50,593 nt of DNA from a virus, in IMG/VR virus record IMGVR_UViG_3300005841_000930, positions 1-50,593 of that record, one strand, 5' to 3'. The first letter of the stretch is position 1, and every line of letters begins with the position of its first letter. The position numbers and the translations under genes were made by a program. Below are positions 1 through 50,593 of the stretch, one piece after another. The notes beneath the pieces were generated by a model. It was not told where the DNA came from, did no database searches, and worked only from the letters and a program-made list of their open reading frames with translations.

Positions 1-1095
1 TTACTCAGGCTTTTTGTCTTCCCCTTTATCCTTTTTAGGTGGTGGTACTTTTATAACGGCCCCCAAAATATCATTGAATGATGCATCTTCTATGTTTTTA
101 GGTGACTCCTGTTTTTTTTCATCTTCCGATAATTCTGCTTTCGTAACTCCAAAGTCATCATCAAACATTGATTGCTGGCCAGGATGTTGAACACCGGATT
201 TTGTGCCTCGCTTTACAGGAGGAGCTTCGAGTAGTTCTTTATAAAACTTCCTATTAAATAGTATATTAAACTCGTCCCATGTGGTAGATGCGTTCATTAA
301 AGTTATAACAGCTATTAGCTGCTTTTCTAAATGCGGCTCTCCAATATCTAAAGTAAGGCTTTGGTGTAATCTGGCAGTCTTGTTTCCGGCGGCACTTCGT
401 GGAGTATTCTGTTCAAGTTTTTTCAACACTCCTTTTGGCAATAAGTTATAGACATACTTTTTTGTCCAAGTGCCGATGGCTCCTGGCCTATTTTTTATCC
501 CTATGCCCGAAACAGTGAAATTCCATTTATTAAGTCGAAATATTTCTTTATAATATTCGTCAGGAAATCTCTTTTGCCAAGGTAACAATTCTGGGGATAT
601 GTATGCTTTTAATATTTGCTGCAATTCATCTTTCTCTCTGGTATACTGATACCCTGTAGCCTCATCCACCAAAGCTATTATACCTACCCTTGCAAACCCC
701 ATTAATAAAATATCGCACTGCTCTGATATTATTTTTTGTCTTTCAGTAGTTAATTTTCCAGCCTTTCGTGCTTTTAACATTATTTCGCAGAAATCAGCTA
801 AGGTAGTAGCTTGATACCCGCTAATTTTTTGATTCCCTTTATATGCAATCAATGGCTTGAAATCTTCCAGCATTTTTTCATTGTCAATCAATGACTTAAA
901 CCATTTACTATTGGTAAATTCGGCCATTCTACTTCCAGTTGTTTGTTCGGCACTTTTGCTACTACTATCAAGTAATTTAACAGCATCCTGCATGCCTCTG
1001 CCTGAAACTATTCTGGTTCCGTCCTCAAGAACATAACAAGGGATAATGAACCCATTAAGGTTTAATTCCCCCTCGTATTTAATTTCGTTTTTCAT
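1..1095 (-). CDS. P63C-domain protein
   Basis: Probably a cytoplasmic protein of 364 aa. A P63C-type domain is recognised around residues 160-260 from the run PELLPWQKRFPDEYYKEI followed by RLNKWNF. The family is widespread in phages and mobile DNA and has no assigned reaction. The last 60 residues are rich in Lys, Asp and Glu and look disordered. Its ATG overlaps the transposase stop as ATGA, so the two are probably translated together, which suggests a passenger gene of the IS element. The stop codon is the first base of the window, so nothing downstream is visible. The family call is good; the function is unknown. Confidence 0.8.
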   Translation of the reverse strand: MKNEIKYEGELNLNGFIIPCYVLEDGTRIVSGRGMQDAVKLLDSSSKSAEQTTGSRMAEFTNSKWFKSLIDNEKMLEDFKPLIAYKGNQKISGYQATTLADFCEIMLKARKAGKLTTERQKIISEQCDILLMGFARVGIIALVDEATGYQYTREKDELQQILKAYISPELLPWQKRFPDEYYKEIFRLNKWNFTVSGIGIKNRPGAIGTWTKKYVYNLLPKGVLKKLEQNTPRSAAGNKTARLHQSLTLDIGEPHLEKQLIAVITLMNASTTWDEFNILFNRKFYKELLEAPPVKRGTKSGVQHPGQQSMFDDDFGVTKAELSEDEKKQESPKNIEDASFNDILGAVIKVPPPKKDKGEDKKPE

Positions 1096-2009
1096 TTTGT
1101 TAAGGATTTATAAGTTAACCTTTTGCCGGTTAAAGCAGAAAGGGCGAAATCAAATCTTTGCTGTGTACCGAATTTACGTGTATTAAACCGGTAAACAAAC
1201 TCATCAACGTAGGATTGCAAATGGTCTTTGCTTACCCAATGATAAATACCATCAACGCCACGTTTTAAATGACTCCAAAAGTTTTCTATACCGTTAGTAT
1301 GGGCTTTTTCATTCACATACTCTTTAGCACCATGATTAACCTTATGGTGTATATAAAGATCTTTCAAGTCATTGTAGGCTGAATATTCGTCGGTCATTAC
1401 AGTAGCATCATTAGAAACAGTTTCATTTATTACCGGCAAAATAACCTCTTTATGCCTGCTTTCAACAACTTGCGCAATAACGTTACCATCCCTTTCAAGC
1501 ATGCCTAATACAACCTGTTTGTCATGCATAGTATTACCCTGTTCGTTTTTTGTCTTCTTGCTGGCGTGCTTGTTCTTTGCCTTACCGCCCACAAATGTTT
1601 CATCAATTTCAACAGTATTAACCAGTTCCTTTTGAAAGTTAGGGTGGTCAAAAGCATACCGCAGACGATGCAGCATAAACCAGGCGCTCTTTTGTGTAAC
1701 AGATATGTCCTTAGCTAATTGATGGCTGCTAATGCCCTTTTTATGGCTTGAAAATACATACAATGCCAAAAACCACTTCAGAAGTGGTATCTTAGTATTG
1801 TCAAAAATAGTATTGGTGCGAACGTTGAAGTATTTACCAGTATTTTTGCACTTGTATTTATTTCCAGCGCATTTATAAATCTTTGAAGTGGCATCAAATG
1901 GTGAAACCGGGTTGCCGTTCCATTGTAATTGCTCAAGATGGTTTATACAGCTTTGCTCATCAGGAAAGGCCTTAAGCAGATCGAAAACACTTTTAAATTC
2001 GGCAACCAT
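1092..2009 (-). CDS. IS1595-family transposase
   Basis: DDE transposase of 305 aa, the usual length for IS1595-type enzymes, which cut and rejoin the ends of their own element. The N-terminal zinc ribbon is degenerate (KCAGNKYKCKNTGKYF, about residues 46-61). The catalytic core has VEIDETFVGG near residue 135, VMTDEYSAY near 205 and GIENFWSHLKRG near 240. No frameshift or internal stop is seen, so it may be active. It lies upstream of, and overlaps by ATGA, the P63C gene. IS1595 elements are known to carry passenger genes. The orientation is the same as the phage late genes, but a plus-strand prohibitin-like remnant lies directly to its right, consistent with insertion there. Confidence 0.9.
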   Translation of the reverse strand: MVAEFKSVFDLLKAFPDEQSCINHLEQLQWNGNPVSPFDATSKIYKCAGNKYKCKNTGKYFNVRTNTIFDNTKIPLLKWFLALYVFSSHKKGISSHQLAKDISVTQKSAWFMLHRLRYAFDHPNFQKELVNTVEIDETFVGGKAKNKHASKKTKNEQGNTMHDKQVVLGMLERDGNVIAQVVESRHKEVILPVINETVSNDATVMTDEYSAYNDLKDLYIHHKVNHGAKEYVNEKAHTNGIENFWSHLKRGVDGIYHWVSKDHLQSYVDEFVYRFNTRKFGTQQRFDFALSALTGKRLTYKSLTK

Positions 2010-2074
2010 AACTTTTAATTATGGTGTAAAGATATGCTCAAAAATATTTCATTCCAAGTTTATTTGGTGTAAAC

Positions 2075-2434
2075 TTGTATATTATTGCCAAATTAGCTCC
2101 TTTCTTTTTGGTTAGCACATTTACTACCCGGCTGGAACCAGACGAGAAATTAAAGGCTGTAATAAGCTCTAAAGCACAAGCATTGCAGGAAGCGGTACAG
2201 CTGGAGAACGAACAGCGTAAAATTAAGGTGCAGGCGGAGAATGATATTATTTCAGCAAAAAGGGATAGTAGCGTATTGGTTATAGGTGCGCAGGCCGATG
2301 CGCGGGCTATACACGAAAAGCAAGTATCTTTAACTCCGGAATATATTGAATTTATAAAAGCCCAAAAGTGGGATGGGAAATACCCTACCACGATGGCCGG
2401 CGGCAGTAGTTTATTAATGCAATTACCTAAATAG
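2075..2434 (+). pseudogene. SPFH/prohibitin-like protein, C-terminal remnant
   Basis: The 119 readable residues match the C-terminal half of SPFH/prohibitin (Band 7) proteins. There is an alanine- and glutamate-rich helix (SSKAQALQEAVQLENEQRK, then KVQAENDIISAKRD) followed by the diagnostic end SLTPEYIEFIKAQKWDGKYP and a Gly-Ser-rich tail. The N-terminal membrane anchor and the SPFH core are missing. The only possible start is a TTG at 2075, and the frame runs back to a stop at 2027 beside the IS element. Intact relatives form membrane-associated ring assemblies. I read it as a gene cut by the IS; the 5' part would lie left of the window. A real short gene cannot be excluded. Confidence 0.65.
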
Positions 2435-2458
2435 TTTGTTTTTGTTTGGGTGAATAAG

Positions 2459-2489
2459 GGCTGCACCGTAATGGTGCGGCCTTTTTTTT
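2459..2489 (+). terminator. Rho-independent terminator of the SPFH gene
   Basis: GGCTGCACC and GGTGCGGCC form a 9-bp stem with one G-U pair around the loop GTAAT, followed by eight T (2482-2489). It lies 25 bases after the SPFH remnant stop. Confidence 0.9.
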
Positions 2490-2502
2490 GTGATATAAAC
2501 GC

Positions 2503-2530
2503 AAAAAGCGCACACTATTGCGTACGCTTT
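2503..2530 (-). terminator. Rho-independent terminator of the late operon
   Basis: On the minus strand AAAGCGTACGC and GTGTGCGCTTT pair over 11 positions (two G-U) around the loop AATA, and the stem runs into a T-tract. It follows the last minus-strand gene (stop at 2562) and faces the plus-strand terminator at 2459-2489. Confidence 0.8.
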
Positions 2531-2561
2531 CGTAACTGTAATTGCCACGTGGGCAGTCAAT

Positions 2562-2867
2562 TTACTTCAAACTCTTAATCCACGTCTTAACCAACTGCCA
2601 GGCGGCAAGCAGTATACTATCCCCAAACCTGCCTACAATAACGCTGGCACCGTTTTTAAGCCAATCATGGGCGTTATAATGATCTAACAGGTTCCATACA
2701 AGCCACGCGCTCGCTAATGCAACGGTGGTATGTGAAATAACCTCCCACATCGAAAGCTTTCTTTGTTTATGCATGACACTTAGTTTAGCTACAAGCCCCA
2801 ATGTAACCCCGGCTAAATATATGCCGAATTTTATAAAGAAGCCCTGTGTTTCCTGGCTGCTATCCAT
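2562..2867 (-). CDS. Putative phage holin / membrane protein
   Basis: A 101-aa protein from the ATG at 2867; a longer frame begins at 2924 but overlaps the upstream gene more deeply. Hydrophobic stretches at about 10-30 (FGIYLAGVTLGLVAKL) and 45-65 (TTVALASAWLVWNLL) plus an amphipathic end rich in Lys and Trp fit a phage holin, which would permeabilise the inner membrane for lysis. It is the last gene of the late operon, 32 bases before the terminator. It overlaps the 3' end of the gene at 2831-3181 by 37 bases. Size, topology and place support a holin; no family signature is certain. Confidence 0.55.
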   Translation of the reverse strand: MDSSQETQGFFIKFGIYLAGVTLGLVAKLSVMHKQRKLSMWEVISHTTVALASAWLVWNLLDHYNAHDWLKNGASVIVGRFGDSILLAAWQLVKTWIKSLK

Positions 2868-3181
2868 TTTTGTGCGATTAATGGGTATATGATTGCTATG
2901 ATGCAAAAGATTATTTCGTTCCATCCTATTTCATGGGGATTAAAGAACAATAAATCTACAGCATCATTTATTGCGAATATAAGCCAAGCCCTTAAAAGAA
3001 AATTATAAGTTTTTGTTGGCTTCATAGGCGGGTATTTCATAAGATAGAAAGTGAGCATGTATTGCAATGTTTCCATCTTATAAAAAAAATAGGTGCAGTA
3101 CTTTTCGGCATAGGGCCAAACGTTGTACTGCACCAAGTTAAGTGCCAGCAATGTAATTAATATTGCTGTTCTTTTTCTCAT
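2831..3181 (-). CDS. Three-helix membrane protein
   Basis: 116 aa, with hydrophobic segments near residues 6-20 (ILITLLALNLVQ), 62-82 (FLLRAWLIFAINDAVDLLFF) and 88-105 (IIFCIIAIIYPLIA). I do not recognise a family. Its ATG overlaps the stop of the upstream gene as ATGA. Position between other small membrane proteins at the end of the late operon suggests a lysis or envelope role, but this is inference only. Confidence 0.6.
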   Translation of the reverse strand: MRKRTAILITLLALNLVQYNVWPYAEKYCTYFFYKMETLQYMLTFYLMKYPPMKPTKTYNFLLRAWLIFAINDAVDLLFFNPHEIGWNEIIFCIIAIIYPLIAQKWIAARKHRASL

Positions 3182-3366
3182 CCGTGACCTCCTGGACCAG
3201 GTCCGCCTGGTATGCCGCCGGGGCCTCCCGTAGGCGGTGGGTCTGTATCCTGTGTTGTAGCTGTTCCCCCCTTACCCGCTACAATAGCCTTAACCACTAC
3301 CAGCAACGCATCTGCTTCGTGCGGCGGTAGTTCGTCAATCAGTTCATGTAATTTTTGCTTACTCAT
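3178..3366 (-). CDS. Small protein with Gly-Pro-rich tail
   Basis: 62 aa. The first half is a soluble amphipathic helix (KLHELIDELPPHEADALL); the second half is almost only Gly, Pro and Thr (GGPGGIPGGPGPGGHG). No family is recognised. It is coupled by ATGA to the membrane protein downstream. Confidence 0.55.
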   Translation of the reverse strand: MSKQKLHELIDELPPHEADALLVVVKAIVAGKGGTATTQDTDPPPTGGPGGIPGGPGPGGHG

Positions 3367-3478
3367 GGTTTTATTTTGATGTTAAAGAATGTGATGTTAG
3401 GGAGTCCGCAAAGTTTCGGGCTCCTATTTTGACCTGCCCTAAGTATTTCTGAGGTCAGCTTTTACACCCAATGCCTCA

Positions 3479-3553
3479 CTACCAGCCATACAGTATCGCC
3501 AGCACCACAAACAATATCATCCGCTTACGCCAGTATGGGTTTACATTCCTCAT
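3479..3553 (-). CDS. 24-aa membrane microprotein
   Basis: A basic start (MRNVNPYWRKR) followed by one hydrophobic segment (MILFVVLAILYGW) and a stop. Its ATG overlaps the stop of the preceding gene as ATGA, the same coupling used by neighbouring genes. Too short to assign; the coupling and the membrane segment are the only support. The rest of 3367-3478 has no other frame I can support; it can form a GGAGCCCG/CGGACTCC hairpin on the minus strand. Confidence 0.4.
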   Translation of the reverse strand: MRNVNPYWRKRMILFVVLAILYGW

Positions 3554-3807
3554 TTTGTCTCCGTTACTGTACTATCCGTTGCGGTGGTTGTAGTGGTCTT
3601 TTTACTGGCAGGGTTGCCGCCGGTATAGTAACCAATACAGCCGGCCAGGATGGTACCCAGGAAAAAGCCCTGCGCGGTATCTGCAAAGCGCAGGTTCTCT
3701 TTTGGCAGTGGGATGAATGTTATTGCCCATATATAAGCGAATACCACAAACATTGCCCCGGCTATCAGCCAGAACACTTTTACTTCGAGGTGGTTTTTTT
3801 CTTCCAT
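3550..3807 (-). CDS. Two-helix membrane protein, holin-like
   Basis: 85 aa with a charged N-terminus, hydrophobic segments at about 11-30 (FWLIAGAMFVVFAYIWAI) and 47-63 (FFLGTILAGCIGYYTGG) and a Thr-rich, hydrophilic tail. This is the layout of class II holins. It lies 2 bases after the secreted-protein gene at 3810-4175 and in a stretch of four small membrane proteins. No specific family is recognised. Confidence 0.55.
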   Translation of the reverse strand: MEEKNHLEVKVFWLIAGAMFVVFAYIWAITFIPLPKENLRFADTAQGFFLGTILAGCIGYYTGGNPASKKTTTTTATDSTVTETK

Positions 3808-3809
3808 AA

Positions 3810-4175
3810 TTATTTAGTTTTGATAATGTAAGGAACGCCTAACGTTGTGGTATCAATCCTTAAAATAGGTAACGATGGGTTTACATCATCCTCTACCAAT
3901 TGCACACTTCTTATTATTTTATAAACCTTATCACCTATTTTGATAAAGTTAACCGTTGTCGGAACGCATAAAGTATCCTCACTCCGTTTTTGTGGCGTGT
4001 AAGTATGGAACCTGCCTATACTATCAACGGTAATAAATGACCCAAAATACCAGTCTGAAGATGTGTCCGAATAGGTACTAAACAGGGCTGGCATTTGCAC
4101 TTGCATTGGCTTCGTTTGCGCCTTAGTACATACTGTTATTATCATTAACAGTATTAGCAGTAAAAATAGTTTCAT
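3810..4175 (-). CDS. Secreted/periplasmic protein, unknown
   Basis: 121 aa from the ATG at 4175, chosen because it gives a clean Sec signal peptide (MKLFLLLILLMIITVCTKAQ) with likely cleavage before or after the Gln, a common Bacteroidetes pattern. The longer frame to 4217 would bury it. The mature part contains beta-type sequence (SDWYFGSFITVDSIGRF, GDKVYKIIRSVQLV). No family is recognised. It is one of three signal-peptide proteins in the distal late operon. Confidence 0.6.
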   Translation of the reverse strand: MKLFLLLILLMIITVCTKAQTKPMQVQMPALFSTYSDTSSDWYFGSFITVDSIGRFHTYTPQKRSEDTLCVPTTVNFIKIGDKVYKIIRSVQLVEDDVNPSLPILRIDTTTLGVPYIIKTK

Positions 4176-4286
4176 ATAATGTTTTTGGTTATGATGCGTA
4201 TTGCAGATAATTTTCATACATTAGCTTTCGATTCTCATAAAGATATTGGATTAGTTGAAGCCTGTTGTTTTTACAATGGGCTTTTT

Positions 4287-4685
4287 TTATATAGGCTGCC
4301 TGTAAGTATCAAGCTGCAACAATTCCTTGTCCTTGTAAAACTCATCTTGATACGACTGCGGGTATAGTTTAAAATCAATCTGCATTCGAATAAATTTCAT
4401 AGCCTGCAAAGATTTATGGCTTATATCATCAGCCCAGTTCCAATTACTATCATCCCAAAGACCATTATTATACCTTAATCCCCACTGCTTAATATCATCG
4501 CATTGGTACCTTAATTTAAATTCATCATCAGGGATAATAACAAATACGTCTACATCTCGCGGGGCATCTTTGACTAACTGGCTACCACCCAAGTATACAG
4601 GGTGCCCATAAAATCCACGTATAAGATTTGCCCACCGCTCAAGTAGGTTTGTTTGCAAACACGGTATATCTTTTCGATCTTTCAT
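4287..4685 (-). CDS. Nucleotidyltransferase-fold protein
   Basis: 132 aa. The core GHPVYLGGSQLVKDAPRDVD (about residues 28-47) is the nucleotidyltransferase signature: a GGS turn, then paired Asp residues in RDVDVFVI, with a third acidic position in MQIDFKLY near residue 108. These enzymes transfer NMP or AMP groups to proteins, RNA or small molecules; the substrate here is unknown. The start at 4685 avoids the upstream frame, whose stop is at 4696. No antitoxin-like partner is seen next to it. The 111 bases between it and the secreted gene contain no gene I can support. Confidence 0.65.
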   Translation of the reverse strand: MKDRKDIPCLQTNLLERWANLIRGFYGHPVYLGGSQLVKDAPRDVDVFVIIPDDEFKLRYQCDDIKQWGLRYNNGLWDDSNWNWADDISHKSLQAMKFIRMQIDFKLYPQSYQDEFYKDKELLQLDTYRQPI

Positions 4686-4695
4686 GCTATACTTT

Positions 4696-4968
4696 TTATT
4701 TCCTGAACCACTCATCAATACTTTTTTCAAACTCATCAAGCCGCTGCGCAAAGGTCGTTTCCCGGTTAACGCTATCCTGGAACAACATAAACAGCTTTTC
4801 CATAATATCGTTGGTTTGCTCCCTTAGCGCCTTAACCTCACCCATCCAAAATTTTTCGCGCCGGTCGAGGTAACGGACACCAAACCACAATACCGATACC
4901 AGTGCAAGCACTAAGATAATAACAATCGCCGGTAACCCCAAAAACCATGATGTAAGTTTGTCCTGCAT
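4696..4968 (-). CDS. Membrane-anchored coiled-coil protein, spanin-like
   Basis: 90 aa: one N-terminal transmembrane helix (LPAIVIILVLALVSVLWFGV, residues 12-31) followed by a charged, probably coiled-coil domain (REKFWMGEVKALREQTNDIM). This N-in, periplasmic-helix layout resembles an inner-membrane spanin or Rz-like lysis protein, but no outer-membrane partner is evident unless one of the secreted neighbours serves. It is 2 bases after the gene at 4971-5684. Confidence 0.5.
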   Translation of the reverse strand: MQDKLTSWFLGLPAIVIILVLALVSVLWFGVRYLDRREKFWMGEVKALREQTNDIMEKLFMLFQDSVNRETTFAQRLDEFEKSIDEWFRK

Positions 4969-4970
4969 AG

Positions 4971-5684
4971 TTATTGGCCTACTAAGTGAATGTGTGCTGT
5001 AACGTTTGATAAACTACTCGGCAACTGCAAACCAACTACCAGCAATCCTAATATACTTATTGTCTGGCTATTACTAAAAACAGTGTTAAATGTTACCGAT
5101 GTTGATGTAAACGTTTTTCCTGAAACAATAGGCATGCTGGTAACGGTATTGGTATTATTAAACACCTGTATTTGCACATTCATACTGGCCGTGTTCGTAA
5201 ACCCGAACCGGCTTATATCTACACTGTACCCGTTACCCGTTGTTGGAGTAACAACCGTATCGGCTATTATAATAGGCTTTGCAGGGTTATAGCCAGGTAT
5301 GTATAGTTTTGCCTTAACGTACGGCTGCAGCATGCTTGCTGTGTCCGTGTATTTCATTGCCAGCAATGACCGTATATAGGGTGTTAACATAGCCGCCGTA
5401 TCGCTATAGCGCATACCAAGCATAGCGCGCAAATATGGTAACAGCATCGCCGTAGTATCAAACTTTCGTAAATATGGGTTAAGCATGTTACTGGTATCGC
5501 TGGTTTTAACGTAGTTCAACATAGCCGTTACCAGGCTGTTAATCCTGTTGCTTAGGTTAACACTGTCCGCGTACCTCATGCGCTGGTTAATACTGTCCAT
5601 TATTTGCGGGTTGCGGTCATACAGGGATTGCGACGAGGCGCCCAAAGATGCTGTTAATAAGAGTAAGGTTAAAATCTTTTTCAT
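4971..5684 (-). CDS. Secreted repeat protein, tail-appendage-like
   Basis: 237 aa with a signal peptide (MKKILTLLLLTASLGASSQ). Residues about 60-130 hold four copies of a roughly 20-residue repeat with core DTxxMLxPYxR: DTSNMLNPYLRKF, DTTAMLLPYLRAM, DTAAMLTPYIRSL, DTASMLQPYVKAK. The C-terminal 100 residues are beta-rich and resemble in style the end of the large fibre protein encoded just upstream. Such repeats suggest a trimeric shaft. It lies 22 bases after that fibre gene, so a host-binding or fibre-associated job is likely, but the signal peptide is unexpected for a virion protein. Confidence 0.55.
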   Translation of the reverse strand: MKKILTLLLLTASLGASSQSLYDRNPQIMDSINQRMRYADSVNLSNRINSLVTAMLNYVKTSDTSNMLNPYLRKFDTTAMLLPYLRAMLGMRYSDTAAMLTPYIRSLLAMKYTDTASMLQPYVKAKLYIPGYNPAKPIIIADTVVTPTTGNGYSVDISRFGFTNTASMNVQIQVFNNTNTVTSMPIVSGKTFTSTSVTFNTVFSNSQTISILGLLVVGLQLPSSLSNVTAHIHLVGQ

Positions 5685-5706
5685 GTGTAGTTCAGTTGCG
5701 TTGGTT

Positions 5707-8700
5707 TTACGGTGTCTTTATAATCTTCGCCCCGGCGTTAAATGTTATACTTCCTGTACTGGTTGTTAAAGATGTAGCCACGGTTATAGTAGTAGAAGCT
5801 TTAACCCTTAACTGCCCCATAACCGCGTAATTGCTCTTACCAGTAGCACTTAGCCCCGCACTTGTAGCACCCATCGGAAAGAACACCGCCGTCCTGCTCA
5901 CGTTATCCTCTCCCGTATACGTAACCTGTAACTGTATAACATCTAAGCTTACCGCTGTTACAGTTACATACCCACTTACCTCAAAGCTGCTATCTGCGGC
6001 ACCAGTTGTATAGGTTACCACGTTGCCTGCCGTTGTTTGGCCTGTCAGGTTCCCCGTTGCCACAACCTTAGGCACGCTTAGTTGCTCCACTGTTAAGTCA
6101 CTCGGCGTACCACCCGCAACGCTCCCCTTAACCGTATTAGCTGCCATTGTTGCCAGGTTGGCGTTGGTTATGGCTGCGCTGCCGCTAAGGTTAGTATTGG
6201 TAAGACCGGTAATAGTGTTGCTGCCGGCGGCTATTGTTTTGTTGGTGAGGGTTTGTGATTCATCCAAATTCGCAACCGTTCTATTAGCTCCATTCCAAAA
6301 AATTAAATTTGTACCATTAACTGATATATCCCCTGTTCTTTGGCCACTTGTAGGCAAGTTTCCTGCGGGTATACTTAAGGATGGGTACGCTGTTGTAGCG
6401 CCAGCGAACAGCATAGTACCGTTGCGGGACTCGATTGTTATCGGGTGGCTTATTGTGACATTCGTGCCTGCGGTAACTGGGTTTACGGATAGATTGGGAT
6501 AATCGGTTACCACGACACCTGTATTAGAAGCGGCGTAAGTTTCTGATGCAATAGAAGACATTCGCAATATTGCGGTTGTACCGGTTGCGGTAACTGTATC
6601 GGTGTAGGTGCCTCCTAATGCCTGGTATACCGCCCCCGCTGTCGTAGGTGTACCACCGCGCGCCGACCCTGTTGCAATGCTAACTTTGCCAACGGCATCA
6701 ACTACTAAAAAGTTTCCTATAGCACCAGTATACCGGTTATTACTCATTGTTATGCCTGCGGGTGGTGTTCCATTAGCGTTTGTATTACTACCCGCAACTA
6801 CTGTTATAGCAGCCCCCTGCACATACGTACCAGTGGGGTTTTGCGCCTCAAACGAAATTGTACCTATAGAGTTGCCTGTGCTTATCTGCCCACCCGAAGC
6901 GCTTGCCCTGCGTAACCGGTGTATAGAGGCATCGGATAATGTTGCTGACCATGTTTCCTGTGTCCAACCAGTGCTAACGTTTGTACCGCTTACATTGCGC
7001 CCTAAAAGCGCACCCGTTTGCGGGGATAGTATAAGCCCAGGGCTTGAAAGCGAACTATCATATATGTATAACTGGCCGCCGGATATACGCTTTAAAGTAG
7101 TATACTGGTAAGGTGTAGGGCCGAACGCGCTGTATATCCTTTGTCCGGGTGTATCAAGTATGGGTATAGTGTAATTATTTTGTTCCCACTTCGATACCCC
7201 TTTAGCTACCTCCGTAGCACCTTCCAGCCCCGCTTGTTTATACCCTATGGCGCTGTAATGCACATCCCCGTTAAGGTAGCCGGGCATGTTTGGATAGTTC
7301 ACTGCATTCCAAAAAACTATCTTACATAGGCTGTCTGTTTGTGCATAGTTCTGTTGTTGCTGCCTAACCACGGCCTGCGTGGTATTATCGTTTATTCCTA
7401 TGCGAACGCCTATCCTCCATATATAAAAAGGCAGGTAAGGAGTGCCGTAATAATTATGGTACCGCTGCACCATAGCCGCGAGGGCATTGTAGTATGTCTG
7501 CGCGGTGATAACCCCCTGCCCTATTTTAAGCGCGTCCTGTTCGCCCTGGTCCCATAATATACCGCCTAATTGCACATCGTACCCCATTGCTGTAAGCTTT
7601 GCTATGGCACTATCAATCAGCCGTATACTACGGGCGTACAACGCACCTGAAGTGTCCCAGTTACCGCTAACGCCGTCATCAGCCTGCCAAGCCTGCGCGC
7701 TACCGCTAACCGCTGTCTGAACAAAGCAGATTGTGCGGCCTGTAATCTGGTTTAGCGTAACCGCAAATTGCGGCCACATAGCGTAAATAGTGTTTTGTGT
7801 TAACGGCACTACTGTATCGCCTGCCTGTTGGTACACCCACCCGATACCGGGCTTAGGTACCGGCATACTGTCCGGTGATGCATACGATTGCCCGTAAGCA
7901 TTGCTTTGTCCCGCTGGCACGTATAGCCATATAGTCTTTTTTACAGCAAGCCCTTTAACAAAGCTGGCTCCGGGGTCGAGATAAAGGCCATAAATCAATG
8001 GGCTGCCCAGTGCTGCGTTGGGGTAGGTTATAGTGTTGTTAAACTGAGATGTACCGTTAACGGTAAGTTTATACCCGGTACGTGTGGGGTTGGGGCCTAT
8101 AACACTATTTCCATCCGCGTTATAAACGGTAAAGGCGGCATTGGATGCACTATCGCCAATAATAACTGCGCCCGATGGATTGCAATGGCATGTATCTGTA
8201 TTATAAAGTATTGTGTCAGCTCTTATCTTCCCGCTAAAATAGCTATTGGCACTATTTACTACCGTGCTACCCCCGTCTACTTGCAACGCTATATTGCTCA
8301 CCCCGGTCTGCGCGCCAAAGCTGATACCGCCGGTATTCACACGTAGCCCTATAGCTGTTTTATTATCGACTAAAAAAGTACCACTGGGTGTAATGTTAAC
8401 AGCGGTAGCATTGTTACTCAAATCCAGCACCGGGGCAAATGTTTTATTCTGTGCGGTTATGGTTTGCGTGGTGGTTCTTGTAACGTAATCACCAGCGGCT
8501 ATATGGCCAAGGCTATCCGCGTTATCAACGGTACCTGTAGTGTCATTATCAAGCTGCTTCCAGCCCCCCGACAAATACATCCATAAATGGTCACCATCAT
8601 TGTAGATGTTGCCGTTTGTTTGGGTAAAAGACGGCGGCGTACTACTCACCCCAATGTTTAGCGGTACCTCATTAACAGACCCACCGGGAAAAGAAACAAT

Positions 8701-9363
8701 AGCCCTGTTAACAAAAGTGTTCCTCACTCCTAAGTTAAAGTCTACATTAACAGCACTATTAAAACTAACAAGGCCACCACCGGGGTAGAATATTGGGTTA
8801 CCGGTTGTAGGGTCGACAGTGACTTGTAAATTAAAGCCTCCAGGCACAGTGTCTTTCCCTATTATCAGTTTAGGCATAGTAGCATTAACAATATTTAACC
8901 TACCTACCTGTGCTAACCTGTTAGACGTATTACCATTGGTTAGCACCCTATCCAGTGTAGCCCCGTTTGAACTGTCAATAATAGCTTGGCGTATATTACC
9001 TGCCGTGTCTGATAAGGCTTGTAATGTTGCGTAAGAGGATAGCAATACGCCTATATAATTACTATCCGTTAGCATCCGCCATTGATTAGCTGTAAGATTA
9101 TAATAGTACACTTTACCAGAACATGTGTCATGGTAAAAAAACCCCTTCCTGTTAGGCTGTAGGTACCTCGCTATAAATTGCGCCGATGGCAGGTTGCATC
9201 CTGTTGGCATTTGTAACACACTATCCGGGGCCACTGCTGCAGGCTTCTGCACCTGGTTTGGTGTACCAACGGGGATATTTGTCTTTGTCTGTGCGTTAAC
9301 GGATGCTGCAACAAATAATGATAAAGCAACCAGTAAAAGTAGTATAAGTTTCTTTTTATTCAT
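5707..9363 (-). CDS. Large tail fibre/spike with SASA-type esterase domain
   Basis: 1218 aa from the ATG at 9363, chosen because it opens a signal peptide (KKKLILLLLVALSLFVAASV, then NAQ); an ATG at 9456 overlaps the upstream stop as ATGA and would add 31 residues. Residues about 480-740 are a SASA/GDSL carbohydrate-esterase domain: GQSNAYG (Ser near 487), LWDQGEQD near 604 and GDVHYSAIGY (Asp-His near 700). Such domains deacetylate sialate or polysaccharide. The flanks are fibre-like, including TLTNKTI and a NTNLSGSAAITNANLATM segment near residues 1070-1100 common in tail fibres, then a beta-rich C-terminus. It probably recognises and deacetylates a surface glycan during adsorption. Confidence 0.8.
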   Translation of the reverse strand: MNKKKLILLLLVALSLFVAASVNAQTKTNIPVGTPNQVQKPAAVAPDSVLQMPTGCNLPSAQFIARYLQPNRKGFFYHDTCSGKVYYYNLTANQWRMLTDSNYIGVLLSSYATLQALSDTAGNIRQAIIDSSNGATLDRVLTNGNTSNRLAQVGRLNIVNATMPKLIIGKDTVPGGFNLQVTVDPTTGNPIFYPGGGLVSFNSAVNVDFNLGVRNTFVNRAIVSFPGGSVNEVPLNIGVSSTPPSFTQTNGNIYNDGDHLWMYLSGGWKQLDNDTTGTVDNADSLGHIAAGDYVTRTTTQTITAQNKTFAPVLDLSNNATAVNITPSGTFLVDNKTAIGLRVNTGGISFGAQTGVSNIALQVDGGSTVVNSANSYFSGKIRADTILYNTDTCHCNPSGAVIIGDSASNAAFTVYNADGNSVIGPNPTRTGYKLTVNGTSQFNNTITYPNAALGSPLIYGLYLDPGASFVKGLAVKKTIWLYVPAGQSNAYGQSYASPDSMPVPKPGIGWVYQQAGDTVVPLTQNTIYAMWPQFAVTLNQITGRTICFVQTAVSGSAQAWQADDGVSGNWDTSGALYARSIRLIDSAIAKLTAMGYDVQLGGILWDQGEQDALKIGQGVITAQTYYNALAAMVQRYHNYYGTPYLPFYIWRIGVRIGINDNTTQAVVRQQQQNYAQTDSLCKIVFWNAVNYPNMPGYLNGDVHYSAIGYKQAGLEGATEVAKGVSKWEQNNYTIPILDTPGQRIYSAFGPTPYQYTTLKRISGGQLYIYDSSLSSPGLILSPQTGALLGRNVSGTNVSTGWTQETWSATLSDASIHRLRRASASGGQISTGNSIGTISFEAQNPTGTYVQGAAITVVAGSNTNANGTPPAGITMSNNRYTGAIGNFLVVDAVGKVSIATGSARGGTPTTAGAVYQALGGTYTDTVTATGTTAILRMSSIASETYAASNTGVVVTDYPNLSVNPVTAGTNVTISHPITIESRNGTMLFAGATTAYPSLSIPAGNLPTSGQRTGDISVNGTNLIFWNGANRTVANLDESQTLTNKTIAAGSNTITGLTNTNLSGSAAITNANLATMAANTVKGSVAGGTPSDLTVEQLSVPKVVATGNLTGQTTAGNVVTYTTGAADSSFEVSGYVTVTAVSLDVIQLQVTYTGEDNVSRTAVFFPMGATSAGLSATGKSNYAVMGQLRVKASTTITVATSLTTSTGSITFNAGAKIIKTP

Positions 9364-9452
9364 AAAAGGCCGTTTCATTCCCGATAAGGATGGGCTATTA
9401 TTTGAATGCACTTTATACATTCCTGTCTCTTTATTGTATTTTATAGTCATTC

Positions 9453-9917
9453 TCATAGAGGTTGGTACATGATTGTTAATAAAAACCCAGCTTCAAACCC
9501 ACCTACTAACGACCCATCAAGAACACCTGTATTTGGGTCCAGCGAAATTGAATCAGTATCGTAAGTTATATTTGCATATAAGGTTGTTAATAATCGCATT
9601 CCCTCAAGTTCCGGTATTGTTACCGATGGCCCTGTAACCGTAATTCTATACGGTATCCCTTGTACTCCATTTGCGGGGGGTGCCGATGTTACAGGCAAAT
9701 ATGAAACCCCATCGAAAAAATAAAAATATCCGGCTACCCAGAAATATTTATTGACCATGAAACTGCCATCCAGGCCTGTTGTTGATGTAAAGAACGTTTC
9801 CAGTTCTATAAAACTACTCCAATCAGCGTAGGTAATACCGGAAACGAGTTTACGCTGCCATTGCTGGGCAGGTACCGGGTTAGCATATAATATACCTTCG
9901 CTTACTGTTATAGCCAT
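9453..9917 (-). CDS. Tail-associated protein, unknown
   Basis: 154 aa, beta-rich and aromatic (KYFWVAGYFYFFDGVSYLPV), ending close to the fibre gene, whose first ATG overlaps its stop. It shares one base with the stop of the gene before it. The tight packing between a tail-tube-like gene and the fibre suggests a fibre connector or baseplate piece. No family is recognised. Confidence 0.55.
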   Translation of the reverse strand: MAITVSEGILYANPVPAQQWQRKLVSGITYADWSSFIELETFFTSTTGLDGSFMVNKYFWVAGYFYFFDGVSYLPVTSAPPANGVQGIPYRITVTGPSVTIPELEGMRLLTTLYANITYDTDSISLDPNTGVLDGSLVGGFEAGFLLTIMYQPL

Positions 9918-10393
9918 TATATTATTAATTGCCCAGTTCCCTGGAATGAAACATTATATGTTGCCGCATCGTTGTACGTACCTGCCGCCTCTACGCTGGA
10001 TAAAATAATATCTCCGTTCAATGGCACACCGCCGTCTCCTAAGTCAAACTGCATGAATAACACTGAAAGGTTTTGCACGTATTGTAGAAGTTCCCGCGTG
10101 GTAACATTATCATCGCTACTTAACCCGTCAATAGTACCAGACCATGATGTTACTAAAGGCTTGTACTCTTTGTTAGTACCACTGCCGACTGTCGTTTTTT
10201 CTGCGGTATCTGTGTTGTATGTAAGGCGTACGTTACGCGCGCAGCCCAATACAGTAAATGTCTGTGGGCTTTCACCGGTGAGAATAGCGAGGATAACATT
10301 TTTGCCGTTAATTAACACAGTATATGCGTTTTGATTGTTAACAGCCGCTCCCACCCGGCGGTATAAAAATACGCAACAACCGGGTAAGGGCAA
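9917..10393 (-). CDS. Tail-tube-like protein, second copy
   Basis: 158 aa. The pattern TSWSGTIDGLSSDD, then LLQYVQN, then GTYNDAATYNVSFQGTG is the layout of phage tail-tube folds and parallels the major tail protein at 18624-19079 (VSGKGFLSFGDD, then MFDYAQS, then AEFTFDIQVQG). It probably caps or extends the tube at the tip. The N-terminus is uncertain: MPLPGCCVFLYRR is unusual and a later start is possible. It is the first minus-strand gene after the HNH insertion, so its message must cross or restart after that cassette. Confidence 0.55.
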   Translation of the reverse strand: MPLPGCCVFLYRRVGAAVNNQNAYTVLINGKNVILAILTGESPQTFTVLGCARNVRLTYNTDTAEKTTVGSGTNKEYKPLVTSWSGTIDGLSSDDNVTTRELLQYVQNLSVLFMQFDLGDGGVPLNGDIILSSVEAAGTYNDAATYNVSFQGTGQLII

Positions 10394-10422
10394 AATAATA
10401 GATTTTTAACCGGGATGTTGTC

Positions 10423-10430
10423 TATATTTG
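10423..10430 (+). promoter_or_regulatory. Candidate promoter (-7 box TATATTTG)
   Basis: A perfect match to the Bacteroidetes -7 box TAnnTTTG; the -33 TTTG is poor (TTTTT at 10403-10407). Transcription would start near 10437, just before the first hairpin of the structured RNA. Confidence 0.5.
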
Positions 10431-10436
10431 ACATAT

Positions 10437-10555
10437 AATTTACACCTGTAATGTTCACGGCATCAGGTTGTAATAAGTAAACTTTTTTAGATTTTTAAAT
10501 CTAAACAGGCCTTGTTAATACACACCGTGAATGTGTAAAGCAAGGTCTTTTTTTT
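10437..10555 (+). ncRNA. Structured kissing-loop RNA, copy 1
   Basis: About 119 nt. Hairpin 1: ACCTG (10444-10448) pairs with CAGGT (10464-10468), with ATG/CAT (10451-10453, 10461-10463) closing a 7-nt loop TTCACGG (10454-10460). Hairpin 2: TTTAGATTT and AAATCTAAA (10486-10505). Hairpin 3: GGCCTTG with CAAGGTC, then TACACA with TGTGTA, closing a 7-nt loop CCGTGAA (10525-10531), followed by T8. Loops 1 and 3 are perfect reverse complements. The T-tract ends 3 bases before the HNH start codon. The pairing is seen directly; expression and function are inferred. A second element at 28449-28555 has the same layout. Confidence 0.65.
10508..10555 (+). terminator. Terminator hairpin flush with the HNH start codon
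   Basis: A 7-bp lower stem (GGCCTTG with CAAGGTC), a 6-bp upper stem (TACACA with TGTGTA) and eight T at 10548-10555. Expression of the HNH gene from the upstream promoter would require read-through. Confidence 0.75.
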
Positions 10556-10558
10556 AAT

Positions 10559-11035
10559 ATGAAAATAATACAACTTACACAAGGGAAGTCTACAATTGTT
10601 GATGATGAAGATTATGAATTATTGATGCAGTTTAATTGGTGCGCTTTCAATCAGCGCGGAAAATGGTATGTAGGTAAACGACCAACAAAATACAGCCCAC
10701 ATCGTTATATGCATAGATTTTTACTTGAATTAAAAGATAGTAAAATACACGCAGACCATATAGATGGCGATGGGCTCAATAATCAAAAAATAAACTTAAG
10801 AATTTGCACACATTCACAAAATTCAAAAAATAAAAGCCCATCTAAAACGGGGACTTCTAAGTTTTTAGGTGTTTGTTTTTATAAAACAACAAACAGATGG
10901 CATGCCCAAATAAACGACAATAAAAAGGTTAAACATATAGGATATTTTAAAAATGAAATAGAAGCCGCAAAAGCTTATGATTTAAGAGCTAAGCAGGTTT
11001 TTGGTGAATTTGCGCACCTTAATTTCCCTATTTAG
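10559..11035 (+). CDS. HNH endonuclease with AP2 DNA-binding domain
   Basis: 158 aa, freestanding homing-type endonuclease. The HNH core is at about residues 50-95: YMHRFLLELK, then HADHIDGDGLNNQKINLR and NSKNKS, with the conserved His and Asn positions intact. An AP2 domain follows at about 100-158 (KFLGVCFYKTTNRWHAQI, HIGYFKNEIEAAKAYD, HLNFPI). It stands on the plus strand inside the minus-strand tail operon and its end overlaps the hub gene's end by 8 bases, as expected for an inserted mobile gene. Preceded by a structured RNA with a terminator only 3 bases before the ATG, so translation may be tightly restricted. Confidence 0.88.
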   Translation: MKIIQLTQGKSTIVDDEDYELLMQFNWCAFNQRGKWYVGKRPTKYSPHRYMHRFLLELKDSKIHADHIDGDGLNNQKINLRICTHSQNSKNKSPSKTGTSKFLGVCFYKTTNRWHAQINDNKKVKHIGYFKNEIEAAKAYDLRAKQVFGEFAHLNFPI

Positions 11036-13694
11036 TATTATACAGGTACGAGAACTGGTACTCCGCCGTCAAATCCCCGTCAACCTCTCCCTCATCATAC
11101 AATTCGTACATAGTCATGCTCCATATAGCTGTTTTAAAATCAAATGAAGCTATACCCGGTATAAACACTTTACCCGGCATAAACGCTATATTAAAAAGGT
11201 TAAACATGCTGATATAGGTTAATGGCCATTGAATAATATAATCCACGTCGGGGAATGCGCTACCCACAGGAGAAGGGTCGGTAATTATCTGTACAGTGCC
11301 TGGAACTGAGCTTACGGATACTATTCTATACGTGTACCCTGCAAAGCTTATGTACATTCCTGGGTAAATGCCATCCGCGTTAGGGCGTCCATTAACCTCT
11401 ATTTCAGGGGGATCAATCTCTATCGTACCATTACCTGTAATCGTTCCCGCTGGCCTGTACCGCAACCCAAAAAAATCACCCTCTACAATAGTACGCGCGA
11501 TGCGTTGAATAAACAGTGTATCAAAGGTGTTTATTTGTTGTAGGCGCAGGCTTTCGGTAAGATTGGCGCGGTGCCAGAACTGTGTGCGAGTATTATAAAA
11601 ATCTCCTACCCATATACCAAAATTAGTAGCCACATTTATCAATAATGTGCCCTTAATGGTATTAACCAATGTATCATCAAAATTAATATCCTCTTCTGAA
11701 TTGTTTTTTACTGGATTATCCTGGGATTGTTTATGCACCTGGGCTGTCATGCTACTTATAACGCCGAGGTTGTTTTTAACACTTAAATCAAGGTTTTTGA
11801 CACCTGCAGGATAGAATATTGTATCTCCATTGTTTCCCGCCAACCCAATTAAAAATAAACCATCTTCAGGGAAAGGCGGTATAACTCCGTTGTCATCAAA
11901 AACGGAAACCGAATAGTTATTTATGTTACCATAATTCTCATCTGCCAATTGCAATAACCCATCATCTGTATTCCAATTGGCTGCCGGTTGTGCTGAACTC
12001 CATTGAAGATACTTATTAGTACTTACTGTAACCTGTTCCAAAAAATAAATATCTCCAGTACTTGTCAATAATTGAAACCTGGCCCTAAAGTTAAAAGTTC
12101 CGTGACTCGGTGGTGGTACTGGGGATAAAAAGCTATAATAGGCTGCAAAGAAATTAAAATTAAATGAAAACACGCTTTTTTTAACAACTGGGATAGCGTT
12201 AAACTGCATCCATTTCTTTGTCCCTTGGGGCGACCATTGACTAATAAGCATATAACGGTCAATTTCAGTATTCCCCAGTGTACTATCAAAGGCAACAACC
12301 AGCGATGTAATACCATTAGGATTCGTCACATCCGCGTTAGGGTCATACCAGTTTGAGGGGATGGTATAGAAATTTGATACAATTCCCAATGTTGTATCAG
12401 ACCCAGTTAAATTAAATACATTAGTAAACCTGTAATCATCTATCCAGTCGGGCAACGCGTATGTAAGTTTTCTTTTTGAGTACTGGAATGGTTTTAAAAT
12501 CCTGCGCTGTTGATTGGCATTTATTGGTTCAAAATAATACAATTGTGGCCCAAAATCATTATTTCTACCTATAATAGAAAGCGAATGACTTACTGTACTT
12601 GACAACACGTTGAAATTAGCATCATACCTTGTTCCTGGCACATCACCATTGGTAAATAGCCTAAATTCCCCCTCTCTAAATATAACCCATCTACCATTCG
12701 CCTGCGTTAGGGTCATGCTAAAGTCGTGACATATATTAGTTAATATAGTATAGCAGTCTGTAAAGTTGCCCTCGCTATCTAAAAAATAGTTTGTATGTAT
12801 AACCGTTTGCTGTAAAAAATCATTGGTAGGATTAACACTTCTATCATCTGTATTATTCTCAAAAATATTTAAAAACGCATCACATTCTAATTGTAACGAT
12901 GTACTTTGCATGATGGCTGCTAAAATATCAGTAAGTTTTGCAAAGGTGTACGGGCTAGTTGCTATGCTTTCATAAACAGTAAAAGAAGCACCTGTATAAC
13001 TGGATGTTGATATATGCTGAACAACTACTATAGTCAAAAACATCGAAAATGGCAGATAATTAGCTGTTTCAACAGTATAGTAAGTGCCAAAAAACAATAA
13101 TTGATCACCGGGCTGTATGCCAGGATTCGATGGCACACCAGAAACCTGAAATAAATTATTATGACCTATCGGATCATCTTCGCTTGCTGTAGTTTGTATA
13201 TTAACACCAGACTGAGTGTACCGTATATTTGTACTTGGAATATAAACTGTGGCAAGCAAGAAATTTATATTTTGCAGCAACCCGAGATTGTCATTGGCAT
13301 CAAGGTTTATAGGTACTGCATAATCTTGCAATTCGTCATCGCTATTATCTATCTGTATAAATCCAGACCATAAAAGATTGTCATTATTATCATAAAAATC
13401 AACCCTGAATGCGTTTTGCGTATTGCTATAGAAATCGTTAATCGTCACACTGTACGCTGGTATTCCATCCCTTTCATCACCATTATTTTTACTCCAAAAA
13501 GACAAAGACGCGGCCGTTGGTTTTATAGGGCTATAAATATCATTGTCGCCCGATAAAGGGGCAATAACAAAAGGCTTATCTGTAGCCTGCAACTGTGTTA
13601 TATCGCCAGTGTAGTTAAGTTCTAAAATTTCAACTCTGAAACTATCGTTTTGGTAATTGGTAAACGAGTAGTAATAATGTAAGTTATAGGCCAT
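11028..13694 (-). CDS. Tail hub / distal tail protein
   Basis: 888 aa. The N-terminus (YYSFTNYQNDSFRVEILE, then GDITQLQATDKPFVI) is typical of large tail-tip proteins of Bacteroidetes siphoviruses. The remainder is beta-rich with a later IDPPEIEVNGRPNADGIYPG segment. No lysozyme or peptidase motif was seen. It lies where Dit/Tal proteins are expected, between the tape measure and the fibre genes, but is separated from the tape measure by the plus-strand moron cassette. It presumably nucleates tail assembly and attaches the fibre. Call based on place, size and composition rather than on a diagnostic motif. Confidence 0.65.
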   Translation of the reverse strand: MAYNLHYYYSFTNYQNDSFRVEILELNYTGDITQLQATDKPFVIAPLSGDNDIYSPIKPTAASLSFWSKNNGDERDGIPAYSVTINDFYSNTQNAFRVDFYDNNDNLLWSGFIQIDNSDDELQDYAVPINLDANDNLGLLQNINFLLATVYIPSTNIRYTQSGVNIQTTASEDDPIGHNNLFQVSGVPSNPGIQPGDQLLFFGTYYTVETANYLPFSMFLTIVVVQHISTSSYTGASFTVYESIATSPYTFAKLTDILAAIMQSTSLQLECDAFLNIFENNTDDRSVNPTNDFLQQTVIHTNYFLDSEGNFTDCYTILTNICHDFSMTLTQANGRWVIFREGEFRLFTNGDVPGTRYDANFNVLSSTVSHSLSIIGRNNDFGPQLYYFEPINANQQRRILKPFQYSKRKLTYALPDWIDDYRFTNVFNLTGSDTTLGIVSNFYTIPSNWYDPNADVTNPNGITSLVVAFDSTLGNTEIDRYMLISQWSPQGTKKWMQFNAIPVVKKSVFSFNFNFFAAYYSFLSPVPPPSHGTFNFRARFQLLTSTGDIYFLEQVTVSTNKYLQWSSAQPAANWNTDDGLLQLADENYGNINNYSVSVFDDNGVIPPFPEDGLFLIGLAGNNGDTIFYPAGVKNLDLSVKNNLGVISSMTAQVHKQSQDNPVKNNSEEDINFDDTLVNTIKGTLLINVATNFGIWVGDFYNTRTQFWHRANLTESLRLQQINTFDTLFIQRIARTIVEGDFFGLRYRPAGTITGNGTIEIDPPEIEVNGRPNADGIYPGMYISFAGYTYRIVSVSSVPGTVQIITDPSPVGSAFPDVDYIIQWPLTYISMFNLFNIAFMPGKVFIPGIASFDFKTAIWSMTMYELYDEGEVDGDLTAEYQFSYLYNTK

Positions 13695-13810
13695 ATGTTA
13701 AAGTTACGGTAATGGGAGGTATAGGCAAAATGTAAGGTTGTAATGGGATGGTGTATAATGGATACGTAACGGGGTTACAGGAAAAATATTTTGCACTTTT
13801 TGAAAAAATA

Positions 13811-13843
13811 TTTGGTTTTATAAGTTATTTAATTGTAGGTTTG
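13811..13843 (+). promoter_or_regulatory. Strong Bacteroidetes-type promoter
   Basis: TTTG at 13811-13814 and TAGGTTTG at 13836-13843 match the -33 and -7 boxes exactly with a 21-base spacer. It points into the plus-strand moron cassette and sits in the 148-base gap after the divergent hub gene start. Confidence 0.75.
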
Positions 13844-13863
13844 TGAGAACAAAAACAAAAAAG

Positions 13864-14142
13864 GTGAATATAAAGTACGGCATATGCGGCAATAAGGTAA
13901 GCGTTACGGAACAAATGATAAGCGATGTCTATTTTATTGAGCAAAATGAAGACGGCAGGTTTTATATTACCAGCGAAAATGGATATAACGGCTTTGATGG
14001 CAACGGCTTTGCCGATTTAGAATTTGCACTAAAGCAGGTTAAGAAATCTATAAAAGACTTTTTTCGCGATAGATGCGAAGATGACCCAAAAGAATGGCAA
14101 AAATCTACAAAAAACAATGAAATCAAAAGAAAGCTTATCTAA
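13864..14142 (+). CDS. Moron protein 1, unknown
   Basis: 92 aa from the GTG at 13864. A GTG at 13843 is in frame but forms part of the -7 box, so it cannot be in the message; an ATG at 13912 is a further alternative. The sequence is acidic in the middle (GYNGFDGNGFADLEFAL) with a Lys-rich end. No family is recognised. First gene behind the 13811-13843 promoter. Confidence 0.55.
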   Translation: MNIKYGICGNKVSVTEQMISDVYFIEQNEDGRFYITSENGYNGFDGNGFADLEFALKQVKKSIKDFFRDRCEDDPKEWQKSTKNNEIKRKLI

Positions 14143-14308
14143 ATGTTACAAGGCAAACCAATGCACAGATTTAAATGATGTTTCTATAGCAATAGAACAA
14201 GTTGAATCAATTGGTCGAACCTTTGGTTACACCAAATCGGTGATTAGGCGACTCGCCTCTCTTCACAGGAGACGCGGTAAACTTATGTTTCATGTACAGA
14301 AAGATTAA
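14117..14308 (+). CDS. Moron protein 2, small basic protein
   Basis: 63 aa from the ATG at 14117, overlapping the previous gene by 26 bases in another frame. The end is strongly basic (KSVIRRLASLHRRRGKLMF), which hints at nucleic-acid binding. No family is recognised and the start is uncertain (an ATG at 14081 is also in frame). The 98 bases to the next gene hold only a weak ACCCCTAATAGGGAT hairpin. Confidence 0.45.
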   Translation: MKSKESLSKCYKANQCTDLNDVSIAIEQVESIGRTFGYTKSVIRRLASLHRRRGKLMFHVQKD

Positions 14309-14406
14309 AATTTAATCTGTTATAAGATTACCCCTAATAGGGATCAGTAGTAATTAATTCAACTATTATTTATTATTATTTTCATCATTTAACGCGCAAT
14401 TACCCA

Positions 14407-14592
14407 ATGCAAAAACAAAAACAAAAACCATCGCGCGGCGGCCTTCGCAACAACTCAGGTCGCAAGCCCGTCCCAGACGACCAGAAAAAGAAAGCCCGCA
14501 ACGTGTACCTTACGGATGCGGAGAAAGCAAAGGTGCTGGCAAAGCACGATAGTCTGACGGCGGCGATATTGACAACTATAAAACCACAGTAA
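14407..14592 (+). CDS. Moron protein 3, RHH-like small protein
   Basis: 61 aa: a basic, Gly-rich arm (PSRGGLRNNSGRKPVPDD) followed by NVYLTDAEKAKVLAKHDS and a short helix. A strand plus two helices after a basic arm resembles ribbon-helix-helix DNA-binding proteins or plasmid-type small regulators, but it lacks a certain match. It lies 2 bases before the next gene in the cassette. Confidence 0.5.
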   Translation: MQKQKQKPSRGGLRNNSGRKPVPDDQKKKARNVYLTDAEKAKVLAKHDSLTAAILTTIKPQ

Positions 14593-14594
14593 CA

Positions 14595-14978
14595 ATGCAA
14601 ACACAACACTCGATGCACAAAGAAATTGCTATTGCTGCAAATCTTTGGCGCAAACAAATCAAAAACAGCACACAGGATGCAGGCGACTTTATGATTAACA
14701 TGTTTAGTTCGGCCCTTAAAAATCATTGCATGCGGGGCGTTACATCTGAAAAATTAGACACTTTTGAAAAGGAGCTAATTGCACAATGTAGCATACAAAC
14801 TAGCCGTTGTATAACTTTATATACAGATTACCACCCCGATCTTGAATTGTCTCACGCCTGTAAAATAGCTGGCATAGATGAGGGTGTAATCCCGATAAAA
14901 TCATGCGTTCATATTGAACAAGGTAAAGTATCTCATTCTTTTGGGTACGGCAAACCCTACACCACTATAACCGTTTAA
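14595..14978 (+). CDS. Moron protein 4, unknown
   Basis: 127 aa, soluble, with scattered Cys residues (HCMRGVTSEK, QCSIQTSRC, HACKIAGID) and a C-terminal half that reads like a small alpha-beta fold (PIKSCVHIEQGKVSHSFG). No family is recognised. Two bases separate it from the gene before, so it is co-transcribed. Confidence 0.55.
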   Translation: MQTQHSMHKEIAIAANLWRKQIKNSTQDAGDFMINMFSSALKNHCMRGVTSEKLDTFEKELIAQCSIQTSRCITLYTDYHPDLELSHACKIAGIDEGVIPIKSCVHIEQGKVSHSFGYGKPYTTITV

Positions 14979-15007
14979 ACCAACCCGGGCGCGGCTACGC
15001 ACATTTT

Positions 15008-15178
15008 ATGAAAGTTATAATAGCGTGGAGCTTGTTAACGCTGCTAATTGTTTCATTTTTAACTGGTTTTATATTAATGTTTGGGGTTTTAAACACGTTT
15101 TATTTTTTAATAGCGGTTATATCCCTTACCCTCTGCCTTATATGGGCCGTTAACACTATCATCAATAACACCAAATAA
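15008..15178 (+). CDS. Moron protein 5, two-helix membrane protein
   Basis: 56 aa starting at the ATG at 15008. Two hydrophobic segments cover most of it: VIIAWSLLTLLIVSFLTGFI and NTFYFLIAVISLTLCLIWAV. It is followed 26 bases later by a lipoprotein gene; the pair could act together at the envelope. No family is recognised. Confidence 0.55.
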   Translation: MKVIIAWSLLTLLIVSFLTGFILMFGVLNTFYFLIAVISLTLCLIWAVNTIINNTK

Positions 15179-15204
15179 CAGCACCGCCTGTAACCGGCAA
15201 TAAA

Positions 15205-15483
15205 ATGAAACACATACTCTCATTACTACTTATCTGTATTTTTAGTTGTACTAAAACGGTACAACAGCACGCTACTATTACCGCAAACCTTTATTATTTA
15301 TTTCCAGGTGCAATTCCAATACCACAGGCCACCAGTGATACATATTTGCCTGGCGATAGCGTTACAATGGAATACAAAGGCAACATATATAAAACTGGGG
15401 TTATTTACAAGCAGTTGCCGAATGATACAAGTATCCATATTCTGAATGTGAAAGATGTTAATGGGGTTATAGTGCATTATTAA
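15205..15483 (+). CDS. Moron protein 6, predicted lipoprotein
   Basis: 92 aa with a lipoprotein signal: MKHILSLLLICIFSC, the last Cys (residue 15) being the likely lipidation site, followed by TK. The mature part is short and beta-rich (DTYLPGDSVTMEYKGNIY). Last gene of the plus-strand cassette, ending 13 bases before the convergent tape-measure stop. Small phage lipoproteins in tail-module morons often block receptors or DNA entry by later phages (superinfection exclusion); that role is inferred from place and signal only. Confidence 0.65.
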   Translation: MKHILSLLLICIFSCTKTVQQHATITANLYYLFPGAIPIPQATSDTYLPGDSVTMEYKGNIYKTGVIYKQLPNDTSIHILNVKDVNGVIVHY

Positions 15484-15496
15484 CAATAACAAACAG

Positions 15497-17854
15497 CTAA
15501 CGCCTTATAGGCTTTCTAGACATGGAAACAAACTCTCCGTAATTCCTCTGATTGTATTGGTCCTGCCTGTTTATTACCAAAAGCAGATCATTACCGGATA
15601 TTCGACCGACAATATCCCCATTTTTAAGGGATGCAGACTCTCCCCTAAACATATTGGGGGCCCCGTTCAATGGTATAAGAGCCTCTGGCCCCTTTTCTCC
15701 GAAAAGATGGTTACCTATAAGTGTTGGACCGGTAAATATACCACCTTCAGCATGTGGCGTTATGCTACTGTTGGCTATGGCAGACCCTATGGCCGTTAAG
15801 GCAATACCAGCACCTATTAATATTATAGGTCCTGCTGGCGTCGCAGCAAGCTTTGTGGCTACCTTCTGTACAATAGCCATTTCTATGGCGAATTGTATTA
15901 ATTGCGCACCAAGTTGTTTAATACTCTGTCCTAAAGATTCCTTTAGTCCCTTAAGGGGATCCTCTTGCCCGGATATCACATTGCCTAATGCCTCGCCGAG
16001 TGATACTGCAATCTGCCCAAAGAAATTAGCTATGGTCTCACTGAATTGTTTATACATTTCTTCTCTCTTCTTAAGACTTGTCTGCAAATCTTTTTCTTCC
16101 TGCTTCCTGCGTTTATCAGAATTTTGCGCTTCTTTTCTCTGGCTCTCATCACGTAACGCAAGGCTCAGGTTGAGCAATTTTTCAGTTGATGCAGAATATT
16201 CGGCATAAGGTATTAAGTAAGGGTCCTTAGGCAGCGGGAGCATCATTTGCGACCTAATCTCCTTTATATCATCAAGCAGCTTTTTTATACCCGCATCGCT
16301 ATATCCTAATTCAATAAGCCTTTTAATAGCGGACTCTATGGCGTTTATTTCAGCTGCCTGTATATTACCTAAGGGGGATTTATTTGCAGTACCTAATGTT
16401 TGTATACTTTGCAAATCCGTCTTAAGCTTAGAAAGTACATTTGAAATTTTATCGGCGGATGTCTTGGTATTGGCCCCGGTATTCCCTTTACCAAAAAGTA
16501 TTTCCATAAGGTCTATAGGGCTCCCAGCAAGTCTTTGCAGAAACTCTTTTGCAACGGCCAGTTCCTTTGTTGCGCCTTGCACAATCAATTCCTGCCTCTT
16601 TATCTCAGACGCGTTTTCTTCATCAAGGATACCACCTATATTTAATTGGCCAACATTGTTTTGCAGCCTGAATATTTCAGCTTGCGCATCAGTTAGCCTT
16701 TTTACTATTTTTTCATACTCCGGCAATAGCGATTTTATTACTACCTGTTTGCCAATATTGGAATTATAATCCCCTATGGCCTTAGATATATCTTGGTAGC
16801 TCGCCTTTTCTTTATCTAAAGATGATAAGTATTGTGGTGCTATTCTTTCAAGATCATTTAATATTTGCTTTCGGGTGGTTAGAGATATATTCGTACTGCC
16901 CAATGCATCAATAAGGATACCCGCCTTGGCCGCATTATTAGCTTCTGTTTCAGATAATTTTTTTATGTTTTGCTCAAGATCGCTTATGTTACTGCTTGCG
17001 GAAACGGATTTTAACGCAACCTCTTGTACGTTATTACTCAGTATTCCCATATCTTTCGCAGCCTCCATAACGCCCTCTGCAATCAAATTCATAATGCCTG
17101 CCAGTCCAATACCAGGAATTAAATATGCCGCTTGCCGTAAAAATGATAAAGCCGTTCCCGCAGCAGTAGCTGCACCAGCAAGGCTAACCGTAGCCACTGT
17201 AGACCCTACAGTAGTTTGCGTAAAAACACCAGCGTTCTTTTCAGCGGTTGCGGTCATTGCCGCCTGCTCCGCAGCAGCCTTAGCAGCGGCGGTTTCAGCT
17301 ATCGCCAATTGCACATCTCTCTCTGCCAGAACTGTTGCCGATTGCGATGCATTCAGCATAAATATGCCTGCATTCTTTTCGGCTATGGCTAATTGTTCAG
17401 CAGCGGCGGCAGCGGCTATCTCTGCCGATTCTATTGCAGCAAATGAAGCGGCAGCGGCATCTGCTGCGCCCTGGTCCATTTCAAGTTGTGTAAATGCACT
17501 GGCAGCAGCAGCCTCTAAGGCACCTATCTGCGCTGTTACCAATTCTATTTGAACACCAAGTTCGGCATAGTTTGCGCTACTTTCCGGCAGTCTTGATTGA
17601 AGTGCTATAAGGTTATCTAACCCATTATACAACTCCCCCAGGCTGCTATTGGCATCAACGGCCCATGTGCCTACCTCTTCTGAAAACTGTTCTACTGCTG
17701 AATTGGCTGTATCTATAGCCGTTGAGGCACTTGTAACGCTTGTGGCAACATCCTGGCTAAAACCCTGTATAGCCTGCTCTGCGGCCGCTAACCCCTGTTG
17801 TAATGGCTGTATGTTAACCCCTATCTCTGCGTTAAGCTGCGCTACTGTTGCCAT
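15497..17854 (-). CDS. Tape measure protein
   Basis: 785 aa, the largest helical protein of the window, fixing tail length. The first 220 residues are Ala-, Gln- and Glu-rich coiled coil; hydrophobic segments lie at about 225-265 (AYLIPGIGLAGIMNLIAEGV) and near 680-705 (TPAGPIILIGAGIALTAIGS). The C-terminal part shows the common tape-measure end GGIFTGPTLIGNHLFGEKGP followed by EALIPL. Its start overlaps the GT chaperone by 23 bases. By the usual 0.15 nm per residue the tail would be near 118 nm. Confidence 0.9.
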   Translation of the reverse strand: MATVAQLNAEIGVNIQPLQQGLAAAEQAIQGFSQDVATSVTSASTAIDTANSAVEQFSEEVGTWAVDANSSLGELYNGLDNLIALQSRLPESSANYAELGVQIELVTAQIGALEAAAASAFTQLEMDQGAADAAAASFAAIESAEIAAAAAAEQLAIAEKNAGIFMLNASQSATVLAERDVQLAIAETAAAKAAAEQAAMTATAEKNAGVFTQTTVGSTVATVSLAGAATAAGTALSFLRQAAYLIPGIGLAGIMNLIAEGVMEAAKDMGILSNNVQEVALKSVSASSNISDLEQNIKKLSETEANNAAKAGILIDALGSTNISLTTRKQILNDLERIAPQYLSSLDKEKASYQDISKAIGDYNSNIGKQVVIKSLLPEYEKIVKRLTDAQAEIFRLQNNVGQLNIGGILDEENASEIKRQELIVQGATKELAVAKEFLQRLAGSPIDLMEILFGKGNTGANTKTSADKISNVLSKLKTDLQSIQTLGTANKSPLGNIQAAEINAIESAIKRLIELGYSDAGIKKLLDDIKEIRSQMMLPLPKDPYLIPYAEYSASTEKLLNLSLALRDESQRKEAQNSDKRRKQEEKDLQTSLKKREEMYKQFSETIANFFGQIAVSLGEALGNVISGQEDPLKGLKESLGQSIKQLGAQLIQFAIEMAIVQKVATKLAATPAGPIILIGAGIALTAIGSAIANSSITPHAEGGIFTGPTLIGNHLFGEKGPEALIPLNGAPNMFRGESASLKNGDIVGRISGNDLLLVINRQDQYNQRNYGEFVSMSRKPIRR

Positions 17855-18116
17855 TAGGTTTACGTTTGCGTGTTATAGTGGGTTTGAATGTTCTTAGAAT
17901 GGCTTTCTTTTCCTCGGTGGTTAATATTGTGCTTTCATCGTAGGGCAGGCCGAATAAATCCTTTTCCTGTAACTTGGCTCCCATGCTACTCATTATTCCC
18001 CACCCTATGCGCCGGTATATGAAGTTTTGTTTGTTTACCCGGTTGTGGTATCCCTTTGCAATACACCATCCCTGGTAAGGGGTAAGGTTGTAGTATTTAT
18101 CAATATCATATCCCAT
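17832..18116 (-). CDS. Tail assembly chaperone, T part (made as -1 fusion)
   Basis: 94 aa if started at the ATG at 18116, but the frame is open upstream to 18188 and joins gene 18152-18556 by a -1 shift at an A9 run. The fusion passes through DGVEWSDVHAFFWGEMGYD, then YYNLTPYQGWC, a typical chaperone segment. The fused G-T product would be 241 aa (123 + 118). It binds tape measure and tail tube during assembly and is absent from virions in known phages. Its end overlaps the tape-measure start. Confidence 0.8.
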   Translation of the reverse strand: MGYDIDKYYNLTPYQGWCIAKGYHNRVNKQNFIYRRIGWGIMSSMGAKLQEKDLFGLPYDESTILTTEEKKAILRTFKPTITRKRKPNGNSSAA

Positions 18117-18151
18117 CTCCCCCCAAAAGAAAGCGTGTACGTCGGACCATT

Positions 18152-18556
18152 CTACTCCGTCGTCGGGGATGCTACCATTGGCTGGCTTTTTTTTTCCTGC
18201 GCTGCAAGACCCTTTTTAATCAGCTTTTCAAAGGCTGTACTTTCTGTCCAGGCCTTTTTAACCAATGCAATCTCATTCAATGCGGCTTCATCATCAATAC
18301 TCTCATCCAGCCAATCGAGTATTTCCTCGTAAGTTATTTCGGGTGCCTGCTGCTTAGCAAAGCAATACCCTAAATAACCGCAATAAAGAAGGCGTACGGT
18401 ATACACTACGTTGCTATCTGCTTCACCCTTAACCTTGCCAAACTGCTCAATAGCATAGTAGTTGAATTTTGTTTGAAGAGGAGCGTTAATTTCCTGCTCC
18501 CCTGTAATATTCCCCTGTTCGTCCGTAACAGGACGTTTTATTTTAATTTGTATCAT
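18152..18556 (-). CDS. Tail assembly chaperone, G part
   Basis: 134 aa. An N-terminal strand-rich region (QIKIKRPVTDEQGNITG) is followed by helices (YYAIEQFGKVKGE, ITYEEILDWLDESIDDEAAL) typical of the gpG-type chaperone encoded just before the tape measure. Close to its end the codons GAA AAA AAA AGC (18185-18196) give an A9 slippery run that leads into the T frame. Position between tail tube and tape measure fits exactly. Confidence 0.8.
   Translation of the reverse strand: MIQIKIKRPVTDEQGNITGEQEINAPLQTKFNYYAIEQFGKVKGEADSNVVYTVRLLYCGYLGYCFAKQQAPEITYEEILDWLDESIDDEAALNEIALVKKAWTESTAFEKLIKKGLAAQEKKSQPMVASPTTE
18188..18194 (-). other. Programmed -1 ribosomal frameshift site
   Basis: In-frame heptamer A AAA AAA inside nine A (18187-18195 plus strand). 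After a -1 slip translation reads KPANGSIPDDGVEWSD and continues without a stop into 17832-18116; without the slip it ends at 18152. Frame continuity was checked by hand (72 bases from 18188 to 18117). Confidence 0.8.
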
Positions 18557-18623
18557 ATCCCACAGTATGTTATTATATCAATCGGATGCCGGCGCTACGT
18601 CGTTGCTCATGCGCTGCGGTTAA

Positions 18624-19079
18624 TTACAGCAGTTCCTGCGCAATATTACCCTGTACCTGTATGTCAAAGGTAAATTCTGCCATCTGGTCGGTGTTAAAAT
18701 CATTAGCGTAGTTGCTGATAAACCCGGTAAATGTCCATGCTAAATCGCCAGTATTTGGCGGCAGGTTTGGGTCTGTTTGCGGCTGTATAATCCAATCAAC
18801 ACTTTCCTGGCTTTGCGCGTAGTCAAACATCTGTTGCCCGCTGATAACTGTATCATCACCAAAGGATAGGAATCCTTTTCCGGAAACGGTGCTGTTTGGG
18901 AAACCAGCCAGGTAAGCAGGGCCGCAATCGCTGGTGCCGTCGATAACCTTATTGGCTATTTTAAACCCTTTGTTGTTGAGGCAAGCAACCAGTTCGTAAG
19001 TTTCTGGGCTTGCTGAAATTTTAGCGTATAACCCAAAATATTGGCCTTTCCTGAAGTTAGTTGATGTAGGTGTAGACAT
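18624..19079 (-). CDS. Major tail (tube) protein
   Basis: 151 aa from the ATG at 19079 (MSTPTSTNFRKGQYFGLYAK); the longer frame to 19118 has an implausible start. Pattern NSTVSGKGFLSFGDD, QQMFDYAQSQESVDW and a final strand AEFTFDIQVQG fit the tail-tube fold. It lies between the tail terminator and the G chaperone as in most siphoviruses. The 186-base gap upstream (19080-19265) holds a perfect GTACAG/CTGTAC hairpin and a partial -7 box, TATATTTA, but no gene I can support. Confidence 0.8.
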   Translation of the reverse strand: MSTPTSTNFRKGQYFGLYAKISASPETYELVACLNNKGFKIANKVIDGTSDCGPAYLAGFPNSTVSGKGFLSFGDDTVISGQQMFDYAQSQESVDWIIQPQTDPNLPPNTGDLAWTFTGFISNYANDFNTDQMAEFTFDIQVQGNIAQELL

Positions 19080-19265
19080 GACAATAATGTATTTATTTTT
19101 GCCAGCCCTTTCCCACAAAAGGCCTTATAGGTGTAAATATACACGAAAAATAATTATGGAAATAAATTTATTGGGGCGATACCCAGACCAGTACAGGCAC
19201 TGTACGGCGTTGGGTGGTTGCTGCGTACCGGTACTGGTGTCGCTGTTCTGGTGCGTTGTTACCTC

Positions 19266-20051
19266 TTAATAAAACTTAACCTCTTTTGTATCACCGCCAA
19301 ATGTGGTTTTATACCCACCTATTATACACCAGTAGTTATCCCCGTCAATCACTATAATCCGTGTTGTAAACAAACTGGTAGGCGTATCGATGGGCGCACT
19401 GTTTAAGTCTTCGTTAAGGTCTTGATAGGCTGTTTTTTTAGCGTATGACATTGGGTAAGCAACCCAGTATATTTTTGGTGCAGCTTGGTTGCCATAGTTA
19501 ATGGTTATAGGTAGTGCTGGGTCACCGAAATAGCTGTGTGAGAAATCAACAGGGTCATCAGTGGTATCCTGCACTCCGTAATAAATATTGCTGTTACGAG
19601 GCACCTTTGCAAACTGTATAATGTGGCTAAGCTTTATCACTCGGTTGAGTATCACCCGTTGTCCATCGGTAAGATAAGGCAGTATGGTATCGCTTATGGT
19701 TGTGGTGTTTACGCATTGGCCGGCAGACATTAACAACACCTGCTGTCCTATATCATCAGGGTAAACTATTTCATAAAGCTTATCTGCAATATAATCGGCG
19801 TTATCCCCGCTGTTATTCTTATCCGACCGGGTTACAATAGTAAATGTCACAAACACGTCCGCAAAACTTACTTCACCACTGTTAAAAGGCCTGCTTTCGA
19901 TGCCTGAAATAAGCAGGTAGTTACTTCGTTGTTCACCCTGTGCAAGCATAGGGTACCTTACAGGCACCGGAAGCGTTTCCCCTGGCACTGTTATGGCACC
20001 GGCTAATAAGGCGTAGTAAGCTTGCCGCAACGGCTTGTAAACATCCCGCAT
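19266..20051 (-). CDS. Tail terminator / tail completion protein
   Basis: 261 aa. The first 150 residues have the layout of tail-terminator proteins: a leading helix (YKPLRQAYYALLAGAI), VPVRYPMLAQGEQRSNYLLI, and a strand set with VTFTIVTRSD followed by a helix (NADYIADKLYEIVYP). The last 110 residues are an extra domain of unknown role. Order (gp10-like, this, tail tube) matches the neck region. Confidence 0.65.
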   Translation of the reverse strand: MRDVYKPLRQAYYALLAGAITVPGETLPVPVRYPMLAQGEQRSNYLLISGIESRPFNSGEVSFADVFVTFTIVTRSDKNNSGDNADYIADKLYEIVYPDDIGQQVLLMSAGQCVNTTTISDTILPYLTDGQRVILNRVIKLSHIIQFAKVPRNSNIYYGVQDTTDDPVDFSHSYFGDPALPITINYGNQAAPKIYWVAYPMSYAKKTAYQDLNEDLNSAPIDTPTSLFTTRIIVIDGDNYWCIIGGYKTTFGGDTKEVKFY

Positions 20052-20103
20052 AGGGTAAAGGTAAGGGAAATAAAGAATAAACAGAATAGTGGTGGATGGT
20101 TGG

Positions 20104-20574
20104 CTACTTCACCGCCGCTTCATTCATAATAGTCGCAATACTTTTCAACAGGCGTTGGTAGTTGTTGTAAATGGCCGGGAACATAAACGGGCGTGGTGGC
20201 AGGTTCACTTTACGTATGCCCCTACCCTTAAACTGCAGGGCATACTGTTGCAACTCCTCATACGCCTGGTAAAAGTCAAATAACGTGGCATCTGTACTTA
20301 TTGGCGGGTTAATATCAACAAAGGTACCTGTACCAAATTCAACGTACGGAGCGTATTCTACAGTAGCGCCGGCTCGGATGTACTTTCCTTCATTATTAGC
20401 GAAGATACTGGCACGTAGCGCGCCCAGATCAACTGGCGCGGCCTCTTTAGCATCACGGGCAATATCTATGGCCGTTACATCCAGTTCGTCTTGTAATGCA
20501 TCCTGAACGTCCTGTGCGTATTGCTTCAGGTCGGACAGGTCAAAACCGGTAAGTTTGAATGATAGGCCGGGCAT
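20104..20574 (-). CDS. HK97 gp10-like neck/tail completion protein
   Basis: 156 aa with the family marks DAKEAAPVDLGALRASI (near residue 42), YAPYVEFGTGTF (near 73) and a late LPPRPFMFPAIYNNY (near 124). Such proteins join head and tail. It ends 52 bases before the tail terminator gene and starts 5 bases after the next small gene. Confidence 0.8.
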   Translation of the reverse strand: MPGLSFKLTGFDLSDLKQYAQDVQDALQDELDVTAIDIARDAKEAAPVDLGALRASIFANNEGKYIRAGATVEYAPYVEFGTGTFVDINPPISTDATLFDFYQAYEELQQYALQFKGRGIRKVNLPPRPFMFPAIYNNYQRLLKSIATIMNEAAVK

Positions 20575-20578
20575 AAAA

Positions 20579-20848
20579 TTATGTGTTAGCGGATTGTATA
20601 AGGAATTGTTGCACCTCGCCTTTATCGTTCATTATAACACCGTGTACAATACGTCCGTCATCAAGCTTATAGGGGTATAGGTTTGATGACTTAACTGTCA
20701 TTCCCATGCCAGAATATACCACTTGCTCGTTAGCGTGCGCCTTCAGTTTATCTATAAGATTTTGCCCGGCAAACATTGTTAGGTTTACTGGTGGCGGGAA
20801 TAGGTCAAGTGTTTTTATGAAGTCCTGTATTTGTTCTGTAGTGGGCAT
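20579..20848 (-). CDS. Small neck-region protein, unknown
   Basis: 89 aa from the ATG at 20848 (MPTTEQIQDFIKTLDLFPPP). A frame reaching 20968 exists, but its N-terminus overlaps the Acb2-like gene and has no protein-like character. No family is recognised; conserved-looking stretches are GMGMTVKSSNLYPYKL and GVIMNDKGEVQQFLI. Confidence 0.55.
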   Translation of the reverse strand: MPTTEQIQDFIKTLDLFPPPVNLTMFAGQNLIDKLKAHANEQVVYSGMGMTVKSSNLYPYKLDDGRIVHGVIMNDKGEVQQFLIQSANT

Positions 20849-20939
20849 GGTGAGTGTTTGGTGTGATGAGTGTTGACATGTTAAAGTTACAAAAAGCCCG
20901 CGTAAATACGCAGGCCGTGAACGTATGAAAAAATACTGC

Positions 20940-21248
20940 TTATGAACGTTGCTGCCCTTCAACACCACGCGCTACACGTCCTCGTGTTCTTTCATTCAGC
21001 CAGAATAACCCTTGCTGAATATTAGTAATAGCAAGGGCGTTTTCTCTGCAAGGGAATTTATTGTTTAAAAAATTTAGCCTGTCAATAAGCACGGCTAATA
21101 ACTCCTCATTAGTTGTGCCATCGTTTACTGTTTCAAGCGTACTACCACCATCAGGCGATACTTTTTCAATAAACTGAATTGTTTGGCCATTTTCGGCGTT
21201 TTCAAAATTGGCTGCCACATATTTGTGACCCGGTGTTAATACTTGCAT
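20940..21248 (-). CDS. Acb2/Tad1-type cyclic nucleotide sponge
   Basis: 102 aa. The C-terminal half carries the family hairpin: LIDRLNFLNNKFPCRENALA, then ITNIQQGLFWLNERT, then GRVARGVEGQQ. Acb2 and Tad1 relatives form multimers that bind cyclic di- and trinucleotides or gcADPR and so block CBASS and Thoeris immunity. The first 45 residues (VLTPGHKYVAANFENAENG) are an added strand-rich part. The gene sits among connector genes, 91 bases before the next, rather than in an early anti-defence block. The family call is from the motif; which signal it binds is unknown. Confidence 0.8.
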   Translation of the reverse strand: MQVLTPGHKYVAANFENAENGQTIQFIEKVSPDGGSTLETVNDGTTNEELLAVLIDRLNFLNNKFPCRENALAITNIQQGLFWLNERTRGRVARGVEGQQRS

Positions 21249-21302
21249 ATAATAGTTGCACTTCCGTGCCGGTTTTCAGTCTTGGGCGGCATGCAGCCGG
21301 TT

Positions 21303-21671
21303 TTACTTTGTTGCATTCACATCAAACCCTTCAATAATAATTATCTGGTACCGCTTATAATCCTGTGTGTACATCTGCTGACTTTTAATACTGTACGAAG
21401 TGGTTACCTGCCCGTCAATATAATCCACCACTAAATCAGTGGTTATATCGCGCCCCTCAACATACCGCATGATAACCTCTTTATTATCCTTAAACGCATC
21501 AAGGCCATAATATACCTTTTGTGATGTAGTAAGGTCGGTAACCTTCGCCCAGGTAGTGTACAATACCTCGTATTCGGACGTATCAACACCGCCGCCATCG
21601 GTTATTACCGGTATTGCCCGCTTTATGGTTACGCGGCGGCGTAGTTCTGATGGGTATATTTTTTTAGGCAT
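21303..21671 (-). CDS. Head-tail adaptor / head closure protein
   Basis: 122 aa. It opens with YPSELRRRVTIKRAIPV and later has TTWAKVTDLTTSQKVYYG and YRYVEGR-type strands, the pattern of SPP1 gp16/HK97-type head closure proteins that seal the connector. It follows the gp6-like gene through the 40-aa microgene it overlaps by 8 bases. Confidence 0.75.
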   Translation of the reverse strand: MPKKIYPSELRRRVTIKRAIPVITDGGGVDTSEYEVLYTTWAKVTDLTTSQKVYYGLDAFKDNKEVIMRYVEGRDITTDLVVDYIDGQVTTSYSIKSQQMYTQDYKRYQIIIIEGFDVNATK

Positions 21672-21786
21672 TTAAATAATTGTTGCAGAATGACACAAAT
21701 TGTTCATACCACCACCTGTACATTTCACGGCGAACAAACTTGCGCCGCTTTTGCTTCTCAATATACATCCATTCGCGTGGCTTCAT
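21664..21786 (-). CDS. 40-aa basic microprotein
   Basis: Encodes a Trp-, Arg- and Tyr-rich peptide (MKPREWMYIEKQKRRKFVRR, then EMYRWWYEQF). Its ATG overlaps the stop of the gp6-like gene as ATGA and its end overlaps the adaptor start by 8 bases, so it fills the gap exactly. This packing is the main evidence that it is translated. Function unknown. Confidence 0.6.
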   Translation of the reverse strand: MKPREWMYIEKQKRRKFVRREMYRWWYEQFVSFCNNYLNA

Positions 21787-22436
21787 CACATACTCAAATT
21801 ACTAACCCTACGATACTTTTCACATAACGTAAGAGCTGCTTTAACGATATAGTTGGGACTGTACCCTCTGCCACCACCTTCGCTCGTTGTACCCTGCAAT
21901 TCGCCCCGGTTATCATACATGTAAAACACCTGGGCCTTTATAGCGGTCTTTAGCGGTTCAGGCAATATGTCGTAACCAGCACTGTAAATAAAATCAAGCA
22001 GCGGGTAACACGGGCTTTGTACATTCACGAAGTTTAACCCGGTAAGCACTATCAACCCACTATCTATAGCGTTACCCAGTCCGTCTGTAACCAATGTTTT
22101 ATCAATTGCATCAGGCCCACCCGGTATAGGGCCGTATGGCAGTTCAATACCACCACATCCGTTATTAAGCTGCACAATAAGGCGTTTCGGAATGAACGAA
22201 AGGCCAGTGTACTGCTCTAAAAGAATACGCGCGGCGGTAATAAATGTCAATATCAATTCATCATCAATATCATAATCTATGCGGCAATAGTGCTTAGCTT
22301 CATCCAACGTAACCGGTTCTGAAACTTCGTAAGGGTACACATTATCAACCTCCTGCACCTGCAGTACGGCATTTATAGGTGCATCAGGGGCGAACACCCC
22401 GCCGAAATAACTGTTGCCGTATGGAAATCCGCCCAT
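21786..22436 (-). CDS. Head-tail connector, gp6-like
   Basis: 216 aa. The marks SEPVTLDEAKHYCRIDYD, DDELILTFITAARILLEQYT and LPEPLKTAIKAQVFYMYDNR are those of HK97 gp6-like connector proteins, which form a ring under the portal. An unusual Gly-rich N-terminus (MGGFPYGNSYFGGVFAPDAP) precedes the domain. It is separated from the portal by the capsid genes and the glycosyltransferase island. Confidence 0.85.
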   Translation of the reverse strand: MGGFPYGNSYFGGVFAPDAPINAVLQVQEVDNVYPYEVSEPVTLDEAKHYCRIDYDIDDELILTFITAARILLEQYTGLSFIPKRLIVQLNNGCGGIELPYGPIPGGPDAIDKTLVTDGLGNAIDSGLIVLTGLNFVNVQSPCYPLLDFIYSAGYDILPEPLKTAIKAQVFYMYDNRGELQGTTSEGGGRGYSPNYIVKAALTLCEKYRRVSNLSM

Positions 22437-22454
22437 TGTTAGTTGATTGTTTGG

Positions 22455-23549
22455 TTATTTGATTCTGTCTGTTGTTGGCCTGGTGATTATTTTCTTTTCC
22501 TTAGTTGGTGCTGCCGGAGTTTCGACCTTTTCACGTGGAACATTATACCCGATACCATAACTTCCGTCAGGCAATAGTGAGACCTCTCTGATGTCCACCT
22601 TTTCAACACCTTTCTTATCATCCACCACCTGCTGCATATACTTTTCCATATCGCTTAATTGTTGTAAGTGCGCTTGTTCGCGTTCAATCTGCCGTTGCCA
22701 ACCCAAGTTACGATAGTGGTAGTACATTTCCGGGTGTTGAAGCTTCAATATCCCATCCATGTAATCCCGCGTATTCCGGCAGTATATAGCGCTGTCGCCC
22801 ATGTTCTCACGAAGACCCGGCAAGTCGCTGCAAATAACCGGTATCCCGCATGCCTGCGCCTCTGCCGCCACTAAACTCCAGCTTTCCGAAATGGAAGGTA
22901 CGATAATTATACGCGTTTCGTTGTAAATTTCCTGCATATTGTCCGTGTAAGCCCTGTACCTTATGTTGCTGATAGGCCGGTGCAACTGGTTGCCATATCC
23001 TCCGTATACCCCCATAAACTTAAATGAAGGCATTGCGCGGGCAAGTTGCACCATTGTTTCATGCCCTTTATTAGCTACGCAATTAACCAGCGTAATATAT
23101 TGGCCATTGCTTACCCGCCGCCAATGATCCTGCCAGGTAGGCGGCTGCACTACTAACGACGGCAGGCCATGTGGTGAAGTGTTGTGTAAATGGTAGGTGT
23201 TGTAGATAAGGTAGTTATCCGGCGTATTGGCCGGCAGCGTAGTGCCATTGCCGTTATGCACTACGTGGAATACCGGTTTGTTAAACCTTTTTGCTATTTG
23301 CACTGCCTCTCCTTTATGCACCAGGTGGGTAATAACAACATCGCACCAATCGTACTTCTCGCCTACTAAGTACCGATTATTGGTAACCTTAACGCCTTTG
23401 TAGGTGTAATCCTGCTGGCAACCGTCAATCATGGTAATAACGTCATGGCCTTTCGCTGCGAGGTAGGTATTGATACGTTCGCACATCATATCGGCGCCGC
23501 TCTTTGCGGTAGGTTGGTAAGATGTGCAGATAGCGGTTAGGATGCGCAT
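22455..23549 (-). CDS. Glycosyltransferase family 4
   Basis: 364 aa, GT-B fold. The N-terminal half has SYQPTAKSGADMMCERINTY and VVITHLVHKG; the donor-binding half has VPSISESWSLVAAEAQACGI followed by PVICSDLPGLREN, the GT4 E-x7-E region. It would move a sugar from a nucleotide donor to an unknown acceptor. Residues after about 310 form a charged tail. It closes the glycosylation island at the connector end. A host origin of the island is possible, but base use does not look strikingly different. Confidence 0.88.
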   Translation of the reverse strand: MRILTAICTSYQPTAKSGADMMCERINTYLAAKGHDVITMIDGCQQDYTYKGVKVTNNRYLVGEKYDWCDVVITHLVHKGEAVQIAKRFNKPVFHVVHNGNGTTLPANTPDNYLIYNTYHLHNTSPHGLPSLVVQPPTWQDHWRRVSNGQYITLVNCVANKGHETMVQLARAMPSFKFMGVYGGYGNQLHRPISNIRYRAYTDNMQEIYNETRIIIVPSISESWSLVAAEAQACGIPVICSDLPGLRENMGDSAIYCRNTRDYMDGILKLQHPEMYYHYRNLGWQRQIEREQAHLQQLSDMEKYMQQVVDDKKGVEKVDIREVSLLPDGSYGIGYNVPREKVETPAAPTKEKKIITRPTTDRIK

Positions 23550-23576
23550 GCGTGCCGGTGACCGTAGCCGGGGCGG

Positions 23577-23846
23577 TTATAATTGGTGCTTAGAGGAAAA
23601 TTCCTTTAGTAAAGAAAACTTTTTATCAGTTTGGTTAAACTGCTCTTTTATACGTTCCTGCATGTTCTTTTTTATTTCTTCAAAGAACAAACAGGCGTCA
23701 TCAAAAGGTAATTCAGCAAATTGCTGGTCAATCTTTTTAATAACCGGCCTAACTCTTGGAATTAATGCAATATCTGAACTTTTTATTTTTACCAGACCAC
23801 TTTTTTTTGGTACTCCCATAATATAAACCGGCATCCGTTCCGGCAA
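23577..23846 (-). CDS. Small charged protein, unknown
   Basis: 89 aa, Lys/Glu-rich and helical (RPVIKKIDQQFAELPFDD, FFEEIKKNMQERIKEQFNQT). In-frame ATGs at 23834 and 23819 are alternative starts; the last gives MGVPKKSGLVKIK. No family is recognised. It lies between two genes of the glycosylation island with gaps of 4 and 27 bases. Confidence 0.55.
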   Translation of the reverse strand: MPERMPVYIMGVPKKSGLVKIKSSDIALIPRVRPVIKKIDQQFAELPFDDACLFFEEIKKNMQERIKEQFNQTDKKFSLLKEFSSKHQL

Positions 23847-23850
23847 CGTT

Positions 23851-24141
23851 TTATTGTTTACTATACTCTTTATTAATCAGCTCCAGCCGCTTGGCCAGCT
23901 TCCGCGCGGCGTTACGTTTATTGGCGGCTATCTCATACATGTAGCCATGTTTTGGCAACAACATGTATTTACTTCCCTCAATACGCTTAAGTGCTATCGT
24001 CTCAAGCACACCCGTCTCCAAATTCAGTTCATAGCACGTTTGACCGGGAAATATCTGCACAATAACGTATTCTGGTATCGGTTGCTGTGGTGCAGGCTTT
24101 GGCTTGCGAAAGGTGGTTAATATGCGTCGGAAGAGGTTCAT
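23851..24141 (-). CDS. Small protein, unknown
   Basis: 96 aa: a basic, Pro-rich start (FRKPKPAPQQPIPEYVIVQ) followed by strands (TCYELNLETGVLETIAL) and a basic helix (ANKRNAARKLAKRLELINKE). No family is recognised. One base separates it from the zinc-ribbon gene upstream. Confidence 0.6.
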   Translation of the reverse strand: MNLFRRILTTFRKPKPAPQQPIPEYVIVQIFPGQTCYELNLETGVLETIALKRIEGSKYMLLPKHGYMYEIAANKRNAARKLAKRLELINKEYSKQ

Positions 24142-24142
24142 G

Positions 24143-24448
24143 TTATTTGTATATAGGTAAGTGAAAAAATACGCATACCTTTTGCCAGAAGGTTAGTTTT
24201 TTAACATGCACTGGAGACTCTGGATGCCTTTTTATATACCATATTGTATAGCAATTAGGCCCGCTGCATTCTGGACATTCAATTAACAGGTCGTGGCCAT
24301 CTGCACCAGATGAACCATGTCTCGCCGCATCCTCTGAGAATGAGTATTCGCAGGCGCAATGCGGGCAACGATTATTGTACACTTTAGGCTGTAATGCAGG
24401 CGGTGGGGTGTACGGGTTGCCGGTTCCATGTTTGGTTACGCTTATCAT
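24143..24448 (-). CDS. Zinc-ribbon protein
   Basis: 101 aa with two Cys pairs, NRCPHCACEY at about 28 and ECPECSGPNC at about 57, which form one zinc ribbon; the spacing contains a His-Gly-rich loop (RHGSSGADGHD). The C-terminus is hydrophobic and basic (FWQKVCVFFHLPIYK). Function unknown. Confidence 0.65.
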   Translation of the reverse strand: MISVTKHGTGNPYTPPPALQPKVYNNRCPHCACEYSFSEDAARHGSSGADGHDLLIECPECSGPNCYTIWYIKRHPESPVHVKKLTFWQKVCVFFHLPIYK

Positions 24449-24487
24449 ATTATTATTATTAATATTATTAATATTATTAATATTATT
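24449..24487. repeat. ATT/ATTAATATT microsatellite
   Basis: Pure A/T tandem repeat, trinucleotide then a 9-base unit repeated about three times, filling the gap between the zinc-ribbon gene and the large glycosyltransferase. Confidence 0.8.
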
Positions 24488-24488
24488 A

Positions 24489-26516
24489 TCAAGGATGATA
24501 AATATATTCCTTAGTTAGCAACGGCCTTACATAGTCAAAGTCTTTCAACCCCTGGTCTCGACCGTATAAATGAACTTCTATAGCTTTCAACGGGAGTCTT
24601 TCCAGCATATATAGGGTTGAGGATGAAACGGCGTGTATGAAATTGGCCTGCATAATAATATTAGTCCAATCCAACAAACTATATCCGGGCACCTGCCTTA
24701 ATTCAACCACAGGCAATCCCGTATGGCCCAGTTTCTTCACCTTTGCATTACCCGTGGTAACAGCACATCCAAACGTGCCAGCATGCAGTTCATACGCGCC
24801 ATGTGCGCCTACAACATCATGCAGTGCAGCCTCTTTTTTCAGATCCCTATCCCAACGCAGCCCGCGCCAAATATTAAAGTCCTCGTTAACCATAGCGTAT
24901 TTGCCGGTCATGGCATCGCTGCCATCGTTGGTTCTTATAGTATTCCACCGAAGTGGCAACACCTTGTAATTTCCGTACTTCCACCTATGCCAATGTTCCC
25001 GCTGGTTGTCATACTGCATAGTGAACGCACTCTTAGGCACAAACTGAATATCGGGGAAGTGTCTTTTTAGATCGGCGTGATACTCATCCGCTACGGGCCA
25101 TACAACATCGTGTCCCCTATCCATATATGTACGCGCAAGCTGTATTAAAAAGAATATATCCCCCAGTCCTAAAAACTGGTTGAATATGATGCCGTGTTTG
25201 GCAATGGCTGGGACAGGACGAGGTGGCTGCGCACTCACTACAGCCCGCTCCCCATGAAACCCAAACTGCCCGCTCCATTGCCCCGGCTGGTTATAGCCTT
25301 CAAAGCTGAACTGTTGCGCAGCTTCTACATGGGCGAACTTAATGCCATGCTCCCGCTCCAGTGCCGGCCGAAGTTCCCTGCAAATAACTGCATCCTCTGG
25401 ATGGGTAACGACAAGGTTAAGGCGGCTGGTTAGATCGAGTAGTTTTTTGGATCGCAAAGAGAACCCCCCATTTCCGACCCTGTTATTGCCGTACTCTGGT
25501 CCCCACGGTGCGCCTATGTAGTCGTACTGCAGCCAATCATGGTGCCAGGCGGTGGCGTTCTTAACGTAGCCGTCATGCTGCACTATAAGGGCGTGGCTGG
25601 TTTTGATATATTTGTGCAGGTCATTGATGATGAATGCGCTATAGGCCTCTTTGGAGCCGAGTCGGGGGATTTGATACATGGTAAGGTTGTGCAGCTTAGT
25701 TGGATTACCACTAACCCCGCTCGATATAATTACCACTGCACCAAAATGAATACTATCCTCGCTTTTTTCAACTGCTTTAACCGCCCTTTGTAAATCATCA
25801 TCCACACAAACCAACGTCACATCCCTTAATGTCAATGGCTTAAAGTCTTCCGCCTTATCCGGCTCCTCAATATGCCCCATACTACTGGCTGTGGCCTGGT
25901 GTTGCATAACAGACGGCTTCAAAGAGATTATCTTACGGTTGTCCTTCATGCTATTGATACAAGTAAGATGATCCCAGTTGCCTTTATTAGATATTGTATG
26001 CTCCAGTGCCGGCCGCATATACTTTTCATACTGTTCTTTATGCAGCACCATATTTATACCGCCTACACTTTCACGGAACACATACCCTGAACCACCTCCT
26101 ACGGCCTTGTGCCGTTCGCTGCCATCACGGTTACGGGTATTGCAGTTGAAGCCTGAGACTATGTTTTGCTGCCAGATGGCTTTTAATTGCACGAGGTCAT
26201 ACTGAAACATGTTGTTTACCAGCGCGTCATTGTCCAGGTTCATGGCGATGTCACAATGCAGCAGATCAAAGGCTAGATTATAACCATTGTACAATGCCTT
26301 TGCTATGCCACTGTTTTCTTCTGTGCGTATATGCAGTACTGTATAGCCCGGTACTGAAAACTCCCGTATTAGCTGTAGCGTAGTTTGATCTGTACTACAG
26401 TCATCTACTATTATAAACGTGGTATTGGGCAGATACTGGGCGTGACGAAGGGACTCTAAGCACTTGGCTGTTTCAACGGGTCGGTTAAAGGTGGTTATGA
26501 TTATAGCGTAGTGCAT
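24489..26516 (-). CDS. Three-domain glycosyltransferase
   Basis: 675 aa, apparently three units. Residues 1-215 are a GT2-type GT-A domain (IIITTFNRPVETAKCLESL, IIVDDCSTDQTT, DIAMNLDNDALV with a DxD-like motif). Residues about 240-420 match DUF5672 (VQHDGYVKNATAWHHDWLQY, YIGAPWGP, GNGGFSLRSKKLLDL). Residues about 435-675 look like a GT-B or GT9-type domain (FNQFLGLGDIFFLIQLARTY). The three activities may build a short glycan in sequence. No membrane segment is seen. Acceptor unknown; virion proteins or host glycans are both possible. Confidence 0.8.
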   Translation of the reverse strand: MHYAIIITTFNRPVETAKCLESLRHAQYLPNTTFIIVDDCSTDQTTLQLIREFSVPGYTVLHIRTEENSGIAKALYNGYNLAFDLLHCDIAMNLDNDALVNNMFQYDLVQLKAIWQQNIVSGFNCNTRNRDGSERHKAVGGGSGYVFRESVGGINMVLHKEQYEKYMRPALEHTISNKGNWDHLTCINSMKDNRKIISLKPSVMQHQATASSMGHIEEPDKAEDFKPLTLRDVTLVCVDDDLQRAVKAVEKSEDSIHFGAVVIISSGVSGNPTKLHNLTMYQIPRLGSKEAYSAFIINDLHKYIKTSHALIVQHDGYVKNATAWHHDWLQYDYIGAPWGPEYGNNRVGNGGFSLRSKKLLDLTSRLNLVVTHPEDAVICRELRPALEREHGIKFAHVEAAQQFSFEGYNQPGQWSGQFGFHGERAVVSAQPPRPVPAIAKHGIIFNQFLGLGDIFFLIQLARTYMDRGHDVVWPVADEYHADLKRHFPDIQFVPKSAFTMQYDNQREHWHRWKYGNYKVLPLRWNTIRTNDGSDAMTGKYAMVNEDFNIWRGLRWDRDLKKEAALHDVVGAHGAYELHAGTFGCAVTTGNAKVKKLGHTGLPVVELRQVPGYSLLDWTNIIMQANFIHAVSSSTLYMLERLPLKAIEVHLYGRDQGLKDFDYVRPLLTKEYIYHP

Positions 26517-26517
26517 G

Positions 26518-26730
26518 TTATAGTTTCACTTGTTCTTCGTAAATAAGAATGCAGTAGTGTTCACTGTCAATAGTGTAACAACTGATAGATACAGCTATCT
26601 TTTTAATAAAATAATATCCTGCAATAGGATGTAGTTCTTCATTTATATTATTCAAAAAGTTGCTCATCCTTTTTGCTAAGTCTGTCCCTGATGGGGCGCT
26701 AATGCTTATCACCTTCTGTTTGCTACTCAT
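26518..26730 (-). CDS. Small protein, unknown
   Basis: 70 aa, alpha-beta composition (VISISAPSGTDLAKRMSNF, then AGYYFIKKIAVSISCYTI). It sits 1 base before the three-domain glycosyltransferase and overlaps the stop of the upstream glycosyltransferase by 4 bases, so it is translated with both. No family is recognised. Confidence 0.6.
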   Translation of the reverse strand: MSSKQKVISISAPSGTDLAKRMSNFLNNINEELHPIAGYYFIKKIAVSISCYTIDSEHYCILIYEEQVKL

Positions 26731-27374
26731 AACCCTAACATTTCTTTTACTTGTTTAAAAATTTCAATTCTCCTTTCAAAATCAACACCCGGCAGGTGCA
26801 ACACCATATCACCCGGCTGCCAGTTTCCCTGTTCGTGCGTTGGCATGGGGTGGTTGCCTACTAACCTGTCCCAGTCATACATGTATTCTGTGTATAGGTA
26901 GCTGTTGATTGAGGGATGGGGGAGCTGGCACACACTACTGGATGGATACTGAATGATACTTTTAATAACAGACTGCTCCTCTGGGGCATCGAAATTATTA
27001 AGCACGTCATCGATAATATCCTTACTCCATTCAGTACTTTTTACTATCCAGCTACCGGCATTCAACCCGTGAACATCACTCGTAAAGTACATATCATAAG
27101 GCCATGATGATATAAAGTTTGTTACTGGTTGGTTGCCTGTTATCATCGCATCACAATCAAGTACCCATATATATTCAACCCTATCCATCAAATCTCGCAG
27201 CCTGTGCATTTTATGGTATCCGATTGGTTTTGTACTGGATTCAAAGGGATGCTTAATGAACACCTTAGCATACCCATGCTTATCACAGTACGCAGCGGCA
27301 ACGGGCAGCACTACATCCGCTAGCTGCTGCCATGATGGGGTGTAGTAGATGAAAAGGGCGACATTATTTACCAT
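26727..27374 (-). CDS. GT-A glycosyltransferase, GT34-like
   Basis: 215 aa. IGYHKMHRLRDLMDRVEYIW, then VLDCDAMITG (DxD metal site near residue 75) and the later VHGLNAGSWIVKSTEWSKD resemble galactosyl/mannosyltransferases of the GMA12/MNN10 type. A final HLPG near residue 195 fits the conserved C-terminal His-Gly. Third glycosyltransferase of the island. Confidence 0.75.
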   Translation of the reverse strand: MVNNVALFIYYTPSWQQLADVVLPVAAAYCDKHGYAKVFIKHPFESSTKPIGYHKMHRLRDLMDRVEYIWVLDCDAMITGNQPVTNFISSWPYDMYFTSDVHGLNAGSWIVKSTEWSKDIIDDVLNNFDAPEEQSVIKSIIQYPSSSVCQLPHPSINSYLYTEYMYDWDRLVGNHPMPTHEQGNWQPGDMVLHLPGVDFERRIEIFKQVKEMLGL

Positions 27375-27453
27375 GCTTAATATATTTAAATATCCCTTTA
27401 GTCATCTCTATTAATAACCCAATTAATGGTATTGACAGTATTATTAACCCCAT
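27364..27453 (-). CDS. 29-aa membrane microprotein
   Basis: MGLIILSIPLIGLLIEMTK plus a basic tail. The ATG lies 1 base after the stop of the previous gene and the end overlaps the next start by 11 bases, which fits a translated microgene, though the small size leaves doubt. Confidence 0.4.
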   Translation of the reverse strand: MGLIILSIPLIGLLIEMTKGIFKYIKHGK

Positions 27454-27454
27454 A

Positions 27455-27667
27455 TCATTGCTTTGTTTTACCAACCATTAACAAATCATAATCATAATTT
27501 CCTGGCGCAATAGAGTATCCGCCAAATTCACTATCATCCATCGGTTCAATCATCGCACACCCGTAAGAAGTAATAACAGCTTGCCGGCCTACCATTGTTT
27601 TAGGATACCAAACATTCTGCACAGGCTCTTTTGTAATACGTATGACTTTTATTTCGGTGGGGTACAT
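27455..27667 (-). CDS. Small protein, unknown
   Basis: 70 aa (VIRITKEPVQNVWYPKTMVG, AMIEPMDDSEFGGYSIAPG). Its ATG shares a base with the methyltransferase stop (TAATG), so translation is coupled. No family is recognised. Confidence 0.55.
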   Translation of the reverse strand: MYPTEIKVIRITKEPVQNVWYPKTMVGRQAVITSYGCAMIEPMDDSEFGGYSIAPGNYDYDLLMVGKTKQ

Positions 27668-28182
27668 TACTTTTCAATTATACAATAAAAACTACCGTTC
27701 ATATCATACCCTTCGCTAACAAAGAAACCCGTGCACAACCCAAGCATGTGCAGGTACTCGCAGTACTCGTTCATTATACCAGGCGATAAATAGTGAACAT
27801 GCTTTTTGTTACCCCATGCCCAATACTTCTGGTAATCAAAATTTGGCAGGTACAGACATATTAACCCGCCGGGCGCAATTTTTGTCAACCAGAACTCTAT
27901 AACGTCCTGAAATCGGCCTACAAAATGCTCCAGCATATGGCTTGATACAATAAAATCAACCATCTTGACGGGTAACCGCATCGCATGGTAGTTGTTTATT
28001 TCGGGGTCTATTATTTCGGCTCCAGGATACGCCCATTCAGGCCTGTTACAGCCTATATCGTACCCGCGCCAATCTTCTGGTATAAGCTTTTTAAACGTTG
28101 GTATAGCGAACTGCATGGCGTTGCCGTCGCTTTGCAAGGCAGGGTAAAATTTACCGTTGAATGTTATTGTTTTAATGGGCAT
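27667..28182 (-). CDS. SAM-dependent methyltransferase, class I
   Basis: 171 aa. A shortened Rossmann fold: motif I YDIGCNRPEW near residue 40, VDFIVSSHMLEHFVG near 75 (the VSSHMLEH pattern of Methyltransf_11-type enzymes) and APGGLICLYLPN near 103. It would methylate a small molecule or sugar; neighbouring glycosyltransferases suggest a methylated glycan. Confidence 0.8.
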   Translation of the reverse strand: MPIKTITFNGKFYPALQSDGNAMQFAIPTFKKLIPEDWRGYDIGCNRPEWAYPGAEIIDPEINNYHAMRLPVKMVDFIVSSHMLEHFVGRFQDVIEFWLTKIAPGGLICLYLPNFDYQKYWAWGNKKHVHYLSPGIMNEYCEYLHMLGLCTGFFVSEGYDMNGSFYCIIEK

Positions 28183-28184
28183 GG

Positions 28185-28448
28185 TTACAGCGCTTTAATG
28201 AGGTTAAGTATTTTGTATAATGATTTGTAGTAAACTTTCTCATCGTAAGATTCAACGGAGAAAGATCCTTCAACACCGTTTTTATGGTATTCAGCTTTAA
28301 TATTATGCTTTCCTTTTCTGACCATGACCGGCGCTTCAAATGCTGAATGCGCAAACTGTGGTTGGCCATCATTTATATAATAACTGGTGATTGTGCCAAA
28401 TTTTACCAGTTCGTTAAACAGCTGTATCGTACGTTCCTGTTGTGTCAT
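28185..28448 (-). CDS. First gene of the glycosylation island, unknown
   Basis: 87 aa from the ATG at 28448 (MTQQERTIQLFNELVKFGTI). The frame is open upstream to 28670, but that part crosses a terminator, a promoter and a structured RNA, so it is not coding. The ATG follows immediately after the seven-U tract of the RNA at 28449-28555; expression would need read-through. No family is recognised; SFSVESYDEKVYYKSL is strand-helix-like. Confidence 0.6.
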   Translation of the reverse strand: MTQQERTIQLFNELVKFGTITSYYINDGQPQFAHSAFEAPVMVRKGKHNIKAEYHKNGVEGSFSVESYDEKVYYKSLYKILNLIKAL

Positions 28449-28555
28449 AAAAAAACCGGTAGCACTTGTGGGAAAATGCAAACCGGCCTTGATTATTACT
28501 CGCCCTAAGGCGAAATAACCGTTAGCCTCGTTCCCACCAAAGATTAACGGTTTGT
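28449..28555 (-). ncRNA. Structured kissing-loop RNA, copy 2
   Basis: About 107 nt, minus strand. Hairpin 1: AACCGTTA (28545-28552) pairs with TAACGGTT (28517-28524); its 20-nt loop holds GTGGGAA (28531-28537). Hairpin 2: TCGCC TTAG GGCGA (28500-28513). Hairpin 3: CCGGT with ACCGG plus GCA with TGC, whose 12-nt loop holds TTCCCAC (28468-28474), then T7 (28455-28449). The two loop segments are perfect complements. The layout equals the RNA at 10437-10555 with different sequence. The ATG of the next gene follows the U-tract directly. Structure is read from the sequence; transcription and role are inferred. Confidence 0.65.
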
Positions 28556-28561
28556 CGTTAG

Positions 28562-28593
28562 CGAATGTAATACAACACATCGAAATAAACAAA
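28562..28593 (-). promoter_or_regulatory. Candidate promoter of kissing-loop RNA copy 2
   Basis: On the minus strand TTTG (28593-28590), a 20-base spacer and TACATTCG (28569-28562), one mismatch from TAnnTTTG. The predicted start, near 28555, falls directly before hairpin 1. Confidence 0.5.
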
Positions 28594-28594
28594 T

Positions 28595-28621
28595 AAAAAA
28601 AGGAGCATCTTTCGACACTCC
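28595..28621 (-). terminator. Rho-independent terminator after the capsid gene
   Basis: Minus strand GGAGTGTC, GAAA tetraloop, GATGCTCC (8 bp with two G-U pairs) and seven T. It ends the head operon 33 bases after the capsid stop. Confidence 0.85.
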
Positions 28622-28653
28622 AATTTTTATAATACTCAACAACCCAACTAATG

Positions 28654-29949
28654 TTAAAGTCCGGTAGCATATGAGAACGCGTACGGCTGGCCTGTTACAA
28701 GCACAACACGGGCTTCTACCCTAACCGTAATCAAGTTCCTTTGTACGTTGTCGCTATCCTGCTCGAAGAACTCAACTTTCAGGTTATCAACAGTGGCAAC
28801 CTGTGATTGTGTCCAGTCTGCAACAAACGCGGTACCGGATGGCATCCATGTAGCTTTTACAATAGGAATACCAGCTATTTCGATATCGCCAGTACGCGGG
28901 TTAATGTAGAACCCACCGGGTACGCTGTATGATGTGCCTATTGATGGCACAGTTGTTTTCATCAACTTACCCCAAACAGTAGGCGTAGTCACAATAGCGT
29001 TAGGCGCAAAGTTGGTATTTTCCAGGTTGGTGATGTAGTCGATGAATTTCTCAGCATCGTTATCACCAGATGTGGTTGTACTACCCAGTGAAGCGGATGC
29101 TTGCGCGGCCTGGAATATCCTGTTTTCGGCCTTATAATAGTCGCGCAGCAACATCTGCGGCAGGTATGTTTGCAGGAATAGCAAATCCTGCAGCATCTGC
29201 TTAGATACACGCACAAAACCTGAAATATATTGCGCGTTGAACTGAACGTCAGTAAATGTGTACCCTATCTGCTCTTTTAATGCCCCCTGTGTAAGCTGTT
29301 GCCCTATTGCGCCCTGCTGTGGCGTAGTGTTAGGATTACCGCCTACAACATCCTCACGGAATAACACTATCAGGCCTGTGCTTGACTGGAACCCCGGAAC
29401 AAGGTCGCGGAAGTTCACAAGCTGGCGTGGTAGTATTACCGGTGTAGGGATATAGGTAATGTTTGGATCACCCGTTAAGTTAGTAGGCGTGGTCATGTTG
29501 CCGGCAGCTTTAGTGTACATGTGCGTACCACTATCCAGCTTTAGCACCTGCTTACCGCCGCCATCAGCGTTACGTACCTGCTGGTGGTTGGCTCCTATTG
29601 CTTTTGAAAGAGACGATTTAAAATCGGTGGTATCGCCCTGGTACATCTTTATACCGTTGGCGTTAAGTAGTTTCACCTGTGTTTGCAGGTCATCGAAAGA
29701 CTTCTGCGAGTCTTTAGCCATTTCCATAGCCTCTTTACGCCATGCAGCTATTTCGCCAGTGGTTTTGTTTAGTTCCTCAAGCTCTTTTTTGAGGTTTACA
29801 ACGTTGGTATCCGCAAGGTGGGCGGCTTTTTCAGCCTCTTTTGCGCGGTCTTCTGCTTTTTGCAGTGAGCTTTTTACTTCTTTGCCGAGGTCTGCTATCT
29901 GTTCAGATATGCCCGGTTCACGGTAGAACTGGATGAAATTGAATTTCAT
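28654..29949 (-). CDS. Major capsid protein, HK97 fold
   Basis: 431 aa. Residues about 12-95 are a charged coiled coil (delta-domain scaffold, for example LGKEVKSSLQKAEDRAKEAE) that the neighbouring protease would remove. The rest shows HK97-family features: TPTPVILPRQLVNFRDLVPG-like N-arm region, QMLQDLLFLQTYLPQMLLRD (spine helix), FAPNAIVTTPTVWGKLMK and GFYINPRTGDIEIAGIPIVK. Protease then capsid gene order and the strong terminator right after it support the call. Confidence 0.92.
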   Translation of the reverse strand: MKFNFIQFYREPGISEQIADLGKEVKSSLQKAEDRAKEAEKAAHLADTNVVNLKKELEELNKTTGEIAAWRKEAMEMAKDSQKSFDDLQTQVKLLNANGIKMYQGDTTDFKSSLSKAIGANHQQVRNADGGGKQVLKLDSGTHMYTKAAGNMTTPTNLTGDPNITYIPTPVILPRQLVNFRDLVPGFQSSTGLIVLFREDVVGGNPNTTPQQGAIGQQLTQGALKEQIGYTFTDVQFNAQYISGFVRVSKQMLQDLLFLQTYLPQMLLRDYYKAENRIFQAAQASASLGSTTTSGDNDAEKFIDYITNLENTNFAPNAIVTTPTVWGKLMKTTVPSIGTSYSVPGGFYINPRTGDIEIAGIPIVKATWMPSGTAFVADWTQSQVATVDNLKVEFFEQDSDNVQRNLITVRVEARVVLVTGQPYAFSYATGL

Positions 29950-29980
29950 TGCCGGTGATTAAATGGTGAATAATAGTTTT

Positions 29981-30742
29981 TTACGATAAGGCCAATGAAG
30001 CCTTTAAAATCGCAATTTGTGCTTTCACTTTTTCATCATCGCCCGGCTGGGTGGTTTCGTCTGGTGCGTCCGGCCCTGTGGTGTCGTAATCAGATTTGAT
30101 TGCTTGCTGTAAAAGTATAAGTTCTTTTTCTAACTCCCAAAAAGTTTTGTCGGTGAATGTGCCGTTATGCAAGGCCTTTATAAGCATTGGTACCCGTTCC
30201 TCCGCGTACTTCATCAGGCTTTTGCTGCCTACAAGGGGGGTGTTCATATTGGCTCCCCAGCATTGAAGGGCTGAGTTCTCCCATAGCTTCAGCTCATGCA
30301 GGCGCGTTTGCTGGTCGCTGTATTTGGCATCTGGGTTGATAATCTCTTTGCGTACAACACCATACCCTATGCTATGCTCGGTTATCATTCCGCTGTCGAC
30401 CATCTTAAGGAAATCCTGCCCCAAATCATGGGTGCCAACTTTTGCCTCGTAATAAAGGCCTTGGCTGTCCTCTTTTAATGTTTGGATAACGCCCAGTGAT
30501 TTACCTGTGTTGTGGTCAAGGAGGTATTTTATACGGGGGCGCGAAGATTGCGGCCCCATTTCCTGTATAGTTTTCATAAACGCCCCCGGAATGATAATAT
30601 CGTTATCGCTATCCAGGGTGTTGAATGATGCCGAATAACCCATAACAATGCCCTGTTTCATGTCGGCATCCTTTATTTTTGAAACGGCATAGTGTGGGCA
30701 TTTATACATCGCGATTACTGGTTTTGTGCGTGTAATTCCCAC
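29981..30742 (-). CDS. HK97-family prohead protease
   Basis: 253 aa. GIVMGYSASFNTLDSDNDII starts the herpesvirus-type protease fold; His77 in YLLDHNTGKSLG and Ser124 in ITEHSIGYGV are the likely catalytic pair. The last 60 residues are acidic and probably removed. An ATG at 30709 (MYKCPHYAV) is an alternative start. It matures the capsid protein encoded 31 bases downstream. Confidence 0.9.
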   Translation of the reverse strand: MGITRTKPVIAMYKCPHYAVSKIKDADMKQGIVMGYSASFNTLDSDNDIIIPGAFMKTIQEMGPQSSRPRIKYLLDHNTGKSLGVIQTLKEDSQGLYYEAKVGTHDLGQDFLKMVDSGMITEHSIGYGVVRKEIINPDAKYSDQQTRLHELKLWENSALQCWGANMNTPLVGSKSLMKYAEERVPMLIKALHNGTFTDKTFWELEKELILLQQAIKSDYDTTGPDAPDETTQPGDDEKVKAQIAILKASLALS

Positions 30743-30782
30743 TTTACACTGTATAAAAATAGTAAAAAAGTAACAAACAAAA

Positions 30783-31205
30783 TTAAATTATTGGCGGGGC
30801 GACACGGGCTGCAATAAGCTGGTACGCCCGTATTCCGTTAAGCCTGGCGCCGGCAACCAACTCCCGATGACCAATAATAGTAAGCTTAAGGCCGTTTTCA
30901 AATTCTTTTTCAGTTGCAAATGATGTGATTGTAGTTTCTCTACCGCAGCACACCATAACCCTTTTTCCTATAAAATACACAATTTCGTCATTAGGTGCTG
31001 CTAATGCAAAGTCCTGCTTAGATGTGATAAGATGTTGTATTTTAGTAATCAATTCGGCTGGAATACCAAGCTTGCGCAGGCCAAACAACGGACTATCTGT
31101 ATCATATCCTATGTCGATATTGGCGTACACGTTATTAAACGTGGCGTCATTGTGCGCCATACGCTCGTTAAGTTCTTCCCGGAATGATTTTATAATCTTG
31201 TTCAT
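30783..31205 (-). CDS. Head-module protein, unknown
   Basis: 140 aa. An N-terminal helix (KIIKSFREELNERMAHND) is followed by an alpha-beta region (VYFIGKRVMVCCGRETTI, TIIGHRELVAGARLNGIRAY). No family is recognised. It is packed between the head morphogenesis and protease genes. Confidence 0.65.
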   Translation of the reverse strand: MNKIIKSFREELNERMAHNDATFNNVYANIDIGYDTDSPLFGLRKLGIPAELITKIQHLITSKQDFALAAPNDEIVYFIGKRVMVCCGRETTITSFATEKEFENGLKLTIIGHRELVAGARLNGIRAYQLIAARVAPPII

Positions 31206-31211
31206 AATTTG

Positions 31212-32093
31212 TTATGCAGCCACCGCCTGCCTCGGCCTGTTTCTTATCGGTCTTCCGTTTGCATCACGCTTCACGTTAAACACTAGCGTACACCGGCAGT
31301 TCACGATAGTGCCGGCAACCCCATTTGGATCACCAGGATACTCCAACTCACTGCTCTCCCCGCCGGTTGCCCGGCTACCAGATAAGAACTTACCCTCTAA
31401 AGGTAATGTTGTTTTGTCTAAATCCCAGTGGTCGTATTGACTTTCTGGGTATTTGCCCGATGGGTTGCCGCGAACGCGGTTATCGTGTGCGCTAACCCAT
31501 GTCTTAGTCATTTCAAACCCCGTCAGGCGCGCGCCTTCAATAGCAGATAGATTGCTTGCCTTAATACTCTCTGTACGAACGATGCGCAGCGCACGCCACT
31601 TACTACCCACTTCATCAGCAATCTTCGCAGCGGTTTTATCATACCCCCATCCTTCTAAATTACCCTTCTGAATGATAGCGAGTACGTTATCCTTTACCGT
31701 ATCTGTAATGCGGTGTACATTCTGCACTAATGACATCCGTAGCACGGAAACTACACTGTTGCCTATCTGCTCAGTTGGAGTGTTGAATACACGCTGTGCG
31801 AATACTTTTGTTTGCATGGTATCCCAACTACTCTTTACATTGCGTAGCTGCCTGAACATCCATACGCCCCAATTGGACGCGTTTCGGTGCAGGGTGTTGA
31901 TAATAGGCAGCAATGGTCCAGCAGGGAAAAAATCGTGTATTTTGGCTGCTGCCTGTGTATAGCTGGTTTCCTTAGCATAATTATTAAACGTGGTAGCCTG
32001 TTGCGCGAAAATAACCTGCACCTGTGGGGTGTACTTAGTTTCAATCTTGTGTTGAAACGCGGAAAACTTCTGGTATGTTTCGCGGGTGGTCAT
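31212..32093 (-). CDS. Minor head / head morphogenesis protein (Mu F-like)
   Basis: 293 aa from the ATG at 32093, which overlaps the upstream stop as ATGA; an ATG at 32117 is less likely. The C-terminal domain has WRALRIVRTESIKASNLSAI, KTWVSAHDNRVR and GTIVNCRCTLVF, the marks of the Mu gpF/SPP1 gp7 family, which bind the portal and act in head assembly or ejection. Confidence 0.88.
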   Translation of the reverse strand: MTTRETYQKFSAFQHKIETKYTPQVQVIFAQQATTFNNYAKETSYTQAAAKIHDFFPAGPLLPIINTLHRNASNWGVWMFRQLRNVKSSWDTMQTKVFAQRVFNTPTEQIGNSVVSVLRMSLVQNVHRITDTVKDNVLAIIQKGNLEGWGYDKTAAKIADEVGSKWRALRIVRTESIKASNLSAIEGARLTGFEMTKTWVSAHDNRVRGNPSGKYPESQYDHWDLDKTTLPLEGKFLSGSRATGGESSELEYPGDPNGVAGTIVNCRCTLVFNVKRDANGRPIRNRPRQAVAA

Positions 32094-32338
32094 TTGGTTA
32101 TGCTGGCGAATTGCCAATCGGTATCTGTGTGGGTAGCAGTAAGCTGTACTAATTTCGGAGCGCCTTCGTCAAAAATTATCTTATCTGTATAAAAGCTTAT
32201 TATTACAACATCATTCCGGCAATTATTGTAATCCATCCCCTCAATGGTGAAGTCCCCTACAAATGATCGTAACTTACTCCAGAACCGGGGCATAGTATCT
32301 GGCACCTCAAGATTGCATTTAAAAAATACTTTCTGCAT
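32090..32338 (-). CDS. Small head-module protein, unknown
   Basis: 82 aa from the ATG at 32338 (MQKVFFKCNLEVPDTMPRFW); an earlier in-frame start would overlap the gene upstream. Beta-rich middle (SFVGDFTIEGMDYNN, DVVIISFYTDKIIF). No family is recognised. Confidence 0.5.
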   Translation of the reverse strand: MQKVFFKCNLEVPDTMPRFWSKLRSFVGDFTIEGMDYNNCRNDVVIISFYTDKIIFDEGAPKLVQLTATHTDTDWQFASITK

Positions 32339-32348
32339 ATTGGTTGTT

Positions 32349-32534
32349 TTAATACACTGGTTGTTCTTTAGACTTAAAAATAGCCTCATCTATAAACCGC
32401 TGTATATGTACGGCCGCCTCCTGCTGTATTTGCTTTATCATGTATTTTTCATTCTCACAGAACGGATTTTTAGGCTTGATGTACTTTTCAGCCCATTCCA
32501 GCGGCGTAGTGGGTGTTTTTTTAGTTGTTGCCAT
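32349..32534 (-). CDS. Small head-module protein, unknown
   Basis: 61 aa from the ATG at 32534 (MATTKKTPTTPLEWAEKYIK). Helical, with conserved-looking MIKQIQQEAAVHIQRFIDEA. It overlaps the portal end by 14 bases. No family is recognised. Confidence 0.5.
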   Translation of the reverse strand: MATTKKTPTTPLEWAEKYIKPKNPFCENEKYMIKQIQQEAAVHIQRFIDEAIFKSKEQPVY

Positions 32535-34065
32535 TGCCATCACCTCCGCTATTATTCCCGTCTTGTAGCATGGTAGTGTCTATTGGTACGCTAATATCCT
32601 CCAGTGGCACCACATTATTAGGGAAATAGTATTTATCCATATCCGGGTTGGGGTCGCGGGCGAAGTCCAAATACTCCCGCTTCTCGTTGGGCGTTAGGAA
32701 CGGGCATAAGCTAAGCCATGCAGCAGTCTTCTGCATGTCCTCTTGCAATTCAGGTATGCCGCTAATATCCAAATCAATAAAAAACTTCTTTTTATACTTT
32801 TTATTGTATAAAGGCACCAGTTTCATGTTGTACACATCCGCAATAGCCTTTATTAGTGGTATTGCTCCAGCAGTCCAGCTATCCCTACGCATCTCACTTA
32901 CATTACTTTCGGTGCTGGCAGATTTATTATTAAACATCGTGCTACTAATCTTATAAAGATTGCACAGCATATCAAACGTAAACCCTTGCGAGGCGATAAT
33001 GTCCAAGTCTACAGGACTTAACCCCACTTGGTGAACGTCAATATCGCCTGCCATAACCTTAAGCTTATTGATATTGGTTACGCCACTGTACTCTTTTTTA
33101 TCTGCCTGTTTTTGCTGCCCTATCTGCTCTGTACTGCGCTCGCTGCCATCCCAATCTTTACGGGCTACTATAACGCGCGGCCCACCATTGACGAACATCA
33201 TATCGGCGGCGGTCTCCGCGTTGTTATTACTGGCAACCGTCTTACGGCCGGCAAACAGTGGCGACATGCCGTAAAGCTGTAGGCCGTCAATACTGTATGA
33301 CAGGTTAGGGTACCGGGTGTGTAATACTTCGCTGCCCTTGTACAACATGGCACCGCTTACAATAAGCTCGTAGCCTAATACCGGGTTAGGCCATCCGTTG
33401 GTAGTGATGATACCCGTGTACTGCGATGGCATAATAAACATTTCGCTTACCAACCCAGCGTTAGGCCCTAAATCAAGCGTAGGCATTGCCCAAAAAGCAT
33501 TACCCGTGACCATCATATAGGAAATGAGTGTTTGATAAAACAACTCTTTTGGGTCTTGTCTGTTTGGGTTATCTATAAGTAATTGTAAAGGGTTATCCCC
33601 GCTTACTTCTGTTAATGCCTGTTTTTTAAGTAAAAATTTACGAACATTATTTTCTACACTACTTGGCATTTTACTAAGTGCTTCAAATTGCTTTTGCTTC
33701 GCTTCATCCTTAACCTCGTACACCTTCATGGGCACCGATGCGGCCATCTGCGCTATCCTGCTCACAATACTATACACCGCAGCGCTGGCAGCATACACAT
33801 CGTTGATAATGGATGTGGTCTGTATATTATTGAACCGGGCAAATCCCCCCTGGTTGCGAAAGTTTATTGCAAGCTGGTTTTGCGTGTTCATTAACCGGGC
33901 CGCGAGACTGGTATTATCATTTTGCAGTGCGATATTGTTTTGCTGCAGGCCATTAAACTCCGACTGGATGGCGGATAACTGTTCGTTTATACGGTCGATA
34001 CCTGATGCCCTGGCTAATAGCCTTTGCAGTAAATTTGGTTGCTTTGGTTCTGTAATATTAGCCAT
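32521..34065 (-). CDS. Portal protein, HK97 type
   Basis: 514 aa from the ATG at 34065. The start of the portal domain (DVYAASAAVYSIVSRIAQMA, then ASVPMKVYEV) and NPNRQDPKELFYQTLISYMM, GNAFWAMPTLD, SPLFAGRKTVASNN are characteristic of SPP1/HK97-like portals. An N-terminal coiled coil of about 60 residues comes first. The end is Gly-Asn-rich. The portal forms the dodecameric DNA gate and docks the terminase encoded 36 bases upstream. Confidence 0.92.
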   Translation of the reverse strand: MANITEPKQPNLLQRLLARASGIDRINEQLSAIQSEFNGLQQNNIALQNDNTSLAARLMNTQNQLAINFRNQGGFARFNNIQTTSIINDVYAASAAVYSIVSRIAQMAASVPMKVYEVKDEAKQKQFEALSKMPSSVENNVRKFLLKKQALTEVSGDNPLQLLIDNPNRQDPKELFYQTLISYMMVTGNAFWAMPTLDLGPNAGLVSEMFIMPSQYTGIITTNGWPNPVLGYELIVSGAMLYKGSEVLHTRYPNLSYSIDGLQLYGMSPLFAGRKTVASNNNAETAADMMFVNGGPRVIVARKDWDGSERSTEQIGQQKQADKKEYSGVTNINKLKVMAGDIDVHQVGLSPVDLDIIASQGFTFDMLCNLYKISSTMFNNKSASTESNVSEMRRDSWTAGAIPLIKAIADVYNMKLVPLYNKKYKKKFFIDLDISGIPELQEDMQKTAAWLSLCPFLTPNEKREYLDFARDPNPDMDKYYFPNNVVPLEDISVPIDTTMLQDGNNSGGDGNGNN

Positions 34066-34101
34066 AATAAAACTAAAGTTATACAAATTACTGGAAATTT
34101 A

Positions 34102-35565
34102 TTACAGTTCGTCCCATGACACCTCTCGCTCTACCCATTGGCGTGGTTTTTTAAGGCAGAACCATTGCCGCATCATAAAACAATCCCAGTCGTCAGGGGA
34201 ACGTCCTAAAAGTTCTTTCATAACATCTTTTTGAACAATTTTAAGCTTTCCATCACTATCAGGGTCTCGTTTCTTAACCTGCTCCGCCTCTTCTGTAAAT
34301 TTATCTACAAATGATGTATTTTGTATAAATTCTGACGAAAACCCTATTTCCGAGTTGTTTACCATGACTGCCGCCATGTAACAACACTGCGTTTTGAGGT
34401 TTTCGTAGTTCTGTTTTGGAGCTTCTTTTATTACGCCATCCATAGATACCTCAAGTATTGGACTACTATTATTCACAAACCCTTTACACCCCAAAATATC
34501 CACTACACCGCCGCCTACCCCGTCCTCATCGGCCAATACATTATGCATAGGTACACTTTCTTTTGTGGCCAGGTCCTTAACCTCTGCTGCAACTTCAGGT
34601 ATGCTTTTCTTAACCAGTACGATACGTTTTACAATCACCCACCCATCCCATAGGTATATCGTGGTTGTATCTTTACCAAAACGGGCAACGTCCACGATAA
34701 TATACTTTGTACCACGTTTTGCATGTGCATTGGTAAATAGGCTACGTATGGCATCGTGTGACATTAAAGAATTATCATCGTCATCATAATCGAAATTCCC
34801 GTATAGTAACCGCTGTTTACGTACTTTATCCGCTATTGATTCAAGCTGCTCTATGTAAACACTTTCAATAAATGGATTATCCGTTACCAGTGATTGCAGG
34901 AATTTAATCGTTTTTGGGAGTAACCCGTCTTTAAACGGCTTCCAGAAGTATTGATGCACCCAGTTCTTTTTTGGGTTAAGGGTAATAAACAGCTTTGGTA
35001 TTAGGGCGTATTTGTCGTTATGCTGCCGGCCAAGCCGGGTTTTAATAGTGTCATAGGCTGCCACTGATATTTCCCCTGCCTCCTCAATCCAGCCCCCCGT
35101 GTATTCTTTTGAACCAAAACGCTCAAAATAGGGGTCCGTAGGGTAGTACTTCATTTCAATGAAGTCGATACGGCTACCATTTGGAAACGTGAAATACAGG
35201 TCGGTACCATGAAAATGGTACTGCGTAATGCCAAACAACTTAAACACCTTATGAAATGTCTGTAGTGTTGATTCGCGTAATGATTTTAACTCCTCCCTGC
35301 CCACAAACCACCTAGTTTCAGGGTAGGCCAACGCGGAAAATATAAGCCATATTGCACCTGTGAACGATTTTGCACCACCGGCAGCGCCTCCAAAGGCAAA
35401 CTCCCTGGTTTCAAAATCGGTGAGTATCTGTAAGGCTTTTAGCTGTTTTTCGTGGGTGCGGCGTATGCCGTCCTTCTCAATGGTGCAAAATGGTTGAAAT
35501 ATACCACGCTTAAGGCATGCTATTAAAACGGGGATGCGTTGGGAGAGGAGTGATAATTGGTTCAT
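34102..35565 (-). CDS. Terminase large subunit
   Basis: 487 aa. ATPase: Walker A GGAAGGAKS (residues 59-67) and Walker B WIEEAGE (159-165). Nuclease: VDVARFGKD (291-299), ADEDGVGGG (345-353) and a late PDDWDCFMMRQ give the three acidic positions of the RNase H-like fold. It cuts and pumps phage DNA into the prohead with the small subunit encoded 14 bases upstream. Confidence 0.95.
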   Translation of the reverse strand: MNQLSLLSQRIPVLIACLKRGIFQPFCTIEKDGIRRTHEKQLKALQILTDFETREFAFGGAAGGAKSFTGAIWLIFSALAYPETRWFVGREELKSLRESTLQTFHKVFKLFGITQYHFHGTDLYFTFPNGSRIDFIEMKYYPTDPYFERFGSKEYTGGWIEEAGEISVAAYDTIKTRLGRQHNDKYALIPKLFITLNPKKNWVHQYFWKPFKDGLLPKTIKFLQSLVTDNPFIESVYIEQLESIADKVRKQRLLYGNFDYDDDDNSLMSHDAIRSLFTNAHAKRGTKYIIVDVARFGKDTTTIYLWDGWVIVKRIVLVKKSIPEVAAEVKDLATKESVPMHNVLADEDGVGGGVVDILGCKGFVNNSSPILEVSMDGVIKEAPKQNYENLKTQCCYMAAVMVNNSEIGFSSEFIQNTSFVDKFTEEAEQVKKRDPDSDGKLKIVQKDVMKELLGRSPDDWDCFMMRQWFCLKKPRQWVEREVSWDEL

Positions 35566-35578
35566 TCATGGCCTGTTG

Positions 35579-36025
35579 TTATTGACCGGCTATTTTAGAC
35601 TGAATGGCGGCGAGGTTAATAAGTTCCTCGTCTGAAAGGTTTCCGGTATTGATATTCATAGTGCCGTTAAGCTCCAGGTAGTTCTTTTCATTGATACCGT
35701 AATTAGCTTTCATGTCGAAAATCAAACCGGTAGTACTACCCTCAGCATTAACTAAAGCGCGCTGCTTACGTGCGAAGACTTCAGCCCGTATCTTTTTTAC
35801 CGTTTCGGAATACTCCTCGTTTTTCCCGTAATGATTTAATGTATCTGGGTGAATATTAATGAATTGACAAAAATCTTCTAATGTGTAAACGAAAGGTGTA
35901 GGTATAGCAATAACCTCACCGGCAGACGCTTGGTATTTAACCATACTGTCACAATTGGCTTTGTATTCTGTAAAGCCGTGGTAAAGTTCTTCTGGTGTGT
36001 AGCTTATTGGTCTTCCGCCTGGCAT
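35579..36025 (-). CDS. Terminase small subunit
   Basis: 148 aa. A Gly-Arg start (MPGGRPISYTPEELYHGF), a helix-turn-helix-like segment (YTLEDFCQFINIHPDTLNHY) and a KKIRAEVFARKQRALVNAEG oligomerisation helix fit Bacteroidetes small terminases. It recognises the packaging site and regulates the large subunit. Confidence 0.88.
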   Translation of the reverse strand: MPGGRPISYTPEELYHGFTEYKANCDSMVKYQASAGEVIAIPTPFVYTLEDFCQFINIHPDTLNHYGKNEEYSETVKKIRAEVFARKQRALVNAEGSTTGLIFDMKANYGINEKNYLELNGTMNINTGNLSDEELINLAAIQSKIAGQ

Positions 36026-36079
36026 GCCCCTAAATTACTCCTTTCCCTCGTACCGGCAAAATAATATTGTTTTGGCACA

Positions 36080-36316
36080 TTACCAGGCCTTACGCCGTTG
36101 TGGGTAAACAACATTGGTACGGATGCGCTGGTTGTGAAGTCCTTTGGAATGCGTTTGTAGTTCGGAGGTGGTCTTAATATTACCGTGATTATGTTCCAGC
36201 ATCCTATTCTTCGCCCGCTTCCATTCATTATACACCACGGCTTGGTCGTACGGCAGGTTATTACCACGGGTGGGGTCTTCGTGGAACGTGGAGGCGTAGT
36301 AGCTGGGGATTAACAT
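36080..36316 (-). CDS. Small protein upstream of terminase, unknown
   Basis: 78 aa (MLIPSYYASTFHEDPTRGNN, YDQAVVYNEWKRAKNRMLEH). Its ATG overlaps the previous stop by several bases. The end is basic. A second frame at 36004-36267 overlaps it but looks non-coding. No family is recognised. Confidence 0.55.
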   Translation of the reverse strand: MLIPSYYASTFHEDPTRGNNLPYDQAVVYNEWKRAKNRMLEHNHGNIKTTSELQTHSKGLHNQRIRTNVVYPQRRKAW

Positions 36317-36537
36317 GGTTTGTTGGTTATGAAGCCGAGTGTCTCCATGTACTGAACGCCTTTGGCGGTGATAAGGTTCCAGCCACCGGGTATTTTTTGA
36401 GCTAATCCGTGCTGGATTGCTAACTTTGTATGCTCTTTACTAATCAAATCTCCATCCCATGTTAAACAGGTTAGCTGTTGCAATGTAGCCACATTTGGCT
36501 GATTTGATAACTCTTCGTAATATGTCCTTGTATTCAT
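36310..36537 (-). CDS. Small protein, unknown
   Basis: 75 aa from the ATG at 36537 (MNTRTYYEELSNQPNVATLQ). SKEHTKLAIQHGLAQKIPGG followed by LITAKGVQYMETLGF reads like a winged-helix fragment. A CCCGG/CCGGG hairpin lies 7 bases before the start. Confidence 0.55.
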   Translation of the reverse strand: MNTRTYYEELSNQPNVATLQQLTCLTWDGDLISKEHTKLAIQHGLAQKIPGGWNLITAKGVQYMETLGFITNKPC

Positions 36538-36544
36538 ACTCTCC

Positions 36545-36562
36545 CCCGGCATACGATCCGGG
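36545..36562 (-). other. Start-proximal hairpin
   Basis: CCCGG and CCGGG with an 8-base loop, 7 bases upstream of the ATG at 36537. A second stem, CCCCG/CGGGG, lies at 36573-36589. Confidence 0.5.
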
Positions 36563-36599
36563 AACGTCTAAGCCCCGTGAGGCGCGGGGTGGTGTTAAT

Positions 36600-36722
36600 T
36601 TATAACATAGAGACAATCCTGTCATCAATCCTACGGCGTTTGCGCCAGGTTTTATCTCTTAGGTTTGGTATAAGGTGTAATAATTTTATCCGGTTGTAGG
36701 TTTGCGCGTGTTGTTTTTCCAT
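36600..36722 (-). CDS. 40-aa basic protein
   Basis: Starts MEKQHAQTYNRIKLLHLIPN and continues LRDKTWRKRRRIDDR, strongly basic. It lies between two structured gaps. No family is recognised; a real microgene seems likely from its composition and start spacing. Confidence 0.45.
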   Translation of the reverse strand: MEKQHAQTYNRIKLLHLIPNLRDKTWRKRRRIDDRIVSML

Positions 36723-36754
36723 AATTTCTATTTTAAATTTTAAGCCGCTCCCAG

Positions 36755-36807
36755 CCCCTATCTCCGCACCGTTGGCACTACCCTACAGGGCGGTGTGAGA
36801 TACGGGG
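36755..36807 (-). other. Long intercistronic hairpin
   Basis: CCCC-TATCT and CGCACCG pair with CGGTGTG and AGATA-GGGG; an inner CCCT/AGGG is possible. 53 nt, 32 bases upstream of the start at 36722, with no T-tract on either strand, so not a terminator. Confidence 0.6.
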
Positions 36808-36815
36808 AATTTTGG

Positions 36816-37175
36816 CTACTGTGGTAACGACTGGATGAAGTCAACAACGGCAAGCCAAGTAGCCTCTATGAGTGTATCGGCGTGGAACACCTGCATACGG
36901 TTGATGCGTACCATGAACCGGTTAGAGGCATCCAGCATGCCGAATGTTCTTATGTAGGCATAGTCTTGCCCGTCGGGGAACTCGAAACGGGTGATGCGCT
37001 CAACTATGGGCATAAGCCAATCCCATGATAAGTGATATTGCAAATCATCGATTGTTGCGGGGCGCATTTCTTCTGACCAGAAGCCAAATTTATCACCCAT
37101 TTCGGATATGGATGGATTATTAAAGTCAAACTGCATGTATTCCGCAATAAGTTTGTTTCCTTGTTCTGTTGTCAT
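36816..37175 (-). CDS. Conserved phage protein, unknown
   Basis: 119 aa from the ATG at 37175 (MTTEQGNKLIAEYMQFDF). The pattern GNKLIAEYM, YHLSWDWLMPIVERI and EATWLAVVDFIQSL is a small family found often in Bacteroidetes phages, with no known role. A CCGGT/ACCGG hairpin lies 10 bases before the start. Confidence 0.7.
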   Translation of the reverse strand: MTTEQGNKLIAEYMQFDFNNPSISEMGDKFGFWSEEMRPATIDDLQYHLSWDWLMPIVERITRFEFPDGQDYAYIRTFGMLDASNRFMVRINRMQVFHADTLIEATWLAVVDFIQSLPQ

Positions 37176-37185
37176 GTCTTTATTA

Positions 37186-37202
37186 CCGGTCTTACGCACC
37201 GG
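37186..37202 (-). other. Start-proximal hairpin
   Basis: CCGGT and ACCGG with a 7-base loop, 10 bases upstream of the ATG at 37175. Confidence 0.55.
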
Positions 37203-37208
37203 CGGGCG

Positions 37209-37430
37209 TTATTGAAGTGATTGAATATGTTGTTTAACGGATTGCCAGTAGGCATGGTCGAACTGGCTATGAGTACCTGGGCCGTGAAGCAGGATTGTTT
37301 CAATGTGCTCAACTGCCTCACGTTTAGCTTTCGCCCTGCTCATTGGCTTTCCGGTGTAGTCGCCGTATTCAAACCTGGTTATGATGTTTTCGGCCTTCTC
37401 CTGCTCCCTTGGTGTCATGTTGTTGTTCAT
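37209..37430 (-). CDS. Small helical protein, unknown
   Basis: 73 aa, charged and helical (NMTPREQEKAENIITRFEYG, SRAKAKREAVEHIETILLHG). No family is recognised. A perfect CCGGT/ACCGG hairpin lies 10 bases before the start. Confidence 0.6.
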   Translation of the reverse strand: MNNNMTPREQEKAENIITRFEYGDYTGKPMSRAKAKREAVEHIETILLHGPGTHSQFDHAYWQSVKQHIQSLQ

Positions 37431-37440
37431 ACTTTCTGTA

Positions 37441-37455
37441 CCGGTTACCTACCGG
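37441..37455 (-). other. Start-proximal hairpin
   Basis: CCGGT TACCT ACCGG, perfect 5-bp stem, 10 bases upstream of the ATG at 37430. Confidence 0.55.
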
Positions 37456-37467
37456 CGGAGGTCTGTG

Positions 37468-37710
37468 TTAACGATCAAGTGATACGCGCTCCATTGCGCG
37501 GAGATACACCCAATAGGCGCCGGTCTTTTTACGCGCCCTTGTTTTCTTTACGCTGAATGCAGCGCTACTGCCTAATATCTTTGGTTTTACCTCATCCACC
37601 TTAACAACGCCGCCGACTGTTACGCCTGATAGCATTTCGGTAAACCGGTCGAGCATTGCCTGGGCGAGTTCAGGTGTTTTAAAATGCTGCTCAAAATTGG
37701 CTGTGTTCAT
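37468..37710 (-). CDS. Small basic protein, unknown
   Basis: 80 aa: an N-terminal helix (TPELAQAMLDRFTEMLSGV), a short strand region (GGVVKVDEVKPKIL) and a basic end (VKKTRARKKTGAYWVYLRAM). No family is recognised; nucleic-acid binding is possible. Confidence 0.6.
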   Translation of the reverse strand: MNTANFEQHFKTPELAQAMLDRFTEMLSGVTVGGVVKVDEVKPKILGSSAAFSVKKTRARKKTGAYWVYLRAMERVSLDR

Positions 37711-37728
37711 AGTGTTTGTTTGGATTGG

Positions 37729-38115
37729 TTAAATATTTGATGGAAGCGAGTTCCCTGAAATAATGGCGGCTACAATTTGTACAAATTGATCCAGTGTGTT
37801 TATTTCGTAGCAGATACCCCCTTCAGATTTTACCTGAGCAATAAAGTGTTTCTGGTCATCACTCAACCTGTCACTGCCAACCTTGAAGTCAAAAAAATAC
37901 ATTTGACCTTTGTAATACCAGTGAAAATCTAAAACACCTGGCACAAGTCCTATTGATTTTAGATAATTAGCCCGGATGATAGTTTGCTGTTTTGTTTCAC
38001 CTTTTACAGGCTTCACTTCATTTATCACCGCCCAAAAAGTTTTACGCAAATGAGGGTATGAATTATGTAAATGCAGGTAACATTCCTGCTGCAATCTGTC
38101 ATGGGAATAGTTCAT
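37729..38115 (-). CDS. VRR-NUC nuclease
   Basis: 128 aa. The PD-(D/E)xK core is visible: GLVPGVLDFHWYY supplies the Asp, FFDFKVGSDRLSDDQKHF the D-x-K and following helix; an early HLRKTFWAVINE carries the N-terminal conserved segment. Stand-alone VRR-NUC proteins of phages act as structure-specific nucleases or Holliday-junction type enzymes. It lies beside the origin-like repeat gap and the primase-helicase, pointing to DNA replication or repair. Confidence 0.85.
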   Translation of the reverse strand: MNYSHDRLQQECYLHLHNSYPHLRKTFWAVINEVKPVKGETKQQTIIRANYLKSIGLVPGVLDFHWYYKGQMYFFDFKVGSDRLSDDQKHFIAQVKSEGGICYEINTLDQFVQIVAAIISGNSLPSNI

Positions 38116-38172
38116 AGTAGTGTAACCTTTAATATGATTTGATTTTTAATTATTTATAACGATTTTTAGCCC

Positions 38173-38376
38173 CGGTTTACACAGTATACACTACTTTTCC
38201 TTCCTCTTTCTGGAAAATACAAAATATATAAAGTACTACTTTGAAATATTATTGTTTCCAGTATTTATATAAAATATAGTGTAAACTGTAAACTATATAC
38301 ATTAAGTATATGAAAACCAATATACTATACGGTTTACACTACGGTTTACACTGAACCTGCCTGTGTAAACCGTATA
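38173..38376. other. GTTTACAC repeat cluster, candidate origin or operator
   Basis: The 230-base A/T-rich gap 38116-38345 and the end of the primase gene hold repeated (G)GTTTACAC in both directions: 38173-38182, 38279-38286 (inverted), 38287-38293 (inverted, partial), 38326-38339, 38340-38351 and 38363-38376 (inverted). TATACGGTTTACAC (38326-38339) and its exact reverse complement (38363-38376) form a 14-bp inverted repeat. Iteron-like spacing beside a primase-helicase suggests an origin, but binding of a regulator fits as well. Confidence 0.5.
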
Positions 38377-40472
38377 ACCTCATAAACTCGTTTAGTACTA
38401 CCCTTGTCTTTTTTGTGTACTTGCTTAAACCCTAATCTTTGCAACTCCTGCCCTATCTTATTGATAGATAGTTTTTGATTACTTTTAAACTCTAAGTCAA
38501 CCTTTATATCCGTTGCTGTCATTTCTTCGCCCCTGGCATCGCCAGGAACTTTATACCATCGAGATAACAATTCGTACTCAGCGCTATACGCCTGAAACTC
38601 TGAAGTTTTTTCTGTCAATTCTGCAATATCATCATGGGTTAACCGCCAATTAAAACCAGATTTATAAAGGTGATATGCCTCAATAAACAAGTCGGTTTTG
38701 TCTATTTTATTATAATCAGAATGATTTATATTCAGTACTGGCACCGGTATTAGCCTCCGGTTGCCGGTAGGGTCGTTAAGTATAGCACTTTCATTAGTGG
38801 TGCCGCAAAGTACTGCAATCCTTTGCAGGTCAACGTTACTTCTGCCATAAGGCTCCCTAAGTGAAAAAACCTGTTTAGATAGCGTGCTCTTTAAAACTAA
38901 TTCGTCCTTCTTGCTTTTATTTCCGCACTCATCATCTAATAAAACAAGCTTTTGACACATCAAAATATTTAGGTCGGTATCTTTAATTCCCTGGGAAATA
39001 TCTGTAAAATAAGAACGTAGTTCAACTGGTAACATTCGCCTGAAAAACTCTGTTTTACCGGTGCCGTGAACGTGCCCCGAAAGTATGATCATTAGCGGGG
39101 AATGCTCCCCGTGTATGCTGGCAATAATACCTACAAGCCATTTTTTACCAAATTTCCTGGTATATTCATAATCCCTGGTTAATATGCAATCCCAAAAACT
39201 ATCAATAGTTCCTGAAGGTGTTCTGTCTCTATTACTTGCTATAAACTCATGAAAAGGGTTGTATTTAGGTGTGAAATTGCTGTGAATCATTTTCTCAACT
39301 ATGGTATAGTCAAGCTTTTCCATAACCTTTTTGGATGCTATAAAAAGACTGTTATAGTCATCCTGTTCCATTTGCCGGCCATTATTTTCCACCTGCCTGG
39401 TTATCTCATTTTTACGCAAGGAATAATTAAACCGCAGCCACTGCTCAAGCTGGGTAAGCAAACCTTCCTCTGCCTCTTCTATGTTATTTTCGTAAACCTG
39501 TGTTACTATATTTTCGGTATCATCTACCCCGTCAAACTGCTTTAAATTTTTTTGTATACTTTCTGCAGGCAGGCCTGATCGCTTTCCGTTTACCGCGGCG
39601 GTAAGTATTCTTTTTGTTGTTTGGGAGTAAGTTTGTATGCCAGCCTGCTTGCAGTAATAATAAAATGTGGCTATAGTAGCCTGCTTGCTTCCCTTTGCCT
39701 TAAGGCAGTTAGTGTATTGCTTATCGCAGGCCGTCGCATCATATTTATAGCTATTGGCAGAAACAACATGAAAATAAGAACGACCTTGCTCCCCAAACTT
39801 ATCTACCAATGCAAAGCCAATCCTAAGCCAATCATGGTAATTACTGCACAAATCAAGGTTACGGCGCTGTATGTCCTGTAAAATTTCTTCAAAATCTGTT
39901 TGGGCAAAAACAACCCGATCTACTTTTTTAGGGGCTTTATTTTTAGGGTATTGGGTGAATTTTTGCGATTTTGTGTTAATATATATATCCGGGTCAAATG
40001 ATATAAACCTGGCCCTTGACGGGTTTACGCTGGTTGGATCGCATGGCTCCCCGTAATTATTGTAAAAGTATTCCGACAATCCTGCGTGAGCATCCCGGTG
40101 TTTGTCACCATTTATTTTAACTATTACGCAAAGGCCCCGGCCAGAAATAGAAACGAATGCAGCATAAACGTACGGGTCACAACAAACAATTGATTTAAAT
40201 TCCTGAACGTCCTTTATATTGTCAAAATCCATCCCTATAAAACCAGAATGCTCTTTTATACCATTATCCGAATGCTCTGTGAAAAGGCCGGATAAAGTGA
40301 CGTAAGGAACTTTCTTTTTAGCTTCTTTTCTTTTCACCTCATCCATTGTCCGTATGGGTAAAACAAAATCCTGCCATTTACCGTCCTGAATATATTGCAG
40401 GAAAATATCCATAGATATGTCCTGGCTTCGTTTCGTCTCAAAAATATGTGGGTACAAACTTATGCTGGCCAT
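38346..40472 (-). CDS. Primase-helicase (BT4734-like / VirE type)
   Basis: 708 aa. Residues about 1-190 are a BT4734-like primase-associated domain (HSGFIGMDFDNIKDVQEFKS, YAAFVSISGRGLCVIVKING). About 195-275 look like PriCT-2 (NYHDWLRIGFALVDKFGEQG). About 400-600 are a VirE/VapE helicase with Walker A GHVHGTGKTEFFRR near 460 and Walker B KLVLLDDE near 507. A winged-helix end follows. It probably primes and unwinds phage DNA. Its 3' end carries two of the GTTTACAC repeats. It overlaps the helicase gene upstream by 13 bases. Confidence 0.9.
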   Translation of the reverse strand: MASISLYPHIFETKRSQDISMDIFLQYIQDGKWQDFVLPIRTMDEVKRKEAKKKVPYVTLSGLFTEHSDNGIKEHSGFIGMDFDNIKDVQEFKSIVCCDPYVYAAFVSISGRGLCVIVKINGDKHRDAHAGLSEYFYNNYGEPCDPTSVNPSRARFISFDPDIYINTKSQKFTQYPKNKAPKKVDRVVFAQTDFEEILQDIQRRNLDLCSNYHDWLRIGFALVDKFGEQGRSYFHVVSANSYKYDATACDKQYTNCLKAKGSKQATIATFYYYCKQAGIQTYSQTTKRILTAAVNGKRSGLPAESIQKNLKQFDGVDDTENIVTQVYENNIEEAEEGLLTQLEQWLRFNYSLRKNEITRQVENNGRQMEQDDYNSLFIASKKVMEKLDYTIVEKMIHSNFTPKYNPFHEFIASNRDRTPSGTIDSFWDCILTRDYEYTRKFGKKWLVGIIASIHGEHSPLMIILSGHVHGTGKTEFFRRMLPVELRSYFTDISQGIKDTDLNILMCQKLVLLDDECGNKSKKDELVLKSTLSKQVFSLREPYGRSNVDLQRIAVLCGTTNESAILNDPTGNRRLIPVPVLNINHSDYNKIDKTDLFIEAYHLYKSGFNWRLTHDDIAELTEKTSEFQAYSAEYELLSRWYKVPGDARGEEMTATDIKVDLEFKSNQKLSINKIGQELQRLGFKQVHKKDKGSTKRVYEVIRFTQAGSV

Positions 40473-41986
40473 GTAAACGTTTTACTAAGTTGTTCAATAA
40501 GGTGTTTTTTGGCAGTATCTTTATGCCATTGGTTGAATTTTTTATTTTTTATTTTACACCATTCATTAGCTTTTTCAAAATACAAATCCATTAATTGGGC
40601 CGCCTGGTCCTCGGAAAGTATTTTTGATTTTAACCTGTACTTTGCCTGCGTCGCTATGTTGTTGCCAATCTGGAAAAAAGTGTAATATTCCTTGTAGTTT
40701 TGGTTTTTTTCAACAAGCTGGGCCACATCGTGGTTTTTAACAAGCAAAACAAATTCGGGCGGTATCGCATCATAAGTCTCCTCTTTCGGCGGGAATACAT
40801 ACCCGCAAAACTTACACGTTGTAGCTGATGCCGGAATGATAGCCTCGCATTCGGGGCATTCTTTAGATGGCGCCACGCCCTGCTTATCTTTTGGTTTTGC
40901 CGGGTTATGGAATAAATCTTGCCAATTGCGAGGGTCACTCCAGTCCCCAAGGCCACCACCTAATGCGTTATCGCCCATATCAACTATGATAAATTTATCC
41001 TTGCCAGGGAACGTGCGCCCGGCCCTGCCGGTCATTTGAAGCCACAAAGGCAACGAAAGAACTGATTTGTTTACAATGCACCCCAATAAAGACGGTTCGT
41101 CAAAACCGGTAGTTAATATGCCCACATTATTTATTATAGCATCAGGCGTATCCCGTAACCATCGCAATGCTTCTCGCCTATATTCAGGCGTTGCATTTCC
41201 ATCGAGGTGCCTGCTATTATACCCAGCATCAATAAAAGCATCGTTAACTAATTTACTATGAGAAATATTACAGTTAAATATAATGGTTTTTTTGCCTTTT
41301 AAAAACTTTTCGTAAGCCGTTACGGTGTTTTTAACATGCTTAGTTTTACTATATTCCTCGCTCATTTGCTTTTCATCAAATTCTCCACGGACTACCTGCA
41401 AATCGCCACGATTTACATTAAGTTGCCTATGTGTTTCATTTTGACATAGGCTGCCCTCCGATATAAGTTCAGGTATATCTATGCCGCAAACAATATCCTT
41501 GTAGTAATTTTTTAATGGGTCTTTTTTGGTGGCAGAAATAGGCGTAGCCGTAAACCCAATAATTAACTTCTTTTCAAAAAAAGACATTATTTTTTTGTAG
41601 TTACCTAAATGGGCCTCATCAATTATTATTAGGCCAAATTCAGGCAAAAAACCAACTTTTTCTATTCGCCTGTGTACGGTTTCGCACATGCCAACATACA
41701 CCTTATGTTCGTGCGAAAGTTTACGGGCCTCAGGTGTTATTGGCGCGCTGTTTAAATTGTACCAATCGTACAATGTTCTACGTGTCTGCATTAAAAGCTC
41801 TTCTCTATGCACAAGTATTAAAACACGTTGATTTGATTTTTTAATATACCTGTCTGCAATAGTAGCAAACGTAACTGTTTTGCCTCCGCCAGTGGCAAGC
41901 TGGTATATTACAGGTGATAAGCCCTGAGAAAGTTTTAGGGCTACATCTCTTGTTCCCTTTTCCTGGTAAGGACGTAGTTCTGGCAT
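40460..41986 (-). CDS. SF2 DEAD/DEAH helicase with zinc ribbon
   Basis: 508 aa. Motif I ATGGGKT (near residue 32), motif II DEAH near 124, GFTATP near 144 and a C-terminal RecA domain ending QMTGRAGR. A zinc ribbon follows (ECPECEAI, then TCKFCGYVFPP, near 375-400). Type III restriction/UvrB-like translocases of phages have this layout and help open or remodel replication DNA. A TATATTTG box lies about 130 bases upstream. Confidence 0.92.
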   Translation of the reverse strand: MPELRPYQEKGTRDVALKLSQGLSPVIYQLATGGGKTVTFATIADRYIKKSNQRVLILVHREELLMQTRRTLYDWYNLNSAPITPEARKLSHEHKVYVGMCETVHRRIEKVGFLPEFGLIIIDEAHLGNYKKIMSFFEKKLIIGFTATPISATKKDPLKNYYKDIVCGIDIPELISEGSLCQNETHRQLNVNRGDLQVVRGEFDEKQMSEEYSKTKHVKNTVTAYEKFLKGKKTIIFNCNISHSKLVNDAFIDAGYNSRHLDGNATPEYRREALRWLRDTPDAIINNVGILTTGFDEPSLLGCIVNKSVLSLPLWLQMTGRAGRTFPGKDKFIIVDMGDNALGGGLGDWSDPRNWQDLFHNPAKPKDKQGVAPSKECPECEAIIPASATTCKFCGYVFPPKEETYDAIPPEFVLLVKNHDVAQLVEKNQNYKEYYTFFQIGNNIATQAKYRLKSKILSEDQAAQLMDLYFEKANEWCKIKNKKFNQWHKDTAKKHLIEQLSKTFTWPA

Positions 41987-42113
41987 AAAAATAAATTGCC
42001 CAGGAAAAAGAAGGGTAACAGCCCTCTTAACCCGAGCAATGGAAAAAATTGTGCACCTAATCCCTTATCCTGTATCTGTTACCTACAAGTTAAGGCATTG
42101 CAATAATGTTAAA

Positions 42114-42121
42114 CAAATATA
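42114..42121 (-). promoter_or_regulatory. Candidate promoter (-7 box) for the helicase operon
   Basis: Minus-strand TATATTTG matches TAnnTTTG exactly; a TTTG upstream is only 16 bases away, shorter than usual. It lies in the 218-base gap 41987-42204, which otherwise holds a GGGT-type hairpin (42014-42034) and no gene I can support. Confidence 0.45.
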
Positions 42122-42204
42122 CTTAAAAATTGGCATACAAACAGCAATATACTATTTTTTTACCACTCCTCCCGCGCTGCGTGTAGTTGTTGTTGCCACA
42201 TTGG

Positions 42205-42972
42205 TTAGAACATTGATTGTTGTTGGTGAAGGTTAGGCCGGTAGTTGGTGATAAGGATTTCGGTGCGGCGGTTTTTCATGTTCTGCCGTTCACCAATCTC
42301 ATGCACGTACAAGCCGCGTTCTTTAGCCTGTTGTAGGATGAATGGGGAGAATTCGGACATAACTTGATTTGCCGGCAATTTTTCAATAAAATCAAATAAC
42401 GAAATGCTGTCAGATTCAGTAAAATCTTTATTATACTTCTGTGTATCAAGATAAGGTGGGTCATAGTAAATAAGCATATTGTTAGCCTGCACAACATCAA
42501 ATTTTATTTGGTTAATCATTGCCCTGAAATCACGGCAAGAGAATACACAATCCTGAAGCATATTAAAAGTAGGGTCTATATTTTCAAGTAGAACGTTTTT
42601 TGCATTTAAGTTCTGAACAAAACTTAAACTATTAGGTTTACCCATATAACCAAAATTGCTAAGGAATAGAAACCTTAACGCTCTTTCTACATTGCATTCA
42701 GGAACACTTTTCTTATAATGATTCCATAGACTTTCGTGAACAATAAATTTTTCAATAGCTGTTTCAAGTTCCATCCTGTTACTAAGTAATACCTTATACA
42801 AATTATACACATCCTCATCTGAGTCATTCAGTATATTGTACTTTGCTTTAGGCTTATTAAAGAACATACCACCCGCTCCGAAAAAAGGCTCGATGTACAA
42901 GGTATGTGGTGGGAAGTGCCGTTGTATATCCTGTGCTATTTTAGACTTATTGCCCAATCTTCTAAGGATCAT
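42205..42972 (-). CDS. DNA adenine methyltransferase (D12 class)
   Basis: 255 aa. LRRLGNKSKIAQDIQRHFP and IEPFFGAGGMFFNKP (SAM site, residues about 29-43), NDSDEDVYNLYKVL, the later LIYYDPPYLDTQKYN (catalytic DPPY near 172) and EILITNY are the marks of Dam-type N6-adenine methylases. No partner endonuclease is nearby, so it probably protects phage DNA or modulates expression. The sequence specificity cannot be read. Confidence 0.92.
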   Translation of the reverse strand: MILRRLGNKSKIAQDIQRHFPPHTLYIEPFFGAGGMFFNKPKAKYNILNDSDEDVYNLYKVLLSNRMELETAIEKFIVHESLWNHYKKSVPECNVERALRFLFLSNFGYMGKPNSLSFVQNLNAKNVLLENIDPTFNMLQDCVFSCRDFRAMINQIKFDVVQANNMLIYYDPPYLDTQKYNKDFTESDSISLFDFIEKLPANQVMSEFSPFILQQAKERGLYVHEIGERQNMKNRRTEILITNYRPNLHQQQSMF

Positions 42973-42986
42973 ATACCTGGTTTAAG

Positions 42987-43041
42987 CCCCGCAGGTGGTA
43001 TCTGCAAGGCTGGTTAAAAAACATTGATACCACCAATGGGG
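42987..43041 (-). other. Long intercistronic hairpin
   Basis: GGTGGTATC (42994-43002) and GATACCACC (43026-43034) form a perfect 9-bp stem, closed further by CCCC (42987-42990) with GGGG (43038-43041). 14 bases before the methylase start. Confidence 0.65.
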
Positions 43042-43044
43042 TAG

Positions 43045-43239
43045 TTAGCGTAGTGCCAGCTCAGGATCAACAACAAAAGTTTTTACCTTAAACTTACCGG
43101 CAATGGAGGCGCCATAATGACGTGCAGAATATTCATGCAAATCACGAAGCTGCAAAAGCCTTTTAGGCGCTTTCTTTTCTTCAACAACCTCATCGGTGCT
43201 GAATGCAGCGTTGCCTGCGATAATACGTACATGTTTCAT
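43045..43239 (-). CDS. Small protein, unknown
   Basis: 64 aa (HVRIIAGNAAFSTDEVVEEK, LHEYSARHYGASIAGKFKVK). No family is recognised. A GGCCCT/AGGGCC hairpin lies 14 bases before its start and a long hairpin follows its end. Confidence 0.6.
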   Translation of the reverse strand: MKHVRIIAGNAAFSTDEVVEEKKAPKRLLQLRDLHEYSARHYGASIAGKFKVKTFVVDPELALR

Positions 43240-43253
43240 ATACTTTGTTTTGT

Positions 43254-43279
43254 GGCCCTGTGCTGTATGTGGTAGGGCC
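43254..43279 (-). other. Start-proximal hairpin
   Basis: GGCCCT and AGGGCC, 6 bp perfect, 14-base loop, 14 bases upstream of the ATG at 43239. Confidence 0.55.
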
Positions 43280-43281
43280 GG

Positions 43282-44349
43282 TTATGTTAATTGTATCAAC
43301 CCAATAATAACAACAATTTCATCCCCGCTGTTAAGTATCAGTTGTGGTTTTTTAATGTTTATTGTAGCCCCTGGCATGCATTCAAGAGCGTTTTTTAGCA
43401 TCGCAGGGTTAACCCCAAAATCATCAATACTACCAGTCGTTTCCCCGTCAAAAGGCCATTCTTTTTCGTTCTGTGTATCAACATTAAGCGCCAGTAATTT
43501 CCCCTTGTCATTAGCAAAGCTAATATGTACCCCGCTATAATATTCTTTAGGGTCAATCTTTGAAATAAAAGGTAGTATATCCGAATGCTGAACGATAACA
43601 AAGGTATCGTAAGGCGGCTGTGGTAGTATGTAGTCAAATTCTTTCACCACTGCGCCATCAACCTTTTGAAAGCCATATACCACGTTATCAAAGGCGGCAT
43701 ACAGATAGTTATCAGCCTGTGATAATGTAACCTTTTGACGGCCTTTAATGGCCGATACCAAATCAAGCGGCAGGCAGTATTCTTTATGCTGCCCGACACA
43801 TTTGTAAGCATGGTGTGAATTGGTAGCGTATATGCCGTTTTTAGACAACATAACATGCTCCATCCACACGTGGCCGTTATCAAGCGTAGAAACGAATTTT
43901 GCCGCTGTAGTTATTTTGTCAACCGTATCGCCATCTATTTCGTAGTCCCCGCTTGTTGCTACAGGTGTTACAGGGTAATGCTTTATATTATCTGCCTGGT
44001 GTTTTTCTTTACCCCGTCCTGCTAATATGGTAACGGTTGACCGTGGTAGTTCTCCCTGTTTAGGCGGCAACGGCTCAGATTTAACGGTTATACTTTCTAT
44101 GCCGGGTGTTGAAAGGATGCTGTAAAGTTCCTTTTCATTGATAAGCATTTCGCATGGTGTTGCTAACTGTGTAGTGGTTGTAACCTGCACATAATTGGCA
44201 ATAGTGGACTTTTTGAGTGTCAGGCTGTCCTTGGTTACAGAAAGCAATACGTAGTCCTCTATCGGGGTTATACGCTTGCTCTTGATGTGCTTTGCACACT
44301 CGCGGAAATTCTTAATAAACTGTACTGGTATCGTGGTTGTTAGTGTCAT
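43282..44349 (-). CDS. Sliding-clamp-like protein (DnaN fold)
   Basis: 355 aa, the length of a bacterial beta clamp. YVLLSVTKDSLTLKKSTIAN, CEMLINEKELYSILS, then a middle domain (LPLDLVSAIKGRQKV) and the end GVNPAMLKNALECMPG followed by NSGDEIVVIIGLIQL follow the three-domain DnaN pattern, including the final strand that in clamps reads VIMP. Weakly similar, so the call rests on this layout and on the replication context. It could tether the host polymerase or another enzyme to phage DNA, since no phage polymerase is visible. Confidence 0.6.
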   Translation of the reverse strand: MTLTTTIPVQFIKNFRECAKHIKSKRITPIEDYVLLSVTKDSLTLKKSTIANYVQVTTTTQLATPCEMLINEKELYSILSTPGIESITVKSEPLPPKQGELPRSTVTILAGRGKEKHQADNIKHYPVTPVATSGDYEIDGDTVDKITTAAKFVSTLDNGHVWMEHVMLSKNGIYATNSHHAYKCVGQHKEYCLPLDLVSAIKGRQKVTLSQADNYLYAAFDNVVYGFQKVDGAVVKEFDYILPQPPYDTFVIVQHSDILPFISKIDPKEYYSGVHISFANDKGKLLALNVDTQNEKEWPFDGETTGSIDDFGVNPAMLKNALECMPGATINIKKPQLILNSGDEIVVIIGLIQLT

Positions 44350-44357
44350 TGGTGTGT

Positions 44358-44372
44358 GCCGGTGCGACCGGC
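44358..44372 (-). other. Start-proximal hairpin
   Basis: GCCGGT GCG ACCGGC, perfect 6-bp stem with a 3-base loop, 8 bases upstream of the clamp ATG at 44349. Confidence 0.6.
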
Positions 44373-44376
44373 GGCG

Positions 44377-44733
44377 TTAAAATGGTATATAAGGCTCTAC
44401 AGTATCCTTTGCTTCAATGCATTTAGCGTGCGCCAACTCCAGCACCCAAACAAGTGTTTCAACCCTGTTTTGAAGCAACGTATTCTCACCCTGCTTTTCT
44501 TTAAGCATTTTATCTACAACCCTGTATCTGTCCGAATCGTGTCTAGCTTGTATAGCGAACTCGTGTATTTGGTTGTTAAGGTCGGTGGTGTAAATTCTGC
44601 TATCAATTGCTTGGGCAGTAAGCGCTTTATTATTGTTCATTAATGTAGCAATAACCAGTTCCTTTTGCGCAATAGTCTCGTTTGCTGCTGCAAGTTTGGT
44701 ACGTAGTGAACCAATAGTTTCTTTAGTTGCCAT
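44377..44733 (-). CDS. Coiled-coil protein ending in Pro-Phe
   Basis: 118 aa, helical throughout (ETIGSLRTKLAAANETIAQK, MLKEKQGENTLLQNRVETLV), ending DTVEPYIPF. No family is recognised. One of five replication-arm proteins with a terminal Pro-Phe. A long hairpin lies 25 bases before the start. Confidence 0.6.
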   Translation of the reverse strand: MATKETIGSLRTKLAAANETIAQKELVIATLMNNNKALTAQAIDSRIYTTDLNNQIHEFAIQARHDSDRYRVVDKMLKEKQGENTLLQNRVETLVWVLELAHAKCIEAKDTVEPYIPF

Positions 44734-44758
44734 ATAGTAGTTATTATGTTCTTAGTTA

Positions 44759-44820
44759 AAGAGCGAGGCCCCGCTTAACAACAGGCAATCCGTAAACCAA
44801 TCGTTAATAGCCCCGCTCTT
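44759..44820 (-). other. Long intercistronic hairpin
   Basis: Plus-strand AAGAGCGAGGC (44759-44769) pairs with GCCCCGCTCTT (44810-44820), 11 bp with one non-Watson-Crick position; an inner TTAAC/GTTAA continues it. No T-tract follows. It fills the 138-base gap before the coiled-coil gene. Confidence 0.6.
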
Positions 44821-44871
44821 GTTTTGCAACCTCACTTGTATAGCCCTCGGTTGCCACGCGCTGTAAGGTTA

Positions 44872-45264
44872 TCAGAAGGGAAGCTGGTCCGAGCCCTCAT
44901 CATGTTGCTGCGTTGCTTGCTTCACATACCCCGTACCAGTGTCATGGGTGGCAGGCGGCACATACGCGCCGGGGTCATTAGCCTTACCATTAACCGATAC
45001 CTTCCAGCATGCCAGCGTATTAAAGCACACATCATTCCCCGTCTTAGGGTCGTTCCATATCCTGCCACGCAGGTTAATGTCGCATACAACCTCTGTACCT
45101 GGGTTTATATTGTTAAATATATTCACCTTGGCCTGCGATACTTCCAGCTCAATAGTTTGTGGGTATTGGCCTGTATGGTCAACGGTCACCCATACTTTTC
45201 GGCTTGTGAAGTTACCGCGTTCTACCTGCGGGTGTATGGTCTTTAAAATTCCTGTTATTTGCAC
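44872..45264 (-). CDS. DUF3127 OB-fold, SSB-like protein
   Basis: 130 aa. MQITGILKTIHPQVERGNFT, KVWVTVDHTGQYPQTIELEV and NTLACWKVS follow the DUF3127 OB-fold pattern. The tail after about residue 100 is flexible (GAYVPPATHDTG) and ends DEGSDQLPF, an acidic tip with terminal Pro-Phe like the SSB DDDIPF peptide that recruits repair and replication enzymes. It lies two genes from RecT. It most likely coats phage ssDNA. Confidence 0.78.
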   Translation of the reverse strand: MQITGILKTIHPQVERGNFTSRKVWVTVDHTGQYPQTIELEVSQAKVNIFNNINPGTEVVCDINLRGRIWNDPKTGNDVCFNTLACWKVSVNGKANDPGAYVPPATHDTGTGYVKQATQQHDEGSDQLPF

Positions 45265-45265
45265 C

Positions 45266-45496
45266 TTACGCCTCCTTTGGTTTAATAGTTAACGCCTGCC
45301 AGCCTGATTTAAGGCCGTTATCTTCATCCGGGGTAGCAATGGAGGTTACTGTGAAATGTTCCTCAACATCTTCGTATTGCAGAACAACGGTATCGCCTTT
45401 TACAACCTTACGTTGTATTTTTTGCATAATAAATCTTTTGTTGCCATTGGCGTAGTCTCCAAAGTCGAGCTCGTTCACGTCGATTGTGTGTGCCAT
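45266..45496 (-). CDS. Small beta-rich protein, unknown
   Basis: 76 aa. RKVVKGDTVVLQYEDVEEHF and a final GLKSGWQALTIKP resemble small ASCH/DUF3850-type beta barrels, but the match is weak. One base separates it from the DUF3127 gene. A GCACGG/CCGTGC hairpin lies 9 bases before its start. Confidence 0.55.
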   Translation of the reverse strand: MAHTIDVNELDFGDYANGNKRFIMQKIQRKVVKGDTVVLQYEDVEEHFTVTSIATPDEDNGLKSGWQALTIKPKEA

Positions 45497-45505
45497 TTAT
45501 ATGTA

Positions 45506-45522
45506 GCACGGTGCCGCCGTGC
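45506..45522 (-). other. Start-proximal hairpin
   Basis: GCACGG TGCCG CCGTGC, perfect 6-bp stem, 9 bases upstream of the ATG at 45496. Confidence 0.6.
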
Positions 45523-45551
45523 AATCGGTTTGAAGCGGGAGTGCCGCTGTG

Positions 45552-46190
45552 TTAAAATGGTAATTCAAAAGATGCTGTACCAGCGCTCTGTGAACCAAAA
45601 GTTGTATCGGCTTCCAGCTCAACATCTTCAAGTTGACGCTGGCAACTCTTAACACCCTTTTCGTAATCGGTTTTCTTTTGTGCTACAAAACGGGCGCGCG
45701 CGCGTTTAACCAATTCGGCCAATGATGCCTTAACATCACTCCATCGGCCTAACAAATATTTATCAGAATAAATTTGCTGATACCAGCTATCTTTATTCTT
45801 GTACGCTTCCTGAATTTTAAGGCCAATGCAAACCGGGTCTGGCGTAACATCATCATACCATATTTGTATTTTATCAAAATGGCTTTCACGAAAAGACAAG
45901 GCAACCAATTCAAGAACAGGTAAAGGAATTGGTGTTTTGTTGTATTTTTCAACATCTACCTTAGTAGGGCAAAGCACCTCAAAAGTTTTAACCAGTGAGT
46001 TGTTAAGCCACAAAAATGGTATAGGGCTTTTTTCATCATGGCTAAGTGTTTTTTGTCCTTCTAAGTTCAGGAAAGAAACCATATCCTGCCATTTTTCAAG
46101 TTCGCCAGCTTCGGTTAATAAAGCGAGTGTTTCCTCTACAAAATAAGTTTCAACCACTGTTGCCATGTCAGATGAATTATTATGTTTCAT
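45552..46190 (-). CDS. Replication-arm protein ending in Pro-Phe, unknown
   Basis: 212 aa. An N-terminal helical part (ETYFVEETLALLTEAGELEK), a middle with KIQIWYDDVTPDPVCIGLKI and a helical, basic stretch (AELVKRARARFVAQKKTDYE) before a flexible end closing in SFELPF. No family is recognised. It lies between RecT and the SSB-like gene; an ATG at 46166 is an alternative start. Confidence 0.65.
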   Translation of the reverse strand: MKHNNSSDMATVVETYFVEETLALLTEAGELEKWQDMVSFLNLEGQKTLSHDEKSPIPFLWLNNSLVKTFEVLCPTKVDVEKYNKTPIPLPVLELVALSFRESHFDKIQIWYDDVTPDPVCIGLKIQEAYKNKDSWYQQIYSDKYLLGRWSDVKASLAELVKRARARFVAQKKTDYEKGVKSCQRQLEDVELEADTTFGSQSAGTASFELPF

Positions 46191-46209
46191 AATATTGGTT
46201 TTACTAGTT

Positions 46210-46227
46210 AACGCCCCGGCGGGCGTT
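46210..46227 (-). other. Start-proximal hairpin
   Basis: AACGCCC CGGC GGGCGTT, perfect 7-bp stem with a 4-base loop, 19 bases upstream of the ATG at 46190. Confidence 0.6.
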
Positions 46228-46279
46228 GTTATGTTGTTTGTGTTATCAATATACCGCCATCTATAGGCGTTGCGAGTAG

Positions 46280-47134
46280 TCAGAACGGCATACCTGCATT
46301 AGTAATCTCCGCCTGCTGCGCCTCGGTGTACGGGCTGGTAGCACCATCGTTAAGCGTATAGCCACGTAGCACGTCAATAATAGCGGGGTTGTCTTTAATC
46401 ATTGGCAGCGAGTATGCAAGGGCGTGGCCGGCCAATTCGGTTATTTGCTCATCGGAAAGAGAAAAATTTATAGAAGCATCGGTAACAATTTGCAACTCAC
46501 CCTTTTGCAGCCGTTCTACCAGTTTTTTATACTGTGCTGCGTTAGGGGATTTTTTCTGTACTGCATTAGTTACGGGCGCCGTAGTAACAACTGCCTGCAC
46601 GTCCTCGGTATTAACGCCAACCTCATCACCGGTGTATGGCATGCCGCCAAGCTCATCGCTAAAGCAAAGCCTGAACCCCTGGGCCATAGCAACCTTTTTA
46701 ATCATGGTTTTGGACTTCTGCCAGAACTTGTTAAGCCTGCCATCCTTAAGTTGCATGTATTCCGTAAACTCAACCTCCCACTTAAACGGTACCGACCTGT
46801 CTTTACGGTTTATGGTGATAATAGCCTTAAGGGTACTTTGCTGAAGATTTTCAAAATTAACTTCACCCTCCGTTGTTACACCCCACCCATCAAGCTGGCC
46901 GCTACGTTCTGCACGCTTTATATACACTTCGTAACCGGTAATAATACTGGCAGGCTGGCCGCCGTATTTGCTTACGTAAATTTCGCGTTTAAACGGGTTA
47001 AGGTTAAAGGCTTTGGCAATCTGGATGAAAGTATTCTTTTCACCATTGCTAAGGTCTTTAAGCAGGCCCAGGTTTTCGAGGTGGCCTATAAGTTCGGCAT
47101 CATTGACTTTTGTTGGTGCGAGTTCGTTACTCAT
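46280..47134 (-). CDS. RecT/Bet-family ssDNA annealing protein
   Basis: 284 aa. LNPFKREIYVSKYGGQPASI, GYEVYIKRAERSGQLDGWGV, then FTEYMQLKDGRLNKFWQKSK and KTMIKKVAMAQGFRLCFSDE are the diagnostic RecT/Bet segments. It anneals complementary ssDNA in phage recombination. No partner exonuclease is seen nearby apart from VRR-NUC. The C-terminal 90 residues are variable and end TNAGMPF, again Pro-Phe. Confidence 0.93.
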   Translation of the reverse strand: MSNELAPTKVNDAELIGHLENLGLLKDLSNGEKNTFIQIAKAFNLNPFKREIYVSKYGGQPASIITGYEVYIKRAERSGQLDGWGVTTEGEVNFENLQQSTLKAIITINRKDRSVPFKWEVEFTEYMQLKDGRLNKFWQKSKTMIKKVAMAQGFRLCFSDELGGMPYTGDEVGVNTEDVQAVVTTAPVTNAVQKKSPNAAQYKKLVERLQKGELQIVTDASINFSLSDEQITELAGHALAYSLPMIKDNPAIIDVLRGYTLNDGATSPYTEAQQAEITNAGMPF

Positions 47135-47192
47135 TATTGTTTGTTTTTATGGTGTAATAGTATGTGTGACGTGCGATATACATAAGCTGCTG

Positions 47193-47348
47193 CTAAGCTA
47201 CAAATGCGGCAGGTTGTACCATATTGTAGCCATACTGCGCAACCACACTCTTTCCCTCTTGTGCCAGGCGAACAATTTCTTTTAGGTCGGTTATCTTTTC
47301 GCCTGCTATAATATTCTTGCTTATGCGTTTGCCTGTAAGGTTTTCCAT
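47193..47348 (-). CDS. Small protein upstream of recT, unknown
   Basis: 51 aa (MENLTGKRISKNIIAGEKIT, RLAQEGKSVVAQYG). The ATG lies 1 base after the stop of the zinc-ribbon gene. No family is recognised; the placement supports translation. Confidence 0.55.
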   Translation of the reverse strand: MENLTGKRISKNIIAGEKITDLKEIVRLAQEGKSVVAQYGYNMVQPAAFVA

Positions 47349-47349
47349 A

Positions 47350-48012
47350 TTAAAAAGGGCAGTTACAATTTATATAAGGCTTCCCGCACATATCGCATAT
47401 CTGCTTCGCGTGCTCATCTTCATCACTAAACACCTGCTTATCCACCCCCGGCACCATCTTACTTGCCGCGTGGTGGGTATCTGGTACGTTTACAGGCGCG
47501 TACTCTACCCGGTGGCAAAGGCTGCATTCATAATCGCCCGATGCGTTAAGTACGTAGGCATGGGTGCAGTGGTGGGCAGGCTCCGTTGCTATATGCAGCG
47601 CTATGTCGTTCCCGTTCATGGCGGCCTCTCCCTTATTAGACGTATGGTCAGTTGCAGGGGTGCGCAATTCTGCATGGTCAGGTGTTTCTTTCGACATGAA
47701 CGGGCTAATCCCACAGTATGCACATACAGTCTCTTCGCCTACTGATACAAAAGAGTGTTCACAAGGCATGTTCATTAGTTCTTTAGTCCATTCGTCGTCA
47801 CCCGCCTCTCCCTTATTCGCCACCGGGTCAAACATCTTCACGTTAAGGCTATTAACCAGTTCCTGCACAGCCTGCCTGTAATCGGCCTCGTATAGCTCTA
47901 TACGCTTATCGTAATACGCCGGGTCGATATCGTGTAGTACGGTAGCTGATACAAGTTGCCCTAATACCTGTGCGCAGGCTTGCAAACGTTCTCGTTGTTG
48001 GGTGATGTTCAT
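47350..48012 (-). CDS. Triple zinc-ribbon protein ending in Pro-Phe
   Basis: 220 aa. After a helical N-terminus (QQRERLQACAQVLGQL) come three Cys/His clusters: CEHSFVSVGEETVCAYCG near 83, CTHAYVLNASGDYECSLCH near 147 and CDMCGKPYINCNCPF at the very end. The first two are alike and suggest a duplicated zinc ribbon; each is preceded by NKGEA. Probably a nucleic-acid or protein adaptor in replication. Function unknown. Confidence 0.65.
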   Translation of the reverse strand: MNITQQRERLQACAQVLGQLVSATVLHDIDPAYYDKRIELYEADYRQAVQELVNSLNVKMFDPVANKGEAGDDEWTKELMNMPCEHSFVSVGEETVCAYCGISPFMSKETPDHAELRTPATDHTSNKGEAAMNGNDIALHIATEPAHHCTHAYVLNASGDYECSLCHRVEYAPVNVPDTHHAASKMVPGVDKQVFSDEDEHAKQICDMCGKPYINCNCPF

Positions 48013-48030
48013 GATGGTGTGGTTTAAAAT

Positions 48031-48056
48031 GGGTGGCTTTTATTCGGCTGCCACCC
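48031..48056 (-). other. Start-proximal hairpin
   Basis: GGGTGGC and GCCACCC, perfect 7 bp extended by AAT/GTT pairs, 18 bases upstream of the ATG at 48012. It lies in the 154-base gap 48013-48166, which has no gene I can support. Confidence 0.6.
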
Positions 48057-48166
48057 GTTACCTATCCTGCTGTATTTCCGTAATCGGTACTTAGCGGAAT
48101 CTTCCCAATACGCCTGCATCAAGTGCAGGGACGCATTCCATCGGTCTGCGCCAGTGTAGTATCTTT

Positions 48167-48358
48167 TCAATCCCTTTCCCCCTCAATCAGCCTCATCTCT
48201 CCCCACTCATCCACCTTCGCCGTTTCGTGTTCGCGGCGGGCGTGGTCGTGTTCCAGTTCGGGAGCGCCTGGCGAAACGAGTATGTTGCCGTGACGTTGCA
48301 GTTGGTACTGCTCGTATGTAGTGGTTGCGGGGCCGTGAGTGTAGGTATGGTAGGGCAT
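48167..48358 (-). CDS. Small acidic/His-rich protein, unknown
   Basis: 63 aa (MPYHTYTHGPATTTYEQYQL, ELEHDHARREHETAKVDEW). Rich in His, Glu and Arg. No family is recognised. It follows the gene at 48363-48554 with a 4-base gap. Confidence 0.5.
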   Translation of the reverse strand: MPYHTYTHGPATTTYEQYQLQRHGNILVSPGAPELEHDHARREHETAKVDEWGEMRLIEGERD

Positions 48359-48362
48359 GGGG

Positions 48363-48554
48363 TTAAATTATTTCGTTTCGGTCAATATCAACACCTACGT
48401 ACTGTATCCTACCCTTTAAGTCGCGTGTACGCAAGTTGGTTATTAAAACCATAGTTGCAAGGTTTTTCTCAATATCAACCCCAAGATTGTAACTATGGCA
48501 CGCATCCATAAACTTAGAATGCGTTTTAGTTGTAATTGAAACAGAGTGTTGCAT
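48363..48554 (-). CDS. Small early protein, unknown
   Basis: 63 aa (MQHSVSITTKTHSKFMDACH, GRIQYVGVDIDRNEII). No family is recognised. A TAAATTTG box (48602-48609) and a perfect 18-bp palindrome lie just upstream, so it may have its own regulated promoter. Confidence 0.55.
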   Translation of the reverse strand: MQHSVSITTKTHSKFMDACHSYNLGVDIEKNLATMVLITNLRTRDLKGRIQYVGVDIDRNEII

Positions 48555-48584
48555 GTTGTTTGTTATTATACAGCTAAGTTAAAA

Positions 48585-48602
48585 GGTTATATTAATATAA
48601 CC
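48585..48602. promoter_or_regulatory. 18-bp perfect palindrome, candidate operator
   Basis: GGTTATATTAATATAACC. It directly follows a minus-strand TAAATTTG -7-like box (48602-48609) and precedes the gene starting at 48554. A near copy sits at 48779-48796. Confidence 0.65.
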
Positions 48603-48606
48603 AAAT

Positions 48607-48765
48607 TTATTTTACATGTATTATAAAAACTCTTCCTATTTTTTCTATCTTGGTAACCCCTGTCGGTAACTTGCTTTTACCATCCATATACCTTTTTATC
48701 TTTTTGCATACCGCTGGCTGCGATATGCCTATATACTCCGCGTATTGTTGTTGGTTCATTTTCAT
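48607..48765 (-). CDS. Small helix-turn-helix regulator
   Basis: 52 aa. QQYAEYIGISQPAVCKKIKR (residues 6-25) is a helix-turn-helix; the rest (KIEKIGRVFIIHVK) is a short strand pair, as in Cro/excisionase-like proteins. It is flanked by two palindromes that are near copies, suggesting it binds them and controls itself and the next gene. The -7 box at 48769-48776 is so close that the third codon (ATG at 48759) may be the real start on a nearly leaderless message. Confidence 0.7.
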   Translation of the reverse strand: MKMNQQQYAEYIGISQPAVCKKIKRYMDGKSKLPTGVTKIEKIGRVFIIHVK

Positions 48766-48768
48766 ACC

Positions 48769-48796
48769 CAAATATACCTATTATATTAATATAACC
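48769..48796 (-). promoter_or_regulatory. Promoter with operator for the HTH gene
   Basis: Minus-strand TATATTTG (48776-48769) is a perfect -7 box. The 18-base operator copy (48779-48796, 16 of 18 palindromic positions) lies immediately upstream, where a bound repressor would block polymerase. Confidence 0.65.
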
Positions 48797-48813
48797 ATCT
48801 TGTATGTTCAAAT

Positions 48814-48836
48814 AAAAAAGCACCCTTTCAGGTGCT
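48814..48836 (-). terminator. Rho-independent terminator
   Basis: Minus-strand AGCACC, 6-base loop, GGTGCT, then six T. It lies 10 bases after the stop at 48846 and ends the rightmost transcription unit. Confidence 0.85.
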
Positions 48837-48845
48837 GTGTGTATG

Positions 48846-49406
48846 TTAAACGGTGAAGGTAATGGGTACAGTGGAGATGTATATTTCGCCTACCATTTTC
48901 GCTATTGCGCGCTCGGCATCCTCTTTAGTATCGTAAGTGGCATTATGCGTAACAATATCATCCCTTTTATACACATTAACCCACTTCGTAACTTGTACAG
49001 GGGCCATAAATAGGTCGCTATCCGATTGGTGCCCTTCGCTATACCATTTTCCGTTAGCGTTGAATGTATCAAGCTGTGGTTCTCCGTCTATATAGCCAAT
49101 AACATTGCACTCCACTGGGGCGTTAGTCTTTATAATCTCCGTTACCTTTCTCCCATCCCTCGTAACCACCAGTTTCCCAGCGAGTGCAGTGGCCAGGTCA
49201 AACGGACGTAAGTTGTTTTGCATGATTAATGGGTTTAAATAGCATTCTTGTACCCACCATTTACCTTTATTCCCATCAATGCAATAATGTTCATCCTCTG
49301 TTCCATTGTCGCATAGCTCTTTAATTGTTACTATATCACCCTTAACGTAAGGGGTTGATCGCGGGTCTAATACCACCACCTTGTTCCCTACTTTGTACTG
49401 TAGCAT
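48846..49406 (-). CDS. Conserved phage protein, unknown
   Basis: 186 aa. Opens with a small SH3-like stretch (YKVGNKVVVLDPRSTPYVKG) and contains RPFDLATALAGKLVVTRDGR followed by VIGYIDGEPQLDTFNANGKW and SDLFM, a domain widespread in phages with no known role. It is the last gene before a terminator. Confidence 0.7.
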   Translation of the reverse strand: MLQYKVGNKVVVLDPRSTPYVKGDIVTIKELCDNGTEDEHYCIDGNKGKWWVQECYLNPLIMQNNLRPFDLATALAGKLVVTRDGRKVTEIIKTNAPVECNVIGYIDGEPQLDTFNANGKWYSEGHQSDSDLFMAPVQVTKWVNVYKRDDIVTHNATYDTKEDAERAIAKMVGEIYISTVPITFTV

Positions 49407-49423
49407 ATATTATTGTTTTATTG

Positions 49424-49768
49424 TTAAGGAATTGGCACAGCCTGTATAGATAATAGGTGCTTATTAACCCGTTCAACGGTGCCACGCTGTATAAACTGGT
49501 ACCCCTCCGTGTCTTCGCCTAAGCGACGTATTGAATTGATATTGCCAGCTAAAATATAACACCGTATAAGCGAAGACCAATCACACCGATTTGTAGTTAA
49601 TGATATGAAATATTGGCTATCTTGTATGTGCAGGTTGTGCGTGAATGTTTTAAAAGAACCATTGAACTCGTTGTCAATAATACATGCTATATCATACCAG
49701 TTTTGTTTTGTGAACTGGTATGTTTGTATAGAGGCTGCGCGCTTGTTGCTGGTGATGTATTCGCTCAT
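49424..49768 (-). CDS. Small protein, unknown
   Basis: 114 aa from the ATG at 49768 (MSEYITSNKRAASIQTYQFT). The open frame extends to 49987, but that part crosses the tRNA gene and is not coding. NWYDIACIIDNEFNGSF and YQFIQRGTVERVN are its clearest segments. No family is recognised. Confidence 0.6.
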   Translation of the reverse strand: MSEYITSNKRAASIQTYQFTKQNWYDIACIIDNEFNGSFKTFTHNLHIQDSQYFISLTTNRCDWSSLIRCYILAGNINSIRRLGEDTEGYQFIQRGTVERVNKHLLSIQAVPIP

Positions 49769-49844
49769 GTTTTTGTTGTTCGTGTATAAAATATGGCCAG
49801 TGTAGACACAACCGGCCGTTAATCCTAAACCCTTAAAAAACCCG

Positions 49845-49929
49845 TGCGCCCGGCGAGGTTCGAACTCGCAATCCTCAAATGGAAACAGAATTTTAAGTCC
49901 TGCGTGTCTGCCAGTTCCACCACGGGCGC
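49845..49929 (-). tRNA. tRNA-Leu (UAA)
   Basis: 85 nt. Acceptor GCGCCCG pairs with CGGGCGC, discriminator A; anticodon arm CAGGA CTTAAAA TTCTG gives UAA; T-arm GCGAG TTCGAAC CTCGC; a long variable arm marks a class II (Leu) tRNA. CCA is not encoded. It may offset a codon-use difference between phage and host; the leading arms look intact. TTTTTT follows 4 bases after its end. Confidence 0.95.
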
Positions 49930-50027
49930 ATGTTAGGCGAAGGGTAATAACATATGTACAACTTTGCTGTATTTCCATTGGCATCACTTAGCACGGGTGT
50001 AGTGTTTACTTGCACTACCTCAAGTTT

Positions 50028-50180
50028 TCAATTCAACATCTCCGCCGGCCAACTCCAGGTTGCAGCATCTTCATAGCCGTATTCATCGGGTACACGGCGA
50101 GGCTTTCTGTACTTGCAGAACACCCAAATAGCAACCCCTAAAGCGCCAAGGCTGCAGCCGGTGATAAATATGGTAAGCAT
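50028..50180 (-). CDS. Small membrane protein
   Basis: 50 aa from the ATG at 50180 (MLTIFITGCSLGALGVAIWV), one hydrophobic helix then a basic, acidic tail (CKYRKPRRVPDEYGYED). The longer frame to 50246 overlaps another small gene. No family is recognised. Confidence 0.5.
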   Translation of the reverse strand: MLTIFITGCSLGALGVAIWVFCKYRKPRRVPDEYGYEDAATWSWPAEMLN

Positions 50181-50199
50181 AATCGTTGGTTTGAAGTGG

Positions 50200-50289
50200 T
50201 TAAAAGAAATAAAGTATAAGGAAAGCGAGTATAGCCACAATTGCAATAATTGTCGCAGCTAAGTTTTCACCTATTTCAAATTTACGCAT
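50200..50289 (-). CDS. 29-aa membrane microprotein
   Basis: MRKFEIGENLAATIIAIVAI plus further hydrophobic residues to the end, a single membrane helix. A perfect GCAGGC/GCCTGC hairpin lies 11 bases before the ATG. Supported by start context only. Confidence 0.45.
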   Translation of the reverse strand: MRKFEIGENLAATIIAIVAILAFLILYFF

Positions 50290-50300
50290 AATCGTTAGTA

Positions 50301-50317
50301 GCAGGCAACCGGCCTGC
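50301..50317 (-). other. Start-proximal hairpin
   Basis: GCAGGC AACCG GCCTGC, perfect 6-bp stem, 11 bases upstream of the ATG at 50289. Confidence 0.6.
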
Positions 50318-50323
50318 AAGCGG

Positions 50324-50593
50324 TTATTGTTGTTTAGGAAAGAACACATGAAATACATAATACCCAACCATTATAGTACCTATATGATTGTAGGTGAAAA
50401 AGAACTGAGTAATATCGTGACCGGTACCGGCTATCTTTATTGTTACCGGCACCAACGAAAGTTCAGTGTCAACTTTCGCCCATATATGAATATTGCCGTC
50501 CTGCAGGCCAACATGAACTGGTTCTGCGTACATGGGCATTTGTATAGTTTGTTCGTCCTTACCGGCTACCTTGTACTTGTGTATAGTTATCAT
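50324..50593 (-). CDS. DUF7352-like protein
   Basis: 89 aa. The pattern DEQTIQMPMYAEPVHVGLQD, then IHIWAKVD and KIAGTGHDI, then NHIGTI and VFHVFF is that of DUF7352, a small beta-rich phage family with no known role. The start codon is the last three bases of the window. Nothing further right is visible. Confidence 0.8.
   Translation of the reverse strand: MITIHKYKVAGKDEQTIQMPMYAEPVHVGLQDGNIHIWAKVDTELSLVPVTIKIAGTGHDITQFFFTYNHIGTIMVGYYVFHVFFPKQQ

Follow-up and report, generated by a model that had tools for sequence, protein, structure and literature searches.

A structured RNA leader, in which the loop of a first hairpin (H1) is complementary to the loop of a terminator hairpin lying just before a start codon, recurs in a group of phages that are all uncultured, and appears, from the clean covariation of its sequences, to represent an undescribed class of structured RNA for gene control. 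With somewhat better than even confidence, and in the absence of transcript, termination, or expression data, the element is read here as a cis-acting 5' leader attenuator, in which the terminator is clamped by the kissing loop and the gene is held down. Three copies (A, B, and C) are found in the window, that is, the whole stretch of 50,593 nucleotides analyzed, which is an IMG/VR virus record (IMGVR_UViG_3300005841_000930). A host among the Bacteroidota is inferred from two features: a capsid protein similar to that of Flavobacterium and Cellulophaga phages, and promoter boxes of the TAnnTTTG type, which is the Bacteroidota promoter consensus. Members of the class stand before genes for replication and modification and before HNH genes, in phages of a phylum in which the control of phage genes has been little studied. 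The window also contains a tRNA gene (49845–49929, minus strand).

The original prediction placed an RNA with kissing loops at 28449–28555 on the minus strand, and this is confirmed by the sequence and by the fold (z = −3.9 against dinucleotide shuffles; z = −4.1 for the terminator alone). When both strands of the window were scanned for hairpin and terminator pairs with complementary loops, copies A, B, and C were recovered, all with scores of at least 49, and none of 100 windows subjected to dinucleotide shuffling reached 44. The RNA of copy A spans 28560–28449 (minus strand), and consists of H1, a small hairpin, the terminator, and seven U, followed by the ATG. Its promoter (28562–28593; the start site is inferred) is formed by a TTTG at 28593–28590 and, 20 nt downstream, a −7-like box, TACATTCG, at 28569–28562, which has one mismatch to TAnnTTTG and matches the position of the exact boxes in other instances when the leaders are compared. 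As RNA, H1 (28517–28552), with its 7-nt loop GUGGGAA, reads AACCGUUA..CUUUG[GUGGGAA]CGAGG.UAACGGUU, and the small middle hairpin, UCGCC/GGCGA, lies at 28494–28514. The intrinsic terminator (28449–28490) has the loop UUCCCAC; its hairpin runs from 28490 to 28452, the last of the seven U is at 28449, and the ATG is at 28448, so the claimed direct junction of the U run with the start codon holds. Sequence and folding support all three hairpins, and the scan supports H1 and the terminator.

Right after copy A lies an ORF of 87 amino acids (28185–28448, minus strand), for which a family search found no match, and which heads a methyltransferase-like/glycosyltransferase island. Upstream, an ordinary terminator with a 4-nt loop (28596–28621, minus strand), recognized in the sequence, follows the major capsid gene, and this predicted terminator separates copy A from upstream transcription. 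The island behind the capsid gene (24489–28182) includes a methyltransferase-like protein, a GMA12/MNN10-type glycosyltransferase, and a GT2-DUF5672 fusion. In the same place, a related contig (L047) has glycosyltransferase and methyltransferase-like genes, together with a kissing-loop candidate without a clear promoter box.

Copy B, which had been predicted at 10437–10555, is real (10444–10555, plus strand; fold z = −4.4 against dinucleotide shuffles), with the loop UUCACGG in H1 (10441–10472) and CCGUGAA in the terminator (10507–10555), which is followed by a U run, both supported by sequence, folding, and the scan. The claimed fusion to the start codon is only indirect in this copy, where AAU intervenes between the U run and the ATG (10559) of an annotated HNH-AP2 endonuclease gene (10559–11035, plus strand), which is opposite in strand to its neighbors. 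The third instance that had been sought was found at 42095–41987 (minus strand), upstream of the helicase-primase genes. In copy C, identified by the scan and the sequence, H1 (42063–42095) has the loop GGUAACAG, and the terminator (41987–42040) has the loop CUGUUACC and a U-rich tail that reaches the ATG (41986) of the DNA helicase gene (40460–41986, minus strand); the next gene encodes the primase (38346–40472, minus strand). In a promoter-anchored search, copies B (10423–10430) and C (42114–42121) both present the −7 box TATATTTG, an exact TAnnTTTG.

Approximately 40 further distinct instances were found beyond the window, in related viral contigs. The layout is, with few exceptions, a promoter (a −7 box TAnnTTTG or near), H1, a linker, the terminator, and the ATG, mostly over 95–128 nt, and the distance from the −7 box to the ATG falls within this range in 29 of the 30 leaders examined, the exception being the leader without a box in L047. 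In the same 30 leaders, the spacing from loop to loop is 46–71 nt, without helical phasing. The complementarity between the H1 and terminator loops ends at the loop edges, and the gap between the terminator and the ATG is short across unrelated genes. The middle hairpin, which the original prediction took to be a constant part, is present in copy A and optional in the class, with no clear counterpart in copy C or in two of the helicase leaders (L052 and L239).

The genes downstream include HNH endonucleases, replication initiators, helicase-primases, methyltransferases, and small ORFs. Among the HNH relatives, located by gene homology, the leader stands immediately before the ATG in 18 loci, and the loops are complementary in all the leaders of this type (18/18). 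The leader is retained, with other loops, by all six close relatives of the helicase (L052, L053, and L236–L239), also located by gene homology, and by the relatives of the replication initiator (a PHROG 11233 match, E = 4e-31, whose gene neighbors a leader-bearing unit in one phage) in all 14 loci that include the gene start, these being found by gene homology alone. In full records, more copies precede DNA methyltransferase genes of two types, as well as ORFs of 87, 95, 101, and 140 amino acids, and in L315 and L317, the leader heads a unit of a small ORF, helicase, and primase. The idea that the leader is specific to HNH genes was thus ruled out, and the claim that the copies precede inserted cassettes stands only in part, given that several of the targets are core replication genes (helicase-primase and replication initiator). 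Two helicase relatives share a variant with a branched terminator, in which the pairing is GGUGGAAUC/GAUUCCACC in L236 and GUGAGAAC/GUUCUCAC in L237, the letters differing on both sides. This terminator is three-way (at approximately 1115–1230 in L236, and likewise in L237 and L238), and the segment that partners H1 lies in the junction. Two related leader lineages (HNH and initiator) account for most of the instances, and the independent origins are therefore fewer than the instances themselves; the same plan is followed, with unrelated sequences, by the window copies, the helicase leaders, and L262.

A near-identical leader is found before an HNH gene in one locus (L081) and before a replication initiator in another (L320), which indicates, from the sequences, that the leader is exchanged between genes as a module whose boundary is the ATG. 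A module that moves in this way is both testable and reusable. L276 (10829–10105) has two leaders in series: one precedes an HNH gene, and the other precedes the replication initiator that immediately follows this gene. No second leader separates the two genes in L078 and L174, where the end of the HNH gene abuts the initiator.

The HNH leaders (n = 16) were aligned by sequence alone, and their loop segments fell in register. The loop–loop helix of seven pairs has standard pairs in 98.1% of the cells, in comparison with 70% in shuffles and 25–50% when slid, and its covariation score is 0.717, against 0.196 shuffled and at most 0.168 slid. Changes on both sides are observed at six of the seven pairs (30 cells) and changes on one side at none, so the predicted retention of the loop pairing in related phages is upheld. 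The variable loop positions accept two to four types of pair. The stems also covary, with G-U tolerated (cells paired: 92.6% in H1 and 75.7% in the terminator), and the 105 paired cells of the loop helix include no G-U. Over 20 distinct loop types, native pairs average 7.15 complementary bases, against 3.30 when swapped, and none of 100,000 permutations attains the observed sum of complementarity. This last test is partly biased, as some of the members were found by their pairing, unlike the sets of leaders found by gene homology, which are free of detection bias. A promoter-anchored detector recovered 35 sites in the full records of related phages (including a few alternative ATGs or overlapping records) and none after shuffling, and shuffled sequence is thus not a source of similar loop pairs. 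The loop–loop pairing is, to judge from these substitutions, under selection, and the promoter box, the two hairpins, the terminator, the strict complementarity of the loops, the position at the start codon, and the recurrence across genes are demonstrated at the level of the sequence. A real RNA class, in which order, length, and fusion to the start codon are kept while the sequence changes, is supported by the HNH covariation and the 14 initiator leaders.

The absence of G-U from the loop helix would also be expected of an inverted repeat in duplex DNA, and the HNH genes are mobile, so the loops might instead be inverted half-sites for a DNA-binding protein, or the hairpins might act as single-stranded DNA in the mobility of the HNH cassette. 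Such a DNA-level role is very improbable, given that the repeats always lie in hairpin loops, the stems of both hairpins tolerating G-U, that their spacing is unphased, and that fixed replication genes also have the element at their head. Nor do the loops derive from the inverted duplication of a single hairpin, an origin ruled out by the different stem sequences of H1 and the terminator. A leader-peptide ORF (MSKLFLFT in L078) was not conserved, and was dropped.

How the element relates to the gene downstream is a separate question. A complete promoter, a strong terminator, and a compact fold would equally suit a stand-alone phage small RNA of approximately 100 nt that acts in trans on the host or the phage, with the next gene merely behind it; the unit shared by L081 and L320 could be a mobile small RNA gene, and the prophage RNA IsrK serves both as a short small RNA and as a read-through mRNA (PMC4825925). 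This possibility has a minor but appreciable likelihood, and is weakened by the tight and recurring junction with the start codons of unrelated genes, and by the fact that no seed sequence in single-stranded regions other than the loops is conserved. Of the 22 rows in which a strong terminator of these phages has an ATG no more than 25 nt away, 18 are this element. For three of the genes downstream, no other promoter is visible: the gene behind copy B is opposite in strand to its neighbors, copy A follows the capsid-gene terminator, and the gene upstream of the L317 leader is divergent, so the promoter of the leader is probably the only one nearby for the gene behind. Among cultured relatives (Flavobacterium and Cellulophaga phages), the helicase operon has a promoter of this kind as its own, followed by a leader that is short and plain, and the hairpins therefore have the look of a module inserted into a 5' UTR. 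The junction with the start codon, the lack of another visible promoter, the promoter of the cultured relatives, and the L081/L320 exchange are the reasons for preferring the cis-acting attenuator, and control of the downstream gene through the leader is well supported by the arrangement of the sequences. The terminator lies between the promoter and the first start codon of the unit, as in a transcription attenuator, and its G+C-rich hairpin and U run are those of an intrinsic terminator, with termination itself being inferred. The retention of complementary hairpin loops by compensatory change satisfies the definition of a kissing-loop RNA.

Under the attenuator reading, a host-type promoter would start the RNA, and H1, the first hairpin, would fold at once. 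Approximately 45–70 nt later, the terminator hairpin would be made, with a loop of 6–9 nt complementary to that of H1, and the kiss between the two loops would clamp the terminator shut directly before the start codon. By default, transcription would end after approximately 95–115 nt, and in the RNAs that are read through, the clamped hairpin would occupy the ribosome landing site, so that the gene behind (HNH nuclease, replication initiator, helicase-primase, methyltransferase, or glycosylation island) may remain low or delayed until the clamp opens. It is inferred that termination is usual, that it is reinforced by the kiss, and that its relief comes from a signal encoded by the phage or the host; the route by which the clamp is released and any trans action of the short RNA are also inferences, and no conserved protein- or ligand-binding sequence that would explain the switching was found in the leaders. 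A terminator loop clamped by an upstream hairpin would be a simple control design.

The two stems and the kiss can coexist because the complementarity ends at the loop edges, and the simplest reading is therefore that the kiss stabilizes the terminator and the block of the start region. The same pairing could work in the opposite direction, delaying the terminator (as an anti-terminator) or opening the start region, like the repZ pseudoknot of the I-complex plasmids. When the RNA is cut just after the terminator loop, that is, without the 3' arm of the terminator, folding often favors the opening of H1 to a nested loop–loop helix (18 of 30 leaders), and an anti-terminator role is not excluded by these models; for ColIb-P9 repZ, a loop pseudoknot before a replication gene is known, as far as the reference list of PMC10724649 indicates. 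A positive switch is nevertheless rather unlikely, since the complementarity stops short of the terminator stem, which an anti-terminator would need, and both stems are conserved with covariation of their own.

Covariation cannot tell intramolecular from intermolecular pairing. It is conceivable, though only as a speculative extension that is itself unlikely, that the terminated leaders act in trans and that the loop types (which include GUGGAAG, GUAGGAG, GUAGCAG, GCACUAC, GUGCAAG, and CUAGACA) behave like incompatibility groups, so that the RNA from one phage copy would sense the number of genome copies or, in a co-infecting phage whose loop is the same, would block the replication genes. A specificity system of this kind, if true, would explain why the loops are the fastest-changing parts and yet strictly Watson-Crick. 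It would also account for the recurrence of one loop type on different genes, and for replication genes being the most frequent of the fixed targets. The strict and fast-changing pairing makes it possible to test whether leader RNAs serve as phage copy-number or superinfection signals. The orthogonality of loops within a genome was not upheld as a rule, with two HNH leaders in one genome (G015) having nearly the same loop; the loops differ in most other genomes, which chance alone also predicts with approximately ten loop types.

Rfam searches of the window and 11 related loci returned only tRNAs, and those of three leader stretches at a permissive E-value gave only scores far below the gathering threshold. 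The conserved ligand-binding nucleotides expected of a riboswitch are absent: the loop positions vary among the HNH leaders, which share no sequence with the window copies. No exact DNA matches were found in GenBank phages, no element at the stretches examined in cultured Flavobacterium, Cellulophaga, and Parabacteroides phages with helicase relatives, and no detector match in more distant helicase relatives (36–41% identity). A scan of GTDB genomes with the HNH protein recovered only two distant relatives, neither from the Bacteroidota, and a literature search, restricted to open-licence papers without preprints, found no description of such a leader RNA.

In phage P4, the replication genes are gated by premature termination through the CI RNA/seqA. 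IsrK of the prophage Gifsy-1 is a short terminated RNA with a read-through mRNA whose structure blocks translation (PMC4825925). Both are, like the present leader, phage RNAs with their own promoter and terminator just before a gene, but neither is described with an upstream hairpin that kisses the terminator loop, and they do not recur as a module on many genes. The control of plasmid replication by kissing loops, as in the pT181 repC attenuator and the ColIb-P9 and IncK repZ leaders (PMC10724649 and its references), is similar in the leader of a replication gene, the loop–loop pairing, the attenuation or pseudoknot switch, and loop sequences that vary between relatives. The plasmid RNAs depend on an antisense RNA transcribed from the other strand, whereas in the phage leader (opposite-strand promoters were not searched for systematically) the two complementary loops lie on the same sense RNA, and the terminator loop itself is the pairing partner. 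In the T4-type homing endonucleases I-TevI and mobE, RNA structure at the start codon also holds down expression, but this is a single hairpin over the Shine-Dalgarno site, bypassed from a late promoter, with no terminator or kissing loop, and is not a module shared with replication genes (PMC2988022). By the features tested, the phage leader belongs to none of these systems, because it has no Rfam match, both partners are on one sense RNA, and the terminator loop is one of them.

Some loci depart from the plan. In L286 (6794–6922), a cluster of tandem palindromes around CCTACTAATTTAGTAGGG is unrelated to the leader. The HNH leaders of L080 (approximately 5895–5985) and L178 (upstream of 6001) lack the kissing hairpin; in both, a 5' segment of 11 nt is complementary to the interior of the terminator loop (GUCAGAGCUAA/UUAGCUCUGAC in L080, and GCGAUUCAGUU/AACUGGAUCGC, with one U-G, in L178), which is possibly a sister pseudoknot design.
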